A stretch of 41,435 nucleotides of DNA, taken from Oscillospiraceae bacterium (GTDB lineage Bacteria > Bacillota > Clostridia > Oscillospirales > Ruminococcaceae). This document shows positions 1 through 41,435 of the stretch, one piece after another. The position numbers were made by a program, and so were the translations under genes. Positions within the stretch are counted from its first letter, which is position 1, and every line of letters begins with the position of its first letter. The notes beneath the pieces were generated by a model, which saw only the letters and a program-made list of their open reading frames with translations, was not told the DNA's origin and ran no database searches. The DNA is taken from the NCBI GenBank assembly GCA_017550285.1, contig JAFZPP010000020.1, positions 1 to 41,435 of the forward strand, read 5' to 3'.

Positions 1-1016
1 CCACCACACTGCGTATGATCGCAGGTCTTGAAGAAATTTCCGAGGGCGAGCTCTACATCGGCGACCGTCTGGTCAACGATATCGCTCCGAAGGACCGCGA
101 TATCGCAATGGTGTTCCAGAACTACGCTCTGTATCCGCATATGACGGTTTTTGATAACATGGCATTCGGTCTGAAGCTCCGCAAGGTGCCGAAGGATGAG
201 ATCGCACGCAAGGTGGAAGAGGCTGCAAGAATCCTCGACCTGACCCCGCTGCTCAACCGTAAGCCGAAGGCAATGTCCGGCGGTCAGCGTCAGAGAGTGG
301 CGCTCGGTCGTGCAATCGTCCGTAACCCGCAGGTCTTCCTGCTTGACGAGCCGCTGTCGAACCTCGACGCGAAGCTCCGTGCACAGATGAGAACCGAGAT
401 TTCCCTGCTTCACAAGCGTCTCGGCACAACCTTCATCTATGTTACCCACGACCAGACCGAGGCTATGACCATGGGCGACCGTATCGTCGTTATGAAGGGC
501 GGCTTCGTGCAGCAGATTGATTCTCCGCAGAACCTCTACGAGACACCGTGCAACAAGTTCGTTGCAGGCTTCCTCGGTTCTCCGCAGATGAACTTCATCG
601 ACGCAGTCCTCACCTACCGTTCCGACATCCAGAAGTATGTTGTCGTCTTCGGTTCTGAGGATACCAAGGTTTCCAGAGGCATCAAGTCCGAGGTTATCCT
701 TCCGGATTCCAAGGTCACGCCGGACCTCGAGCACTACATCGACAAGGAAGTTATCATGGGTATCCGTCCGGAGAACGTCCACGATGAGCCGCAGTATCTC
801 GCAAATGCAACGACCGGTATCGTCAAATGTGAGGTTGAGATCACCGAGCTGATGGGCGCTGAGACCTATCTCTATCTCGACTTCCAGGGCGTCAAGCTGA
901 CTGCCCGCGTTTCTCCGAAGTCTACTGCTCGTCCGCAGGATGAGATAGACGTTGTCTTCGATGCTGAGAAGATTCACCTCTTCGATAAGGAAACCGAAAA
1001 GACGATCATTAACTGA
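1..1016 (+). CDS. ABC sugar importer ATP-binding protein (MsmX/UgpC/MalK type), 5' truncated by window edge
   Basis: The frame is open from base 3, and the first residues ([11 protein letters not shown]) follow directly after a Walker A lysine that lies outside the window, so about 40 N-terminal residues are missing. Visible motifs in order are the Q-loop ([11 protein letters not shown]), the ABC signature ([16 protein letters not shown]), Walker B with D-loop ([15 protein letters not shown]) and the switch histidine ([13 protein letters not shown]). A C-terminal region of about 130 residues containing GIRPENV is typical of the TOBE/MalK regulatory domain. The family energises CUT1 carbohydrate importers from the cytoplasmic face. 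No permease gene follows; a terminator does. In Firmicutes such ATPases (MsmX) often serve several importers encoded elsewhere, but that sharing is inference here. The annotated ATG at 15 is internal, not the real start. Confidence 0.95.
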
Positions 1017-1034
1017 TTTCTGTTCGTACAAAAG

Positions 1035-1073
1035 GCACCCCGTTCTGCTGTCCGGCAGAGCGGGGGCTTTTTA
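1035..1073 (+). terminator. Rho-independent terminator of the ABC ATPase gene
   Basis: The stem pairs 1035-1048 with 1055-1067 (about 13 bp with one bulged A at 1037), has a 6-nt loop, and is followed by a T-run at 1068-1072. It sits 18 nt after the ATPase stop codon. Confidence 0.85.
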
Positions 1074-1140
1074 CATATCTCTTTCAGGCATTGTGTTCCT
1101 GCGGCAAACCGGTGTTTGACGGGGCGGTCGGGTGACATTG

Positions 1141-1299
1141 TGGGGACGCTGTCCCCACACCCCTGTCCAAAGGGTCACTGACCCTTGGGAATCCCATTTC
1201 TTCTCCGCGCCAGCCCATTTATGGGGCTGACACGGAGAAGCAGCGGGAGTCCAGAGGGATAGTATCCCTCTGGCGGGAGTCTGAGGGCAGAGCCCTCAG
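1141..1299. repeat. Cluster of five tandem small hairpins (intergenic palindromic repeat family)
   Basis: Five successive palindromes fill the gap before the D-2-hydroxyacid dehydrogenase: 1141-1157 (TGGGGACGCTGTCCCCA), 1170-1186 (AAGGGTCACTGACCCTT), 1201-1239 (TTCTCCG/CGGAGAA outer stem with CAGCCC/GGGCTG inner stem), 1251-1273 (CCAGAGGGAT/ATCCCTCTGG) and 1281-1299 (CTGAGGGC/GCCCTCAG). Several share the form purine-GGG-N3-7-CCC-pyrimidine. The first two, with the linker between them and the trailing GGAATCCCA, recur at 4304-4358. No T-runs follow, so these are not ordinary terminators. The rest of 1074-1388 shows no gene. Confidence 0.8.
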
Positions 1300-1388
1300 A
1301 GCGTCTCTCAATCATCCCGCTAATCTCCGGTCTGTCATAAGAAACACAATATCTGAAAGAGAAATACAAATGCGGGAGGAATGATACT

Positions 1389-2402
1389 ATGCGATTCGCT
1401 TTTTTTGATGCAAAGCCATATGACAAGCCGTCCTTTGAGCGCTTCGGCGCAGAACACGGCATCAAGTTCAAATTCTACGATACCAAGCTGACAGAGGATA
1501 CTGCCGAGCTTGCACGAAACTGCGACGGCGTCTGCACATTTGTCAATGATACGCTCGATGCGAATGTGCTGGAAAAGCTCGCCGATCTCGACTGCAAATA
1601 TCTGGCACTGCGCTGCGCAGGCTATAACAATGTCGATCTGAAGGCAGCGGCGAACTGCGGTCTGCGTGTTGCACATGTTCCGGCTTATTCGCCCTATGCG
1701 GTCGCCGAGCACGCCATGGCGCTGCTGCTGACGATTGTCCGCCGGACACATAAGGCATATATCCGCACACGCGATTTCAATTTTTCGCTGAACGGCATGA
1801 CCGGCTTTGACCTGCACGGCAAGACGGTCGGCGTTGTCGGAACGGGCAGAATCGGACGCGTGTTTATGGATATCTGCCGCGGTTTCGGCATGAATATCAT
1901 CGCATACGATAAGTTTCCGGCAAAGGACAGCGATATCCGTTATGTATCACTTGAGGAGCTGCTTGCACAGAGCGATATTGTTTCGCTGCACTGCCCCCTG
2001 ACGGACGAGACGCATCATATGATTAACTGCGAGACAATCAAGCTGATGAAGAAGGGCGTTGTGATTATCAATACCTCGCGCGGCGCACTGATTGATGCGG
2101 AGTGCCTGCTGGAGGGCATCAAGGCACGGCAGATCGGCGCGGCGTGTCTCGATGTTTACGAGGAGGAAACGGATTATTTCTTCGAGGATTTCTCCGGTCA
2201 TATTCTGAATGACGATATTCTGGCGCGGCTGATTTCGATGCCGAATGTAATCGTGACCTCGCATCAGGCGTTCCTGACGGAGGAAGCGCTGAATAATATT
2301 GCGGAGACCACGGTGCTGAATATGAAGCAGCTCCATGACGACGGCAAATGCCCGAATGAACTGATCTGGAAAAACGGCGAGATTATTCACGGTACCAAAT
2401 AA
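1389..2402 (+). CDS. D-2-hydroxyacid dehydrogenase, D-lactate dehydrogenase (LdhA) type
   Basis: This 337-residue protein most likely reduces pyruvate to D-lactate with NADH in the cytoplasm, regenerating NAD in fermentation. The N-terminus MRFAFFDAKPYDKPSFERF is characteristic of LdhA-type enzymes. The Rossmann glycine motif is GTGRIG at 151-156. The catalytic triad is placed as in the family: Arg231 (NTSRGALID), Glu260 (DVYEEE) and His292 (SHQAFLTEEAL). The length is normal for the family (about 330). GGGAGG lies 8 nt before the ATG. A related 2-hydroxyacid such as 2-hydroxyisocaproate cannot be excluded as substrate. It stands alone between the hairpin cluster and the flavodiiron gene. Confidence 0.88.
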   Translation: MRFAFFDAKPYDKPSFERFGAEHGIKFKFYDTKLTEDTAELARNCDGVCTFVNDTLDANVLEKLADLDCKYLALRCAGYNNVDLKAAANCGLRVAHVPAYSPYAVAEHAMALLLTIVRRTHKAYIRTRDFNFSLNGMTGFDLHGKTVGVVGTGRIGRVFMDICRGFGMNIIAYDKFPAKDSDIRYVSLEELLAQSDIVSLHCPLTDETHHMINCETIKLMKKGVVIINTSRGALIDAECLLEGIKARQIGAACLDVYEEETDYFFEDFSGHILNDDILARLISMPNVIVTSHQAFLTEEALNNIAETTVLNMKQLHDDGKCPNELIWKNGEIIHGTK

Positions 2403-2486
2403 GGTATCTGCAAGCATCAACAAAATTGAAAACAGGATGCGTCCGGTTTTTTATTTACACATCATAACGAAAAGGAGAATTGTGCA

Positions 2487-4277
2487 ATGAACATTACAAA
2501 CGACATCCGCTATATCGGCGTGAACGATCACAAGATCGACCTCTTTGAGGGGCAGTATGACGTTCCGAACGGAATGGCATATAATTCCTATGTCATCATG
2601 GACGAGAAGATCGCGGTCATGGATACCGTTGACCGCAATTTTACACATGAATGGCTGGATAATCTTGCATCCGTGCTCGGCGGAAAGAAGCCGGATTATC
2701 TGGTCGTGCAGCATATGGAGCCCGATCATTCCGCAAATATCGCAAACTTCATGAATCTCTATCCGGATGCAAAGATTGTCTCCTCTGCAAAGGCATTCCA
2801 GATGATGCAGAATTTCTTCGGGACGGATTTTGCAGACCGCCGCATCGTTGTCAAGGAGAAGGATACGCTCGAGCTCGGCAGGCATACGCTGCATTTTGTC
2901 GGTGCGCCGATGGTGCACTGGCCGGAGGTTCTGATGACCTATGACAGCAAGGATAAGGTGCTGTTCTCCGCGGACGGCTTCGGCAAATTCGGTGCACTGG
3001 ATGTCGAGGAGGACTGGGCATGTGAAGCACGCCGCTATTATTTCGGTATTGTCGGAAAATACGGCGCACAGGTACAGGCTGTGCTGAAAAAGGCGGCAGG
3101 GCTTGATATTCAGATCATTTGTCCGCTGCACGGTCCGGTGCTGACCGAGAATCTCGGCTACTATCTCGGACTCTATGATACATGGTCTTCCTACGGCACC
3201 GAAACCGAGGGCATTGCGGTGTTCTATACCTCTGTCTACGGCAATACGAAGCGCGCCGCCGAGAAGCTCGCGGATGCGCTCAAGGCAAACGGCTGCCCGA
3301 AGGTTGCGCTGAATGATCTGGCGCGTGAAGACATGGCAGAATGTGTCGAGGATGCCTTCCGCTACGGCAGAATTGTCCTTGCGACAACGACCTATAATGC
3401 GGAGATTTTCCCGTTCATGCGCACATTCATCGAGGAGCTGACCGAGCGCAATTTCCAGAACCGCACCGTCGGCTTCATCGAGAACGGTTCATGGGCACCG
3501 CAGGCGGAGAAGGTTATGAAGAAAATGCTCGAGGGCTGCAAGAATCTGACCTTCGCCGAGAATACCGTGCATATCAAATCCGCGCTCAATGACGAGAGCA
3601 ATGCACAGATTCAGGCGCTCGCGGATGAGCTCTGCCGCGATTATCTCGCACAGCAGGACGATACCGCGAACAAGAACGATCTGACCGCACTGTTTAAGAT
3701 CGGTTACGGTCTCTATGTTGTCACCTCGAATGACGGCGAAAAGGATAACGGTCTGATTGTCAATACCGTGACACAGGTGACCAATACCCCGAACCGCATT
3801 GCCGTGACGATCAATAAGGAAAACTATTCGCATCATGTCATTCAGCAGACCGGCGTCATGAATGTCAACTGTCTGTCCGTCGAGGCGCCGTTCAGGGTCT
3901 TTGAGAATTTCGGATTCCGCAGCGGCAGAAATACCGATAAATTTGCAGACTGCAAGCCGATCCGGACGGAGAACGGTCTTGTGATGCTGCCGCATTATAT
4001 CAATGCGATGATGTCGCTGAAGGTTGTGCAGTATGTCGATCTCGGCACACACGGCATGTTCATCTGTGAGATCACGGAGGCGCGTGTTGTATCCGATGCG
4101 GAGACCATGACCTACAGCTATTATCAGGCAAATGTCAAGCCGAAGCCGCAGACTGATGGCAAAAAGGGCTGGGTCTGCGCAATCTGCGGCTATGTCTATG
4201 AGGGCGAGGAGCTCCCCGAGGACTTTGTCTGTCCGCTCTGCAAGCACGGCGCTTCCGATTTTGAGCCGATAGAGTGA
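2487..4277 (+). CDS. Flavodiiron protein fused to flavin reductase and rubredoxin domains (FprA-Hrb type fusion)
   Basis: This 596-residue protein has four modules. A metallo-beta-lactamase-like diiron domain (about 1-240) carries ligands H76-x-E78-x-D80-H81, H144, D163 and H215. A flavodoxin domain (about 242-385) has the FMN loop YTSVYGNTKRAA. A flavin-reductase-like split-barrel domain covers about 400-548. A C-terminal rubredoxin (560-596) has iron ligands C564/C567 and C582/C585. Flavodiiron proteins reduce O2 to water or NO to N2O in the cytoplasm of anaerobes. In Moorella, FprA and the flavin reductase-rubredoxin protein Hrb are separate operon partners; here both activities lie in one chain. 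The free rubredoxin gene downstream is a plausible redox partner. AAAAGGAG lies about 9 nt before the ATG. Confidence 0.93.
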   Translation: MNITNDIRYIGVNDHKIDLFEGQYDVPNGMAYNSYVIMDEKIAVMDTVDRNFTHEWLDNLASVLGGKKPDYLVVQHMEPDHSANIANFMNLYPDAKIVSSAKAFQMMQNFFGTDFADRRIVVKEKDTLELGRHTLHFVGAPMVHWPEVLMTYDSKDKVLFSADGFGKFGALDVEEDWACEARRYYFGIVGKYGAQVQAVLKKAAGLDIQIICPLHGPVLTENLGYYLGLYDTWSSYGTETEGIAVFYTSVYGNTKRAAEKLADALKANGCPKVALNDLAREDMAECVEDAFRYGRIVLATTTYNAEIFPFMRTFIEELTERNFQNRTVGFIENGSWAPQAEKVMKKMLEGCKNLTFAENTVHIKSALNDESNAQIQALADELCRDYLAQQDDTANKNDLTALFKIGYGLYVVTSNDGEKDNGLIVNTVTQVTNTPNRIAVTINKENYSHHVIQQTGVMNVNCLSVEAPFRVFENFGFRSGRNTDKFADCKPIRTENGLVMLPHYINAMMSLKVVQYVDLGTHGMFICEITEARVVSDAETMTYSYYQANVKPKPQTDGKKGWVCAICGYVYEGEELPEDFVCPLCKHGASDFEPIE

Positions 4278-4303
4278 CAGCGGTATCTGCGATGCATCGA
4301 AAA

Positions 4304-4358
4304 TGGGGACGCTGTCCCCATACCCCTGCCAAAGGGACATTGTCCCTTTGGAATCCCA
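4304..4358. repeat. Second copy of the paired-hairpin intergenic repeat
   Basis: The unit consists of TGGGGACGCTGTCCCCA (4304-4320), a linker TACCCCTG, the hairpin CCAAAGGGACA/TGTCCCTTTGG (4329-4351), and GAATCCCA. It matches the first two hairpins of the 1141-1197 cluster, including linker and trailer. It starts 27 nt after the flavodiiron stop codon, but has no T-run. Confidence 0.8.
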
Positions 4359-4554
4359 GTTTAACAAGTAGCAGAATATGCTGAATTGCTCCTTTTGAAG
4401 CAAGAACATGACGAGAAAAATAAGAAATAATTTATAAACAAGGTAACTCTGAACAATGATTTGTAATAGAAGCATCTTTCCCCATGATAAACAGCATCCG
4501 CGAAGCGGATACATTGTTACAAGTAGAAATCCAAAAAGAAAGGAGGAAATCACG

Positions 4555-4710
4555 ATGAAGTATGTATGCTCCGTCTGCGGCTACACCTATGACGAAACGG
4601 TCGGCGATCCGGATAACGGCATCGAGGCAGGTACGAAGTTTGAGGATCTGCCCGAGGATTTCGTATGTCCGCTCTGCGGCGTCGGCAAGGACATGTTTGA
4701 AGCCGAGTAA
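4555..4710 (+). CDS. Rubredoxin
   Basis: This is a 51-residue cytoplasmic electron carrier with one Fe(Cys)4 site. The ligand pairs are CSVCGY near residue 5 and CPLCGV near residue 38, with the usual rubredoxin features between them ([25 protein letters not shown]). The start is set by AAAGGAGG, 8 nt before ATG 4555; an upstream in-frame ATG at 4456 would add a basic, unrelated extension and is rejected. Length and composition are normal. Its position just after the flavodiiron fusion suggests it supplies electrons to oxygen-, NO- or peroxide-reducing enzymes. That pairing is inferred from context. A small hairpin (4496-4510) lies upstream. Confidence 0.97.
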
Positions 4711-4724
4711 GCGGTGAAACAGAT

Positions 4725-4760
4725 AACTCCCTGTATTCAGATGAATGCAGGGAGTTTTTC
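4725..4760 (+). terminator. Rho-independent terminator of the rubredoxin gene
   Basis: A 14-bp stem pairs 4725-4738 with 4743-4756 (AACTCCCTG/CAGGGAGTT core, one G-T pair). It has a 4-nt loop and the stretch TTTTTC, 14 nt after the rubredoxin stop. Confidence 0.92.
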
Positions 4761-4964
4761 TGTATGCCGGCGAAAGGAAATGATTTCGCACAACAGAGAA
4801 TATGACGAAAAATGGGGGGGGACGAAAATGACAGTGATGCGATGCTGTATGAGGATAAGAAGCAGTTTTATGAAAGAACGGACAAGGACAGACGGAAAAA
4901 ACGGACATAGAACGATAATGAGAATACACAATACCGGATGCACGGAAAATGTGCGCCGTAAGAA

Positions 4965-5001
4965 AACCGCCTGCGGCGTATGATGTACGTCGCAGGCGGT
5001 T
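4965..5001 (-). terminator. Terminator of the minus-strand metallopeptidase-like gene
   Basis: An 11-bp stem (AACCGCCTGCG 4965-4975 with CGCAGGCGGTT 4991-5001) is followed on the minus strand by a T-rich stretch (GGTTTTCTTAC). It ends the gene at 5015-5818. The remaining 4761-4964 shows no credible gene. Confidence 0.85.
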
Positions 5002-5014
5002 GATTTTGCATAGA

Positions 5015-5818
5015 TCAGAATAAATCCATGAGATGCAGGATGTTTTTGCGCGGCCTGGAATAATTCTCATTGGGATCGCTGCTGAAGGACTGGCGTGTCT
5101 CCGGAAATTTCAGTCCCCATGCATGGAAATTGTCAATCGCTTCGTTGATGATGCGTGTACTTTCCTCCTCGCTGATGATTTCATGCTTCAGCAGAGTCGG
5201 CTCGGTCAGCTTTGCATCCTTGAAGCCCATTTCCTTCAGTACATCCTCAAGCGATTTGTCCTGTTCAAAGGAATGCTTCACACAGCTGAACTGGAACCAG
5301 CCGTAATCATTGAAGTTAAAGAAGGAGGCGTGAAAATCCGAATGATCAGAATTGGCTTTGCCGAGCTCCATATAATCAACGCCGTTTTGATAGTTGTCCC
5401 CGATATGTTCCACGGCATAGCAGGCGATGTCGCGCAGTTCTTCCGTTTTTTCGGGGTCGCCGTAGTATTTCCAGTATGCAACGGCAAAGTCATTGACCAG
5501 CTGTTCCTCCTCTGCAATCGGAATGTTTACGCCGTGATTGTAGCAGATCAGACCGTGCCCGAGCTCGTGAATGACATTGTAATACTGAAAATACAGACGG
5601 AAGCGCTCCTCAGTTTTGTCGGTGCCCATTGCTGTCACGACCATGTCGGTGTTCTTCTGATTCCAGGTCTGCCATCTTGCCGTTTTGACATAATACATTT
5701 TCGGGGAGAGCAGGATCACTAGCACAGCCACAACAAATACGGCAATGATGATGATATCGGCTTTTCCGGTGATCAGCTTGGTTTTTGTCTTTGGCTTTTC
5801 TTTCTGCTGATTCTCCAT
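5015..5818 (-). CDS. Membrane-anchored HExxH protein, putative metallopeptidase (DUF4344/M78-like)
   Basis: From the ATG at 5818 the protein is 267 residues. This start is chosen because AAAGGAAAT lies just upstream of it; a longer form from 5851 lacks such a site. A charged tail is followed by one hydrophobic helix (about 21-38), so most of the protein should be outside the membrane. A zinc motif HELGH (H84, E85, H88) is followed by E105-x3-N-x-FA, the spacing expected for a third zinc ligand in DUF4344- or ImmA-like families. The C-terminal half is rich in acidic residues and has no motif I recognise. It is monocistronic with its own terminator. The peptidase activity is inferred from the motif alone. 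Confidence 0.65.
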   Translation of the reverse strand: MENQQKEKPKTKTKLITGKADIIIIAVFVVAVLVILLSPKMYYVKTARWQTWNQKNTDMVVTAMGTDKTEERFRLYFQYYNVIHELGHGLICYNHGVNIPIAEEEQLVNDFAVAYWKYYGDPEKTEELRDIACYAVEHIGDNYQNGVDYMELGKANSDHSDFHASFFNFNDYGWFQFSCVKHSFEQDKSLEDVLKEMGFKDAKLTEPTLLKHEIISEEESTRIINEAIDNFHAWGLKFPETRQSFSSDPNENYSRPRKNILHLMDLF

Positions 5819-6038
5819 TTGATTTCCTTTCCGGTTTCTGCGCGTCTGCACAGAAGTCTGTCATTTTGTTCTTTTATTATACAACGAACCTCCGGAAAAG
5901 TCAAGAGAAAAAGCACGCAGGAGCGTAAGTCCTTGCGTTATCCGAACTTTGTCGGCGCCCGTTTCAAGAACATGATCCGGAAGCACGGTCTCAGACGGCT
6001 TCGGTTCCATACCCTTCTGATCAGATAGGCGAAAAACG

Positions 6039-6074
6039 AAAGCTCCCACACATTGCTGTATGGGAGCTTTTATG
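6039..6074 (-). terminator. Terminator downstream of tRNA-Leu
   Basis: A 10-bp stem (AAAGCTCCCA 6039-6048 with TGGGAGCTTT 6061-6070) lies 19 nt past the tRNA 3' end. On the minus strand it is followed by CGTTTTTC. The 5819-6038 stretch holds no credible gene. Confidence 0.8.
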
Positions 6075-6092
6075 GAGACGGGTACTACCCGA

Positions 6093-6176
6093 TGCCGGCG
6101 GCGGGGGTCGAACCCGCACGGTATCGCTACCAACGGATTTTGAGTCCGTCACGTCTGCCAATTCCATCACGCCGGC
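6093..6176 (-). tRNA. tRNA-Leu (anticodon CAA)
   Basis: The 84-nt gene lies on the minus strand. The acceptor stem pairs GCCGGCG with CGCCGGC and has discriminator A. The anticodon stem ACGGA/TCCGT encloses the loop CTCAAAA, giving anticodon CAA (reads UUG). A variable arm and the T arm GGGTTCGACCCC are present, as in class II leucine tRNAs. CCA is not encoded. It has its own promoter and terminator. Confidence 0.97.
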
Positions 6177-6186
6177 TTACCGGATT

Positions 6187-6215
6187 AGTATATCATATTT
6201 CGGGTTTTTTGTCAA
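6187..6215 (-). promoter_or_regulatory. Sigma-A promoter of tRNA-Leu
   Basis: On the minus strand there is a consensus -35 TTGACA (6215-6210), a 17-nt spacer and -10 TATACT (6192-6187), ending 10 nt before the mature tRNA 5' end. Confidence 0.92.
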
Positions 6216-6286
6216 TCCCTGCAAGCTGAAAATCCGGAGGATTCGGCGCGGATTTTGTCGTATGTGCAAAAATGCGGATTGCCCAC

Positions 6287-6315
6287 TTGCATAATCGGAT
6301 AAAAAGTAGTATAAT
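6287..6315 (+). promoter_or_regulatory. Sigma-A promoter of asnB
   Basis: The -35 is TTGCAT (6287-6292), the spacer is 17 nt, and the -10 is TATAAT (6310-6315), 55 nt before the asnB start. No T-box or other leader fits in this gap. Confidence 0.85.
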
Positions 6316-6369
6316 AGGAAAAGCAAAAATTTTATTTCCCGTTCAGACGCACACAGGAGGCAAAGAAAT

Positions 6370-8241
6370 ATGTGTGGAATAGTTGGCTTTTCGAGCCGGA
6401 TTGAGAATGCGGAGGCTGTTCTTGAGGAAATGATGGACCGCATTCGTCACCGCGGACCCGATGCCGGCGGAAAGTATCTCAATGGGGAGATCGCACTTGG
6501 ACACCGCCGTCTTTCGATTATTGATATCACAGAGCAGGGCGACCAGCCCATTTTTAACGAAGACCGATCAATGGTGCTCGTCTTCAACGGTGAAATTTAT
6601 AATTATCAGGAGATCCGTGCAGAGCTGCTCGCAGCGGGACACACCTTCAAAACGGAGACCGATTCCGAGGTGCTGATTCACGGCTATGAGGAATACGGCA
6701 CCGATCTGCTGAATAAGCTGCGCGGCATGTTTTCATTCGTCATCTGGGATGAGAACAAAAAGGAGCTCTTCGGCGCAAGAGATTTCTTCGGCATCAAGCC
6801 GATGTACTATGCGCAGATGGGCGGCAGCTTCCTTTTCGGCAGCGAGATCAAGTCGTTTCTGCCGCATCCGGATTTCAAAAAGGAGCTGAATACCGAGGCG
6901 CTGGAGCAGTATCTCACCTTCCAGTATTCCCCGACGGAGGATACCTTCTTCAAGGGCGTCAAAAAGCTGCCCGCAGCGCATTATTTCCTCTGGAAGGACG
7001 GTCAGCTGACCGTGCAGCGCTACTGGGATGTGCATTTTGAGGCGGATGAAGCACCGCTGCTCGGCGACTGGGTCAAGACCATTTCCGAGACCTTCCATGA
7101 CTCTGTCCGTGCGCATAAGATCGCGGATGTCGAGGTCGGCAGCTTCCTTTCCTCGGGTGTGGATTCCAGCTATGTGGCAGCCGTTGCAAATGTGGATAAG
7201 ACCTTTACGGTCGGCTTCGGCAGCGATGAGAAATACAATGAAATCGGCTGGGCAAAACGCTTCTCCCGTGCAATCGGCAAGGAGAATTACAGCCATGTGA
7301 TTACGCAGCAGGAATACTGGGATGTGCTCCCGAAGATTCAGTATCAGATGGATGAACCGCTTGCCGATCCTTCCTGCATTGCGCTGTATTTTGTCTGCAA
7401 GCTGGCGGCGGAGCAGGTCAAGGTTGTGCTTTCCGGCGAGGGTGCAGACGAGCTTTTCGGCGGCTATAATGTCTACAGTGAGCCGGACGGTACATGGTAT
7501 GACAAGCTGCCCATGGGACTGCGGCGCGGCGTTGCAAATGCGGCGAGTGTACTGCCTGCAAAGCGCGGCGTGAACTTCCTTGTCCGCAAGGGCAGAACGC
7601 TCGAGGAGCGTTTTATCGGCAATGCTTATATGTTTACGCCTGCCGAGCGCAAGGCGCTGCTGAAAATCGAGACCGGCGCGCCCGATCCGACCGCCGTCAC
7701 AAAGCCCTTCTATGACAAGGTCAGCGATCAGGATGCCGTCACGAAGATGCAGTATCTCGATCTGCATCTCTGGATGACCGGCGATATTTTGCTGAAAGCG
7801 GATAAAATGAGCATGGCGCATTCGCTGGAGCTGCGCGTGCCGTTCCTTGATAAAGAGCTGATGCATGTTGCGGAGCAGATTCCGACCAGATTCCGCGTGA
7901 CGCACAGCGTTCCGACGGATGACCATACGCCCTATACGACGAAATATGCGATGCGGCTTGCGGCAAAGCGCGATACGCCGCCGGAGACCGCCGATACCGC
8001 AGCGAAAAAGAAGCTCGGATTTCCGGTTCCGATCCGTGTCTGGCTGAAACAGGATGACTGCTACAATACCGTCCGGACGGCATTTGTCTCGCAGGATGCG
8101 GAGCAGTTCTTCCATACGGATAAGCTGGTCGAGCTGCTGGATCACCACAAAAACGGCAAGGGCGATTACAGCCGCAAGATCTGGACGGTGTACATGTTCC
8201 TTGTCTGGTATAAGGTCTATTTCGGTGACAGTGCCGCATAA
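6370..8241 (+). CDS. asnB: Asparagine synthetase (glutamine-hydrolysing)
   Basis: This 623-residue cytoplasmic enzyme makes asparagine from aspartate, ATP and glutamine. The N-terminal class II amidotransferase domain starts with the nucleophile Cys2 (MCGIVGF), followed by RHRGPD, GHRRLSIID, FNGEIYN and a TDSEVL segment. The synthetase domain carries the pyrophosphate loop as SSGVDSS, plus GEGADELFGGY and ELRVPFLDKEL. The length matches family members (about 610-640). AGGAGG lies 9 nt before the ATG, with a good promoter at 6287-6315. The ending is followed after 11 nt by a small SUKH-like gene, so the two are probably cotranscribed. Confidence 0.96.
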   Translation: MCGIVGFSSRIENAEAVLEEMMDRIRHRGPDAGGKYLNGEIALGHRRLSIIDITEQGDQPIFNEDRSMVLVFNGEIYNYQEIRAELLAAGHTFKTETDSEVLIHGYEEYGTDLLNKLRGMFSFVIWDENKKELFGARDFFGIKPMYYAQMGGSFLFGSEIKSFLPHPDFKKELNTEALEQYLTFQYSPTEDTFFKGVKKLPAAHYFLWKDGQLTVQRYWDVHFEADEAPLLGDWVKTISETFHDSVRAHKIADVEVGSFLSSGVDSSYVAAVANVDKTFTVGFGSDEKYNEIGWAKRFSRAIGKENYSHVITQQEYWDVLPKIQYQMDEPLADPSCIALYFVCKLAAEQVKVVLSGEGADELFGGYNVYSEPDGTWYDKLPMGLRRGVANAASVLPAKRGVNFLVRKGRTLEERFIGNAYMFTPAERKALLKIETGAPDPTAVTKPFYDKVSDQDAVTKMQYLDLHLWMTGDILLKADKMSMAHSLELRVPFLDKELMHVAEQIPTRFRVTHSVPTDDHTPYTTKYAMRLAAKRDTPPETADTAAKKKLGFPVPIRVWLKQDDCYNTVRTAFVSQDAEQFFHTDKLVELLDHHKNGKGDYSRKIWTVYMFLVWYKVYFGDSAA

Positions 8242-8252
8242 GAGGTGTCAGG

Positions 8253-8834
8253 ATGCGTAATGCTGAAATATATCACGCGATGCCGGAAAACGGTCTGACA
8301 GATATCTGGCTGCCGGAAATGGAGTTCCTGCCGCCGGATCAGGCAGAATACCGGAAATCGCTCTGGCAGGATACGCTGGAAATGGATGAGCTGACTGTTT
8401 TTGCGGTTGACGGCTACGGCGATATGTTTGCATGGAGACCGGATGACAGTGTCGTGTTTATAGAGACCGACACCGGAACATGCACGGAATATGCCTCCTG
8501 TCTGCCGGATGCAGTCTTCCGGCGCATCATTGAGTTTGCAAACGGAGACTATACCGAAATGTGCTCCGATGCCTATAAAGCCGGTCTGGATGCGGATGAA
8601 GCAGAGGACTGTATTTCAGAGCGTGATGCGGTCGGATTGCTGAAGCAGTATCAGAGCGCATTCGGTAACTATTTTTCACAGGACAAAAAGGAGTATATAG
8701 ACAGCCTCATACAGCACGGCTTTCTGCCGGATTGCAATGCCTTTTTATATGAGGAGCAAATGATCAGCGTAATTCGTGATCTGCTGCATGTGAATACAGC
8801 AGAAAGCGTCAGCATCAGACGGAAAAGCTGCTGA
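8253..8834 (+). CDS. Small acidic protein, SUKH (SMI1/KNR4)-like
   Basis: This 193-residue soluble protein has no signal peptide or membrane helix. Residues about 45-75 (FAVDGYGDMFAWRP, then VVFIETDTG) resemble the core of SMI1/KNR4 (SUKH) proteins, which are often immunity proteins of polymorphic toxins. The rest is unrecognised and rich in acidic residues. It begins 11 nt after asnB and ends before a gap with the pyrB ribosome site. No toxin gene is visible nearby, so an immunity role is only a family-level suggestion and the gene may be an orphan. Confidence 0.6.
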   Translation: MRNAEIYHAMPENGLTDIWLPEMEFLPPDQAEYRKSLWQDTLEMDELTVFAVDGYGDMFAWRPDDSVVFIETDTGTCTEYASCLPDAVFRRIIEFANGDYTEMCSDAYKAGLDADEAEDCISERDAVGLLKQYQSAFGNYFSQDKKEYIDSLIQHGFLPDCNAFLYEEQMISVIRDLLHVNTAESVSIRRKSC

Positions 8835-8869
8835 TTCTGAATCAAATAAAAACGCCGGAGGTAAAAACT

Positions 8870-9973
8870 ATGAGCGAGCATCCCTATTCGCATCTGATTG
8901 ACCTGAACGACTACCCTGTCGAATGGTGGAACAAGGTCATTTCGCTCGGCGCTTCGATCTATGCACATCCGCAGCGCTATGTGCAGGCATGTGCCGGAAA
9001 GATCATGGCGACGCTGTTCTATGAGCCTTCCACGCGGACGCAGATGAGCTTTCAGTCTGCGATGATCCGTCTGGGCGGCAGTATCATCGGCTTTGATAAT
9101 CCGATGAGCAGCTCGGTTTCCAAGGGCGAGAATATCAAGGATACGACAAAGGTCGTCAGCAGCTATTCGGATATTCTGATTATCCGGCATCCGCTGGCAG
9201 GTACGGCAAAGGCTGCCGCGCTGACTGCGGAGTGTCCGGTCGTCAATGCGGGCGACGGCGGTCATCTGCATCCGACACAGACGCTGACCGATCTGCTGAC
9301 GCTGAAAATGGAAAAGGGCAGGCTCGATCATCTGACCGTCGGTCTCTGCGGCGATCTGCTCTACGGGCGCACGGTGCATTCGCTCTGCAAGGCGCTCTCC
9401 TGCTATCCGGAAAACAAATTTGTGCTGATCTCGACGCCGGAGCTCCAGATTCCGGAATATATCATCAAGATTCTGCGCGATTCGGGCTGCGAATACCGGC
9501 TGGAATCCTCGCTCGATGAAGCAATCGGCGATCTCGATGTGCTCTATATGACGCGCATTCAGAGAGAGCGCTTTGCTTCACAGGCAGAGTATCTGGCGCA
9601 GAAGGATGTCTACCGCCTGACAACAGAGAAAATGAAGCGCGCAAAGGATGATCTGGTCGTGCTGCATCCGCTGCCGCGTGTCGATGAGATTGAGATTGCC
9701 GTGGACGACGATCCGCGTGCGATGTACTTCAAGCAGGCAAAATACGGCATGTATGTCCGCATGGCGCTGATCCTGCGCCTGCTCGAAAGTGAAAAGCCCG
9801 CAGCGCTGCTGCGCGGTGTCCGGCGCGACGATGTGTGCTGCGTGAATCCGAAGTGCATCACGGCGCAGGAGCATTATCTGCCGCATCAGTTTACGGAGAT
9901 CGGCGGCAGGACAGTCTGCGAATTCTGCGAGGAGGCTGCCGTTCCGGCAGAGCTGACCGGCGTGCACAGATAA
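8870..9973 (+). CDS. pyrB: Aspartate carbamoyltransferase with fused PyrI-type zinc domain
   Basis: This 367-residue enzyme makes N-carbamoyl-aspartate from carbamoyl phosphate and aspartate in pyrimidine synthesis. The catalytic part (about 1-308) has the carbamoyl-phosphate loop S54-T-R-T57, the mobile SVSKGEN loop with K85, RHP at 106-108, HPTQ at 134-137 and HPLPR at 266-270. After the normal end of a PyrB chain comes a tail with C324-x4-C329-x20-C350-x2-C353, including CVNPKCIT and CEFCEE. This is the same ligand spacing pattern as the C-terminal zinc domain of the regulatory chain PyrI (CxxxxC...CxxC). The PyrI nucleotide-binding domain is absent. GGAGG precedes the ATG. No other pyr genes are near. 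Confidence 0.95.
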   Translation: MSEHPYSHLIDLNDYPVEWWNKVISLGASIYAHPQRYVQACAGKIMATLFYEPSTRTQMSFQSAMIRLGGSIIGFDNPMSSSVSKGENIKDTTKVVSSYSDILIIRHPLAGTAKAAALTAECPVVNAGDGGHLHPTQTLTDLLTLKMEKGRLDHLTVGLCGDLLYGRTVHSLCKALSCYPENKFVLISTPELQIPEYIIKILRDSGCEYRLESSLDEAIGDLDVLYMTRIQRERFASQAEYLAQKDVYRLTTEKMKRAKDDLVVLHPLPRVDEIEIAVDDDPRAMYFKQAKYGMYVRMALILRLLESEKPAALLRGVRRDDVCCVNPKCITAQEHYLPHQFTEIGGRTVCEFCEEAAVPAELTGVHR

Positions 9974-9990
9974 TTTTCAAACAAAAGCGG

Positions 9991-10034
9991 AGCGTGCGTT
10001 TTCTGTCGGATCGGACAGAAGCGCGCGCTTTTTA
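9991..10034 (+). terminator. Terminator of pyrB
   Basis: A long imperfect stem (AGCGTGCG...CTGTC with GACAG...CGCGCGCT) is followed by TTTTTAT, 18 nt after the pyrB stop. Confidence 0.75.
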
Positions 10035-10085
10035 TATACACTGCCGTTTTGAAGGATGTATTGACATAACAGCGGCACTGCCGGC

Positions 10086-10114
10086 TTGACGAAACGGGCG
10101 GAGTGTGGTATAAT
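10086..10114 (+). promoter_or_regulatory. Sigma-A promoter of cysS
   Basis: The -35 is TTGACG (10086-10091), the spacer is 17 nt, and the -10 is TATAAT (10109-10114). The leader is about 55 nt, too short for a T-box. Confidence 0.9.
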
Positions 10115-10174
10115 GGGAAAGATCATAAGGTTTTGCGAAGCCAGAACCTGAATAACCGGAAGGAGCAAGGCAAT

Positions 10175-11587
10175 ATGCTGCTTTATAATTCGCTCACGCA
10201 TCAGAAAGACGAATTTCAGACAAGAGAGCCGAATCGGGTCAAGATGTATACCTGCGGTCCGACTGTCTATCACTTTGCGCATATCGGCAACCTGCGCACC
10301 TATATGATGGAGGATGTCCTCGAGAAGTATCTGACTTATTCGGGCTATCAGGTCATGCGCATCATGAATATCACCGACGTCGGTCACCTCACCTCGGACG
10401 GCGATACCGGCGATGACAAAATGCTCAAGGGCGCAAAGCGTGAGCATAAGACCGTGATGGAGATTGCGAAGTTCTATACGGATGCATTCTTCGCGGACTG
10501 CGAAAAGCTCAATATCAAAAAGCCGGAGTATATCCAGCCCGCAACAGGCTGCATTCCGGAGTATATCCATATGATCGAAACGCTGCTGCAAAAGGGCTAT
10601 GCTTATGAAGCAGGCGGCAATATCTATTTCGATACCTCGAAGCTCGAGCAGTATTACCGCTTCCATGATTTCAAGGAAGAGGACCTGGAGGTCGGTGTGC
10701 GCGAGGGCGTCGAAGGCGATGAGAACAAGCGCAATAAGGCGGATTTCGTGCTCTGGTTCACGAAGTCGAAATTCGACGATCAGGAGCTCAAATGGGAAAG
10801 CCCGTGGGGGCTTGGCTATCCGGGCTGGCATATCGAGTGTTCCTGCATCAGCATGAAGTTTGCAGGCGAATATCTCGATCTGCACTGCGGCGGCATCGAC
10901 AATGCATTCCCGCATCATACGAATGAGATCGCGCAGAGTGAGGCGTATCTCGGACATCCGTGGTGCCCGCAGTGGTTCCATGTTCTGCACCTGAACGATG
11001 AGACCGGCAAGATGAGCAAATCCAAGGGCGAATTCCTGACCGTTTCCCTGCTGGAGCAAAAGGGCTTTTCGCCGCTTGCATACCGTTTCTTCTGCATGCA
11101 GTCACATTACCGCAAAACGCTTGTATTTTCGTGGGAAAACCTCAAAAATGCGCAGACCGCATATGATAAGCTGATCGCAAAGATCAGGACGCTCCTTGAT
11201 ACGCAGGATGCCGTTGACGATGCGAAGAAGGCAGAGCTGCTCGGTGCATTCACCGCGGCAATGGACAATGACCTCAATACCGCACAGGCGATCACCGTGC
11301 TCTATGATGTCCTCAAGGCGGATACAACCGCTGCGACAAAGCTTGCCTGCGTCGCGGAGATCGACAGGGTGCTTTCGCTGAATCTGATAGAGAATGCAAA
11401 GGCACTCGGCGCAGAGGATGCCGCACAGGAGATTCCGGCAGAGGTGCTCGCACTCGTCGAGCAGCGCAAGGAAGCGCGTAAGGCGAAGGATTTTGCACAG
11501 GCGGATGCGCTCCGCGATCAGATCGCAGCGCTCGGCTGGCAGATCCGCGAGACCCGTCAGGGCACCGAGATCACAAAGATTTCATAA
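10175..11587 (+). CDS. cysS: Cysteinyl-tRNA synthetase
   Basis: This 470-residue class I synthetase charges tRNA-Cys. The start at 10175 (MLLYNSLTHQKDEF) is chosen because AAGGAG lies about 10 nt upstream and it matches the family N-terminus; an in-frame ATG at 10103 lies upstream of the -10 box. The zinc and signature segments include YTCGPTVYHFAHIGNLR (HIGH motif), the IECSCIS and HHTNEIAQSE segments, and GKMSKSKGEF (KMSKS). The C-terminal DALR-type helical domain ends with the usual RDQIAALGW segment. It is probably monocistronic. Confidence 0.97.
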   Translation: MLLYNSLTHQKDEFQTREPNRVKMYTCGPTVYHFAHIGNLRTYMMEDVLEKYLTYSGYQVMRIMNITDVGHLTSDGDTGDDKMLKGAKREHKTVMEIAKFYTDAFFADCEKLNIKKPEYIQPATGCIPEYIHMIETLLQKGYAYEAGGNIYFDTSKLEQYYRFHDFKEEDLEVGVREGVEGDENKRNKADFVLWFTKSKFDDQELKWESPWGLGYPGWHIECSCISMKFAGEYLDLHCGGIDNAFPHHTNEIAQSEAYLGHPWCPQWFHVLHLNDETGKMSKSKGEFLTVSLLEQKGFSPLAYRFFCMQSHYRKTLVFSWENLKNAQTAYDKLIAKIRTLLDTQDAVDDAKKAELLGAFTAAMDNDLNTAQAITVLYDVLKADTTAATKLACVAEIDRVLSLNLIENAKALGAEDAAQEIPAEVLALVEQRKEARKAKDFAQADALRDQIAALGWQIRETRQGTEITKIS

Positions 11588-11595
11588 GTAAAGAT

Positions 11596-11642
11596 AAGCC
11601 GCTCTATTCAAGCTGTTATGCTGAATCGGGCGGCTTGTTTTG
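11596..11642 (+). terminator. Terminator of cysS
   Basis: AAGCCGC (11596-11602) pairs with GCGGCTT (11630-11636), and an inner TATTCA/TGAAT stem extends the pairing. TGTTTT follows. Confidence 0.75.
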
Positions 11643-11699
11643 CGGCAGAAGAACTGCAATCGTAATAAATCAGAAATTGCGGGCTCTGCTGAAAAATGC

Positions 11700-11728
11700 T
11701 TGACAAAACAGGGGTTTTGCAGTATACT
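11700..11728 (+). promoter_or_regulatory. Sigma-A promoter of alaS
   Basis: A perfect -35 TTGACA (11700-11705), a 17-nt spacer and -10 TATACT (11723-11728) lie about 70 nt before the alaS start. Confidence 0.92.
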
Positions 11729-11798
11729 ATATACTGTATTGTTATGCGAGATTGCATGACTGCCATTATTTCTATATATGAAAGGAATCCTGAAAACT

Positions 11799-14432
11799 AT
11801 GGAATGGACAGGTCTTAATGAGCTGCGCGAGAAATATCTCTCTTTCTTCGAGAGCAAGGGACATACCCGCATGGACAGCGCTTCTCTGATCCCGAAGGGT
11901 GACAACTCCCTGCTTCTGATCAACTCCGGCATGGCGCCGCTGAAAAAATATTTTCTCGGACAGGCGGTTCCGCCCAATGTCCGCGTGACAACCTGCCAGA
12001 AGTGCATCCGCACGCCGGATATCGAGCGCGTCGGCAAGACCGCCCGCCACGGTACATTCTTCGAGATGCTCGGCAACTTCTCCTTCGGCGAATATTTCAA
12101 GCACGAGGCAATCGCATGGGCTTGGGAATTCCTGACCGGTACGCTTGCCATTCCGGCAGATAAGCTCTGGATTACTATTTTCGAGAGCGATGACGAGGCG
12201 GAGCAGATCTGGGAAAAGGAGATCGGCATTCCGCACGAGAGAATCATCCGTCTGGGCAAGGCGGATAATTTCTGGGAGCACGGCTCCGGTCCGTGCGGTC
12301 CCTGCTCCGAGATTCACTTTGACCGCGGCGAGGCTTACGGTCCCTTCGAGAGCTTCGAGCAGGCAAGCGACTGCGACCGCGTGATCGAAATCTGGAACCT
12401 CGTGTTCTCGCAGTTCGACAGCGACGGCAAGGGTCACTATGCCGAGATGAAGAACAAGAATATCGACACCGGTATGGGTCTGGAGCGTCTGGCATGTGTC
12501 ATGCAGGGCGTTGACAACCTCTTTGAGGTCGATACCGTTCAGAATATCATGAAGCATATCTGCAAGGTCGCAGGCATCACCTATCATGAGGATGAAAAGA
12601 AGGACGTCTCGCTCCGTGTCATCACCGACCATATCCGTTCGACCGTTTTCATGATCGGCGACGGCATTACGCCGGCAAACGAGGGCAGAGGCTATGTTCT
12701 CAAGCGCCTGCTCCGCAGAGCTGCGCGTCACGGCAGACTGCTCGGCATCAATGAGCCGTTCCTCTATCAGGTCGCGGAAACTGTCATTCAGGAGAATGCC
12801 TGCGCATATCCGGAGCTGAAGGAGAAGCAGGAGCTCATTACAAAGATTATCCGCCACGAGGAGGAGAGCTTTGCCCGTACAATCGACCGCGGCACAGAGC
12901 TCCTCGGCTCCTCGATCAATGCGCTGAAAGCCTCGAAGCAGACCGTCATCGACGGCGAGACCGCATTCAACCTGAGCGATACCTACGGCTTCCCGATTGA
13001 TCTGACGATTGAAATGGCAGCCGAGCAGGGCATGACTGTCGATGAGGAAGGCTTCCGCCGCTGCATGGAGGAGCAGAAGCAGCGCGCAAGAGCAGATCGC
13101 GCCTCGAAGGTCAAGACCTCGTGGGGCGGCGATGCAGCCGTTCCGAAGGGGCTCGCAAAGACCGAATTTACCGGTTATACCGAGACCGAGGGTGAGGCAA
13201 AGATTCTTGCAATCCTCTCGGACGGCAAGGCTGTTGATACACTCGAAGCAGGCGCAGACGGCGTTCTGATTCTCGACCGCACCCCGTTCTATGCAGAGAG
13301 CGGCGGTCAGGTCGGCGATACCGGTGAAATTTCCGGCGACGGTACCTTCTCCGTCGGCGATACCCAGAAGGGCGGCGACGGACAGTTCCTGCATATGGGT
13401 ACGCTCGAGCAGGGTACGCTCAAGGTCGGCGATACCGTTACCGCAAAAATCGACATCAAGCGCCGCAAGGCGATTATGCGCAACCACACCGCAGCGCATC
13501 TCCTTCAGGCTGCACTGCGCAAGGTGCTCGGCGATCATGTTCATCAGGCAGGTCAGCTCGTCAATGCAGACCGCTGCCGCTTCGATTTCTCTCACTTCTC
13601 CGGCATGACGGTGCAGGAGCTGCACCGCGTCGAGGAGCTGCTCAATGAGGAGATCATGAACGCACTGTCTGTTTCGACCGAGGAGATGCCGATTGACGAG
13701 GCAAAGAAGCTCGGCGCAATGGCACTGTTCGGCGAGAAGTACGGCGATGTTGTCCGTGTTGTCCGCGCAGGCGATGATTCGATTGAATTCTGCGGCGGTA
13801 CGCATGTCAGCAATACCGCAGAGATCGGTCTCTGCCGCATCGTTTCGGAGAGCTCCGTTGCGGCAGGCGTCCGCAGAATCGAGCTTGCAACCGGCGGCAA
13901 TGTCCTGAAAATGATGCAGGAGCAGGAGCATACGCTCAATGAGACTGCACGCATCCTCAAGGTCACAAATCCGGTCGAGCTGCCGGAAAAGGCGACCGCG
14001 ATTGTCAATGAGACCCGCAACCTGATCCGTGAGGTCGAATCGCTGACCGCGAAGCTCGCAAACAGCCAGCTCACCGATATCTTTGCAGGTGCAAAGGAAA
14101 TCGGCGGCATCAAGATCGTTTCCGCAATGCTGACCGACGTCAAGCCGGATGCACTGCGTTCGCTCGGCGACCAGATTCGTGATGAAGAAGAAAACGTCAT
14201 TGCACTGCTCGCAGGCGTCAACGGCGACAGCGGCAATTTCTGCTGCGTCTGCTCGAAGAGCGCCGTCGCAAAGGGCGCACATGCCGGCAAGATCATCCAG
14301 CGTGTCGCTGCAATCACCGGCGGCAAGGGCGGCGGACGTCCGGACAGCGCAATGGGCAGCATCGGCAAGAGCTATATGGTCGATGAAGCACTCAGCATGC
14401 TCCAGAGCATTGCAGGTGAATTCCTGAAATAA
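11799..14432 (+). CDS. alaS: Alanyl-tRNA synthetase
   Basis: This 877-residue class II synthetase charges tRNA-Ala and edits mischarged Ser/Gly. The start MEWTGLNELREKYLSFF at 11799 matches the family; the ATG at 11778 overlaps the AAAGGAA ribosome site and is rejected. The catalytic core has FFESKGH, the motif 2 region RHGTFFEMLGNFSFG and GLERLACVMQG. The editing domain has the zinc ligands in HTAAHLLQAAL and CGGTHVSNT. The C-Ala domain carries GGKGGGRPDSAMG. The length is standard (about 875). The HIT gene follows 64 nt later. Confidence 0.97.
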   Translation: MEWTGLNELREKYLSFFESKGHTRMDSASLIPKGDNSLLLINSGMAPLKKYFLGQAVPPNVRVTTCQKCIRTPDIERVGKTARHGTFFEMLGNFSFGEYFKHEAIAWAWEFLTGTLAIPADKLWITIFESDDEAEQIWEKEIGIPHERIIRLGKADNFWEHGSGPCGPCSEIHFDRGEAYGPFESFEQASDCDRVIEIWNLVFSQFDSDGKGHYAEMKNKNIDTGMGLERLACVMQGVDNLFEVDTVQNIMKHICKVAGITYHEDEKKDVSLRVITDHIRSTVFMIGDGITPANEGRGYVLKRLLRRAARHGRLLGINEPFLYQVAETVIQENACAYPELKEKQELITKIIRHEEESFARTIDRGTELLGSSINALKASKQTVIDGETAFNLSDTYGFPIDLTIEMAAEQGMTVDEEGFRRCMEEQKQRARADRASKVKTSWGGDAAVPKGLAKTEFTGYTETEGEAKILAILSDGKAVDTLEAGADGVLILDRTPFYAESGGQVGDTGEISGDGTFSVGDTQKGGDGQFLHMGTLEQGTLKVGDTVTAKIDIKRRKAIMRNHTAAHLLQAALRKVLGDHVHQAGQLVNADRCRFDFSHFSGMTVQELHRVEELLNEEIMNALSVSTEEMPIDEAKKLGAMALFGEKYGDVVRVVRAGDDSIEFCGGTHVSNTAEIGLCRIVSESSVAAGVRRIELATGGNVLKMMQEQEHTLNETARILKVTNPVELPEKATAIVNETRNLIREVESLTAKLANSQLTDIFAGAKEIGGIKIVSAMLTDVKPDALRSLGDQIRDEEENVIALLAGVNGDSGNFCCVCSKSAVAKGAHAGKIIQRVAAITGGKGGGRPDSAMGSIGKSYMVDEALSMLQSIAGEFLK

Positions 14433-14496
14433 GATTGTTCCGGTTCCGGAGAGGGTTCCGCCTTCTCCGGCGCCGCAGGAAAAAAGGAGGATTATT

Positions 14497-14844
14497 ATGG
14501 ATTGTCTGTTCTGCAAAATCATTTCCGGTGAGATTCCGAGCGCAAAGGTTTATGAGGACGAATTTGTCTATGCGTTCAAGGATATCAACCCGATTGCACC
14601 GCTGCATTATCTCTTTATCCCGAAGCAGCATATTTCCGGTGCATCTGCGATTACCGAGGAGAATGCGGAGATCGTCGGAAAGATTTTCACCGCGATTGCA
14701 AAGGTTGCTGCGCAGGAAAAGCTGGATTCCGGCTTCCGCGTCATTACAAACTGCGGCGATGATGCCGGTCAGACGGTTCCGCACCTGCATTTTCACCTGA
14801 TTGCAGGGCAGAAAATGGGCTGGTCCGCCGATCAGGGTGTGTGA
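14497..14844 (+). CDS. HIT family nucleotide hydrolase (HinT-like)
   Basis: This 115-residue histidine-triad protein has the signature HLHFHLIAG near residues 99-107. It begins with CLFCKIISGEIPSAKVYED, typical of HinT/PKCI proteins. The family hydrolyses adenosine phosphoramidates and aminoacyl-adenylates, which fits its place after alaS, though a functional link is inference. AAAGGAGG precedes the ATG. Its TGA overlaps the putative GTG start of comEC (GTGTGA), so the two are likely cotranscribed. Confidence 0.95.
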   Translation: MDCLFCKIISGEIPSAKVYEDEFVYAFKDINPIAPLHYLFIPKQHISGASAITEENAEIVGKIFTAIAKVAAQEKLDSGFRVITNCGDDAGQTVPHLHFHLIAGQKMGWSADQGV

Positions 14845-16943
14845 AGGAGACTGAAACGCGGCAGGCGAAGGCTTCGCCGGCTGTTTCGGCAATTCTGCAA
14901 AAAATGAAACGAGCCGGCAGCAGAACCTGTCTTTGCGGCGTGGAATGCTTTACGCTTGCATGGACCGCGGGTCTGCTGGCGGCTTTTCTGTCCGATCTGC
15001 GCGTTCTGATTCTGCTGCTTGCAGCGGGCATAGCGGTGATGCTGCGCCTGACGCGGAAGGAGCGGCTTTGGCTGCTGCTCGGCGCGGTACTCGGTGCGGC
15101 GGTCTGGCTGCGGTATGATGCAGCAGTGCGTCAGCCGATGCTGAAGCTCGACGGCGAAAAGGTCGTATGTACGGGCAGAATCACAAATACGCGCACGCTG
15201 CCGCATGACCGTGCGGTTTATACGCTGCGTACCGGTCTGAACGGTCACAGTATCTCGCTGGAATGGTATGCGGATTCTGATATACCGCCGATGCAGATCG
15301 GGGAAACTGTGACGCTTGACGCAGAGCTGACGCGCATTCGCGAAGATTACCGCTATCATACGGCGCAGTATCAGGCTGGCAAGGGCAGATATCTTCGTAT
15401 TTACGATGCATCGTTGACGCACCGCGAACCGGCAACTGGTTTTTCATTTGCGCGGACGCTGCATGCATACCGGCAGCGCATCACGGATCAGATTCTTGCG
15501 GCACTGCCCGAGGCGGAGGCGGGGCTGATCTGTGCGATGCTTTTCGGCGACAAGCTGATGCTGTCGGACGATACGGCAGCGGCATTCCGCGCGGCAGGCA
15601 TCGGGCATATTACGGTCGTTTCCGGTCTGCATCTGGTCTTCTTTTGCAGTGTGCTGGCGTGGATACTCCGGCGGCTCGGCGTATCGGCAAGAGGCATCTG
15701 TCTGCTGCATATTCCGGCGATTCTGCTGTTTATTCTGCTCGCGGACCCGTCGGTTTCCGAGGCGCGCGCCGCGGTGATGCTGATGCTTTCGCAGTCGGCG
15801 GCACTGTTCGGGCGCAGGAGTGATACGCTGCGTTCGCTCTGTATTGCAATGTTTCTCTGTACGCTGACTGCGCCCTATGTAATCGGCTCGGTGTCATTCT
15901 GGCTGTCGGTCTCGGGTGTATTCGGCATCGGCGTACTGGCGCCGTATATGACAAAGCATGTTTTCGGCAGCAGGATAAAGAGAGATTTTCTCAGTCTCTG
16001 CTGTGTTTCCGCAGCGATCTTTCCGGCATCGGCGCTGCTCTGCGGACAGTCCTCACTGCTTGCACCGGTCTGCAATCTGCTGATTCTGCCGCTTTGCATC
16101 GCGGTCGTATATTTCGGGTTTTCACTGCTGCTGACCGGCGGTCTGACGGGCTTTCTGCTGCCTGTGACCGGCATGCTCTGCCGTTTGATCCGGTATGCTG
16201 CGGGCGCGGCAGCCCGTCTGCCGTTTTCGCAGATTGTAATCGGCAGCGGAACGGTGCGTCTGGTGATCGTGCTTGCTTTCGTTTTTCTGCTGTATCTGAT
16301 GCTCTGCGGGATTCCGCCGAAGCCGCTGGCTGCCGGTATGGTCGGTGCGGCGGTGCTGATTGCCGGATTCTCGCTGGCTTTGCGGATACAGTCGCAGCGG
16401 GAAATGCGGATCGCGGTACTCGGCGGCAGCAGACAGGCAGTCGCCGTGATTTCGGCAGAGGGCAGAACAATCATCGCCGATCTGACGGATACGCCGCGCA
16501 ATGCACAGTATGCGGCGCGGTATCTCGAGGAGAACGGCATCGCGCGGGCGGACAGCTTGCTGCTCAGCGGGATGCGTGCCGCGGCAGGTTATCAGCAGGA
16601 GCTTTCCGGTATCCGGACAGAGGCAGTCCTGCTCCGCCATGCGCAAAGCTGGCGTGCGGACGGCATGGTCTGCGGCAGGATACCCGTATTCTGCGAGGCG
16701 GAAACCGTCACGCTTTCCGGCGAAGGGTTCTCTGCGGAAATCTCAGATGATACGGTGATTCTGCAATGGCGCGGGCGGCAAATCCGCATTTGTACGGAAG
16801 ATGCGCAGTCCGATGCAGATGCAGACGCCGTTATCCGATACGGTGCACAGGAATGTGAGATCACACTGCACGGCAGAACCTACAGCGGAAACAATCTGCT
16901 GCTGCGGCTCAGCGAAACCGGCAGTGCGGTATCCCCTGCCTGA
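14841..16943 (+). CDS. comEC: ComEC/Rec2 DNA-uptake channel protein with degenerate C-terminal MBL domain
   Basis: This is about 700 residues from a GTG at 14841, which overlaps the HIT stop. No strong ribosome site supports this GTG; ATG 14904 is an alternative. It has N-terminal helices, a DUF4131-like OB segment (about 100-190), then the competence core GDKLMLSDDTAAAFRAAGIG and SGLH (about 236-264) and about ten helices. The family forms the membrane channel for transforming DNA. The C-terminal region (about 530-700) aligns in position with the metallo-beta-lactamase-like domain, but where HxHxDH is expected it reads LLLSGMRAAAGYQQEL, so the metal ligands appear lost. holA follows after 660 nt, as in other Firmicutes. 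Confidence 0.9.
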   Translation: MKETETRQAKASPAVSAILQKMKRAGSRTCLCGVECFTLAWTAGLLAAFLSDLRVLILLLAAGIAVMLRLTRKERLWLLLGAVLGAAVWLRYDAAVRQPMLKLDGEKVVCTGRITNTRTLPHDRAVYTLRTGLNGHSISLEWYADSDIPPMQIGETVTLDAELTRIREDYRYHTAQYQAGKGRYLRIYDASLTHREPATGFSFARTLHAYRQRITDQILAALPEAEAGLICAMLFGDKLMLSDDTAAAFRAAGIGHITVVSGLHLVFFCSVLAWILRRLGVSARGICLLHIPAILLFILLADPSVSEARAAVMLMLSQSAALFGRRSDTLRSLCIAMFLCTLTAPYVIGSVSFWLSVSGVFGIGVLAPYMTKHVFGSRIKRDFLSLCCVSAAIFPASALLCGQSSLLAPVCNLLILPLCIAVVYFGFSLLLTGGLTGFLLPVTGMLCRLIRYAAGAAARLPFSQIVIGSGTVRLVIVLAFVFLLYLMLCGIPPKPLAAGMVGAAVLIAGFSLALRIQSQREMRIAVLGGSRQAVAVISAEGRTIIADLTDTPRNAQYAARYLEENGIARADSLLLSGMRAAAGYQQELSGIRTEAVLLRHAQSWRADGMVCGRIPVFCEAETVTLSGEGFSAEISDDTVILQWRGRQIRICTEDAQSDADADAVIRYGAQECEITLHGRTYSGNNLLLRLSETGSAVSPA

Positions 16944-17100
16944 GCGGGCAATCTCCATCCATTGATCTGAAGCCCGCCGCGGTAACCCATAACAAAAGTT
17001 TTGATCCGGCTTATTCAAAGTTCCTTTTCGGAATTGTGCTGCTAAGATAAATCGGAATTTAGATTCATATTATTTTAGTAATTCTCTCTTTATCATATGT

Positions 17101-17440
17101 CCGAATGTATCATTTCGCTGGGCGCGGGGCGCGAATGCGAGGGCAGGAACCCAAGGCGAGAAGGGAAACTCGCTTCGCTCGCATTCCCCTCTCTCCTTAG
17201 GTTCCCTCCCACACCGTTACGCCGGTGTAAAGCTCCCTCCTTCCTGATCCTCTTACCCCTAAAGGGCGGAGCTCCTTGCTTTGATAAACGAAACATTTTT
17301 GCGCGTTCGCAGCAAGAGGGAAAGGGGTAAGGAAAGCGGGGGCTCGGGGGCGAAAACCTAAGGGGAAAGGGAGAATGAGCGACCAACGGGAGCGATCTTC
17401 CTTGCCCCTTTGGTTGTCACCCCCGTTCTGTGGGGGAAAG
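17101..17440. repeat. Block of nested inverted repeats, possible MITE-like or structured-RNA element
   Basis: The 660-nt gap 16944-17603 has no credible gene. Inside it, about 340 nt form nested inverted repeats: 17149-17172 with 17180-17203 (about 20 of 24 paired); 17186-17202 (core CCTTAGGTT) with 17356-17374 (core AACCTAAGG); CTTACCCCT near 17252 with AGGGGTAAG near 17322; CCTTGCT near 17274 with AGCAAGAGG near 17311; and local hairpins ACACCG/CGGTGT (17211-17228) and GTCACCCCC...GGGGGAAAGTGAC (17416-17443). Composition is strongly purine/pyrimidine-biased compared with its neighbours. The first two pairings compete for the same arm. Confidence 0.55.
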
Positions 17441-17603
17441 TGACGCTTATGGTTTTAAGTGATTGATTGGGAGCGTTAAGCCGCCAAATTCTGATTTATC
17501 ACAGTAAGCTGTCGGAAACAAATGAACTGAAAAGCACGCACAAGGCTTCCGGAAATCTTTAGATCAATACCCGCGGGCGCTGCCCGCACGGAGGTGTTCA
17601 AAC

Positions 17604-18686
17604 ATGGCAAAGCTCGCGGCAAATGATCTGCTGCGCGAAATCGGCTCGGAGAATCCGCCGCAGCTGGTGTTCTTATGCGGCGAGGATACGCTGACCGTCG
17701 CGCAGACGGAGAAGAAAATCCTCAAAAAGCTGACGGACGGCGACGCGCTCTCCGATACCGCATTCGACGGGCAGGCTGTCGATCTCGACCGGCTTGCGGA
17801 CGCCTGCTCGTTCTGTCCGATGTTTCAGCCCTATAATGTGATTCTGCTGCGCGATTTCGATGCGGATGTGCACAATCCCTCAGCGATTGATACGATGCTC
17901 GAAATCTTCGGAAATATCGCGCCGCGTGCGGTCGTGCTGATTGTCATGCGCGCACTCCCCTGCTATGAGGTCAAGCGCAATGCACCGGTTTATCTGCCGA
18001 AATACAAAAAGCTGATGTCCTTCTTTGAGAAGCAGGGCGTGCTGTGCATCTGTGAGAAGCGCAATGCGATTCAGCTCGGCAAATGGATTCAGGATCAGGC
18101 GAAAAAAACCGGCACCGAAATCAGCCGGCAGCTTGCGGAGGAGCTTGCAAACCGCTGCCTCTGCGATACGACGCTGATTCATTCGGAAACGGAGAAGCTG
18201 CTTGCCTGTGCGGACGGCGGCGAGATCACAAAGGAAATGCTCGACGATCTGACGGCATCGCTGCCGGATGCAGATGCCTTCCGGCTTGCAAGAGCCGTCA
18301 CCGGCGGAAACGGTACGGCGGCATTCCGGCTGCTGCGCGATCTGACGGCGAAATCGGAGGACGCAAAAACGATTCTCGGACTGCTCTCCGTTCTGAGCAC
18401 GACCTTCATCGACCTCTACCGCGCAAAGCTCGGGCAGGGTGCTGCAAAGCAGACGGAGGCGGTCGCTGCGGATTTCGGTTACCCGAAGAACCGCGAATTT
18501 GCCGTCCGGAATGCCATGCGCGACTGCGGCTCGATGACCGTTCCGCAGCTCCGGACCTGTATCCGGATTCTGCGCGAGACCGATAAAAGCTGCAAATCGA
18601 CGCGCACTGCGCCGCGTCTGCTGCTGGAGCAGGCGGTCGTCCGGATGCTGAATGTCCGCCGCGACGGGACGGAGGCTGCCGGATGA
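17604..18686 (+). CDS. holA: DNA polymerase III subunit delta
   Basis: This 360-residue clamp-loader subunit opens the sliding clamp during replication. Recognisable parts are the N-terminal FLCGEDTLTVAQTEKKILKK, the central LVIMRALPCYEV region and the helical C-terminal collar domain. Divergence is typical of HolA; the length is normal (about 340). Placement after comEC supports the call, although rpsT, which often follows, is missing. GGAGG lies 11 nt before the ATG. Its TGA overlaps the next ATG (ATGA at 18683), indicating translational coupling. Confidence 0.9.
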   Translation: MAKLAANDLLREIGSENPPQLVFLCGEDTLTVAQTEKKILKKLTDGDALSDTAFDGQAVDLDRLADACSFCPMFQPYNVILLRDFDADVHNPSAIDTMLEIFGNIAPRAVVLIVMRALPCYEVKRNAPVYLPKYKKLMSFFEKQGVLCICEKRNAIQLGKWIQDQAKKTGTEISRQLAEELANRCLCDTTLIHSETEKLLACADGGEITKEMLDDLTASLPDADAFRLARAVTGGNGTAAFRLLRDLTAKSEDAKTILGLLSVLSTTFIDLYRAKLGQGAAKQTEAVAADFGYPKNREFAVRNAMRDCGSMTVPQLRTCIRILRETDKSCKSTRTAPRLLLEQAVVRMLNVRRDGTEAAG

Positions 18687-19291
18687 AGCCGCGCCGCAAG
18701 ATCACACCGGCGATTGTCGTCGAGGGAAAATATGACAAGATCCGGCTGGAATCCATGGTCGATGCGGTCATTCTCGTGACGGGCGGATTCCGCATCTACC
18801 ACAATACCGATCAGCTCGCACTGATCCGGTATTACGCCGAGACTACCGGCATCGTCATTCTGACCGATGCAGACGCAGCCGGATTTCAGATTCGCAGCTA
18901 TCTCAAAAGCACGATTCGCACCGGTACGATCTATCATGTGTATATTCCGGGCATTCACGGCAAGGAGCACCGCAAGCGGCTGCCTTCTGCGGAGGGTCTG
19001 CTCGGCGTCGAGGGCATGGATTCCGATACGCTGATGCTGGCGCTGGAGCGCGCCGGCGTATTCGATGCAGAACCGCGCAGACGGGGCGATATCACGCCCG
19101 TGATGCTATATGAATGCGGGCTGACCGGTGCGCCGGACTGTACTGCAAGGCGCGCAGCGCTGCTGCAAGCGATGCATCTGCCGCCGCATCTTTCGGTCAA
19201 GGGGCTCTGTGAGGTGCTCTCGACCATGACGGATGCCGAAAATCTGGATGCCCTGCTTGCGGAATATCTGCCGGAGGAGGTGCAGCCATGA
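18683..19291 (+). CDS. Toprim-domain protein, ribonuclease M5-like (DUF4093)
   Basis: This 202-residue protein has an N-terminal Toprim fold: the acidic VVEGKYDKIRLESMVDA motif and ILTDADAAGFQIRSYL give the Glu and DxD metal-binding positions. The second half (GVEGMDSDTLMLALERAGV) matches the accessory region of RNase M5 relatives. RNase M5 matures 5S rRNA; whether this copy does is not shown by the sequence, since the EGKDD of RNase M5 reads EGKYD here. It overlaps holA by 4 nt upstream and the MBOAT gene by 4 nt downstream, so the three are translationally coupled. Confidence 0.8.
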   Translation: MKPRRKITPAIVVEGKYDKIRLESMVDAVILVTGGFRIYHNTDQLALIRYYAETTGIVILTDADAAGFQIRSYLKSTIRTGTIYHVYIPGIHGKEHRKRLPSAEGLLGVEGMDSDTLMLALERAGVFDAEPRRRGDITPVMLYECGLTGAPDCTARRAALLQAMHLPPHLSVKGLCEVLSTMTDAENLDALLAEYLPEEVQP

Positions 19292-20619
19292 CCTTTGCCT
19301 CGCTTCCGATGATTCTCTATGTGCTGCCGCTGTTTGTGATTCTGACGGCGATTGTTCCGGCGCAGTGGAAGGCATGCGTACTGGCGCTCGGCGGACTCGC
19401 TGCGGTCTGGATGACCGGCGGTTTTCCGGCGCTGATTCTGCTGCTGATCTCGGTCAGCGCGACATGGCTGATTATCCGCTTGCAGCCGAAAAAATCCGAC
19501 GCGCATCATCACCGCGCGGAGCTCTGGCTCTATGCCGGCATCGGAATTCAGGCGATCCTGCTGCTGCTCGGCAGACTGATGCTCGATGATCTGACGATTG
19601 TGCCGCTCGTGATGTGTGCGATGCAGGGCGCGGAATGCATGTCTGATCACGCAAACAACCGCTTTCATAAACCGGCGCTGTTTTCCTTTTTCTGCTATCA
19701 GTGTGATATGACGCGGCTGCCTGCCGGTCCTGTCCTGCGATATGAAACCGCAGAGCAGCTTCGCGCAGCGCGTCAGGTGACCGCACACCGCGTCGGCGAG
19801 GGCGCATCGGGCTGTATCAGGGGACTGTTTCAGCTTGTCTGTCTGGCGCTGCCGATGTTCCGGATGCAGGATGCGCTGAAAACCGGTACGGTGCTGCATT
19901 CCTCTGCGGATGCCGTGTTTGCCGCGCTGAGCTTTTATTTCAGTCTGTATTACGGCATGAAAGGTACGGCGCAGATCGGGCAGGGACTTGCACTGATGCT
20001 CGGCTACCGCTATCCGGACAGCTTTGACAGTCCGGTTCTTGCGGATTCGCTGCATGATTTCCGCAGGCGCTTTCTGACGCCGCTCTATGACTGGACGGAG
20101 CGTGTACTTTATCTCGAAAACGGCGTAACCGATGCAGGAGCCTATTTTGCGCGGATGTCGCTGGTGCTCGGCGGACTCGGAATCATATTCGGCAGAGGCG
20201 GTGCCGGTCTGCTCTGGGGTGTGCTCGCGGCGGTGCTGCTGACGGCGGAGCATGTCCGCCGCGGCAAAAAGCGCTATACGCTGCCGACCGGTGCGCGGCG
20301 GGTGCTTGTCGGTGCGACGGTGCTTTTCGGTGTCGGACTGCTGCGCGGCAGAAGCATTATCGAGTGCTTTGCATTTTATGCGGCACTGCTCGGCATCAAC
20401 GGCATCATGCTGAGCGATACGGCAGCCTATCTGATGAGAGAAAACTGGCTGATTTTGTTACTTTGTTCGGCAGGAATGTTTCCGCTGCGGAAGCTGCTGC
20501 ACCGCCTGCCGACGGGAAAACCGCTGCGCTTTGTGCGGACAGCGGTCAAGGGTGCGGCGGAGCTGCTCATGCTGCTCTGGGCATATTCGGAGCTGCTGAG
20601 CCGGTATCTCAGAAGCTGA
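19288..20619 (+). CDS. Degenerate MBOAT-family membrane protein (AlgI-like) lacking catalytic histidines
   Basis: This 443-residue protein has about ten hydrophobic helices. Two segments identify the family: RLPAGPVLRYET (AlgI-type IAGPIVRY) and a stretch reading YPDSFDSPVLADSLHDFRRR (AlgI-type NFxxPYxxxSxxEFWRRW). MBOAT enzymes move acyl groups across or onto envelope molecules. The two histidines essential in AlgI are not present: WRRWH is replaced by FRRRFL, and the GLWHGA segment corresponds to GLGIIFGRGG. It may therefore be inactive or use other residues. It overlaps the RNase M5-like gene by ATGA with GGAGG upstream. No DltA/AlgJ-type partner is adjacent. Confidence 0.75.
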   Translation: MTFASLPMILYVLPLFVILTAIVPAQWKACVLALGGLAAVWMTGGFPALILLLISVSATWLIIRLQPKKSDAHHHRAELWLYAGIGIQAILLLLGRLMLDDLTIVPLVMCAMQGAECMSDHANNRFHKPALFSFFCYQCDMTRLPAGPVLRYETAEQLRAARQVTAHRVGEGASGCIRGLFQLVCLALPMFRMQDALKTGTVLHSSADAVFAALSFYFSLYYGMKGTAQIGQGLALMLGYRYPDSFDSPVLADSLHDFRRRFLTPLYDWTERVLYLENGVTDAGAYFARMSLVLGGLGIIFGRGGAGLLWGVLAAVLLTAEHVRRGKKRYTLPTGARRVLVGATVLFGVGLLRGRSIIECFAFYAALLGINGIMLSDTAAYLMRENWLILLLCSAGMFPLRKLLHRLPTGKPLRFVRTAVKGAAELLMLLWAYSELLSRYLRS

Positions 20620-20645
20620 AAACAAGAAAGGAAGTTATCCCCCGT

Positions 20646-21461
20646 ATGGAACAGTTTACCCCACAGGATTTTGAAATCTATGATATGCATGCGCATATTT
20701 TTCCGGACAAGATCAGCGAGAAGGCAACGCTTTCAATCGGCAAATTCTATGATATCAGCATGGCGTTTTCAATCGGTGATCCGTCGCATCTGCTTGAGGC
20801 GGAGCAGCGGATCGGTACAAAGCGGATGCTGGTCTGCTCGGTTGCGACGACACCGAAGCAGGTTGTCTCGATCAATAATTTCATCAAGGAGCAGTGCGAT
20901 CTGCATCCGGAGATGATCGGCTTTGCGGCGATGAATGCGGACTATGAGGATATCCCGGGCGAGGTTGAGCGCATTATTTCTATGGGCTTCCACGGCATCA
21001 AGCTGCACGCGGATTTCCAGAAGGAGCCGATTGACAGCCGCAAATCCTACCGTATTTATGAGGCGATTGAGGGCAGACTGCCCGTGCTGCATCATATGGG
21101 GGATTACCGTCATGATTATTCGCATCCGCGGATGCTGGCGAAGGTGATGCAGGATTTCCCGAAGCTCAGGGTTATGGCGTCGCATCTCGGCGGCTTTGCG
21201 GCATGGGACGAGGCAGAATCCGTCTTGCAGAGCAGCGAGAATATCCGGTTTGATACGAGCAGCGCGGTCTGCCTGATGTCGCCGGATCGTGCGGTGCGGC
21301 TGATCCGGAAATTCGGCACAGACCGCTGCATGTTCGGCTCGGATTTCCCGATGTGGGATCCGAAGGCGGAGGCGGAGCGTCTGCTGTCGCTCGGATTTAC
21401 GTTTGAGGATTACCGCAAAATGTTCTCGGAGAACGCAAAGCAGTTTCTGAATCTTGCATAA
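20646..21461 (+). CDS. TIM-barrel metal-dependent hydrolase (amidohydrolase family 2)
   Basis: This 271-residue cytoplasmic enzyme starts at ATG 20646 with GAAAGGAAG upstream. Metal-site signatures are in order: YDMHAHIFPD (HxH, strand 1), FHGIKLHADF (mid), VLHHMGD, ASHLGGF and FGSDFPMWDP (final Asp, strand 8). Family members include decarboxylases and lactonases. The substrate cannot be read from the sequence. A C-terminal segment (LGFTFEDYRKMFSENAKQFL) is typical of the family. It is followed by a strong terminator, ending the group that starts with holA. Confidence 0.88.
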   Translation: MEQFTPQDFEIYDMHAHIFPDKISEKATLSIGKFYDISMAFSIGDPSHLLEAEQRIGTKRMLVCSVATTPKQVVSINNFIKEQCDLHPEMIGFAAMNADYEDIPGEVERIISMGFHGIKLHADFQKEPIDSRKSYRIYEAIEGRLPVLHHMGDYRHDYSHPRMLAKVMQDFPKLRVMASHLGGFAAWDEAESVLQSSENIRFDTSSAVCLMSPDRAVRLIRKFGTDRCMFGSDFPMWDPKAEAERLLSLGFTFEDYRKMFSENAKQFLNLA

Positions 21462-21504
21462 GACCGATGCAGCACGGGCGTGTCCCGTTCTGTGATGTGA
21501 TCGG

Positions 21505-21552
21505 AAAGCCGCTCAAATTCAGCGCCGTTGCCTGAATTGAGCGGCTTTTTTG
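21505..21552 (+). terminator. Terminator of the amidohydrolase gene
   Basis: A 16-bp stem with one bulge (21506-21522 with 21532-21547, AAGCCGCTCAA/TTGAGCGGCTT) is followed by six T. Confidence 0.93.
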
Positions 21553-21570
21553 AAAACTGTCGCGCGCTGC

Positions 21571-21599
21571 TTGCATTTTCCGGTGTAATGTGATATAAT
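21571..21599 (+). promoter_or_regulatory. Sigma-A promoter of the tandem membrane-protein genes
   Basis: The -35 is TTGCAT (21571-21576), the spacer is 17 nt, and the -10 is TATAAT (21594-21599), 45 nt before the TTG start at 21644. Confidence 0.88.
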
Positions 21600-21643
21600 A
21601 TTATGGAGTATCTATATTCACAGACGGAAAGGGGGGATTTCCC

Positions 21644-22354
21644 TTGGTCAGCATTTATACGGACAAAGCACGCGAGAAACGGTATTTTGTGCTCCGCAAG
21701 AAAAAGAAAACCTATGAAACATGCTTCGGCATCTGCGTCGGAATCTATGCACTGATTATGATTACGGAGCTGATCGGCGGCGTGGCGTCCCGCGGAATGG
21801 CAATCGGACTGGGCGTCAATCAGATCGCAAGGATCGGCAGATATCATCTGGCAGCGAATTTTCTGGTGCTGGCGGTCGGGCTTTGCGGCATTCTGTTCCG
21901 GAAATGGATTCCGGCAGTGATCGGTGCAGCCGGTTTGATTTGTCTCGCTGCTGCCGGATGGATGACTCCGTTCTGTATCGGTCTGATCGGGCTGATTCCG
22001 CTCTGTGTGACCGTCTGGGCAGGTCTGGGCTGGAGTAAGCTGCAACAGGAGGAGGGATTCCCACGTTTTCAGATTGATCTGGAGGAATACGAATCGCAGC
22101 GGAAGGCACAGATCAGCTTCATGCAGCAGCGTGCACTGCGGCAGGGTGTCCGTACCGCAGCGCAGGTGCTCGATCCGGATGCAGAGATGCATGATCTGGC
22201 GGAACAAGCCGGACCCGATGCGCTGCCCGCGATGCTTCAGGGCTATCATGCGCGCAGTGCCGGAAGCGATCCGGTTGTAGCTGTGCCTGTGCCGCATTAT
22301 GACAGGATGCAGACGATCTCGGAGGAGGAGGTCGGCGGTCTCGAGGAGCTGTGA
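21644..22354 (+). CDS. Tandem membrane protein 1 (SIYTD...GFPxF family)
   Basis: This 236-residue protein of unknown function starts at TTG 21644, 8 nt after GGGGGG. A basic N-terminus (SIYTDKAREKRYFVLRKKKK) precedes about four hydrophobic helices (28-128). Next comes the motif KLQQEEGFPRFQIDLEE, then a soluble tail with MHDL and ARSAGSDP. The next three genes have the same layout, and the adjacent one has clear sequence identity (SIYTD, QEEGFPxFQ, MHDL, YxARSxGxDP). It is first in a promoter-led run. I do not recognise a named domain. Confidence 0.85.
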   Translation: MVSIYTDKAREKRYFVLRKKKKTYETCFGICVGIYALIMITELIGGVASRGMAIGLGVNQIARIGRYHLAANFLVLAVGLCGILFRKWIPAVIGAAGLICLAAAGWMTPFCIGLIGLIPLCVTVWAGLGWSKLQQEEGFPRFQIDLEEYESQRKAQISFMQQRALRQGVRTAAQVLDPDAEMHDLAEQAGPDALPAMLQGYHARSAGSDPVVAVPVPHYDRMQTISEEEVGGLEEL

Positions 22355-22371
22355 CCGCAGGAGGAGACAAT

Positions 22372-23043
22372 ATGGCAAGTATTTATACAGATGATGCGCG
22401 TGTTGCGCGCTATACAAGGCTGCGCAGGCGAAGGGATATTCTGGAGAAGATTCGCGGCGGCTGCATGATCATTGCACTGCTTCTGGCAATCGGTGAAGCA
22501 GTGCCGACGCTGCTGGACAGTGTGGTCGGCGGTCTGGCGATGCTGCGCGGACTGGACAGCTTTTTCGTGTCGATCTTCGCGGTGCTGTGTGCGGCGGCTG
22601 CAATTTATGCAATCTATAAGCGAAACTGGATCATTACGTTGGCTGTTTTAGCCGTGATCTGTCTGATGTGCAGTCTGGGCGTGCTGCATTTCTGGGGCTA
22701 TTTTCTGACCGCACCGCTGTTCGTCGCGCTGATCTGCGATATCTTCTGGGTGAAGCTCAGTCAGGAGGAAGGCTTTCCGCAGTTTCAGCTGGAGCTCGAC
22801 CGCCATGCGGAAACGGAAAAGGCATGGGATTATACTGCAAGAGAAAAAGCACTGGAAAGCGGAGCGCGTGTCGCGGCGACCGGTTCCGGCTCGGATCAGG
22901 ATATGCATGATCTGCTCGATGAGGGGGCTGAGGTCATCAATGCCGGTCTGACGGGATATCAGGCACGCAGTGAGGGCGCCGATCCGCTGGTGCATAAGGG
23001 CGAAAAACACAGTGACATCATGGATACACTGGAAGAATTCTGA
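22372..23043 (+). CDS. Tandem membrane protein 2 (SIYTD...GFPxF family)
   Basis: This 223-residue protein starts at ATG 22372, with GAGGAGA before it, rather than at the upstream GTG. It is a close paralogue of protein 1: MASIYTDDARVARY at the start, four helices (about 28-130), KLSQEEGFPQFQLELDRH, and a tail with DMHDLLDEG and YQARSEGADPL. Function is unknown. The conserved cytoplasmic tail suggests a binding surface rather than transport. The gap to protein 1 is 17 nt. Confidence 0.87.
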   Translation: MASIYTDDARVARYTRLRRRRDILEKIRGGCMIIALLLAIGEAVPTLLDSVVGGLAMLRGLDSFFVSIFAVLCAAAAIYAIYKRNWIITLAVLAVICLMCSLGVLHFWGYFLTAPLFVALICDIFWVKLSQEEGFPQFQLELDRHAETEKAWDYTAREKALESGARVAATGSGSDQDMHDLLDEGAEVINAGLTGYQARSEGADPLVHKGEKHSDIMDTLEEF

Positions 23044-23109
23044 CAGCAGTCCGTTTCAGGTACGGGCTTAAACAGAAACCGATCAATAAAGGGGAAAGGA
23101 TGAATCACT

Positions 23110-24198
23110 ATGGCAGAGCTGAAAAATAATCCGTTTGATGATGAAAAGCCGAAAATTGTACACCTTGAAAAAAGCGAATCACACTATGAATATTGCCGGA
23201 TGCAGATGCATGATATCGAGAAGGTTCACCGCCGGACGTTCATCTGCAATGTTGTGCTGTGCATTTTCGTGTGCTTCCTTTCGATTTTCAAGCGGTACAT
23301 TGCAATGTTTGATCTGCTGAGCCGTCCGATGCTCGATCTGGATAAGCCGCAGGCAACGCTGACCGGCGGCATCTTCCAGATTCTGTTCGGCATGATGATT
23401 GTGCTGCTCGGCTATCTTGCATGGGCAAATTACCGGACGCTGAATATCATTCTCGGCGGCTGGTATGCAATGGTGACGCTGCTCGGCGTCTTCCGGCTGG
23501 AATATCTCTCGGCGCTGATCGGCGTTGTCGGCTTGGTGTTCTATTTCTTCTCGATCAAGGAGCTGAGCAAGGAACAGGCACTGTCGCAAATGGAGGGCTA
23601 TCCGGAATTTCATGAGAAGCTGGATATCTCCAAATCGGATATCGTCATACAGACGCTTCTGGCGCATCAGGGCGAGCGCAGAACGAAATCCACGCTCTTT
23701 ACGACGGATTATTCGCTCCGCAGAAAAAAGAAGAAGAATACGCCCTTCGGCTATACAGAGCCGGAGGCGGAAAAGGATAAGGTCGCAGAGGCAGGCGCAG
23801 TGCTTGCCGAAACACTGCAAAAGCGCCTTGACGATGTGCAGAAGGCGAAAGAAACCGCTGCCGGTGAAGCGGAAAAGGCAGAGACTGCCGTATCCGAAGC
23901 AGCAGAATCCCCTGCTGCGGAGACCGGCATGGCTGATCTGATTCCGGAGCTGACGGAGCAGCCGGAAACCGCGCCGGCAGAAGAAGCCGCACCGGAGATT
24001 CAGCCGGAAACGAAGCCTGAAAACATCGAGCCGGAACGCGCTGATGCAGAAGCCGCTGCCGCAGCAATTCTCGCAGAGGCAGAAGCACGTTCGCAGAAAA
24101 TCCTCGAGGATGCAGAGAAAAAAGCAAAGGATATGACAGAGAAGACTGCCGGAAATCAGCAGTCCAATCCGAACCGCAAAAAGAAAAAGCGCCGCTGA
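23110..24198 (+). CDS. Tandem membrane protein 3 with long charged tail
   Basis: This 362-residue protein has a charged N-terminus, about four helices (43-150), then the family motif LSQMEGYPEFHEKLDIS. After this a K-rich patch (LRRKKKKNTPFGY) leads into about 130 residues rich in Ala, Glu, Pro and Lys (likely disordered or coiled), ending in a basic NRKKKKRR. It is more diverged from proteins 1 and 2, but the motif and layout are the same. Function is unknown. The end LAEAEARSQKILEDAEKKAK is predicted helical/coiled-coil. Confidence 0.83.
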   Translation: MAELKNNPFDDEKPKIVHLEKSESHYEYCRMQMHDIEKVHRRTFICNVVLCIFVCFLSIFKRYIAMFDLLSRPMLDLDKPQATLTGGIFQILFGMMIVLLGYLAWANYRTLNIILGGWYAMVTLLGVFRLEYLSALIGVVGLVFYFFSIKELSKEQALSQMEGYPEFHEKLDISKSDIVIQTLLAHQGERRTKSTLFTTDYSLRRKKKKNTPFGYTEPEAEKDKVAEAGAVLAETLQKRLDDVQKAKETAAGEAEKAETAVSEAAESPAAETGMADLIPELTEQPETAPAEEAAPEIQPETKPENIEPERADAEAAAAAILAEAEARSQKILEDAEKKAKDMTEKTAGNQQSNPNRKKKKRR

Positions 24199-24227
24199 AC
24201 CGGACAGAAGAAAAGGAGTTTTCCGCT

Positions 24228-25187
24228 ATGGGCATTTCACCGGAAGTTGAAGCACAATATGAGAGCAACCGTCTCCGCATGCTGCAAGTCAACAGCGGGT
24301 TCCGCCGCTTTATGTGGCTCAGCATCATTCTCGGCGCGATGATTTTCAGTACGTCATTCTTTGCCGGTGCGGCTTCGACGCTGCATGATCATCAGGAGGG
24401 ACCGTCTATTTTCTACTATGCCCTGTCCTCCGGTGCATTTCAGATTCTGTTCGGTCTGGTGACGATTCTGCTCGGCTGGCTGACGGCAATGAAAAACAGA
24501 GTCCCGAGCCTGATCTCGCTCGGCATTGATGCGGTCGGCTTTCTGACGATTATTCTCGGAAAGAACGGGACGTTTTCCGTCATCAATATCGTTTTTGTCA
24601 TGCTTGGCATTGCGCTCAATATCTGGGCGCAGATGCTCTGCAATGCGGACGATGAGCTGAAATCGCAGCCCGGCTATCCGCTCTTTTCTGTACAGGCGGA
24701 TTACCGCGCACATTATGAAGTTCCGGCGGATGTGCTCGCAAGAAAAGCGCAGGCATCCACGCATATGGCAGAGATCGGCAGAGCCGCAACCAATCCGGAG
24801 ACTGCGCCGGAAGCGGCACCTGCGCCGAATCTGTTTCTGAATCCGACGCCGGTCAAGCTGCCGCCGGAGGTAAAGCTGTCGGCAGAGACGGCGCAGTCGC
24901 TCGGCATCTCTGAAATGACCGGCAGCGCGCCGCAGTTTGTACCGAAGGCGGAGGCACTTGCTGCGCCGACGGATGTTTCGCTCGATTCGCTCGCAGTACA
25001 GACACCGCAGGTCAGTGAGGCAGCGCTGCCGCAGATTGATGCGGCGGATATGCTCGCGGATATGACCGCGATTCCCTCACATGCAACCCTCAAGGGCAAT
25101 CCGGATATGCTCCCGACGCCGGAGGAAGTGAAGGCACGGCTTGCTGCGATGAAAAAAGCAAGAGCAGAGCATCATCCGGAGGGATAA
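24228..25187 (+). CDS. Tandem membrane protein 4 with Pro/Ala-rich tail
   Basis: This 319-residue protein has EAQYESNRLRMLQVNSGFRR at the start, four helices (about 28-135), then LKSQPGYPLFSVQADYR, matching the family motif at the same place. The tail (about 165-319) is Ala/Pro-rich with low complexity and ends in LAAMKKARAEHH. AAAAGGAG precedes the ATG. It is the last of four tandem paralogues; the divergence pattern (1-2 close, 3-4 remote) suggests old duplications. No named function recognised. Confidence 0.83.
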   Translation: MGISPEVEAQYESNRLRMLQVNSGFRRFMWLSIILGAMIFSTSFFAGAASTLHDHQEGPSIFYYALSSGAFQILFGLVTILLGWLTAMKNRVPSLISLGIDAVGFLTIILGKNGTFSVINIVFVMLGIALNIWAQMLCNADDELKSQPGYPLFSVQADYRAHYEVPADVLARKAQASTHMAEIGRAATNPETAPEAAPAPNLFLNPTPVKLPPEVKLSAETAQSLGISEMTGSAPQFVPKAEALAAPTDVSLDSLAVQTPQVSEAALPQIDAADMLADMTAIPSHATLKGNPDMLPTPEEVKARLAAMKKARAEHHPEG

Positions 25188-25247
25188 TCCTTCGGCTCCG
25201 ACAATCACGCAGAACATTTGATGCTATGACAGGACGGGAGAATCACA

Positions 25248-25733
25248 ATGAAAACAAGAGAGATTCTGCGCAATTTCGGCATCGCGCTGCTCGGCTGGCT
25301 GCTGAGCGGAGCAGGGGCGTTTCTCGCCTTCTGGCTGCAATTTTTCGGCTCGGAAAAGACGGACAGCTGTGACAGCAGCGGTTTGCTTCTGAGCTGGTAC
25401 TGGGATGTCAATCTGCTGTTTTACGGACTCGGCGCCGTGCTGAGCCTTGTCTGCTTTACCGTGTTCTGGCGACTGATGCTGCGCAGAACGCTGCTGAATC
25501 TGCTGCCGCTGAAAAAGGGCTGGATTGTACTTTGGATTCTGCTGGGATTGCTTGCACTGTTTATTCATTTTATGCTGTTCTTTCTCGGCATGATGATGAC
25601 AATTACATTTCTGGATTCGCCGAATCCGGAATGGACCGTCGGATTCTCCTTTGTATATATAGGCTATGCAGTCATTCTGATGCTGTGGGACAGCATCCGG
25701 ACATTACGAAATCAAAAATATGAAAACAACTGA
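25248..25733 (+). CDS. Four-helix membrane protein A
   Basis: This 161-residue protein is almost entirely membrane-embedded: four hydrophobic segments (about 10-32, 52-74, 90-115, 130-150), a conserved-looking GLGAVLSLVCFTVFWRLMLRRT between them, and a short basic C-terminus. Function unknown. GGGAG lies 8 nt before the ATG. Its last 14 nt overlap the next gene, which encodes a protein of the same layout (GAILSLALFALIWFLLLCRT), so these are a probable duplicated pair with coupled translation. Confidence 0.8.
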   Translation: MKTREILRNFGIALLGWLLSGAGAFLAFWLQFFGSEKTDSCDSSGLLLSWYWDVNLLFYGLGAVLSLVCFTVFWRLMLRRTLLNLLPLKKGWIVLWILLGLLALFIHFMLFFLGMMMTITFLDSPNPEWTVGFSFVYIGYAVILMLWDSIRTLRNQKYENN

Positions 25734-26259
25734 GTATCATCCGGTAAAAAATGTGCTGCTGACAGCGCTGTGCTGGATTCTGCAATGGGCAGGCGGATTT
25801 TTCTCCGCGCTTCTGATGTATGCCGAAATGTTTTCGACCTTTGAAGTTGCAATCGCCGGAAAGCTGCGGTCCGAAGTAATCAAGGTGCATCCTGTCTGCT
25901 TTGCCGCAGGCGCCATCCTCAGCCTTGCGCTGTTCGCGCTGATCTGGTTTCTGCTGCTGTGCAGAACGTATCCGTTCCGGCGGAGCGAAAAGCGCCTTTG
26001 GCTTTATGTCTGGCGGCTTCAGGCTGTCATCGGGCTGACAGGCTTGTTTGCTACGCAGATATTTGCAAAGGTTTGGATGACAGACTGTGTGGTTTCTCTG
26101 CGGTCATTCCCGCTCCCGAGAACCATCCGTCCTGCATTTGCAGAGAATCATCCGGTATTTTATATTGCGGCAGCGGCGATTCTGCTGCTGCTTGGCTGTG
26201 ACGCTATCCGGCGCAGTACGCCGTCCGGATTTGCACAGTCACATGAACAGGAAAAATAA
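25720..26259 (+). CDS. Four-helix membrane protein B
   Basis: This 179-residue integral membrane protein starts inside the 3' end of protein A. Shared positions with A include the MKT start, the first helix ending in a GA/GG-F segment, and AGAILSLALFALIW...LLLCRT. Function unknown. ComM starts 20 nt after its stop, so the pair seems to belong to the same transcript as comM. Confidence 0.8.
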   Translation: MKTTEYHPVKNVLLTALCWILQWAGGFFSALLMYAEMFSTFEVAIAGKLRSEVIKVHPVCFAAGAILSLALFALIWFLLLCRTYPFRRSEKRLWLYVWRLQAVIGLTGLFATQIFAKVWMTDCVVSLRSFPLPRTIRPAFAENHPVFYIAAAAILLLLGCDAIRRSTPSGFAQSHEQEK

Positions 26260-26279
26260 TTTGAAACGGCGGTGAAGCA

Positions 26280-27812
26280 ATGTTTGCAAAAGTGAGCAGT
26301 CTGGGGCTTTTCGGACTGAATGCATTTCCGGTTGACGTAGAGATCAACCTGAGCAAGGGCTTGCCGCGCTTTGAGATTGTCGGGCTTGCAGATGCCGCCG
26401 TGCAGGAGAGCCGTGAGCGCATCAAATCCGCGCTCTATACCTGCGGCATCATGTTTCCGACTTCAAACTGTATTGTCAATCTTGCACCGGCAGACCGCCG
26501 CAAAAACGGCAGTATGCACGATCTTGCAATATTTATGGCGATTCTTGCGGCGCTCGGCAGAGTACAGGTGCCGGAGGATGCCGCGATCATCGGCGAGGTT
26601 TCATTGAACGGCGATGTCAGACCGGTCAACGGCGTTCTGCCGATGACGCTGACCGCAAAGCAGTGCGGCATCAGAACGATGTATGTGCCGCTTGCCAATG
26701 CCAAGGAGGCAGCCGTCGTCGAGGATATGAACGTCTACGGCGTGCCGGATGCAAAATCGCTGCTGGAGCATTTCGAGGATGAGTCGCCCTTGCAGCCGAT
26801 GCGGCATATCGGGCTGGAGCAGGTCGATGCGCCGCCGATTCCGGATTTTGCCGATGTGCACGGGCAGACCGCCGCGAAGCATGCGCTCGAGCTTGCAGCC
26901 GCAGGCGGACACAATGCGCTGCTCATCGGACCGCCGGGCAGCGGCAAGAGCATGCTTGCCAAGCGGATGCCGGGGATTCTGCCTGCGCTGACCTTTGCAG
27001 AATCCATTGAAACGACGATGATTCATTCCGTTGCGGGACTGCTCGATGCAGAGCATCCGCTCGTGACGGTCAGACCGTTCCGCTCGCCGCATCATACGAT
27101 TTCCTCGGCAGGACTTGCCGGCGGCGGCACGATACCGCATCCGGGCGAGATTTCGCTTGCGCATAACGGGCTGCTCTTTCTCGATGAACTGGCGGAATTT
27201 GACCGCCGGACGCTGGAGATTCTGCGGCAGCCGCTGGAGGACAGGGAGGTCACGATCTCCCGTGCTGCCGGAACAATCCGCTATCCCTGTTCGATTATGC
27301 TGATTGCGGCAATGAACCCCTGTCCCTGCGGTTATCTGGGGCATCCGACGCGCCCGTGTACCTGCGGACAGCGTGCCGCGGCGCAGTATCTCAACCGCAT
27401 TTCCGGTCCGCTGCTGGATCGCTTTGATCTGCATATTGAGGCGGCGCCGGTCACATTTGACGATCTTTCCTCGCAGAAGCCGGAGGAATCAAGCGCGGAG
27501 ATCAGAAAGCGCGTCGTCGCTGCAAGAGAGATTCAGAATCAGCGCTTTGCGGGAACAAAGATCACCTGCAATGCGCGCATCACGCCGGATAAACTCGCTG
27601 TATTCTGCCCGATGACGGACAGTGCAAAGACGCGGCTCAAGGCGGTATTCGAGAAAATGGGGCTCTCGGCAAGAGCCTATGACCGCCTGCTCAAGGTCGC
27701 GCGCACCGCGGCGGATATGGCAGGCAGCGAGGTCATCGACGCGCAGCATATTGCGGAGGCTGTGCAGTACCGCACACTCGACCGCAAATACTGGCGCACA
27801 GATCAAACCTGA
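26280..27812 (+). CDS. comM: YifB/ComM-family Mg-chelatase-like AAA+ ATPase
   Basis: This 510-residue cytoplasmic protein has an N-terminal ChlI/Lon-like domain (GLFGLNAFPVDVEINLSKGL...FEIVGLADAAVQESRERIK). The AAA+ core has Walker A GPPGSGKSML, Walker B LLFLDELAEF and sensor segments (AAMNPCPCGYLGHP). The C-terminal ChlI-C helical region is also present. The CPCGY...CTC cysteine cluster is a hallmark of the family. ComM in transformable bacteria is a branch-migration helicase that aids integration of incoming DNA; comEC elsewhere in the window agrees with a competence role, though not proven. The ribosome site is weak (GGCGG). Confidence 0.93.
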   Translation: MFAKVSSLGLFGLNAFPVDVEINLSKGLPRFEIVGLADAAVQESRERIKSALYTCGIMFPTSNCIVNLAPADRRKNGSMHDLAIFMAILAALGRVQVPEDAAIIGEVSLNGDVRPVNGVLPMTLTAKQCGIRTMYVPLANAKEAAVVEDMNVYGVPDAKSLLEHFEDESPLQPMRHIGLEQVDAPPIPDFADVHGQTAAKHALELAAAGGHNALLIGPPGSGKSMLAKRMPGILPALTFAESIETTMIHSVAGLLDAEHPLVTVRPFRSPHHTISSAGLAGGGTIPHPGEISLAHNGLLFLDELAEFDRRTLEILRQPLEDREVTISRAAGTIRYPCSIMLIAAMNPCPCGYLGHPTRPCTCGQRAAAQYLNRISGPLLDRFDLHIEAAPVTFDDLSSQKPEESSAEIRKRVVAAREIQNQRFAGTKITCNARITPDKLAVFCPMTDSAKTRLKAVFEKMGLSARAYDRLLKVARTAADMAGSEVIDAQHIAEAVQYRTLDRKYWRTDQT

Positions 27813-27884
27813 TGCCGGCATCCCTTTTCTCATTATCCGTCATCGAAGATATAGAATTCACACAGAGAGACAGGAGAGAACAAA

Positions 27885-29048
27885 TTGAAACGTATACCGA
27901 TTTCCTCAGATGCCGCGCGGAGCGGCTTCTGGCAAAGGATCGACTGGGTGCTGCTGGCGCTCGTGACGGTCTGCTCGGGGGCGAGCGTACTGATGCTGCG
28001 CGCCCTCTGGAACGAAAATATATCTTCGGAGGTCGATTCCAATGACTGGATCGTGCAGCTGATTTCGCTCGGGCTCGGGTTTGCAGGCTGCATCGTCGTC
28101 TCCGCGATTGATTATCACAAGCTGGCGCGGTTCTGGTTCCTTTATGCGCCGGTTGCGCTCGGACTTGTCGCACTGACCTTCACGAGTCTCGGCTACGGGC
28201 GTGAGGGTGCGGATGACCGTGCATGGATTGACCTGGGCTTTGTGCAGATTCAGCCCTCGGAAATATTGAAGCTGGTCTTTCTGCTGACCTACGCTTTCCA
28301 TATTTCCAAGGTCACGGACAAGCTCAATCAGCCGCTGCATCTGTTCCTGCTGCTGCTGCATGCGGCGCTTCCGGCAGGCATTGTTGCAGTGCAGGGCGAC
28401 TACGGTACGGCGATTGTTTTCGCCGCAATGACCGCGTTTATGCTGTTTACGGCAGGGCTTTCGTTCTGGTATCTGCTCGGCGGTGCGGCACTGATGCCGC
28501 TTGTATTCTGGTTTGTCTGGACGTATATTTTCGGCGATGTGCACCGGAACAGAATCCGCGTGCTGCTGCATCCCGGTACCGATTCGCTCGGTCTGGAATA
28601 TCAGCAGAATCTCGGACTGAAAGCAATCCGCTCCGGCGGGCTTTTCGGGCAGGGACTCAGCGGCGGAACCTATACCTCCGTACCGGAAATGCACAATGAC
28701 TTTATTTTTGCATTTATCGGCGAGGCATTCGGATTTGTCGGTGCGATTGCCGTGATTGTGATTCTTGCGGCGGTCTGTCTGCGGGTCTTTCGGGACAGCC
28801 GTGCCGCAAAGGATACCATGGGCAAGACGCTCTGCATGGGTGTCTTTGCGATTTTGTTCACGCATGATCTGATGAATCTCGGCATGGTCTTGAAGGTGCT
28901 GCCGGTCATCGGTATTCCGCTGCCGTTTTTCAGCGCGGGCGGAACGGCGATGCTTTCGATGTATCTCTGTATCGGACTGGTCATCAGCGCCTATACGCAT
29001 AATCAGAAGAAGTACCGCGTGTTTTATGACGCGGAGCAACTGACCTGA
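27885..29048 (+). CDS. RodA/FtsW/SpoVE-family peptidoglycan glycosyltransferase
   Basis: This 387-residue SEDS protein with about ten membrane helices polymerises lipid II. It starts at TTG 27885, 7 nt after AGGAGA. Key segments: FVQIQPSEILKLVFLL; VAVQGDYGTAIVF (the catalytic Asp follows Gly in QxDxGT-type loops); GQGLSGG; FAFIGEAFGFVGA; and GIPLPFFSAGGTAML near the end. The order and length fit RodA rather than the longer FtsW proteins, but the subfamily is uncertain. No partner class B PBP is adjacent. Located between comM and an orphan gene. Confidence 0.9.
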   Translation: MKRIPISSDAARSGFWQRIDWVLLALVTVCSGASVLMLRALWNENISSEVDSNDWIVQLISLGLGFAGCIVVSAIDYHKLARFWFLYAPVALGLVALTFTSLGYGREGADDRAWIDLGFVQIQPSEILKLVFLLTYAFHISKVTDKLNQPLHLFLLLLHAALPAGIVAVQGDYGTAIVFAAMTAFMLFTAGLSFWYLLGGAALMPLVFWFVWTYIFGDVHRNRIRVLLHPGTDSLGLEYQQNLGLKAIRSGGLFGQGLSGGTYTSVPEMHNDFIFAFIGEAFGFVGAIAVIVILAAVCLRVFRDSRAAKDTMGKTLCMGVFAILFTHDLMNLGMVLKVLPVIGIPLPFFSAGGTAMLSMYLCIGLVISAYTHNQKKYRVFYDAEQLT

Positions 29049-29058
29049 GGAGGCAAAA

Positions 29059-29949
29059 ATGGGCGCATGGAGCACAAGCGTCACCGGCAATGACACCGCC
29101 GCTGACCTGAAAACGGAGTATACCTGTGCTTTTTTTCATTATCCGCAGGCAGAGGCGCTGGAACAGATCGAAGCCTATGTCAGAGGCATGTTCGATGAAA
29201 GCGATCCGGAGGAATGGTGTGCCTATGTCTATTCCCTTGCGGATTTCATGTGGAAAAAGGGCATTCTCACGGATGCCGTAAAGCAGCGTGCGCTGCAAAT
29301 GATCGACAGCGGCTTCGGGCTGGAGCTCTGGGCGGAATCCGGCGAAAAAACGCTGCGGGACCGCAAAAAAGCGCTCGAAAAATTCCGCGCGCAGATCGTT
29401 TCTCCGATGGGTCCCGTGAAGAAAATCAAGCCGAATGTGCATACGGAGGATATTTTCACCGGCGGCGACCTGATCGCAATCCGGCTGATGACTGCCGGCA
29501 AAACATACGGAACCAAGCACGCTGCAAAGTATCGTCCGATGACGGAGGAGACTTTCCAAAGCTATGACGGAAAATATGTCTTGCTGCAAAAAGCATGGAG
29601 CCATGCTTCGTGGCATTCCGCACTGGTGCCGGAGATCGCCGATTTCTGGGCGGTGTTCCGGCTGTTTGATGCGGTATTCGATGCACTGCCTGCGGACATT
29701 ACGCCTGACCGTCTGCCGGAGGCACGGTTCGGCAGCACCGGCTTGCCGTATCTCATGTGCGAAAGCAGCATGTTCTACTTCAAAAAGCGGAAATATCAGC
29801 TGATCGGGAATTTCCCGCAGCCGGAGCCGCCGCCTCCCCCATCGGGACGATGTTTGTCCGATCACCGCGCGGATCATGTTTATTTCGGCATCAGCAATCA
29901 ATGGTGGGACCCCGATGCGCAGCTGCTTGCTGCGATGTCACGTTCCTGA
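29059..29949 (+). CDS. Orphan protein with DUF4259-like N-terminus
   Basis: This 296-residue soluble protein has the N-terminus MGAWSTSVTGNDTAADLKTE, resembling the MGAWG-x-F-x-NDxAxD start of DUF4259 proteins. Residues 130-230 contain aromatic-rich segments without a motif I recognise. Near the C-terminus a PEPPPPPSG stretch precedes HVYFGISNQWWDP. GAGG lies just before the ATG. The biochemical role is unknown; no toxin partner is seen. Confidence 0.7.
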   Translation: MGAWSTSVTGNDTAADLKTEYTCAFFHYPQAEALEQIEAYVRGMFDESDPEEWCAYVYSLADFMWKKGILTDAVKQRALQMIDSGFGLELWAESGEKTLRDRKKALEKFRAQIVSPMGPVKKIKPNVHTEDIFTGGDLIAIRLMTAGKTYGTKHAAKYRPMTEETFQSYDGKYVLLQKAWSHASWHSALVPEIADFWAVFRLFDAVFDALPADITPDRLPEARFGSTGLPYLMCESSMFYFKKRKYQLIGNFPQPEPPPPPSGRCLSDHRADHVYFGISNQWWDPDAQLLAAMSRS

Positions 29950-29983
29950 ATCATATATCATATCAAAGGAGTCTTTCAAACCT

Positions 29984-30334
29984 ATGGAAACCATTATTTT
30001 TCCGATCAGTCAGGATAAGCACCTGATTTTCTGCATTCTTGCCACGCTGCTGTTTGTGCTGCAATTTCTGCGTACCAAGCGCTGGTATCAGCTTGTCATG
30101 GCGATTGCGATTCCGGCATCCATGCTGATTTATGTACAGCCGGAGAATAAGTACATCTACTATGCTGTCGGCGTACTGGAGGCAGTGCTGCTGCTGCTCG
30201 CGCTGGTGCTCAATATCGTGCAGTCCGCAAAGACCGCGAAGGAAGAAAAGCGCGCAAAGGAAGCGGCGGAAGCGGAACAGGCTGCCGCGGCGGCTGCGGA
30301 AGCTGCAAAGCCTGCTGCGGAAACGGAGGAATAA
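29984..30334 (+). CDS. Small membrane protein with charged coiled tail
   Basis: This is 116 residues from ATG 29984 (AAAGGAG 12 nt upstream); a longer in-frame start at 29876 lies inside the previous gene and lacks support. It has three hydrophobic segments (about 14-28, 35-50, 58-78), then an Ala/Glu/Lys-rich helical tail. Unknown function. The layout, helices then an Ala/Glu tail, recalls tandem membrane protein 3, but without the GYPxF motif. The next gene begins 3 nt after its stop. Confidence 0.72.
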   Translation: METIIFPISQDKHLIFCILATLLFVLQFLRTKRWYQLVMAIAIPASMLIYVQPENKYIYYAVGVLEAVLLLLALVLNIVQSAKTAKEEKRAKEAAEAEQAAAAAAEAAKPAAETEE

Positions 30335-30337
30335 TCT

Positions 30338-31318
30338 ATGCGTGCAAAACGAATTGCCATTCTCGACTGGGATACCATGGCATATAACAAGGATGAGGTC
30401 AATGCGCGCCGCTTTGCCGCACTGGCAGAAAATGTCGATGTCTACCCTTCGACGAAGCCGGAGGAGACCGTGCAGCATATCGGCGATGCGGATGTCGTCA
30501 TCTGCAATAAGGTGCTGATTACAAGAGAGGTCATGGAAGCCTGCCCGAATATCAAATATATCGGCATTCTGGCGACCGGCTACAACAATGTCGATATCGA
30601 AGCGGCAACAGAGCGCGGCATTCCGGTCTGCAATGCAGGCAGCTATTCGACGGATGCCGTGACACAGCTTGTCTTTGCGTATATTTTCGATTATTTCCAG
30701 CGGGTTGCGCTCTATGCAATGGATGTCCGGCTCGGCGTGTGGGAGACTGCGCCGGCATTCTCCTATTTCCCCTATCCGACCGGTGAGCTGCGCGGCAAAA
30801 CACTCGGCATCATCGGCTACGGCAATATCGGAAAAAATGTTGCAAAAATCGCGGAAGCCTTCGGGATGTCGGTCCTGATCGCAACCAGAACGCTGCCGCA
30901 GGTCTGCCCCTATCCGGTCGTGACGGCAGAGGAGGTCTTCCGCCGTGCGGATGTTCTTACGCTGCACTGTCCGCTGACCGAGCAGACAAAGGGCCTCATC
31001 AACAAGCAGACGCTTGCACTGATGAAGGAAACAGCCATTCTGATCAATACCTCGCGCGGCGGAACGGTCGTCGAAGCAGACCTTGCCGATGCGCTGAATC
31101 ATGATATGCTCGCAGGCGCCTATCTCGATGTGCTCGAAAAGGAGCCGATGTCGCCGGATACGCCGCTCAAGGGCGCAAAGAACTGCGTCATTACCCCGCA
31201 TATCGGCTGGACGCCGCTGGATACCAGAAAGCGCCTGCTCGATATCACCGAGGATAATCTCCGCGGCTGGCTGGGCGGCAATCCGCAGCATGTGGTCAAC
31301 GGCGTATCAGGTTCATAA
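30338..31318 (+). CDS. D-isomer 2-hydroxyacid dehydrogenase (glycerate/hydroxypyruvate reductase-like)
   Basis: This 326-residue NAD(P)-dependent cytoplasmic enzyme has the glycine motif GYGNIG at 160-165. Its catalytic residues are Arg240 (NTSRGGTVVE), Glu269 (DVLEKEP) and His288 (TPHIGW). TGYNNVDIEAA and the order of segments resemble glycerate dehydrogenases. It is only distantly similar to the LdhA-type enzyme at 1389, so it is a second, distinct member of the superfamily. GGAGGA, lying in the end of the previous gene, serves as ribosome site. The exact 2-hydroxyacid is unknown. Confidence 0.9.
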   Translation: MRAKRIAILDWDTMAYNKDEVNARRFAALAENVDVYPSTKPEETVQHIGDADVVICNKVLITREVMEACPNIKYIGILATGYNNVDIEAATERGIPVCNAGSYSTDAVTQLVFAYIFDYFQRVALYAMDVRLGVWETAPAFSYFPYPTGELRGKTLGIIGYGNIGKNVAKIAEAFGMSVLIATRTLPQVCPYPVVTAEEVFRRADVLTLHCPLTEQTKGLINKQTLALMKETAILINTSRGGTVVEADLADALNHDMLAGAYLDVLEKEPMSPDTPLKGAKNCVITPHIGWTPLDTRKRLLDITEDNLRGWLGGNPQHVVNGVSGS

Positions 31319-31388
31319 CGGAGCTGCCTGCTCATACTCCCGCCAAATGGACACTGTATTTTGGAATCTCATTTTCAGGAGGCGCACA

Positions 31389-31781
31389 ATGGACTATGCT
31401 GCAATGCTGAAAGCGTCAGTCAATGAAACGATGTCCGTTCCGGAGATTGTGGATGCATTTGAAAAAATGTGTCAGGAACCGATTGACAATGATATGATTC
31501 TGTTTGAAACAGGCACATTCACGTTTCATACAATCAACAGGGAACCGCGGTTTTATTTCAGTCTGGTGCGGCAGTTTCCGATAGAAAATGATGATGAATA
31601 TTATCAGATTCATGTCGATATTCTGTTCCTGCCGGACAGCATCAACCGTACATTTTCCGGCGCAGTCTGGAATGAAGATATCGAAGAAAATATTTTCGAT
31701 TATATCCGGAATTCAAAAGCGTTTGCATATGCAGAATCCGCTGCATATGAGCAAATCAAAATCTATATGGATGAAACATAA
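31389..31781 (+). CDS. Small orphan protein, unrecognised
   Basis: This 130-residue acidic soluble protein (MDYAAMLKASVNETMSV start) has no membrane helix. A beta-rich middle (MILFETGTFTFHTINR, FYFSLVRQFP, YYQIHVDILFLPD) is followed by a helix near the end. AGGAGG precedes the ATG by 6 nt. AT content is higher than its neighbours, which hints at acquisition. Size and composition recall immunity proteins, but I cannot name a family. Confidence 0.72.
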   Translation: MDYAAMLKASVNETMSVPEIVDAFEKMCQEPIDNDMILFETGTFTFHTINREPRFYFSLVRQFPIENDDEYYQIHVDILFLPDSINRTFSGAVWNEDIEENIFDYIRNSKAFAYAESAAYEQIKIYMDET

Positions 31782-31836
31782 AAGCGGGATTCTGAACGGA
31801 CAGTATCCCTGAAATCTCGAAAGGAAGTTTTTTATT

Positions 31837-32664
31837 TTGGCAACCGAACAATCATCGCTGCGCAGACTGTCTGACAGTCAGCGTATCGTCGTCAAGGTCG
31901 GCACCTCGACGCTGACCCACCGTACCGGCAGAATGAATCTGCGGCGGTTTCATAATCTTGTGCGTGTGCTTGCAGATCTCTCGAATGCAGGCAAGCAGCT
32001 GATTCTCGTATCCTCGGGCGCTGTCGGCTTGGGCGTCGGACAGCTCGGTCTGCGTGAACGCCCGACCGATACCCCGACAAAGCAGGCATGTGCCGCAGTC
32101 GGACAGTGTGAGCTGATGTATCTCTATGACCGGCAGTTCGGCAATTACAGCGTCAATGTGGCGCAGGTGCTGCTGACAAAGGCGATCCTCACGAATAACG
32201 GCGGCGAGAATGCGGGTAACTGCATGGAGCGTCTGCTGGAGCTCGGCGTCATTCCGATTGTCAATGAGAATGACACCGTTGCAATCGACGAACTCGAGCT
32301 GGAAATCGGCGAGAACGATTCGCTCGCGGCAATTGTCGCAAAGCTGGTTCATGCCGATACGCTCGTGCTGATGAGCGACATCGACGGGCTGTATTCCGCC
32401 GATCCGCATAAGGATGAAAATGCGGAGCTGATACCGGTCGTTTATGAGATTACGCCGGAGATCGAGGGCATTGCAGGCGGCGCGGGTACACCGAATGCGC
32501 GCGGCGGCATGGCAACCAAAATCTCAGCGGCAAAAATGGCAACCGAGGCAGGCATTGATATGGTGATCGTGAACGGCGAAAAGCCGGAGCATCTCTATGA
32601 TCTGCTGCTGAATGACGAGTCGGTCGGCACGAGATTTGTTGCAAAAATGCATGCCCAATGTTAA
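31837..32664 (+). CDS. proB: Glutamate 5-kinase
   Basis: This 275-residue kinase catalyses the first step of proline synthesis. It starts at TTG 31837, 9 nt after GAAAGGAAG. Signature segments: VVKVGTSTLTHRTGRMN, ILVSSGAVGLGVGQLGL, IPIVNENDTVAIDEL, LMSDIDGLYSADPH, and GGAGTPNARGGMATKISAAKMAT. The length fits the kinase domain alone; the PUA domain found in many ProB proteins is absent. proA, its usual neighbour, does not follow: a decayed intergenic stretch does. It ends the long plus-strand gene run. Confidence 0.93.
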   Translation: MATEQSSLRRLSDSQRIVVKVGTSTLTHRTGRMNLRRFHNLVRVLADLSNAGKQLILVSSGAVGLGVGQLGLRERPTDTPTKQACAAVGQCELMYLYDRQFGNYSVNVAQVLLTKAILTNNGGENAGNCMERLLELGVIPIVNENDTVAIDELELEIGENDSLAAIVAKLVHADTLVLMSDIDGLYSADPHKDENAELIPVVYEITPEIEGIAGGAGTPNARGGMATKISAAKMATEAGIDMVIVNGEKPEHLYDLLLNDESVGTRFVAKMHAQC

Positions 32665-32697
32665 ACCGGAATTTGTTGATATGGTGTGGATTATATT

Positions 32698-32711
32698 GGG
32701 GGCGCTGCCCC
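32698..32711. repeat. Relic of the GGGG-GCT-CCCC hairpin repeat
   Basis: GGGGGCGCTGCCCC forms GGGGC/GCCCC around GCT, with the same loop as the hairpin units at 1141 and 4304, but no second hairpin follows. Confidence 0.5.
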
Positions 32712-33070
32712 TTTGCAACTCAAAACGCAGAATTAACCTAGATTCGTGAATTTTAAGCAGACACGAAAGATTTCCATTGGTTTTACTGCAAAATACTTCC
32801 GATTCCGAAAGAAAAATTCGGTATTTTGAAGCACTTTGCAGGCGCAGTTCCCACGCAGGTTCACATGACGAGTTCCCACGAGTTGCATACACTAGCCCTT
32901 AATTCCTAGCGGAAACCTGCGGAAATACGAGTAAAATGAGCGAGAAAGACACATCATCCCCAAAGTCGAGTTGTTCCCACATAAAAACGTGCTTTTCATT
33001 GCCTAGTCAAAAGGCATATGACCGTTTCAGTCATTATTATGTATCATCAGTTGCCCGTTTGTTCTTTGAA

Positions 33071-33195
33071 TCATTTTTGTTCCTGTGTTATAGTGTTGAC
33101 ATTATTGTCACCGTTAGAATCAACGGAAACATCTACCTTCTGACTGTTGACGGAAATATCAGTGCCATCGAGCACGGAAGCAGCGATATCTGCAG
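33071..33195 (-). pseudogene. Coding remnant, inverted relative to the 33340 remnant
   Basis: On the minus strand this encodes DIAASVLDGTDISVNSQKVD followed by VSVDSNGDNNVN, ending at a TGA near 33074. About 18 of 31 residues match the plus-strand remnant at 33340-33455. No plausible start or upstream domain exists, so this is a fragment of a once longer gene. Confidence 0.55.
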
Positions 33196-33339
33196 CTTTT
33201 GATACGCTGATACATAATAACCGATCCGGAATGATACGGTCTGACCGGCTGAAATTAAAAAACTGCAATTCTGTGTACAAATGCGTTTCCGTCTGCCTAA
33301 CCGTGTGCAGCATCAATATCAACGACGGCACTATGACCG

Positions 33340-33455
33340 CAGCAAAAGACATCGCAGTTTCAGTACTGGATGATGCGGATATCAAAGTGAACGGACAGCC
33401 TGCAGATGTTTCACTTGATTCCGAGAGCGGCGTGAATGTCAGTCCTGAAAAGAAA
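33340..33455 (+). pseudogene. Coding remnant, partner of the 33071 remnant
   Basis: On the plus strand this encodes KDIAVSVLDDADIKVNGQPA followed by DVSLDSESGVNVSPEKK. It aligns with the minus-strand remnant (shared DIA-SVLD--DI-VN-Q--DVS-DS----NV). The two lie head to head, about 145 nt apart. Confidence 0.55.
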
Positions 33456-33606
33456 TCCGCTGCGTGGCGATGACAATGTTCGTGGCGGTTCCATTTCGGC
33501 AGAGTCTGCGTCCGCCTGCAATGATCGAAAATTCTCCTGCAGGTCATTTGCCGCATAAAAGCCGCTGCTCTCATCTTGCTTTTTGCATGATAATATGCTA
33601 TAATAA

Positions 33607-33637
33607 AATTGCCTGCGAAAATCTTACGCAGGCAATT
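33607..33637 (-). terminator. Terminator of the histidine kinase gene
   Basis: An 11-bp perfect stem (AATTGCCTGCG 33607-33617 with CGCAGGCAATT 33627-33637) has a 9-nt loop. It is followed on the minus strand by TTATTATAG, about 42 nt past the kinase stop. Confidence 0.82.
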
Positions 33638-33678
33638 CATTTTGCATATGACCGGATCACGCGGCTTTGATTTTTCTG

Positions 33679-35238
33679 TTACTGCCGAAGCATCTGTTCG
33701 ATCGGATTTACGGCGGAATCATCGGCATATTCCGTAGCCAGCGGCAGCGTAAAGGTGAACGCGGTGCCTTTGCCCTGTTCACTCTCAACGCCGATTGTGC
33801 CGCCGTGCGATTCTACGATGAATTTGACAATAAACAGTCCGAGTCCCGTGCCGGTTTCAGAGTGTTTGCCCTTATAGTACCGTTCCCAGATATGGGGCAG
33901 GTCTTCGGGCGAAATGCCGCTTCCGGTATCCCTGACGGTCACGGTGACCTGTTCGGCATCGGCTCCCGCTTTAATGAGCACCGTGCCGTTATTGGTATGC
34001 TTGAGCGCATTGGAAATCAGATTGACGAATACGCGCTGCAATCTGGTTGCGTCTGCATTGACCTTCGGCAGATCAATCGGGATGCGGAGGATCAGGCGGT
34101 TATGGTTCTTGTTCAGTACCGCGAAATACGTCTCGACCGTTTTGCGCACAAGGCTGTCCAGATCGCAGGGGGCTGATTCAAGCACCATTCTGCCTTCCTC
34201 AATGCGCGTCGCATCTAGAATCTGTGTGACCATCAGCGCCATGCGGTTTGCTTCCGAGGAGATGCGCCGAAGTTTATTCTGAACAGTCGTTTTTTCGCCG
34301 TCGTTCATAAGGTCAAGTTCTGCGTCCTGCGCATAACCGGACATGGCGGCAAGCGGTGTTTTCAGTTCATGGGATGCATCTGAGAGAAACGTCGTTTTCA
34401 TCTCATTGACCTGCACCAGCATATCATGCTCGGAAACGACCGGGTCTGCGATCTTCTTGGAAAGAATCGCTGAGATCACCAGAAACAGCGCAAATACACA
34501 GATAATTGAAATAATCATCATGAAGATGTACTTCCGAAAAAGCCTGTCCATGTTGTTCAGCAGGGTATCGGTCTGCTCGTCAGCGCATTCTTTGATCGGC
34601 TCGACCCAGCTGTTGACATTCCGCATGAGCACGCCGAAGCAGAGATTTTCTCCGGAATAATTCAGTGTGTTGTCCCATGCAATGACATATCCTTCAACGT
34701 CTTTGGTGTAGGAACCGCACGGCTGCTCCATACAGGTGTTCAGCCAGTCGATAAAGTTACTCTGATTGCCGTAGTATTCCGGCGCTTCTGCTGCTTTCTG
34801 ATCGAACAAAGCGATCATATCCTGCATCATCCGTTCTGCATTTTCAGCAGAATACATCTCATAACTGTCAAGCGTGCTGCCGTCATATAAAAAGAACACA
34901 TCTGCGCTGCTGAAATAGGTGACTGCCTGCTGCCGCAGCGCTTCCCGCCAATTCTGCGTGTCGATACTGCCTTCATACAGAAGCAAAGCCATCTCTTTGC
35001 CGAAGTCGTGCAGATACTGCTGCTGGGATGCCAGAAATTGCTGATAATACGCATCGGAAACCGCGGAAACGGTCTGACCTGCCATTGCGCCGGAATACAG
35101 ATTGACATTCACCGATGCCTGCTGATAAATCATATTGAAGATCATCGTGCAGATGCCGAGGACGGCGATCAGACACGAGATCAGTGCAGTCAACAGCTTT
35201 CGCCGCAGCAAACGGCTTTTGGATGTTTCTTTTCTCAA
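33679..35238 (-). CDS. Membrane sensor histidine kinase
   Basis: This is 519 residues from the TTG at 35238, which has AAAGGAG 7 nt upstream; the ATG at 35256 contains that site in its own codons and has no site before it. A short N-terminus is followed by helix 1 (15-39), an extracytoplasmic domain (about 40-237) and helix 2 (238-259). The HisKA box has phospho-acceptor His290 (DASHELKTPLAAMSGY). The HATPase domain has NLISNALKH (N box), DTGSGISPEDL (G1) and GTGLGLFIVK (G2). It phosphorylates the divergent response regulator. The outer domain has two Cys residues (169, 174) and no fold I recognise. Its promoter carries the shared AATTAC operator. Confidence 0.92.
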   Translation of the reverse strand: MRKETSKSRLLRRKLLTALISCLIAVLGICTMIFNMIYQQASVNVNLYSGAMAGQTVSAVSDAYYQQFLASQQQYLHDFGKEMALLLYEGSIDTQNWREALRQQAVTYFSSADVFFLYDGSTLDSYEMYSAENAERMMQDMIALFDQKAAEAPEYYGNQSNFIDWLNTCMEQPCGSYTKDVEGYVIAWDNTLNYSGENLCFGVLMRNVNSWVEPIKECADEQTDTLLNNMDRLFRKYIFMMIISIICVFALFLVISAILSKKIADPVVSEHDMLVQVNEMKTTFLSDASHELKTPLAAMSGYAQDAELDLMNDGEKTTVQNKLRRISSEANRMALMVTQILDATRIEEGRMVLESAPCDLDSLVRKTVETYFAVLNKNHNRLILRIPIDLPKVNADATRLQRVFVNLISNALKHTNNGTVLIKAGADAEQVTVTVRDTGSGISPEDLPHIWERYYKGKHSETGTGLGLFIVKFIVESHGGTIGVESEQGKGTAFTFTLPLATEYADDSAVNPIEQMLRQ

Positions 35239-35269
35239 AGACGTCACTCCTTTCATGGGCTGTGAGTCT

Positions 35270-35319
35270 ATTATACCATATTTTTACCGGAAATCAAATA
35301 GAATTACGGTTTTGTAATC
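35270..35319 (-). promoter_or_regulatory. Kinase promoter with AATTAC-N6-GTAATT operator
   Basis: In the kinase direction the inverted repeat (GATTACAAAACCGTAATT, 35319-35302) is followed by exactly 26 nt (35301-35276) and -10 TATAAT (35275-35270). A weak -35-like TTGATT lies inside the spacer. The same operator abuts the regulator's ribosome site (AGGGAGG) on the plus strand. The geometry is the same as at 36022, 40670 and 40879. Confidence 0.72.
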
Positions 35320-35331
35320 AGGGAGGTTGCT

Positions 35332-36018
35332 ATGGCACATATTTTGCTTGTCGAGGACGATACCGACATTATGCGGATCAATCAGAGCTTTCTGGAAAAA
35401 GAAGGCTACGACGTACACTGTGCCGATTCAGTGCAGCAGGCAGCATTTCTCCTGGAGGAATGCGTGCCGGATCTGGTATTGCTGGATGTAATGCTGCCGG
35501 ACGGCGACGGCATGGACTTCTGTAAGATTCTGCGGCAGAAAACACAGGCACCGGTCATCTTCCTGACCGCACGCGACGAGAACGACGACGTCATTAAGGG
35601 CTTCCGCAGCGGCGGCGATGACTACATCACGAAGCCCTATGATCTGAACGTGCTGAAAGCTCGCATCGAGGCACAGCTCCGCCGCAATGCCAAGCCGGAG
35701 GCACAGCATCCGCGAATTGAACTTCCGGATCTGATCATTGACCTGTTTTCCGGCACGGCTGAACTGGACGGCAATGAATGCTCCCTGCCGCAGCGTGAGC
35801 TGCAAATTCTTTATCTTCTGGCATCGCGGCTCGGTTCGCGCATCAGCTATCATGAAATCTATGAGAAAATCTACGGCTCCGACGTTGAGGACAGCAAGAA
35901 TACGATTCGCGTCAACATGTCCCGTCTGAAAAAGCATCTGGCAATGGATGATATGAGCACCTACGAGATTGCTTCGACCGCGGACGGCGAATATGTCCTG
36001 CGCAGGGTGATCTTCTGA
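35332..36018 (+). CDS. OmpR/PhoB-family response regulator
   Basis: This 228-residue DNA-binding regulator has a receiver domain (1-118) with acidic pair D9-D10, phospho-acceptor Asp52 (LVLLDVMLPDGDG), Thr79 (FLTARDE) and Lys101 (DYITKPYDL). The winged-helix domain (about 125-226) has LPQRELQILYLLASRLG, the recognition region NTIRVNMSRLKKHL, and a C-terminal hairpin (YEIASTADGEYVLRRV). It is divergent from its kinase rather than in the usual tandem order. The shared inverted repeat between them, also found at three other local promoters, is its most likely binding site (inference). GGGAGG lies 6 nt before the ATG. Confidence 0.95.
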   Translation: MAHILLVEDDTDIMRINQSFLEKEGYDVHCADSVQQAAFLLEECVPDLVLLDVMLPDGDGMDFCKILRQKTQAPVIFLTARDENDDVIKGFRSGGDDYITKPYDLNVLKARIEAQLRRNAKPEAQHPRIELPDLIIDLFSGTAELDGNECSLPQRELQILYLLASRLGSRISYHEIYEKIYGSDVEDSKNTIRVNMSRLKKHLAMDDMSTYEIASTADGEYVLRRVIF

Positions 36019-36021
36019 TGC

Positions 36022-36071
36022 AATAACAATTTCGGGATTCCGCACCGAATTGCCCCGTGCTCTGATATAAT
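36022..36071 (+). promoter_or_regulatory. Lipoprotein 1 promoter with degenerate operator
   Basis: AATAACAATTTCGGGATT (36022-36039) matches the operator AATTAC-N6-GTAATT at 9 of 12 arm positions, followed by CCGCAC (compare CTGCAC at the other two sites). Exactly 26 nt then lead to TATAAT (36066-36071). No good -35 is present. The start codon is 46 nt further. Confidence 0.6.
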
Positions 36072-36116
36072 GATAAAGGATCAGAACAGCATTTTATGGA
36101 GAAAGGAGCAGGAAAA

Positions 36117-37484
36117 ATGAAGAAGCTATGGTTTCTGCCGGTGATTCTCGGCGCAGCAATCTGTCTGTCCGGCTGCGGCCAGCGCAATGATCTGAATGTT
36201 CAGGAGAATGCGGTTCCGATTGTGCCGATTGAAACAACCGTTGATGAGCAGACGGATCGCGCGAGCGGAACAGAAAGTACGACAGCAGCCGAAACGAATC
36301 CCGCAACAGTCAAGCAATCCACAGTCCTGCGAACTTCCGCGGTCGGGACAGAACCGGCATCTGTTACAAGTGAGACTGCGGCAAATGCGGCTGAAACCGC
36401 AGTGCCGCAGAACAAAAGCGACAGCGATTCAGGCGGAACCGGCAGTACCGCCTCAAAGGATCTGCTGTACGGCAAATGGGAAACGGTTTCCTTTACCGGG
36501 AATTCCGGTGCGCGCATTTCGTATGATCTGTCTGATCCGGCACACCGAAGCTATTATGTCGGACTTGACCTAAACGGGAACGGTCAGTCTGCGGTGACCG
36601 TCGGGACCGAGGAACAGCCTGTCACGATCGCTCTGCGCGGCAATACGCTGACTGTCATGGGTACCGACCGGAACAACCCGGCTACACTGGATTTCACAGT
36701 CAGTGCAGACCGGAAAAGCATGACAGTGGAACTGATGAACGGCAGGATCACTGCGACGCTGACACGCATCAACCGCGACTTTTCGATCAGACGGTATGAA
36801 GCGCAGGAGCCCGATGCAGATTTCAGTCTCATTGCCGGTGAATGGAACTATCAGGAGGAAACAGAAATCGAATCTGTTTTCGGTACCGTGGGATTTGTCA
36901 CAGTGCAGCCGGATCATACATATTATTATCAGCCTGCGGACGGCGCGCTCCGGCGGAAGGGAACTGTCCGGACAGAGTATGAAGATACTGTTGACGGAGA
37001 AAAGAACGCGTTCTTTGCATTCTATGAGGATGACAGCAATGAACTGTGGGGCAGGACGGAAAGCAGCATGCCGGGCGGCAGGGGCAATTTTACCCTTGTT
37101 GGCAGCGGAGGCAAGCGTCTGTCCCCGTGGAATATGCAGGCAAACAAATTTGATCATTATGTCGGGCAGTGGCAGTCCGAAAGATGCAGCATTCAGATCG
37201 GGCGGGACGAAGAAGACTATATTGTGCAGTGTATATGGTCGACAGGTGCATCTGAATACAGTGAATGGAACTATCACTGTGCGGGCAATGATGAACAGAT
37301 GGAACTGGAATGTACCGGCGGCGGCACACTTTACCGTGCTGTGACTGCGCCGGACGGCTCCGAATCACGCACAGAGGTATACAATGACGGCTCGGCCGTC
37401 TTCAGCATGAACGGCAGCAAACTTCTCTGGACAGATCAGAAAGAACACGCTTCAGAGCAAATGGAATTTACGCTGCTCGGATAA
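36117..37484 (+). CDS. Lipoprotein with three W/Y-rich repeat domains
   Basis: This is 455 residues from ATG 36117 (AAAGGAG 8 nt upstream; an in-frame ATG at 36096 lies before that site). Signal peptide with lipobox LSGC (Cys20), so it should be lipid-anchored on the outer face. A Thr/Ala-rich linker (about 30-115) is followed by three domains beginning LYGKWE (118), IAGEWNYQEE (239) and YVGQWQSERCSIQIG (348). The middle one (GFVTVQPDHTYYYQ, NAFFAFYEDDSNELWGRTES) matches the repeats of the LPXTG protein at 38076. It lies downstream of the regulator with its own promoter, and shares a terminator with the sortase. Function is unknown; a ligand-binding or sensor-modulating role is possible. Confidence 0.88.
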   Translation: MKKLWFLPVILGAAICLSGCGQRNDLNVQENAVPIVPIETTVDEQTDRASGTESTTAAETNPATVKQSTVLRTSAVGTEPASVTSETAANAAETAVPQNKSDSDSGGTGSTASKDLLYGKWETVSFTGNSGARISYDLSDPAHRSYYVGLDLNGNGQSAVTVGTEEQPVTIALRGNTLTVMGTDRNNPATLDFTVSADRKSMTVELMNGRITATLTRINRDFSIRRYEAQEPDADFSLIAGEWNYQEETEIESVFGTVGFVTVQPDHTYYYQPADGALRRKGTVRTEYEDTVDGEKNAFFAFYEDDSNELWGRTESSMPGGRGNFTLVGSGGKRLSPWNMQANKFDHYVGQWQSERCSIQIGRDEEDYIVQCIWSTGASEYSEWNYHCAGNDEQMELECTGGGTLYRAVTAPDGSESRTEVYNDGSAVFSMNGSKLLWTDQKEHASEQMEFTLLG

Positions 37485-37500
37485 GCCACGGCAATGAAAT

Positions 37501-37533
37501 AAACAGGCGGTCTGCACGACCGCCTGTTTTTTT
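37501..37533. terminator. Bidirectional terminator between lipoprotein 1 and the sortase
   Basis: A perfect 12-bp stem (AAACAGGCGGTC 37501-37512 with GACCGCCTGTTT 37518-37529) has a 5-nt loop and T-runs on both sides. It ends the lipoprotein gene (+) and the LPXTG-sortase operon (-). Confidence 0.95.
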
Positions 37534-38059
37534 ATGATTTCTGCAATTCACAAAACCCTGTCACGACAAGCCGCTGTGAGCCGTCATCCGTACAGGTGAT
37601 GAGCGTGATGCGGTCATCGCCTGAATCGTCAAGCACCCATGTTTCATCCGGGTTCACAACAAAATGATCGCTGACGGTGTAGTCATAACGGTTCTTCCCG
37701 GTGTCGTACAGCGTAATCGTCATGCCGTTCTCAATGTCTTTGAGCTTGTTGAAATATTCCTTGTAGATCGTGCTGCTGTGACCGGCAATACAGTAATTGC
37801 CGCTCCCGAAATCTCCGGTTCCGGTAAAATGTCCGACGGCCTTCGCAATCGTCTGCTGATCCGTGCCCTCTAAAACGGGTGCTTTGATGTTCAGATCAGC
37901 GATCTCAACGACCGGATTCTCCCGCATCAGTATCTGCTTCTGATGCATTCGGTACAGCTTCCTTCCGCCGTAAAACAGCATGATGGTGCATCCTGCCATG
38001 ATCGCAGTGAATCCTGCAAAAAACAGGATCCGCTGCTTTCTTGTTCTCTTTTGTTTCAT
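37532..38059 (-). CDS. Sortase
   Basis: This is 175 residues from the ATG at 38059, 16 nt after the LPXTG gene stop; a longer reading from 38125 would overlap that gene. A basic start and one helix (about 11-30) anchor it in the membrane. Catalytic residues are His94 (CIAGHSSTIY), Cys156 (ITLITC) and Arg163 (SQRLVV). Sortases cleave LPXTG between Thr and Gly and attach the protein to peptidoglycan; the LPQTG protein directly upstream is the evident substrate. The class (D or E-like) is uncertain. It should be cotranscribed with the substrate from the operator-bearing promoter at 40670. Confidence 0.93.
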   Translation of the reverse strand: MKQKRTRKQRILFFAGFTAIMAGCTIMLFYGGRKLYRMHQKQILMRENPVVEIADLNIKAPVLEGTDQQTIAKAVGHFTGTGDFGSGNYCIAGHSSTIYKEYFNKLKDIENGMTITLYDTGKNRYDYTVSDHFVVNPDETWVLDDSGDDRITLITCTDDGSQRLVVTGFCELQKS

Positions 38060-38075
38060 TTCCTTGATCTTTCTT

Positions 38076-40610
38076 TTACTGTTCGTTGTTTCTGCGGCGG
38101 AGCATGCCGGACTTTCTGACTGCAAGGAAGCCGCAAACGGTCAGCAGGAATGCGCCGAGCATCATCATCAGGGTTTTCAGGGAATTGTTGCCGGTCTGCG
38201 GCAGGTTGACCGTGCTCTGATCAGAGAACCGTTCGCCGATGCCGGTTTCCGGATCCACGGTATATGCATCCAGTGCTTCACCGTTTTCATCTTCCAGCAC
38301 AACGGTGACCGTACCGCCCAGATTCGTCATGGTGTGCGCATTTGCCGGAAGAATACCGGTCTTCTGCTGATAGTCCTTCTTTGCCATCTGCATAAGCTTT
38401 TCTGCGGAATACTTCGGGTTTTCCGCTGCTTCACGCACAAAGCTGATATCAGTGTTGGAAAGCTGAAGCGTTTCCAGCGGAAGCTGACCGTCTGCCTTGA
38501 TTGTCATATAAATCTGGTTGAACACGCCGGTTTCGTCTGCCACATACAGCACATACAGGTACTCTCTTTTTTCCGTGAAGAAATCATAGTTGTACTGGAG
38601 CTTCATGATGCCCTCGCTTACGCTTTCCGCACGGCCGTCCTTGTAAGTGACCAGACGGAATCTGCCGGAAACAGGATCCAGATTCGAGAAGGTCAGCAAT
38701 GTTTCAGTATTCTGGTCATCATTGTTCATACGCCACGAACCTTCCAGTGCCGTCGCACTGCGGCCAGCCGGTGCCGCTGCCGCATCATAAAGCTGATAGC
38801 GGTCTGTGTCATACGGTTCTGTGCTGCGGCTGAACGAAACCGGCTGCTCACCGGCAGTCGTGAGCGTATCCAGCGGAAGAACGCCGGTCATGTCAAATAC
38901 CATATCAACATCCTCACCGTAATAAAGGACATAGTAGTAGTTGCGTTTCCCGACTGCATCAGCGGTATACTGAATCTTCGCCCAGCCTGTACGGGAAAGT
39001 TCAATGCCGTCCGGTTCTGTAACAGTCATCATATACTGCGCAGAAAGCATATCGCACTGATAGAAATAATATGCGACCTGCATGCCGTCAAAATTGCCGC
39101 CCTGCATCTTCCGGTTGATCCATTCGCCCTCAAGTGCTTTCATGCTGATGCCGGTCGCCGGAATCTCTGTAACATCATAGAAGCCGTGGGCATTCGGCTC
39201 AATTTCTGTGCGTTCCAGCTTCATTTCAGAATCTTGGCCGATGTAAAGCGTATTCTGATTCACTTTGTTCAGACTGTCCTGGCAGCCGAACCAGTATTCT
39301 CCGTTGCTGTCGATGAAATCATACCAGATCGTTACACTCAGGTTCGGATGCATCTCATAGGAAGCAAACACGCTGCCGGTGGTTACATTGCCTGCTGCAT
39401 CGCGGTAAGTATAAGTGTTATGATCGCTGACAGTCACATAACCTGCATCGGAATAACCGGCCTCATTGGAATTGGTTTTCATTTGCTTCAGCGTCCATGA
39501 ACCGGCAATATCTGCTCCGCTTGCTTTGTGTACACTCTGATCACGCAGGAATCTGCTGCCCTGACTGAGTTCAAGCACCTGACCGTCATCGCTGAGCGCA
39601 CCTTCCATGAACAGCTCACCTTCTTTAGTAAAGAGGCGGTAAACCGCGGCATCGTTTTCATTCTTATCTTTCACAACGTGAATGTTCACGCTGCCTGTCA
39701 CGGAACTGTAAAATTCAAATCCCAGACTGCTGTTTTTTCCGTCCGCGTAAATAAAGCTGCCGTTTTCATCCACGGTTATAATGACTTCTGTATCATCTTC
39801 TTCGACGGAGGTATCCAGATACCATTTGCCGGCAAGATCAGCGGGGCTTGCCGGAATTGCCGGGACTGTTTCGTTATCTGCAAACAGCCGTGCATCGCCG
39901 CCGTTTCCGATTGTCAGGACACTGCCGTCATCTGTTTTTGTGCAGCCCATCCGGAATTTGCCGTTGTCGTCGGTGAAGTTGTACCATGCTGCGGTACTGC
40001 CGTCCGGATAGACCTCGTAAGCCACAGTCACTTTGCCGCTGACCGACTGACCGGCAGCGTCCGTATAGATGTAGGCGCCGCCCTCGTATACAGTCACAGT
40101 GCCTGCGGTATCATAGGTGTCCGCATTTTCATTCCGGGTCTGATAGAAATAGCGTCCTGCAATATCGGAAGGCACGGCGTTCTCGTAATTCTTCGTATCT
40201 TTTGTAAGCTGTGCGCTGCCGTCCTGTCCGACCGGGAGTGTGTTTTCGCCGGTTTCCGGCTTCATGCAGCCGAAACGGAAGGTACCGTCATTGCCATAGA
40301 AGCTGTAAATGGCTTTCTTTGTGCCGTCCGGATGCTTGTCATATTCGACTTTGACCGTGCCGCCGTCTGCGGTATTTTCCGCATAATTGAAATAGGAATA
40401 TGTGCCGTCTGTTTCAACCATCACATACGCAACATTCCTGCCGCTTTCCTGATAGTACCATCTGCCTGCGATGTCTGCCGGTGATTCTTTCTGTTGTTCT
40501 GTTGTTGCCGTAACGACCGGTGCGTCTGCTGCCGCCGCCTGAATGCCGGCTGCCGGAACAGATGCAAGAACGACGCTGACCATTGCAAGATAAGTGATGA
40601 GCTTTTTCAT
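38076..40610 (-). CDS. LPXTG cell-wall protein with six W/Y-rich repeats
   Basis: This is an 844-residue secreted wall protein: signal peptide (1 to about 28), six repeat domains starting near 46 (DIAGRWYYQE), 149 (DIAGRYFYQ), 258 (DLAGKWYLD), 367 (DIAGSWTLKQ), 492 (LEGEWINRK) and 622 (LEGSWRMNN). The first four are close; the last two are diverged. Residues about 730-800 (AEKLMQMAKKDYQQKTG, DAYTVDPETGIG) form a separate small domain. LPQTG at 803-807, a hydrophobic helix and RKSGMLRRRNNEQ complete the sorting signal. GGAGG lies 8 nt before the ATG. The repeats match the middle domain of lipoprotein 1. The ligand is unknown; lipocalin-like or carbohydrate-binding folds are guesses. Confidence 0.93.
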   Translation of the reverse strand: MKKLITYLAMVSVVLASVPAAGIQAAAADAPVVTATTEQQKESPADIAGRWYYQESGRNVAYVMVETDGTYSYFNYAENTADGGTVKVEYDKHPDGTKKAIYSFYGNDGTFRFGCMKPETGENTLPVGQDGSAQLTKDTKNYENAVPSDIAGRYFYQTRNENADTYDTAGTVTVYEGGAYIYTDAAGQSVSGKVTVAYEVYPDGSTAAWYNFTDDNGKFRMGCTKTDDGSVLTIGNGGDARLFADNETVPAIPASPADLAGKWYLDTSVEEDDTEVIITVDENGSFIYADGKNSSLGFEFYSSVTGSVNIHVVKDKNENDAAVYRLFTKEGELFMEGALSDDGQVLELSQGSRFLRDQSVHKASGADIAGSWTLKQMKTNSNEAGYSDAGYVTVSDHNTYTYRDAAGNVTTGSVFASYEMHPNLSVTIWYDFIDSNGEYWFGCQDSLNKVNQNTLYIGQDSEMKLERTEIEPNAHGFYDVTEIPATGISMKALEGEWINRKMQGGNFDGMQVAYYFYQCDMLSAQYMMTVTEPDGIELSRTGWAKIQYTADAVGKRNYYYVLYYGEDVDMVFDMTGVLPLDTLTTAGEQPVSFSRSTEPYDTDRYQLYDAAAAPAGRSATALEGSWRMNNDDQNTETLLTFSNLDPVSGRFRLVTYKDGRAESVSEGIMKLQYNYDFFTEKREYLYVLYVADETGVFNQIYMTIKADGQLPLETLQLSNTDISFVREAAENPKYSAEKLMQMAKKDYQQKTGILPANAHTMTNLGGTVTVVLEDENGEALDAYTVDPETGIGERFSDQSTVNLPQTGNNSLKTLMMMLGAFLLTVCGFLAVRKSGMLRRRNNEQ

Positions 40611-40669
40611 AGTGATTACCTCCGAATCGTTTTTCAGTTTATTATGCGAAGTTCCCTTCGACTGACCTC

Positions 40670-40719
40670 ATCATAGCACACAATTCCGGAAAAAGGTGCA
40701 GAATTACAAATTTGTAATT
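40670..40719 (-). promoter_or_regulatory. LPXTG-sortase operon promoter with perfect operator
   Basis: The perfect 18-bp palindrome AATTACAAATTTGTAATT (40719-40702 in the gene direction) is followed by CTGCAC and exactly 26 nt in total (40701-40676), then -10 TATGAT (40675-40670). The -35 position is poor (CACCTT), as expected for an activator-dependent promoter. The start codon is 60 nt downstream. Confidence 0.78.
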
Positions 40720-40816
40720 GAAATGACTCTATCATTTTTCAGAAGGCCCTCTGATGATATTGCCGCGCAGCAACTATTATAATATCCTGCAATCCTTCCT
40801 TCTGCCTGACGATATC

Positions 40817-40845
40817 TTGCGTTTCTCAATAAAGTATGTTATAAT
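40817..40845 (+). promoter_or_regulatory. Additional sigma-A-like promoter upstream of lipoprotein 2
   Basis: TTGCGT (40817-40822), a 17-nt spacer and TATAAT (40840-40845) are followed by an A/T-run. It lies 34 nt before the operator at 40879, so it could provide basal expression. Confidence 0.55.
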
Positions 40846-40878
40846 AAAAAATTTTTTCACAGCACTTTTCTGATACGC

Positions 40879-40928
40879 AATTACAATTCTGTAATTCTGC
40901 ACTGATTTGCTGCAAAATCTGCTATAAT
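40879..40928 (+). promoter_or_regulatory. Lipoprotein 2 promoter with AATTAC-N6-GTAATT operator
   Basis: AATTACAATTCTGTAATT (40879-40896), then CTGCAC and exactly 26 nt in total (40897-40922), then -10 TATAAT (40923-40928). The -35 position (CACTGA) is poor. The layout and the CTGCAC hexamer are identical to the LPXTG promoter at 40670-40719. Confidence 0.78.
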
Positions 40929-40980
40929 CACCATGTCAGCAAACGCTGTTCTGAATGTCGAAATGAAAAGGAGTATGATT

Positions 40981-41435
40981 ATGAAAAAGCAGATTATTGC
41001 AGCAGCCGCTCTTTGTGCCGCCATTTGTCTGCCGGATGCGGCGCAGATATCAATATTACAACAGCTCCGGCAACCGCCGTCGTGACGGCGGCAAACGGAA
41101 CCGATGTTTCCGATGTTTCCGCTGTCCTGGAAACAACAGAAACAACCGTCAATGCCGTACAAGATACAACCGCAGCAGTCACGGAGCTTCAGACGACTGC
41201 CGCGGAAATCACGACCGCGCCTGCTGAGACGACCGCCGCCGCGATCATTACGACATCCGCTGCGGAAAAACCGGTCATTACCGTTTCAGAATCCAGCGCA
41301 AAGGAAGCATACCGGAATCCGGACACACAGTTTTACTTTCTTTATGAATGCAAACTGCCGTATTACGAGTGCAGCAATCCGGACAGCGCGATGAAAGCAA
41401 ATCTGGATGAACTGAACGAGCAGCTGCGACAGATC
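40981..41435 (+). pseudogene. Lipoprotein 2, frameshifted at the lipobox, 3' end beyond the window
   Basis: AAAAGGAG lies 7 nt before ATG 40981. The signal peptide MKKQIIAAAALCAAICL reads well, but then the frame passes to a TGA at 41083-41085. One missing base between 41031 and 41032 explains this: shifting frame there gives LSGCGADINITTAPATAVV and an uninterrupted 130-residue reading to the window end. Lipoprotein 1 has the same AAICLSGCG with Cys at the same position 20. After the lipobox comes a Thr/Ala/Glu-rich linker, then a domain starting NPDTQFYFLYECKLPYYE, which may resemble DUF4163/DUF3298 outer domains. Either a sequencing error, phase variation or a real disruption. Confidence 0.8.

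Follow-up and report, generated by a model that had tools for sequence, protein, structure and literature searches.

An inverted repeat stands at the same distance upstream of the -10 box at four promoters of one Oscillospiraceae locus. Which protein would bind this repeat, and which genes would it control? We addressed this question in a stretch of 41,435 nucleotides (the window). It encodes an OmpR/PhoB-family response regulator (35332..36018, + strand), recognized by its orthologs and its Pfam domains Response_reg (PF00072, 100.9 bits, cut-off 30.2) and Trans_reg_C (PF00486, 42.1 bits, cut-off 26.2). Divergently transcribed from it is the gene for a sensor histidine kinase with HisKA and HATPase_c Pfam domains (33679..35256, - strand), whose start may be TTG 35238 (519 aa), which comes after AAAGGAG. 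A structure-database search gave no convincing solved relative for the sensor part of this kinase (best E 0.028).

Direct reading confirmed the preliminary description, which reported AATTAC-N6-GTAATT at four promoters of the window, once in degenerate form, with exactly 26 nt between the palindrome and TATRAT in the direction of transcription at all four. The predicted kinase operator (35302..35319, - strand; AATTACGGTTTTGTAATC in + strand letters) has one mismatch and precedes a TATAAT box at 35270..35275 on the - strand; it also lies 12 nt 5' of the regulator start codon, a position that the preliminary description leaves aside. The predicted operators of the wall protein-sortase operon (40702..40719, - strand; TATGAT at 40670..40675, - strand) and of lipoprotein 2 (40879..40896, + strand; TATAAT at 40923..40928, + strand) match perfectly. 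That of lipoprotein 1 (36022..36039, + strand; AATAACAATTTCGGGATT; -10 box at 36066..36071, + strand) has three mismatches. CTGCAC follows the palindrome at the wall protein and lipoprotein 2 sites and CCGCAC at the lipoprotein 1 site, also as first described. All four -10 boxes have TG 1 nt upstream. At least three of the promoters had been said to lack a good -35 box, which holds for the wall protein, lipoprotein 2 and lipoprotein 1 (best TTGACA matches of 3/6, 3/6 and 2/6, respectively); the kinase promoter has a fair one (TTGATT, 16-nt spacer, 10/12; best TTGACA match 4/6). In the alignment we saw no convincing -10 or -35 box for the regulator gene in the stretch that separates it from the kinase.

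Chance as the source of the pattern was ruled out in three ways: with reversed patterns as controls, with shuffles and with a matrix trained independently. With at most two mismatches, five palindromes occur in the window against 0.80 expected, and 0 of 100 shuffles reach five; these five take in a decayed copy at 33253 and an unrelated match at 7285 and omit the degenerate site. A whole-genome scan with 26-nt spacing and TATRAT recovered the four window sites, with 0 matches for the reversed-pattern control. A matrix whose training loci were all more distant, outside the species group of the source, ranked exactly the four sites first in the window (kinase 53.0, lipoprotein 2 52.6, wall protein 47.9, lipoprotein 1 24.0 bits), and the best of 12 shuffles scored 0.7 bits with the same matrix.

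The conserved letters extend beyond the search pattern. Across 61 sites, those left of 84 after collapsing at 85% identity, we found A7 (98%), A8 (83%), T10 (86%), T12 (90%), C24 (72%), T42 (93%) and G43 (88%) conserved outside it. The palindrome and the -10 box are kept among sites, and much of the intervening stretch varies. In a survey of spacings from 24 to 28 nt, raw counts peaked at 26 nt with 88 places, followed by 27 nt with 10 and by 24 and 25 nt with 3 each; at 28 nt there were 0. Reading the site as a direct repeat was rejected, as no 10–11 nt period was seen by eye in the logo. CTGCAC occurs on the promoter side only; we therefore take it to belong to the -35 region or to be a contact on that side, and not to be a third half site. 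An RNA element was likewise rejected, with 0 Rfam matches at the gathering threshold within 33000–41435; the palindromes lie 5' of the -10 boxes and would thus be outside the mRNAs of their targets.

The preliminary description proposed scanning the genome and its relatives for the motif. The source genome has ten good sites, the four in the window and six more, and a second, paralogous kinase-regulator cluster (contig C29) carries sites at its kinase and lipoprotein promoters. In relatives, the element is conserved 5' of the same genes, and it stands upstream of orthologous and also of unlinked genes. Wide spread over unrelated promoters, which had been named as counter-evidence, is absent: the full element (RATTAC-N6-GTAATT-N23-TGNTATRAT) occurs in one of 394 genomes sampled from the order, namely the source genome itself, in a sample in which no other genome of the genus was noticed. 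A scan of 61 genomes allowing two mismatches also matched the reversed control in five of them (G008, G015, G034, G045 and G056), so such matches in distant genomes are at chance level and were left out.

Within the genus, the regulator was found in 12 of 30 genomes, the element in 16 and a domain shared by many of the target proteins in 16. All 12 regulator-bearing genomes carry the element as against 4 of 18 others (Fisher P 2e-5, relatedness ignored); it is missing from the remaining 14. Fifteen of the 16 genomes with the shared domain also carry the element, and the other one (G016) lacks both element and regulator. The element also keeps its place beside the regulator. Among 28 orthologous regulator loci, one (L087) begins at the regulator, which leaves 27 testable loci; in 26 of these a palindrome with at most two mismatches lies 12–22 nt 5' of the regulator gene, and only in L084 is the regulator present and the palindrome beside it absent. 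On the kinase side, a -10 box follows at 26 nt in 22 of 27 loci and at 27 nt in three; L089 has the palindrome and no TATRAT at 26–27 nt. The regulator segment NTIRVN[IM]SRLKKH, which we take for the recognition helix, varies only in I/M across 29 aligned regulators.

These observations of conservation, specificity and co-occurrence support the earlier proposal that the motif is the binding site of the regulator at 35332. We infer, with a probability of about 0.8, that the palindrome RATTACAAATTTGTAATT is the operator of this regulator, of its orthologs and of a 98%-identical paralog in Ruminococcus, and that it activates a surface-protein regulon. The divergent kinase would sense an extracellular cue and phosphorylate the regulator. 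With the -10 box numbered -12 to -7, a regulator dimer would then cover the palindrome between roughly -56 and -39 and contact RNA polymerase, the promoter having an extended -10 box (TGnTATAAT) and a mostly degenerate -35. This would raise transcription of the kinase, of dispersed exported lipoproteins and of a sortase-anchored wall protein, most of them with one common domain.

A different transcription factor might instead bind the palindrome, with the regulator and kinase merely among its targets. We consider this unlikely, although four genomes (G002, G003, G007 and G009) have the element without a detected regulator ortholog, and the relatives present in them are only 29–38% identical. 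A contig end accounts for one of the four only: in G003 it cuts the wall protein gene, and the regulator may simply lie beyond it. In G002 this cause was ruled out. The kinase is present there, the 470 bases upstream of it hold neither regulator nor operator, and no more than 33 bases look like the promoter side found elsewhere; unrelated sequence stands in their place, so the regulator was lost, rearranged or misassembled. A second binder would also fit the fact that direct repeats are commoner operators among OmpR-family regulators. However, it would have to account for a palindrome that stays beside the regulator gene in nearly every testable locus, for the element in every regulator-bearing genome of the genus, and for the C29 cluster, which again unites kinase, regulator and sites. 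Moreover, a scan of the five main genes of the window cluster gave a match to a DNA-binding family for this regulator alone.

The same operator and regulon could also be read with the opposite sign, the regulator mainly repressing by blocking access upstream until a cue relieves the repression. A protein bound 12–22 nt 5' of the regulator start codon would hinder transcription of the regulator gene, and the -35 region is not below chance, the best TTGACA match in spacers averaging 3.35/6 as against 2.90 when shuffled (n=49). At the target promoters, however, each palindrome is placed upstream of the core promoter with a near-fixed spacing of 26 nt, and the -35, judged on its own, is a poor one. 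This is the usual layout of an activator; repression as the main effect thus seems improbable. For the regulator gene itself, to whose start codon the operator is so near, the effect could be repression. That the sites are a promoter cassette copied by duplication, with no present regulatory meaning, is very improbable: many targets are paralogs, so that some sites may share descent, as the collapse from 84 to 61 sites also allows, but unrelated genes (the kinase, a PI-PLC-X protein in G009 and PdaC/DUF3298-like lipoproteins) carry the element too, the palindrome and -10 box persist across a variable stretch, and at 33253, next to a remnant, a copy has decayed.

For most OmpR-family regulators the operators are direct repeats, those of PhoB and KdpE included; a palindrome would thus be atypical outside the metal-responsive branch. 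KdpE is the best solved relative of the regulator (4kfc, E 2.3e-34) and has the same two-domain build, and PhoB models give its best NCBIfam scores, yet with the PhoB and KdpE models it falls far short of the curated cut-offs, the best score being 155.9 where 270 is required. HP1043 (HsrA) belongs to the same family and also has its site near promoters, but that site consists of two direct TTTAAG repeats with a 5-bp spacer and the protein is an orphan without a partner kinase (PMC5253667).

By analogy, the closest parallel may be the CusR/CopR/CzcR branch of the OmpR family, whose members have palindromic operators beside their own genes and activate divergent operons. The E. coli CusR palindrome AAAATGACAAnnTTGTCATTTT, as given in PMC11195947, has half sites TGACA/TGTCA around a 4-nt centre, and the present half sites are TTACA/TGTAA around a centre of the same length. 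HprR recognizes the CusR sequence, according to PMC8249747. The predicted operator's place beside the regulator gene, kept in 26 of 27 loci, agrees with this branch. The present system nevertheless differs from it. With the metal-regulator model TIGR01387 the regulator reaches 131.7 bits, the cut-off being 279.2; the metal branch targets metal efflux, whereas the genes targeted in the window encode lipoproteins, a wall protein, a sortase and a kinase; and the kinase here is divergent from the regulator instead of sharing its operon. Our literature searches brought up no account of a regulon under this two-component system and no description of this operator. Since palindromic operators are known for CusR/CopR relatives, the regulon is new and its kind already known. 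It probably adds, from outside the metal branch, another OmpR-family regulator whose operator is a palindrome and not a direct repeat.

The regulon first proposed comprised the kinase, two lipoproteins and a wall protein with its sortase. The sites at these genes are borne out, but the regulon exceeds the window and lipoprotein 2 is disrupted. Lipoprotein 1 (36117..37484, + strand) has one copy of the shared domain, and its orthologs in L065–L068 and L087 have sites with 0–1 palindrome mismatches. The wall protein (38076..40610, - strand) has at least four copies and ends in a putative sorting signal, LPQTG...RKSGMLRRRNNEQ, read in the sequence; no Pfam model matches the protein. The adjacent sortase gene (PF04203; 37532..38059, - strand) begins 16 nt after it, presumably in the same operon, and a terminator-like hairpin (37501..37529) separates it from lipoprotein 1. 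The 5' part of lipoprotein 2 (40981..41085, + strand) has its frame broken near the lipobox; from about 41013 the remainder is read in a different frame and runs on into contig C1, so the gene is disrupted in this assembly. Relatives have intact orthologs (L101 and L145).

Behind the sites, 56 of 67 non-kinase reading frames encode the shared domain of about 95 residues, for which neither a Pfam family (best single-member E 0.0009) nor a solved relative (best E 0.014) matched convincingly. The operator leads to a domain of surface proteins unrecognized by Pfam, and may serve as a sequence tag listing candidate regulon members in any sequenced relative. Across four genomes, 21 of 28 shared-domain genes have a site of their own, and five of the seven without one come directly after a site-bearing gene or operon; one in the source genome (C10:63525) has neither a site nor a site-bearing neighbor that we noticed. 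Other targets match domains of the RsiV/PdaC type (DUF4163-DUF3298) weakly, below Pfam gathering thresholds: a lipoprotein on contig C48 (PdaC 25.5 vs 29.1 bits, DUF3298 21.4 vs 24.1) and an ortholog of lipoprotein 2 (PdaC 20.6, DUF3298 18.3 bits). RsiV is of the anti-sigma factor type, whereas these targets are lipoproteins. PMC5014341 states that lysozyme binding is not universal among proteins with DUF4163-DUF3298 domains.

What the regulon does can be put forward only tentatively. It may be a Ruminococcus-specific envelope-surveillance switch that remodels the cell surface upon host or rumen attack, for instance by a wall-active agent. A nearly invariant palindrome-binding regulator, receiving its input from kinases with sensor parts that diverge strongly among species, would drive fast-changing targets: proteins built from the new genus-centered domain, as well as SH3_3 proteins, RsiV/PdaC-like ones and, in a single species, PI-PLC-like ones. 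Ruminococcus species are major fiber degraders of rumen and gut. The decayed copy of the element in the window (33253..33302, + strand; 3.3 bits with the independent matrix) lies beside a lipoprotein remnant, and an intact element of similar sequence is present in a relative (G004, C55:84247).

Comparative sequence evidence supports the proposal of the preliminary description that a palindrome, AATTAC-N6-GTAATT, followed 26 nt on by a TATRAT -10 box, is the operator of the neighbouring response regulator. Four copies had been placed in the window, before the genes for a kinase (35302-35319), lipoprotein 1 (36022-36039), a wall protein with its sortase (40702-40719) and lipoprotein 2 (40879-40896); every coordinate was correct, and the 26-nt spacing was found at all four promoters. 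At up to two mismatches the palindrome occurs five times in the window versus 0.80 expected. Two of the five are a decayed site (33253) and an unrelated match (7285); the degenerate copy at 36022, with three mismatches, falls outside the count. We also scored both window strands with an independent matrix of 28 non-redundant sites, drawn only from more distant Ruminococcus loci, those of R. flavefaciens and R. albus included (L070-L085, L088 and L089). The reported sites took ranks 1 to 4 (53.0, 52.6, 47.9 and 24.0). The fifth-best score, 7.0, is one of them read in reverse, the decayed site scores 3.3, and the top score in 12 one-strand Markov shuffles was 0.7.

In the window cluster, the kinase gene (33679-35256, minus strand) is divergent from that of the OmpR/PhoB-family regulator (35332-36018, plus strand). 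Between lipoprotein 1 (36117-37484, plus strand) and the sortase gene (37532-38059, minus strand) lies a terminator-like hairpin (37501-37529) that can be read in either direction. The sortase gene follows 16 nt after the gene for the 844-residue wall protein with its LPQTG end (38076-40610, minus strand). Lipoprotein 2, whose 5′ end is in the window (ATG at 40981, plus strand), is a broken gene: its window part (40981-41435) loses the frame after the signal peptide and before the lipobox, and the 3′ part, in contig C1 (L108, 1-189), has an early stop. Its orthologs are intact in the relatives G003 and G004. Because both parts sit at contig ends, an assembly error is possible. The window also holds a lipoprotein gene remnant (33147-33473) with a decayed element copy (33253-33302); the gene apparently degenerated along with its operator.

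Across the whole genome, palindrome-N26-TATRAT at up to three mismatches was found in 16 places, and the reversed control gave none. Ten are good sites: the four in the window, C1:296, C29:131729, C29:130977, C29:129339, C10:54531 and C48:161873. The other six comprise three of the same palindromes read on the opposite strand and three matches set aside (C31, C41 and C43, with three mismatches), of which that on C41 might be genuine but weak. C1 starts with the same coding sequence found at the window's end, which makes C1:296 the probable site of lipoprotein 3, the next gene in this cluster. A single G003 contig (C4) has the order wall protein, lipoprotein 2, lipoprotein 3, with one extra gene between the lipoproteins for a domain of about 95 residues that most target proteins share. 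A paralogous set of kinase, regulator and lipoprotein genes, again with sites of its own, lies at C29:129339-132439 (L107), and its regulator is 98% identical to that of the window.

Conservation in relatives, which the preliminary description had put forward as a check, was borne out before both the regulator and kinase genes and the lipoprotein and wall protein genes. We compared 28 orthologous loci, titled Ruminococcus, Oscillospiraceae or Clostridiales, with regulators 82-100% identical; L090, a non-ortholog with a regulator at 33% identity, is excluded from all counts. Of the 27 loci that extend upstream of the regulator gene (L087 starts at it), 26 have the palindrome (≤2 mismatches) 12-22 nt before that gene, L084 being the exception. 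The kinase-side -10 box is at 26 nt in 22 loci and at 27 nt in three (L069, L074 and L081); in L089 and L084 none was seen in the expected place. Lipoprotein and wall protein sites in relatives follow the same plan. Across 61 non-redundant sites, conservation extends to the bases separating the half sites, which are AAATTT-like and were absent from the search pattern, and a TG precedes the -10 box (T 93%, G 88%; 43 of 49 sites in a later set). In several genomes a repeat-like insertion (AAATTATAATGAATGCGTTTGCATTCATTATACC and relatives) lies apparently right at the kinase -10 box, between kinase and -10 in L066, L069 and L086 and at 300-480 of L103 (G002); it is possibly a small mobile element targeting the kinase promoter.

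Widespread occurrence at unrelated promoters, which the preliminary description had named as a refuting outcome, was not observed. Of 394 genomes sampled from the order, one contained the full element (RATTAC-N6-GTAATT-N23-TGNTATRAT, no mismatches), the window's own, in seven places; since no other member of the genus was seen in this sample, it tests specificity outside the genus. Among 30 genomes of the genus, which is probably Ruminococcus, the regulator (E ≤1e-60) is present in 12, the element (≤1 mismatch) in 16 and the shared domain (E ≤1e-6) in 16, and all 12 with the regulator have both of the others. Regulator and element are associated (Fisher P 2e-5, with independence overstated because the genomes are related). 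The element occurs without a detected regulator in G002, G003, G007 and G009. The G003 contig stops within the wall protein gene; for G007 and G009, fragmentation of the assemblies is the only candidate explanation. The kinase is present in G002, where only 33 bases at its start fit the usual layout and the 470 bases upstream contain no regulator or palindrome, which suggests loss, rearrangement or misassembly. G009 has a perfect element (C90:2402-2451, L102) before a PI-PLC-X-domain protein, with no regulator or shared domain detected in the genome. The domain was found in G016 (C4:1916 and C15:24702) with no element genome-wide at ≤1 mismatch, and in G072 (L154) and G149 (L155) with none in the locus sequence examined; these genes may be under another regulator.

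Sites in the own genome and in related loci are followed by 100 reading frames: 28 kinases, five frames inside regulator genes, where the operator is read in the other direction, and 67 others. The shared domain is present in 56 of the 67, near-identical relatives counted separately. Among the remaining 11 are lipoprotein 2, in its disrupted form, with its relatives, the PI-PLC-X protein, a protein of L084 that by eye resembles a sortase, and a three-mismatch hit in L086 attributed to chance. By eye, nearly all target proteins start with a signal sequence. The domain is extracellular, with the pattern G-W-YQ ... DGTYxY ... GTVxxxYDxxPDG ... YxFY ... GNGG, and its alignment (A1) gave no convincing match in Pfam or among solved structures. 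It is found in the window's wall protein and lipoprotein 1, reaches 15 instances per genome, and is rare outside the genus: at E ≤1e-6 it was found in three of 148 genomes of the family, the own one included. Some targets also contain SH3_3, and some have PdaC/DUF3298 matches below cut-off. Conversely, 28 domain genes in the own genome, G004, G021 and G025 have upstream sites of at least 24.5 bits in 21 cases, a degenerate one (16.7) in one and none in six, by a matrix trained with own-genome sites included. Five of these six immediately follow a site-bearing gene (gaps of 23, 23 or 47 nt) or a wall protein-sortase pair (95 nt). For C10:63525-63779, the own genome's one domain gene lacking a site, no site-bearing neighbour was seen. 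G004 has sites before the genes for a BspA-like repeat protein (C29:2362, L152) and a 687-residue secreted protein (C11:115425, L150), both named by eye. The predicted regulon differs in composition between species.

The system is of an ordinary kind, a two-component regulon. CusR, CopR and CzcR are known to use palindromic operators (PMC11195947), and the CusR site is also read by HprR (PMC8249747); other OmpR-family members bind direct repeats, for example HP1043 (PMC5253667). The half-site geometry here, TTACA-N4-TGTAA, matches TGACA-N4-TGTCA in CusR. By curated cut-off the regulator falls outside the CusR/CopR/CzcR family; it would function as a CusR-type palindrome reader without belonging there. 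Searches of open-licence PMC text for Ruminococcus gave no paper on this system and no description of the operator, regulon or surface domain.

The palindrome, ending 26 nt before the -10 box, occupies about -56 to -39 (with the box as -12 to -7). The -35 region is poor, the mean best TTGACA match of 3.35/6 being slightly above the 2.90 in shuffled spacers; among the four window promoters, that of the kinase has the best -35 (TTGATT, 16-nt spacer). This position, together with the extended -10 and poor -35, gives an activator layout. The regulator would thus activate the kinase gene, in a positive loop, and the surface-protein set. With the operator 12-22 nt before its own start codon, the regulator gene could be subject to repression or be transcribed from within that stretch, where no clear promoter was seen. 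The putative recognition helix is nearly invariant among 29 aligned regulators, as is the operator, and by eye the sensor parts of the kinases diverge strongly from species to species. Those of the L062-L089 kinases are of at least two very dissimilar kinds, with regulator and operator unchanged.
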